Of a DNA stretch of 10,085 bases, positions 1 to 10,085 are shown one piece after another. The notes under the pieces are model-generated. The model was not told the DNA's origin. It saw only the letters and a program-made list of their open reading frames with translations, and ran no database searches. The DNA is from Defluviitaleaceae bacterium (GTDB lineage: Bacteria > Bacillota > Clostridia > Lachnospirales > WQUN01), in the NCBI GenBank assembly GCA_009783395.1, contig WRHA01000345.1, forward strand, positions 1 through 10,085, written 5' to 3'. Each line of letters opens with the position of its first letter. Positions within the stretch are counted from its first letter, which is position 1. A program made the translations under genes and the position numbers.

Positions 1-2
1 AA

Positions 3-1073
3 AACAAAGAAACTACTTACGGCGATTTAGTTGATGCTGTTGCAGGGGCAGGGGTTTGTTCGACAGGGGATTATGCAGATGAATCTATTGAGGAATTTGC
101 CCTTCAATACAAGGAAACGGATTGGGAATTTTTAATCCGTATGGCATCAAGGGCAGGCACCGGTCTTGTCGCCGATTACACATCGGAAAAGCCGAAATTT
201 AAATTTGTTGAAGAAATTGACGAGGGGTCTTTTAACATTGATGATGATAGATTGATTTCTGTGAGCAAAAGCATAGTCGGCGGTAAGGAAAAGATGTCAT
301 ACTTTTTCGCATTGGAAAAAGGCTATGAAAAAGGGGATGATACGCGTGACTGTTTTATTGGCTCGAAATTCAATTACACCGGTGAAAACATAAGCAACAG
401 TAATTTATTATGCAAATCACTTGAAGCAAACATTATTGAAGGTGCAATTATCTACACGGTTGAACTTTCCGACGACTTGTCTGAAGAAGAAATTTTTAAT
501 GATAAAATTTCAGGAGTATCTTTAAAATGTAAGGTATTGGCAAATGACGGAAGCGATGATTCATTGGCAAAGCTAAAAGTAAAAATCGAAGACTTTGAAG
601 ATGAAGATTCACAAAACCCCATTCTTTTTCCTTATGCCACACTTTATGCCGCAAATGACCATGGTGGATGGTTTTTTATGCCGGAGGAAGACGATACGGT
701 GATGTTGTATTTTCCGAATAATAAGGAAAAGAACGCATTTTGCACCTGTTCGCGCAGGGAGAAAGATTTGCCTGATAATATCACACCCGAAACCAAGATA
801 ATCTCTGCGCCAAACGGAAAAATAATAGAAATAAACGAAGATGAAATTTCCATAGCCTCGTCCGAAAATACTTTTATTCGAATGTCTAAGGATTCTGTTG
901 AAATAAGGTCGGACAAGCCGCTGAAAATTGAGACAGGTGATGATCTTACAATGGAATCACGGGGGAAAATAGTGATTCAATCCGAGGCGGGAATTGATTT
1001 GAGCGCGTCGGGTAGTTCAATAAAAATGGCGGCGAATGTTGATTTGGAAGGCTCCAACGTAAAAATATCATAG
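3..1073 (+). CDS. VgrG-like spike protein of a contractile injection system, 5' partial
   Basis: The frame is open to the left edge, so the ATG at 141 is internal. About 356 residues are visible, and comparison with the second copy at 2242 suggests roughly 120 N-terminal residues are missing. The key signature is QYKETDWEFLIRMAS near visible residues 35-49. This is the hub-domain motif shared by VgrG and phage late control gene D / gp27-like proteins, where the Y-x-E-[ST]-D-W-x-F-L core is typical. A middle stretch around the residues GWFFMPEEDDTVMLYFP resembles the OB-fold (gp5-like) domain. The last ~110 residues are short alternating beta repeats ending in NVKIS, as expected for a triple-stranded beta-helix spike. 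It ends without an added toxin domain, so it is not an 'evolved' VgrG. The family trimerises to form the piercing spike at the tip of the tube. It is the first visible gene of a co-directional operon. The family call is firm; the type of injector is inferred. Confidence 0.85.
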   Translation, partial: NKETTYGDLVDAVAGAGVCSTGDYADESIEEFALQYKETDWEFLIRMASRAGTGLVADYTSEKPKFKFVEEIDEGSFNIDDDRLISVSKSIVGGKEKMSYFFALEKGYEKGDDTRDCFIGSKFNYTGENISNSNLLCKSLEANIIEGAIIYTVELSDDLSEEEIFNDKISGVSLKCKVLANDGSDDSLAKLKVKIEDFEDEDSQNPILFPYATLYAANDHGGWFFMPEEDDTVMLYFPNNKEKNAFCTCSRREKDLPDNITPETKIISAPNGKIIEINEDEISIASSENTFIRMSKDSVEIRSDKPLKIETGDDLTMESRGKIVIQSEAGIDLSASGSSIKMAANVDLEGSNVKIS

Positions 1074-1124
1074 TTCAAAAATGTGAAGAATTTCATGAAG
1101 TCATTTGTGACGATGCATGTTGAA

Positions 1125-1130
1125 AAGGAG
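1125..1130 (+). promoter_or_regulatory. Ribosome binding site of the 1142 gene
   Basis: AAGGAG lies 11 bases before the ATG at 1142, in the 68-base gap after the first vgrG-like gene. The gap shows no terminator hairpin, so transcription probably continues from upstream. Confidence 0.6.
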
Positions 1131-1141
1131 CGCGCTTCTTT

Positions 1142-1699
1142 ATGGAAACTCATCAGCATAAAAACGAGCATTTGATAAAGTTTGAAAATGAAGTTGCCCT
1201 GCCTTTTATACATTCTACGGTGAATAATATAAAAGAAACTATTATTGCCGATGAGAAATCCTTTGTGCAAAAATATCAAAATATAGCTGACTCCATTTTT
1301 GATTTGATAAAAAGTTTGAAAACAGAACCTGCTTATATAGGCTTTGTTATGTTGCGTTCAAAATTATTGTATGGCGAGTATTTTTACGATGTGCATTTAT
1401 ACAGCGAAAAGTGGTATCTTGAGAACTATGTAAAAATTGCAGAAACAGATGTGAGTGATTTTTTTTCAGATATTGACACTGTTCGAAACTACTTAGAAAA
1501 AGAAAGACTTAAAATTGCCGGCAAAATTTGTTTGAGCGATATCGACAATATAATAAGTGAAAATTTATTTGAGTTTGCCGAAAATTTTATATATGTACTG
1601 AAAAAAGCCATTACACATGCCGATTTTACTGGAAAAACGAAAATCTACACTAGCGAATTGTATGGGAAGCCCATTCTTATTAACGAGGAGATTGCTTAG
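1142..1699 (+). CDS. Uncharacterised 185-residue protein between two vgrG-like genes
   Basis: I do not recognise a named family. The protein is 185 residues, Lys/Glu/Ile rich, probably soluble and mostly helical. It has no signal peptide, no transmembrane segment and only one cysteine, in the second half. The middle has an aromatic-rich patch (residues LLYGEYFYDVHLYSEKWYLE, about 74-93), followed by a helical region with many acidic residues and a short C-terminal strand-like segment ending ELYGKPILINEEIA. The ATG at 1142 is preceded by AAGGAG, and the stop is one base before the next gene. Its position between two spike genes, in the same operon, suggests a spike-associated role such as an adaptor or chaperone that loads cargo, a small structural part, or an effector. 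The sequence itself shows no catalytic motif. The function is unknown; the gene itself is well supported by start signal, spacing and codon use like its neighbours. Confidence 0.75.
   Translation: METHQHKNEHLIKFENEVALPFIHSTVNNIKETIIADEKSFVQKYQNIADSIFDLIKSLKTEPAYIGFVMLRSKLLYGEYFYDVHLYSEKWYLENYVKIAETDVSDFFSDIDTVRNYLEKERLKIAGKICLSDIDNIISENLFEFAENFIYVLKKAITHADFTGKTKIYTSELYGKPILINEEIA
1685..1690 (+). promoter_or_regulatory. Ribosome binding site that fixes a GTG start at 1701
   Basis: GAGGAG inside the 3' end of the preceding gene lies 10 bases before GTG 1701. The longer frame from ATG 1617 would overlap the preceding gene by 83 bases and has no comparable site, so GTG 1701 is preferred. ATG 1716 is a second possibility, but it lies 25 bases from this site. 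Confidence 0.65.
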
Positions 1700-1700
1700 A

Positions 1701-2258
1701 GTGGAATATTTCAAAATGTATTGTGATGAAAGAATCCGCGAGTCATTTGATTTTAGCATAAGGGAATCCTTATTGTCTAAAAGCACCGGCGTACATGTTG
1801 ATAAGTTTAAGAAATTTACTTTTGTTGATTTTATTGAGAAAAAAATCGGTTTCAATATATACTTTTTTATGTCGCCCGAAATACTTGCGATTTGTAAGCT
1901 GTATGAGCCGGAACTTGCGGCTATTCCGTTTAGTTTTATTGAAAAATCTCCTGTTTTGGAAAAAATACAAAAAGATGCTTTGAACGGAGTAATAAAAGAA
2001 AAGTATGACGATGAAGAACTGGAAAAAATCATGACTAAAACATATTGGAAATTAGAAACTGATTTTATAAAAACAGATAAAAACTTGCACGAATTGAAGC
2101 CCGGGGATTTTCCGGATAAACATTTTTTTATTATGCGCCACGACGAAGTGCTTCATGTAATTGTGTCAATATATTTATGTGAGAGTATTTTAAGGCGTCT
2201 GCCTGTTGGTGTGAAATTTAAAAGGCTTAAAGGAGGCAAGTATGATGAATTCCTATGA
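1701..2258 (+). CDS. Uncharacterised 185-residue protein upstream of the second vgrG-like gene
   Basis: Family not recognised. With the GTG start the protein begins MEYFKMYCDERIRESF and is 185 residues, the same length as the preceding gene product, though the two do not align obviously by eye. Residues about 35-60 carry an aromatic stretch (FKKFTFVDFIEKKIGFNIYF) followed by a run resembling a helical hairpin. The C-terminal third contains HFFIMRHDEVLHVIVSIYLC, a mildly hydrophobic helix that seems too charged for a clear membrane anchor, and then a basic tail (RRLPVGVKFKRLKGGK). The gene starts one base after the previous stop, and its last 17 bases overlap the start of the next vgrG-like gene and also hold that gene's ribosome binding site. 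This arrangement suggests coupled translation and a product needed with the spike. An adaptor, chaperone or baseplate-like role is possible; no enzymatic motif is visible. Confidence 0.72.
   Translation: MEYFKMYCDERIRESFDFSIRESLLSKSTGVHVDKFKKFTFVDFIEKKIGFNIYFFMSPEILAICKLYEPELAAIPFSFIEKSPVLEKIQKDALNGVIKEKYDDEELEKIMTKTYWKLETDFIKTDKNLHELKPGDFPDKHFFIMRHDEVLHVIVSIYLCESILRRLPVGVKFKRLKGGKYDEFL
2231..2236 (+). promoter_or_regulatory. Strong ribosome binding site of the second vgrG-like gene
   Basis: A perfect AGGAGG lies inside the 3' end of the preceding gene. It is 5 bases before ATG 2242 and 8 bases before the adjacent ATG 2245. The latter spacing is closer to the usual optimum, so translation may begin at the second Met; the protein changes by one residue. 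Confidence 0.75.
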
Positions 2259-3630
2259 GATATACGAAGAAATAAAAGTTGAAAACGATTTCATATCACT
2301 TGCAAAAATCTTTGATTTTCGCATTGACGAAAGAGTTTCCGAACATGCGAGAGTCTATGTTTTTGGGCTGTTAGATGATGTTGTTAAGATAAACGATGTA
2401 TTGTCAATTGGCTCTAAGTCAGAATTTAAAATTATTATTAAATATCCTAACAAAGCAGATGGTAAGTTTATTTTTGATGGGATATTAGAAAATTTTGAAA
2501 TATTGCTCAATGCGGGTGAAAAATTTATTAAATTGAATTTAATCAGCCGCTCCTTTGAAGCTGATGGCGAGGAAACTACAAAACGCTATAACAATTCGGA
2601 AAAAGAGTATGTGAATATATTTAACAAAATCGTACGAGAAAAGTATGGCGGCGACCTTTCGGGCGATGCCTTGGGAGACATGAAACAGGAGAATTTAATT
2701 GTTCAATACAGGGAGACTGATTGGCAATTTTTGAAGCGGATCGCCTCCCATGCAAATTTGGCAATAAGTACAAAGCCTCAAGAAAACGGAAAGCTAGAGA
2801 TTCTTGTTGGTTTTCCCGATGGTGATACCAAAAATTTTGACGGACAAGTATTTAAAAAGGATTTTTATTTCAATGCTGAATTGCCTGAATATATCGGGAT
2901 AAGCACGGAGTATTATGATTTATGCGATAAAGTTTCGTTTGAGGGTGATGTTTATTACATTATCAAAAAGATGATAGAATTGCGTGAGGGCGTTCTGTTT
3001 AATACATATACCCTTACACCGTCAGAGGGTTTTAATGTTCCTTATGTGTGCAATCGGAAAATTGCCGGAGCTTCGCTGTCGGGAAAAGTGCTTGGATTTG
3101 ATAAGGACAAACCAAATCATGCAAGCGTTTATTTGGAAGTTGATGAGGAAGAGGCAGAGGATTCTGAACGGTTAGAGATTGTTACTGTGTATTCCGGCGA
3201 AGGCGAGGATATGCACTTCGGAGTGTTTACTATGCCGGAAATCGGGGCTTCGGTAAGTTTGTACTTCCCTGACGATGATGAAGAAAATGCATATATTTCT
3301 TCTTCATTTTTGCATGAAGACTTAAGCCAAGTTTTGGAAAGTCAAAAAGAAAAGTCGTTTTATGCGTTTGGCAATGAGCTAAAAATGAACACAGAAAGTG
3401 TAAGGATGCGTGCAAAGGACGACCGATCGTCTCTCGAGCTTGAAGATGAACAAGGGATTATCATAAAAAGTGATGGTGCATTGTTGATAAAAAGTGCAGA
3501 AATTGAACTTGGCTTAAAGAATAAATTAACAATTTCAGCAGAGAAAGAGCTTGAATTTAAAACTAACGCAAGCAGTGTTTTATTAAACGGAGACATTGAA
3601 ATAAACGCAAGCGGATTGGTTCGTTTATAG
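2242..3630 (+). CDS. VgrG-like spike protein of a contractile injection system, complete
   Basis: This 462-residue protein is a complete VgrG/gpD-like spike without extra domains. Residues 1 to about 260 form the hub region, with the diagnostic motif QYRETDWQFLKRIASHANLA at 155-174. About 275-355 resembles the OB-fold domain (KIAGASLSGKVLGFDKD, then FGVFTMPEIGASVSLYFPDD). About 370-462 is a run of alternating short strands (GIIIKSDGALLIKSAEIELG and similar) expected to wind into the beta-helix needle, ending GLVRL. It is clearly paralogous to the spike at the left edge: both share the Y-[KR]-E-T-D-W-x-F-L motif and the M-P-E-x-[DG] / Y-F-P loop, but the rest has diverged strongly. Family knowledge says three copies form the tip that pierces a target membrane and carries cargo or a PAAR tip. 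The PAAR-like gene follows 21 bases downstream, consistent with direct partnership. The middle has an acidic loop (DEEEAEDSERLE) of unknown meaning. Confidence 0.88.
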   Translation: MMNSYEIYEEIKVENDFISLAKIFDFRIDERVSEHARVYVFGLLDDVVKINDVLSIGSKSEFKIIIKYPNKADGKFIFDGILENFEILLNAGEKFIKLNLISRSFEADGEETTKRYNNSEKEYVNIFNKIVREKYGGDLSGDALGDMKQENLIVQYRETDWQFLKRIASHANLAISTKPQENGKLEILVGFPDGDTKNFDGQVFKKDFYFNAELPEYIGISTEYYDLCDKVSFEGDVYYIIKKMIELREGVLFNTYTLTPSEGFNVPYVCNRKIAGASLSGKVLGFDKDKPNHASVYLEVDEEEAEDSERLEIVTVYSGEGEDMHFGVFTMPEIGASVSLYFPDDDEENAYISSSFLHEDLSQVLESQKEKSFYAFGNELKMNTESVRMRAKDDRSSLELEDEQGIIIKSDGALLIKSAEIELGLKNKLTISAEKELEFKTNASSVLLNGDIEINASGLVRL

Positions 3631-3651
3631 ATTTCAGATGGGGGTTGTCTT

Positions 3652-4062
3652 ATGACATATGTTGTAGACGGGGCGCAGTGCCGTTGCGCAATGGGAAGTA
3701 GCCCTGCAAATTTGGATATACCGGGCTCTTCGGACAGACAAATGGAAAATAAACAAATAGCAAATATGATGGACAGGAAAATTGGCGGATTTGGGACATG
3801 TACAACTCTTACAAGCATGGCAAGCGGCGTTTCGCAACCTTGCCCGCAGGTAGTTCCCATAACCCCGTGGTTAAATGGCTCGACATCATTTTTTGTAAAT
3901 AATTTACCTGTTATAACCGAAAACTCCATCGCTGTATGCCCTGTCGGCGGCGGCGTTGTCACAATATCGGATTGCGGGCAAAAAAAATCAAGCAGTGGTG
4001 CAACAATGAAAACTGCGAATTTGAGTAGCGACGAATTGTTCAACCTGTTGGCAGAAAGTTAG
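3652..4062 (+). CDS. DUF4280 PAAR-like spike-tip protein
   Basis: The 136-residue protein matches the DUF4280 pattern: an N-terminal CRCAMGS segment (Cys10, Cys12), GFGTC (Cys50), QPCPQ (Cys64) followed by PWLNGS, and a late VCPVGGGVVTISDCGQ segment (Cys96, Cys108). DUF4280 proteins are regarded as PAAR-like; PAAR proteins form a small cone that binds the blunt end of the VgrG beta-helix and often coordinates a metal through Cys/His. The conserved core ends at about residue 110. The remaining tail (Lys/Ser/Thr, then a short acidic helix SSDELFNLLAES) is too small for a toxin domain, so it is more likely a structural tip than a fused effector. The ATG is preceded by a GGGGG stretch at about 7 bases. 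It sits directly between the vgrG-like gene and the 626-residue gene. The family call is strong; the metal ligand set is inferred. Confidence 0.88.
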   Translation: MTYVVDGAQCRCAMGSSPANLDIPGSSDRQMENKQIANMMDRKIGGFGTCTTLTSMASGVSQPCPQVVPITPWLNGSTSFFVNNLPVITENSIAVCPVGGGVVTISDCGQKKSSSGATMKTANLSSDELFNLLAES

Positions 4063-4073
4063 GGGAATTTTTA

Positions 4074-5954
4074 ATGGCACAGTGGGAAACTTTGGAGCAA
4101 ATAAATCGCACTATCTTTTTTGATGTCATCAACCCAAACATTGGCAATCTGTCTTCTATCTTAAACTTCAAACAGAAGAACATCGGTCTTGGCGACCAAA
4201 GCGTAAAAGAAATCCACAAGCGGTTGCTTGTGGGCGATTTTAATGAATTTTTGAATAAATTTAAACCGGCTGTTTATTCATACTTTAAAGACAAAAACGG
4301 TGAAATTGGTTTTCTGATAGACTTAAAAGATGTGAGAGCTGTGGGCAAGCAACTGCATGAAATCCCCTTAGACAAAGACTCCGGTTTTCTTCGTTTGTTA
4401 ATTGAAATGATTGAGTCGCGGAGCAAGTCGTCTAATATAGGTTTTCTTAATAAGAATGATGATTTTGGTCATTCATTGTTTGAACATAGTGATATTGACA
4501 ATTTTCGCATTATGCGAAGTAAAGTTCGCAATTTGTTTAAGGCGTATGTAAAAAATTTCTCTGCTGAAATTAAAAATGAAATAGATGATGAATTAAGCAA
4601 GCTGAATGTTTTTTTAAAAAACCATGTTGATTATATTTATCTGATGTTGAATGATATGGAGATGCTGCAAAACAGGACGCAGAAAGAGCTTTTACAGGCT
4701 GATTTTGATGAAAAATTTGCACTTAGATTAGTAAGAAGCCCCGTAAAAGTTCACGATTTTACCGAGTTGGAAAAAGATGTAGAAGCCGAATTTTGCAAGT
4801 ATATCAAGGCATATTACAATGATTACGGCGAATTTTCAGAAAAACTTTTTAGTCCTTCATATACGGAAGAGTTGGTACAAGAATATAGATTGCGATATTC
4901 CAATGCTCTTAAAGAATTTTTGTATACGGTAAAACCTTTGGTGGAAAAAATATTGGGGATATATGCGTTTTTTAAGCATTATAAAACGGGCAAAATGGCA
5001 CCGAAGCTCTTGATTTATAATGCGTCGGTTAAAGACATAACCGAAGAAAACAATGTTGAAAAGTTGAAAATTTTTTTGAAAACCGTTAATACAACCGGCG
5101 AACGCAAGGAAGCAGTATGGCTTGCTGTAGTTTTGAATTATGACACCGCCAACGAATATGAAAACGGCACATTGAATGTAGGTGAATATAAGTATTACGA
5201 CACTGTTAAAGTCTCGGAAATGAATAAACTTTTGGAGGTGACTAATGCACAAGACATCAGCACATTTTTTTCGTTTACTCCAAATTTGCGTAATACATTT
5301 TCATTCTTAAATAAAGACGCAGATTCTGTTGCTGAACGTTTGACGGATTACGAGGATGCTTGTGAAAAAATTGATGATAATAAGCGCGTGTATGCCATAC
5401 CCTGCTTTCCGAATTTGACGCTTATTCCTTATGAAAATGCAACAGTCGAAATGAACCGCAGGAAAATTAATATGTATGGAATTTATATTCCGGCTGCGTT
5501 TTTGGCGGCAGGGCTGTTTGCATCATATCAATGTCCATATTATCTGAAATTGAAACTTAGAAACACGGAGCATGTATTATCAGAAAACTATCCGGGTACA
5601 ATGGTTGATTTTACAGATGACGAGATATCAGGTTTTTTACAGACAGGCTTTGGAAAAGAAATAACGGGTTATTCTGACGCCGTTAAACAGGCTTTAAAAG
5701 GCGCGAATTTTGGCTTTGTGCTGTCAAGCGACTATGATTTTATATCCATATATATTGCAAATAACCTGAAAAAAAAGCCTGTCAACATAAATCATTTGGT
5801 GCTGTATATTCGACGTCTGACTTTAAGCATCTGCAATTCAGAGAGCGAGAAAACTAAGTTTTTGGCCGATTGTAAAAAGAAATGGGAGCAGGATAAAAAG
5901 AATAACATTTTGAACGCGCCGGATTCGTTGATTTTTGCTGACAATGGAAATTGA
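4074..5954 (+). CDS. Uncharacterised 626-residue protein; possible divergent TssC-type sheath protein
   Basis: No confident family match by eye. AGGGG precedes the ATG by 8 bases, and the gene follows the PAAR-like gene after 11 bases. Residues 1 to about 295 are charged and mostly helical, with coiled-coil-like stretches (about 150-210, 225-300). Around 340-400 there is a strand-rich part (VWLAVVLNYDTANEY). Residues about 428-445 read KRVYAIPCFPNLTLIPYE, which resembles the R-[YF]-V-G-L-x-L-P-R-x-x-x-R-x-P-Y segment of TssC sheath proteins. It is followed by INMYGIYIPAAFLAAGLFAS (456-475), comparable with the conserved alanine-rich segment after it in TssC. About 495-580 alternates strands and helices, and the tail is basic (CKKKWEQDKKNN). 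The hydrophobic stretch 460-476 could be mistaken for a membrane helix, but it has only about 17 suitable residues. Alternatives are a large effector delivered by the spike, or a baseplate component. A sheath role is an inference from layout and context only. Confidence 0.5.
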   Translation: MAQWETLEQINRTIFFDVINPNIGNLSSILNFKQKNIGLGDQSVKEIHKRLLVGDFNEFLNKFKPAVYSYFKDKNGEIGFLIDLKDVRAVGKQLHEIPLDKDSGFLRLLIEMIESRSKSSNIGFLNKNDDFGHSLFEHSDIDNFRIMRSKVRNLFKAYVKNFSAEIKNEIDDELSKLNVFLKNHVDYIYLMLNDMEMLQNRTQKELLQADFDEKFALRLVRSPVKVHDFTELEKDVEAEFCKYIKAYYNDYGEFSEKLFSPSYTEELVQEYRLRYSNALKEFLYTVKPLVEKILGIYAFFKHYKTGKMAPKLLIYNASVKDITEENNVEKLKIFLKTVNTTGERKEAVWLAVVLNYDTANEYENGTLNVGEYKYYDTVKVSEMNKLLEVTNAQDISTFFSFTPNLRNTFSFLNKDADSVAERLTDYEDACEKIDDNKRVYAIPCFPNLTLIPYENATVEMNRRKINMYGIYIPAAFLAAGLFASYQCPYYLKLKLRNTEHVLSENYPGTMVDFTDDEISGFLQTGFGKEITGYSDAVKQALKGANFGFVLSSDYDFISIYIANNLKKKPVNINHLVLYIRRLTLSICNSESEKTKFLADCKKKWEQDKKNNILNAPDSLIFADNGN

Positions 5955-5986
5955 AGCTGAGAGGCACAAACAAATAATCAAATCTC

Positions 5987-6000
5987 CATCGAACACGATG
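5987..6000. terminator. Weak hairpin between convergent genes
   Basis: CATCG-AACA-CGATG forms a 5-bp stem with a 4-base loop in the 49-base gap between the two stop codons. On the minus strand it is followed by a T-rich run (GAGATTTGATTATTTGTTT), so it could end transcription from the transporter gene. On the plus strand the downstream bases CCCTTATTTCTT are a poor T-tract. The short stem makes this a weak candidate. Confidence 0.3.
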
Positions 6001-6003
6001 CCC

Positions 6004-7251
6004 TTATTTCTTCCCATTAACATAAATCAAAATTTCATTGCAGATGCAGACGAGGATAACGAAGGCTAAAACGATGGGGAAAAGTGCGGCGTAGGTTGTA
6101 AATGTAAGTACCATGCTTGTTAGGAAAAACAGGACAGCGATGCCCGCGCCGAAGGCGGCAAGCTCGTAGCCGACCAGTTTTGAGAGAATTTTTGGAGAAA
6201 ATCGGTTTGATGTGTCGCTTACCAGAGTGGGGAGCAGGGGACCCAGCCCAAAACCTGCTATCGCCATGCCCAAAATGCCGATTGTGCGCGGGTCGATGTT
6301 TGCTAAGTTCATTATGGCGGTTGCAAACCATAGGATTAAAATGCCGGCGGATGCGATTGCGATGCCGCTTCGAATTATGACAGTTTCTGAAATGTACTTT
6401 GCCGACCAGCCGAATATCAGCCGCCCCAAAGTCATGCCAATATAGTAAACGGTGGAAAATATTGCGATATGGGCAATTGAAAGCCCGTATTCGACCATAA
6501 AGACTGTGCTTGTGAAGAATACCACCGTATAGTCTGTGCCGCCCAGGAAAAAGAAGGTTAAAACTTCTATAAATTGGTGGAGCTTTTTTGTCAGGTATCT
6601 TTTCTTTTCTGATTTTTTTTCGGCTATGCCCTCTTCTTCGGTGGCGGTGTCGTCATTTGTCCAGATTTTTTTGTACATACTGAGTATAAGTATTAAACCA
6701 ACAATGCCAACGATAGCCGCGATAACAAGGTAGCCGGCTGTCCAGCTGTATTCGTAAACATAGTCGGTATACGGATTGATTTCTAAAATAAGTAGACGCC
6801 CCATAATCAAGGGGCTTATGGCCGCGCCTGCACCCCAAAAGAAATGCATCCAGTTGTTATGTTTGGCGGTAAAATGCTTTGCCATATAAGCGTTCATGCT
6901 TGAGGCCATTGCTCCGGCACCAAATCCGTAAACAGTTATGGCTACAAGTGCGGCTATAAAATTGGTCGAAAACGCAAGACCGACAAATCCCAGCCCCATT
7001 ATGGCAAGGCCGAGCAGATACACGGTTTGCAATTTCATAAATCTGTTAATCCACGCAAGAATTACCCCGGCGGAGGTATACGTAACCGAATAACCGACAA
7101 GAATGATTCCCGAATGGAATGTAACAAGTCCCATGCCGTGTTGCATGGCATCCCATGAAATGGTAAATGCTCCATCCGGGAAGCCCACAACAAGGTAACT
7201 GAGCAAAATTACCGGCAATAACAATAAACTATGTTTCTGCAATTTTTTCAT
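6004..7251 (-). CDS. Major facilitator superfamily transporter (FucP-like group)
   Basis: The 415-residue protein is almost entirely hydrophobic, with about 12 predicted membrane helices split by a charged central loop (WTNDDTATEEEGIAEKKSEK, about residues 205-225). This is the classic MFS 6+6 design. Features typical of the fucose-permease-like MFS group are a helix-1 motif with PDGAF (about 27-31), NNWMHFFWGAGAAISPLIMG in helix 5, GMTLGRLIFG in the second half, and GFGLGPLLPTLVSD in helix 10. Such proteins usually import sugars or other small solutes by proton symport. The substrate cannot be read from the sequence, and efflux is possible. The ATG at 7251 is chosen because AGGGGAG lies 8 bases upstream and because the reading frame extended further upstream encodes a basic stretch overlapping ileS, unlike an MFS N-terminus. 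It lies 74 bases downstream of ileS on the same strand, so co-transcription is possible but unproven. Confidence 0.85.
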   Translation of the reverse strand: MKKLQKHSLLLLPVILLSYLVVGFPDGAFTISWDAMQHGMGLVTFHSGIILVGYSVTYTSAGVILAWINRFMKLQTVYLLGLAIMGLGFVGLAFSTNFIAALVAITVYGFGAGAMASSMNAYMAKHFTAKHNNWMHFFWGAGAAISPLIMGRLLILEINPYTDYVYEYSWTAGYLVIAAIVGIVGLILILSMYKKIWTNDDTATEEEGIAEKKSEKKRYLTKKLHQFIEVLTFFFLGGTDYTVVFFTSTVFMVEYGLSIAHIAIFSTVYYIGMTLGRLIFGWSAKYISETVIIRSGIAIASAGILILWFATAIMNLANIDPRTIGILGMAIAGFGLGPLLPTLVSDTSNRFSPKILSKLVGYELAAFGAGIAVLFFLTSMVLTFTTYAALFPIVLAFVILVCICNEILIYVNGKK

Positions 7252-7259
7252 AAGAAATG

Positions 7260-7266
7260 CTCCCCT
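7260..7266 (-). promoter_or_regulatory. Ribosome binding site of the transporter gene
   Basis: On the minus strand AGGGGAG is followed after 8 bases by ATG 7251. It is the only good site near the start and rules out the longer in-frame extension. Confidence 0.65.
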
Positions 7267-7325
7267 TTTTTTGCCCCGCAAAACCGTATCCGGCTTCGAG
7301 ACGAACACGTCGACACACGAAGATG

Positions 7326-10085
7326 CTAACGGCGTCCAATGCACGCTTGGCGTGCTTGGCGTGCTACCCACATTTCGATTTTTTTGCCGTTTATATTCCA
7401 CTCTTTTACGAATGCGCCGTCGGGCGGGGCGGTTTGGGTGATGCTTTGCGCCAAAATTTCTGCCGCGATTTCGGCGGAGTTTTTTTCGATTACGGCGGCA
7501 AGTTTTTCTTCGCATCCGCTATATCCTGCAAAAATATGGTCGGTGACTTCGAAGTCGGCCTCGCGGCGCATGTTTTGCCATTTGCTTATTAACTCGCGCA
7601 TGTTGCCTTCTTCGATAAGCTCGGGCGTGAGGGTTGTGTTTAACACGACGGTTACGTCTTTTTCGCTTGCGGCGGCAAAGCCCTCTTTTTGCAGGGGTTC
7701 AATTAGTACATCTTCCATGGTAATTTCGACCGGTGTACCGTCGGTTTCGAATTTGTACCCGCCTGCCTTCAGTGCGTCCATTGCCGCATTTGGCGCGGCG
7801 TTCAGGGCTTGTGTGATTTTTGGAACGAGCTTTCCGTATCGCGGGCCGAGTGTTCGAAGCTGCGGCTTGAAGCGATACGAAGAGTATTCCGAGGCGTCGT
7901 CGATAAAGCGGATTGACTTTACGTTAAGCTCATCCTTGATTATATCCATGAACTTTTCGCCCACCGGTTTTGATACAACGAGCATCTCGGAAAGAGGCTG
8001 GCGTATTTTCAGATTCGCAACATTTCGCGCCGACCGTCCCTGAACAACAACATCCATGACGATGGACATTTGTGTTTCGAGCTCCGTGTTTATCGCGGTT
8101 TCGTCGCTTATGGGGAAATCGCATAAATGCACGCTTTTCGGCGCGGCGGAGTCGAGGTTTGTGACAAGATTTTGATAAATTTGCTCGGTAATGAACGGAA
8201 CGAACGGCGCGGCCAGTTTTATCACGGTAACAAGCGCGTGATGCAGTGTTTTATACGCGCTGATTTTATCCGCCGTCATTTCCGCGCCCCAATAACGCTC
8301 GCGACTGCGGCGCAAATACCAGTTTGACAAATCATCAACGAATTTATCAAGCTCGCGTGTCGGCTCGGTTAGTTCGTATCGCGCAAGCGCGGCGTCTACT
8401 TTTTTCACAAGGCTGTTAAGCCGCGAAAGAAGCCATTTATCCAAAACAGACGGAGCTGTTTCTTCATATTTATATGGGTCAAATTTATCGATCTGTGCGT
8501 AAAGCACGTAAAACGCATACGTATTCCAAAGCGTTCCCATAAATCGGCGTGCGCCTTCTTCGACGGTTTTGTCGCTGTAGCGGAAGTTTAGCCATGGTGA
8601 GCTTCCGGAGATTAAAAACCAGCGAATCGCATCCGCGCCGTGTTTTTCAAGGGCGGACATGGGCTCAACGGCATTGCCTTTCGATTTGCTCATTTTTTGC
8701 CCGTTTTCGTCCAAGCCATGCCCCATTACGATTACGTTTTTGTATGATGATTTGCCAAAAAGCATCGTCGAAATGGAGATTAGCGAGTAAAACCAGCCGC
8801 GTGTTTGGTCGACAGCCTCGGAAATAAAATCCGCCGGGAATAAACTTTCAAATTTTTCGCGATTTTCGAAGGGATAATGCCATTGCGCAAAGGGCATCGC
8901 GCCGGAATCAAACCAGCAGTCAATGACCTCCGGCGTGCGTGACATTTGACCGCCGCATTTATCGCATGGGAATTTTACTGCATCAATGTAGGGCTTGTGC
9001 AGTTCGATATCGGAAGGAGTTTCGGGACTGCGTTCGCGCAGTTCGGCGATGCTTCCTACGCAGTGCAGATGCCCGCAGGCTTCGTTTTCGCAAACCCAAA
9101 TCGGAAGCGGCGTTCCCCAGTACCGCTCTCGCGAGATGCTCCAGTCGATTACATTTTCCAAAAAGTCGCCAAATCGACCTTCTTTCATATGACCGGGCAA
9201 CCAGTTGACCGCGCTGTTGCTTTCTAAAAGTTGTTCGCGCAGGCTGCTTGTGCGGATAAACCATGCGTCGCGGGCGTAGTAGAGTAGGGGAGTATCGCAT
9301 CGCCAGCAAAACGGATAGCTGTGTGTGTAGGATAATTTTCTAAAAAGCTGTCCCCGTTCTTTTAATTCGCGAACGATTAGCGGGTCGGCATCCTTTACAA
9401 ATTTGCCCGCGAAAAGATAGGCTTCGTCGGTGAAATTTCCTTGCGCGTCAACGAATTGCAACAGCGGCATATTATATGCCTTACAAATCCTCGCATCGTC
9501 TTCACCGAATGCCGGTGCGATATGCACAATGCCGGATCCGTCGGTAAGCGTTACATATGCGTCGCAAACGACTTGGCAATAATTTTCGCCAACATCTGCA
9601 TTTTTTGCAAAATCAAAAAGCGGTTCATATTTTTTTCCCTCAAGCGTTTTTCCGGCAAAAGTTTCCAGAATTTTATACCCGCCTTCTTTTTCGCCGAACA
9701 ATTTTTCAGCCAGTGCCTCTGCCAAAATATAGACCCGTCCGTCGTGCGAAATTTTGGCATATTCCTCCTTGGGATTAACGCAAAGCCCGACGTTTGACGG
9801 CAGTGTCCACGGCGTTGTTGTCCATGCGAGATAGAATTCGTTATCGGCTTCGGCGGATTTGAAGCAAACGTAAACAGAATCCTCTTTTACATCCTTGTAC
9901 CCCTGCGCTACTTCGTGGCTTGAAAGCGGCGTTCCGCAACGGGGGCAGTATGGCACAACACGATAACTTTTATAGATGAGATTTTTTTTGAAAATTTCAC
10001 TTAATGCCCACCACACCGACTCGATATAGTCGTTGTGATAAGTGACGTAGGGGTCGTCCATGTCGGCCCAAAAGCCGACGCGCTC
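7326..10085 (-). CDS. ileS: Isoleucyl-tRNA synthetase, 5' partial
   Basis: The enzyme charges tRNA-Ile with isoleucine using ATP, and it edits misactivated valine. The frame is open to the right edge (ERVGFWADMDDPYVTYHNDY), so the Met at 10061 is internal and the N-terminus with the HIGH motif is outside. About 919 residues are visible of the roughly 1040 usual for this long class. Landmarks, in order: first zinc-knuckle half YCPRCGTPLSSHEVAQGYKD; editing-domain threonine-rich peptide AWTTTPWTLPSN; GSGIVHIAPAFGEDDA; second knuckle half FCWRCDTPLLYYARDAW; DWSISRERYWGTPLPIWVC; a further Cys group (CENEACGHLHC, CDKCGG) and DCWFDSGAMPFAQW; the ATP-loop QKMSKSKGNAVEP (KMSKS at 8682-8696); anticodon-binding domain with SNWYLRRSRERYWG; and a C-terminal domain with LKIRQPLSEMLVV. 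This combination fits the eukaryote-like 'type 2' IleS. The natural end is expected around EWNINGKKIEMWV, and the extra ARQARQACIGRR is encoded by the repeat segment. Identity is certain. Confidence 0.97.
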   Translation of the reverse strand, partial: ERVGFWADMDDPYVTYHNDYIESVWWALSEIFKKNLIYKSYRVVPYCPRCGTPLSSHEVAQGYKDVKEDSVYVCFKSAEADNEFYLAWTTTPWTLPSNVGLCVNPKEEYAKISHDGRVYILAEALAEKLFGEKEGGYKILETFAGKTLEGKKYEPLFDFAKNADVGENYCQVVCDAYVTLTDGSGIVHIAPAFGEDDARICKAYNMPLLQFVDAQGNFTDEAYLFAGKFVKDADPLIVRELKERGQLFRKLSYTHSYPFCWRCDTPLLYYARDAWFIRTSSLREQLLESNSAVNWLPGHMKEGRFGDFLENVIDWSISRERYWGTPLPIWVCENEACGHLHCVGSIAELRERSPETPSDIELHKPYIDAVKFPCDKCGGQMSRTPEVIDCWFDSGAMPFAQWHYPFENREKFESLFPADFISEAVDQTRGWFYSLISISTMLFGKSSYKNVIVMGHGLDENGQKMSKSKGNAVEPMSALEKHGADAIRWFLISGSSPWLNFRYSDKTVEEGARRFMGTLWNTYAFYVLYAQIDKFDPYKYEETAPSVLDKWLLSRLNSLVKKVDAALARYELTEPTRELDKFVDDLSNWYLRRSRERYWGAEMTADKISAYKTLHHALVTVIKLAAPFVPFITEQIYQNLVTNLDSAAPKSVHLCDFPISDETAINTELETQMSIVMDVVVQGRSARNVANLKIRQPLSEMLVVSKPVGEKFMDIIKDELNVKSIRFIDDASEYSSYRFKPQLRTLGPRYGKLVPKITQALNAAPNAAMDALKAGGYKFETDGTPVEITMEDVLIEPLQKEGFAAASEKDVTVVLNTTLTPELIEEGNMRELISKWQNMRREADFEVTDHIFAGYSGCEEKLAAVIEKNSAEIAAEILAQSITQTAPPDGAFVKEWNINGKKIEMWVARQARQACIGRR
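7341..7364. repeat. GC-rich tandem/palindromic repeat at the 3' end of ileS
   Basis: On the plus strand the segment reads GCACGC, then TTGGCGTGC twice in exact tandem (7347-7355, 7356-7364). GCACGC (7341-7346) is the inverted complement of GCGTGC in both repeats, giving two alternative stems: one with a 3-base loop, one with a 12-base loop. It is in-frame coding in ileS and produces ARQARQA near the C-terminus. The adjoining intergenic stretch to about 7260 is likewise unusual (CTTCG/CGAAG arms at 7294-7298 and 7317-7321 around ACACGTCGACAC) and has no gene in it. It may be a dispersed repeat element, or part of a terminator without a T-tract. Confidence 0.55.

Follow-up and report, generated by a model that had tools for sequence, protein, structure and literature searches.

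The closest described counterparts of the locus analysed here are found among T6SS and among extracellular and cytoplasmic CIS. The IglG/DUF4280 proteins of the Francisella T6SS are, as in this locus, DUF4280 PAAR-like tips with conserved cysteines, and in the threonine phosphorylation pathway of the Pseudomonas H1-T6SS (PpkA/PppA/Fha1) a kinase, a PP2C phosphatase and an FHA protein likewise adjoin the injector. In that pathway vWA is fused to PpkA, whereas it is a separate gene in the present cluster; a further difference is that no kinase match was found in two of the loci compared, L013 and the locus studied here (L012, whose sequence reaches only 1.5 kb beyond the sheath gene on its upstream side).

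A Gram-positive injector was already suspected in work of 2016 and 2021. A possible Gram-positive relative of the Francisella T6SS was raised in 2016 (PMC5349215), and neither that paper nor, in its accessible part, one of 2021 (PMC8651086) names a sheath, tube or baseplate in Gram-positive bacteria. The accessible parts of PMC3482391 and PMC9230969 contain no description of the cluster. Nor is it described in the titles and abstract openings among the matches listed in our literature search, whose coverage left out preprints. Literature on 'Normocyte-binding protein', which we take to be a name given to such genes, deals almost entirely with malaria among the matches listed.

Window genes and the cluster they belong to

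The window (the whole stretch of 10,085 nt that was analysed) contains six + strand ORFs separated by gaps of 68, 1, -17, 21 and 11 bases, and the tight same-strand packing reported in a previous sequence-only reading is borne out by their coordinates, given below. The two VgrG-like spikes and the DUF4280 tip recognised in that reading agree with matches of ORF 1 to Phage_base_V, ORF 4 to vgr_GE and ORF 5 to DUF4280. The three proteins which it had left unrecognised, encoded by ORFs 2, 3 and 6, indeed have no match above the curated cut-offs of Pfam and NCBIfam; with PHROGs included as a third collection, no E-value was below 0.01. This gene set is more than a chance assembly, since relatives of all six occur elsewhere in the same kind of cluster; the relatives also support assignment of the host to Bacillota.

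Positions 1-96 of the window overlap exactly with the end of contig C360, which joins the window to the remaining cluster. The six genes form the end of a cluster of about 24 kb and 20 genes, all of them open frames, with VgrG 1 split across the two contigs: its 5′ part begins at position 19285 of C360, and its 3′ part, a hub/spike segment open at the 5′ end, occupies 3-1073 of the window (+ strand; Phage_base_V, E 3.5e-6). VgrG 1 aligns with the VgrG family of the cluster at E 3e-40 (hhalign), and the profile of this family matches the T6SS VgrG 8gra at E 3.9e-19. The next gene, orf185a (1142-1699, + strand; hhalign to family A9, E 1.1e-10), belongs to a family encoded after the first VgrG in relatives; the Paenibacillus apiarius member has a C-terminal extension of pentapeptide repeats (E 1.4e-21). 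The family of orf185b (1701-2258, + strand, GTG start; hhalign to family A8, E 5.3e-9) is Imm11-like and is placed between both VgrG genes; Pfam Imm11 matches its Clostridium beijerinckii member at E 6.2e-6 and its P. apiarius member at only 0.06. Both proteins are likely spike adaptors, orf185a possibly serving effectors as well.

VgrG 2 (2242-3630, + strand), with AAAGGAGG upstream of its ATG at 2242, is a protein of 462 aa without C-terminal extension. It matches NCBIfam vgr_GE at E 1.7e-8, below the model cut-off, and is a member of family A10, whose profile matches solved VgrGs. It is followed by the DUF4280 PAAR-like tip (3652-4062, + strand; PF14107, E 1.1e-19). In an alignment of 11 sequences (A12), C12, C50 and C64 of the tip are invariant and C96 is conserved in at least 90%, in agreement with the four-cysteine rule for this domain (PMC5349215).

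Candidate sheath, tube and baseplate proteins

The last ORF, orf626 (4074-5954, + strand), is predicted from a structure model to have a contractile sheath fold. The model was built from 15 sequences, including 11 of the 17 homologues found, and scores higher against Streptomyces CIS, PVC, AFP and phage sheaths than against T6SS sheaths; the family profile gave no useful match in the PDB (best CdvA, E 0.31). Chain lengths in the family range from 626 to 804 aa (720 typical), and orf626 is a short paralogue in which the C-terminal region present in the 720-800 aa proteins is missing. Nor is the short form a lesion confined to orf626, as this region is also absent from P0002, a protein 40% identical to it. 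If the model is correct, the earlier statement that the window has none of the usual tube, baseplate or AAA+ recycling genes needs correction, as ORF 6 would then be a contractile sheath.

The left flank, to which the sequence-only reading had directed attention, provides tube, sheath-family and baseplate-family genes on C360, and together with the window genes these support its view of a contractile injection system in a Bacillota-like genome. The tube proteins match Pfam TssD at E 3.3e-5 and 1.3e-3, both under the Pfam cut-off, and their profile matches Hcp1 at E 5.8e-4; an NCBIfam match to xanthine dehydrogenase was considered spurious. The protein o424 is predicted to be a baseplate component of TssF/gp6-like fold. 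Its fold was modelled on an Aneurinibacillus member, with 44 of 50 non-redundant copies as input, and the best Foldseek row is a Streptomyces CIS baseplate; in the VIA list 6n38 is the sole baseplate row, which was not counted as evidence against this assignment. Profiles of o424, o257 and the Hsp70-like protein had no match in the PDB, and that of o236 only ECT2 (E 0.36).

By sequence, the identifiable components are the VgrG hub/spike, the DUF4280 tip, the Hcp/TssD-like tubes and a J domain, and in relatives FHA, PP2C, Ser/Thr kinase and vWA proteins, upstream genes having been compared in 20 of 80 loci. A J-domain/Hsp70-like pair is located in the cluster, and the kinase/FHA/PP2C/chaperone cassette is conserved. 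Among ten cluster proteins, PADLOC matched none, and NCBIfam gave pentapeptide models below their cut-offs and DnaK at E 0.0045. The profile of a DcrB-like family matched DcrB (13cz, E 4.2e-4) and DUF1795 (6e8a, E 8.4e-4), after its top row, a 23-residue stretch of a designed protein (7q58, E 2.4e-5), had been set aside as spurious; o146 of L012 was rejected as a member (hhalign E 0.24). A weak match in G024 (E 5.4e-4, 224-aa frame) was dropped, no other cluster family being found in the surrounding stretch.

Relation to T6SS, extracellular injectors and prophages

The cluster encodes VgrG spikes, a DUF4280 tip, Hcp-like tubes and predicted sheath-fold and TssF-fold proteins, and therefore very probably builds a contractile injector. 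Its carriers differ from T6SS hosts in that none of 12 genomes matches the models of TssC/VipB (PF05943), TssK (PF05936) or, for the membrane complex, TssM/IcmF (PF06761), all of which detect their targets in an E. coli control. TssF (PF05947) is likewise absent by sequence from all 12, a TssF-like protein appearing only as the predicted fold of o424. The ClpV model (TIGR03345) does not exceed its cut-off of 884.95 bits in any carrier; all 12 have matches below it, the best at 843.4 bits, as do 10 of 14 controls. The distinct sheath family, the DnaJ/Hsp70-like genes and the Bacillota hosts further separate the cluster from T6SS.

Particles assembled in the cytoplasm and released by lysis, as expected of an extracellular CIS or a tailocin, would fit the structural resemblances of orf626 and o424 to Streptomyces CIS and related particles, and eCIS or eCIS-associated toxins are reported from Paenibacillus and another Firmicute. 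However, Pfam scans of the cluster proteins, with general rather than dedicated models, recognised no tail fibre, tape measure, holin or lysin, unlike the situation in PVC, AFP and Streptomyces CIS; nor did an AAA+ core gene of eCIS come up in them. gp25/TssE (PF04965), a core gene of eCIS, was found in just 2 of 12 carriers (over the cut-off in 1) and in neither G000 nor G059, although a divergent form may be present. Hydrophobic segments in three cluster families at most loci, and phosphorylation and chaperone genes, also set the cluster apart from these particles, and its kinase, FHA and PP2C are reminiscent of the regulation of T6SS. An extracellular particle is unlikely, and anchoring to the cell probable. 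That VgrG, tube and sheath have folds derived from phage tails might suggest a prophage tail remnant; this is extremely improbable, as the capsid and terminase genes named earlier as the mark of a prophage had no Pfam match among 16 C360 proteins and the six window ORFs, the P. apiarius sheath and orf626 had none in 50,697 phage records, the P. apiarius sheath had none in 72,556 plasmid records, and the regulatory and chaperone cassette is conserved.

The cluster likely encodes a cell-anchored T6SS-like injector with a threonine-phosphorylation switch and possibly DnaJ/Hsp70-like recycling in place of ClpV. Tube and sheath would assemble and contract, with firing set by the switch; FHA1, PP2C1 and PP2C2, with their hydrophobic segments, may anchor the baseplate at the membrane or pass signals to it there, and VgrG 2 extensions and RHS proteins may be the cargo. 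Resetting of the sheath by the dedicated Hsp70/DnaJ pair is a tentative proposal for the family. It is equally speculative to regard the cluster as a separate, widespread class of Bacillota injectors, combining such a reset instead of an AAA+ ATPase with kinase-FHA-PP2C arming and an outward-facing vWA sensor.

The copy in this genome and the wider family

In this genome the J-domain HPD reads STD, DFGT of the Hsp70-like protein reads YFGA, and GGGTTD was not found, so that HPD and both phosphate motifs are lost; PP2C1 was not found among the C360 ORFs. This copy may accordingly be in decay, or its injector may fire with no recycling by chaperones. That it is degenerating or altered, with structural genes kept and regulatory and chaperone activity lost, is conceivable though doubtful, and would be compatible with a cell-anchored injector in the family. 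Long branches and the short sheath paralogue would agree with it, as would the PP2C motif AES, a weak point because AES also occurs in L013 and 26 of 76 PP2C2 copies lack ADG. The 20 open frames, and the short sheath shared with P0002, argue against it.

DUF4280 proteins have hinted at an injector in Gram-positive bacteria since 2016, and the cluster now offers candidates for the machine. Sheath, tube, baseplate, switch and chaperone candidates are present in the cultured genera Paenibacillus and Brevibacillus and in Clostridium beijerinckii, which makes the question of a Gram-positive injector directly testable. If true, the chaperone reading would represent a second route to the recycling of contractile sheaths.

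Genes of the window and their products

The six ORFs and intergenic gaps claimed in the sequence-only reading (positions 3-5954, + strand) were borne out when ORF positions were rechecked in the sequence, as were its two VgrG-like spikes (ORFs 1 and 4, here VgrG 1 and VgrG 2) and its DUF4280 tip (ORF 5). The three proteins it left unrecognised, ORFs 2, 3 and 6, indeed drew no match with an E value below 0.01 from Pfam, NCBIfam or PHROGs. ORF 5 retains the four conserved cysteine columns of the DUF4280 alignment, resembling the metal-binding DUF4280 proteins whose cysteine pattern has been described (PMC5349215).

Of the nine flanks read in relatives, eight hold two proteins between VgrG 1 and VgrG 2; the other, L125, does not cover this interval. 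In similarity searches, orf185a (ORF 2) was matched by 6 of the 8 first proteins and orf185b (ORF 3) by 1 of the 8 second proteins; the remaining proteins were placed by where they lie and how long they are. The match of ORF 2 to the first family has E 1.1e-10, and the Paenibacillus apiarius member of this family carries pentapeptide repeats. That of ORF 3 to the second family has E 5.3e-9; here the Clostridium beijerinckii member is Imm11-like (E 6.2e-6) and the P. apiarius member reaches only E 0.06. Several relatives have a longer VgrG 2 (1840 aa in locus L122, 1036 in L124, 767 in L119, 698 in L123), suggestive of cargo fusions; the copy in the window has no such extension.

A cluster spanning two contigs

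Contig C345, which forms the window, belongs to an assembly of 1.72 Mb in 360 contigs (71.5% complete). A search with ORF 6 (orf626, a predicted sheath-fold protein) revealed a second homologue on contig C360, whose last 96 bases are the first 96 of the window. This stretch was found at those two places only, and VgrG 1 begins on C360 and finishes inside the window. A contig of 35,380 bases from another collection also carries ORF 6, consistent with the join. The cluster thus assembled comprises 20 genes over ~24.1 kb, from position 1497 of L012, its locus on C360, to window position 5954: sheath-family orf804, tube 1 and a J-domain protein; a membrane protein at the FHA1 position and two FHA2-family proteins; a 1730-aa PP2C/TPR-family protein, o407 and o237; an Hsp70-like protein, o250, o146, o453 and tube 2; and the six ORFs ending in the window. 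FHA, PP2C and Hsp70 labels on C360 denote similarity to relatives, not Pfam matches, and gene starts were chosen by us from mechanical ORF lists.

The injector genes that the sequence-only reading had proposed to seek in the left flank were partly recovered through C360, as the sheath-family protein, both tubes and baseplate-family genes. VipB, TssF, TssK and IcmF models were absent from 12/12 carriers of the sheath family, and ClpV stayed below cut-off in all 12; the E. coli control was positive for every model.

Beside tube 2, a 430-453 aa protein (L012 17381-18742) matches nothing in NCBIfam or PADLOC, nor anything in Pfam above the curated cut-off (best E 0.12); it is possibly cargo of the second tube. 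A GH10-xylanase-like gene (by eye) borders the cluster on the left (L012 1-630, - strand). Beyond the cluster, on the opposite strand, lie an ordinary MFS-type transporter (by eye; window 6004-7515, -) and an equally ordinary partial isoleucyl-tRNA synthetase (window 7326-10085, -; assigned by eye, with the name given in the sequence-only reading).

Distribution and gene order

A sheath-family scan with one genome per species gave at least 288 relatives. By record titles, the best 80 of these, which were kept, include Paenibacillus, Brevibacillus, Aneurinibacillus, Lysinibacillus, Solibacillus, Cohnella, Clostridium, Acetivibrio, Propionispira, Pelosinus, Lachnospiraceae and others. We take the hosts of these 80 all to be Bacillota; some of the genera, among them Pelosinus and Propionispira, are diderm. 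The family is patchy in the phylum draw (13 of 398 genomes, ~3%, the window's genome counted), and an orf626 match is rare among nearer relatives too (4 of 61, counting the window's genome and G024, a weak match dropped from consideration). DUF4280 was found in 11/11 carriers searched versus 0/14 controls.

Among the best 80 loci (of at least 288), 73 have 9.9 kb of downstream sequence, and 54 of these show the order tube-DnaJ-FHA1-FHA2-PP2C1-PP2C2-o424-o236-Hsp70-like, in which o424 is a predicted TssF-fold baseplate candidate, and a further 10 have this order plus a second tube. L019 lacks FHA1 and PP2C2; L080, L093 and L096 lack o424, o236 and the Hsp70-like gene within reach; and L087 keeps only the tube of the ordered families. 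L087, from Candidatus Frackibacter, has a sheath, a tube and a VgrG-like frame that runs off the locus end; the 10 kb downstream contain none of the FHA, PP2C or chaperone families, and the 4.5 kb upstream no kinase match.

A duplicated sheath is not confined to the window's genome: Acetivibrio alkalicellulosi carries two sheath-tube pairs in tandem (L093 6950-12674). A second subfamily may be represented by two more distant relatives of the sheath (G296:C1:159973-162129 and G413:C1:778806-780971; E ~1e-90 versus 0 for the ten others outside the window's genome). Several clusters have RHS-like proteins downstream (L013 3-2132, L019 20744-22162, L093 20453-22174, L125 6344-11506), so labelled by similarity to the L013 one, which was identified by eye; they are possible cargo.

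Putative control, sheath recycling and classification

P. apiarius has clear FHA domains (E 7.8e-12 and 1.2e-6) and a clear PP2C domain (E 3.4e-14). In 52/70 loci a Ser/Thr kinase is encoded on the same strand, no more than 4.5 kb upstream (domain E 7.8e-32 to 3.5e-37 in the four proteins scanned), and in 46/70 a vWA protein is; no kinase match was found in L012, with 1.5 kb upstream covered, or in L013. Hydrophobic segments occur in FHA1 (76/78), PP2C1 (69/78) and PP2C2 (61/77); each of the other eight families measured has 0 or 1 such copies. T6SS assembly is controlled by PpkA/PppA/Fha, according to PMC10433429. By analogy, we infer that this logic applies here too, such that the kinase, PP2C and FHA proteins would control injector assembly.

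A J-domain gene is present in 81 entries (L012, L013 and 79/80 loci), and all but the window's own genome (80/81) retain its HPD motif. Long Hsp70-like copies contain [DN][FIL]G[TS] somewhere in 60/60 cases and [DN]xGGGT[TYF]D in 58/60; in the alignment of 16 loci, the former is changed in L012 and L084. In L013 (2936-5556, - strand) the Hsp70-like gene is split over two frames. The window's genome has lost the J-domain and Hsp70-like motifs together, which would fit a pair acting jointly and also a loss of chaperone function there. PMC10433429 gives ClpV as the recycler of T6SS sheaths. Given a weak Hsp70 profile match (E 0.039, and none against PDB), the missing T6SS models and ClpV under cut-off, it is from context that we infer our boldest step, a doubtful one: that the Hsp70-like/DnaJ pair might recycle the contracted sheath in place of ClpV.

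A possible phage-like translocation system in Gram-positives was proposed from DUF4280 in 2016 (PMC5349215), and PMC8651086 (2021) reports DUF4280 beside Phage_GPD in Firmicutes lacking T6SS or eCIS genes, and speculates on an unknown system. Archaeal CIS and eCIS are treated in PMC11566945, PMC8213781 and PMC12923769. The literature searched, with preprints and most subscription papers outside its coverage, yielded no description of the cluster. From its parts and predicted folds, we class it among contractile injection systems, as one that would work like a T6SS; we do not count it as a T6SS itself, since the VipB, TssF, TssK, IcmF and ClpV models are negative.
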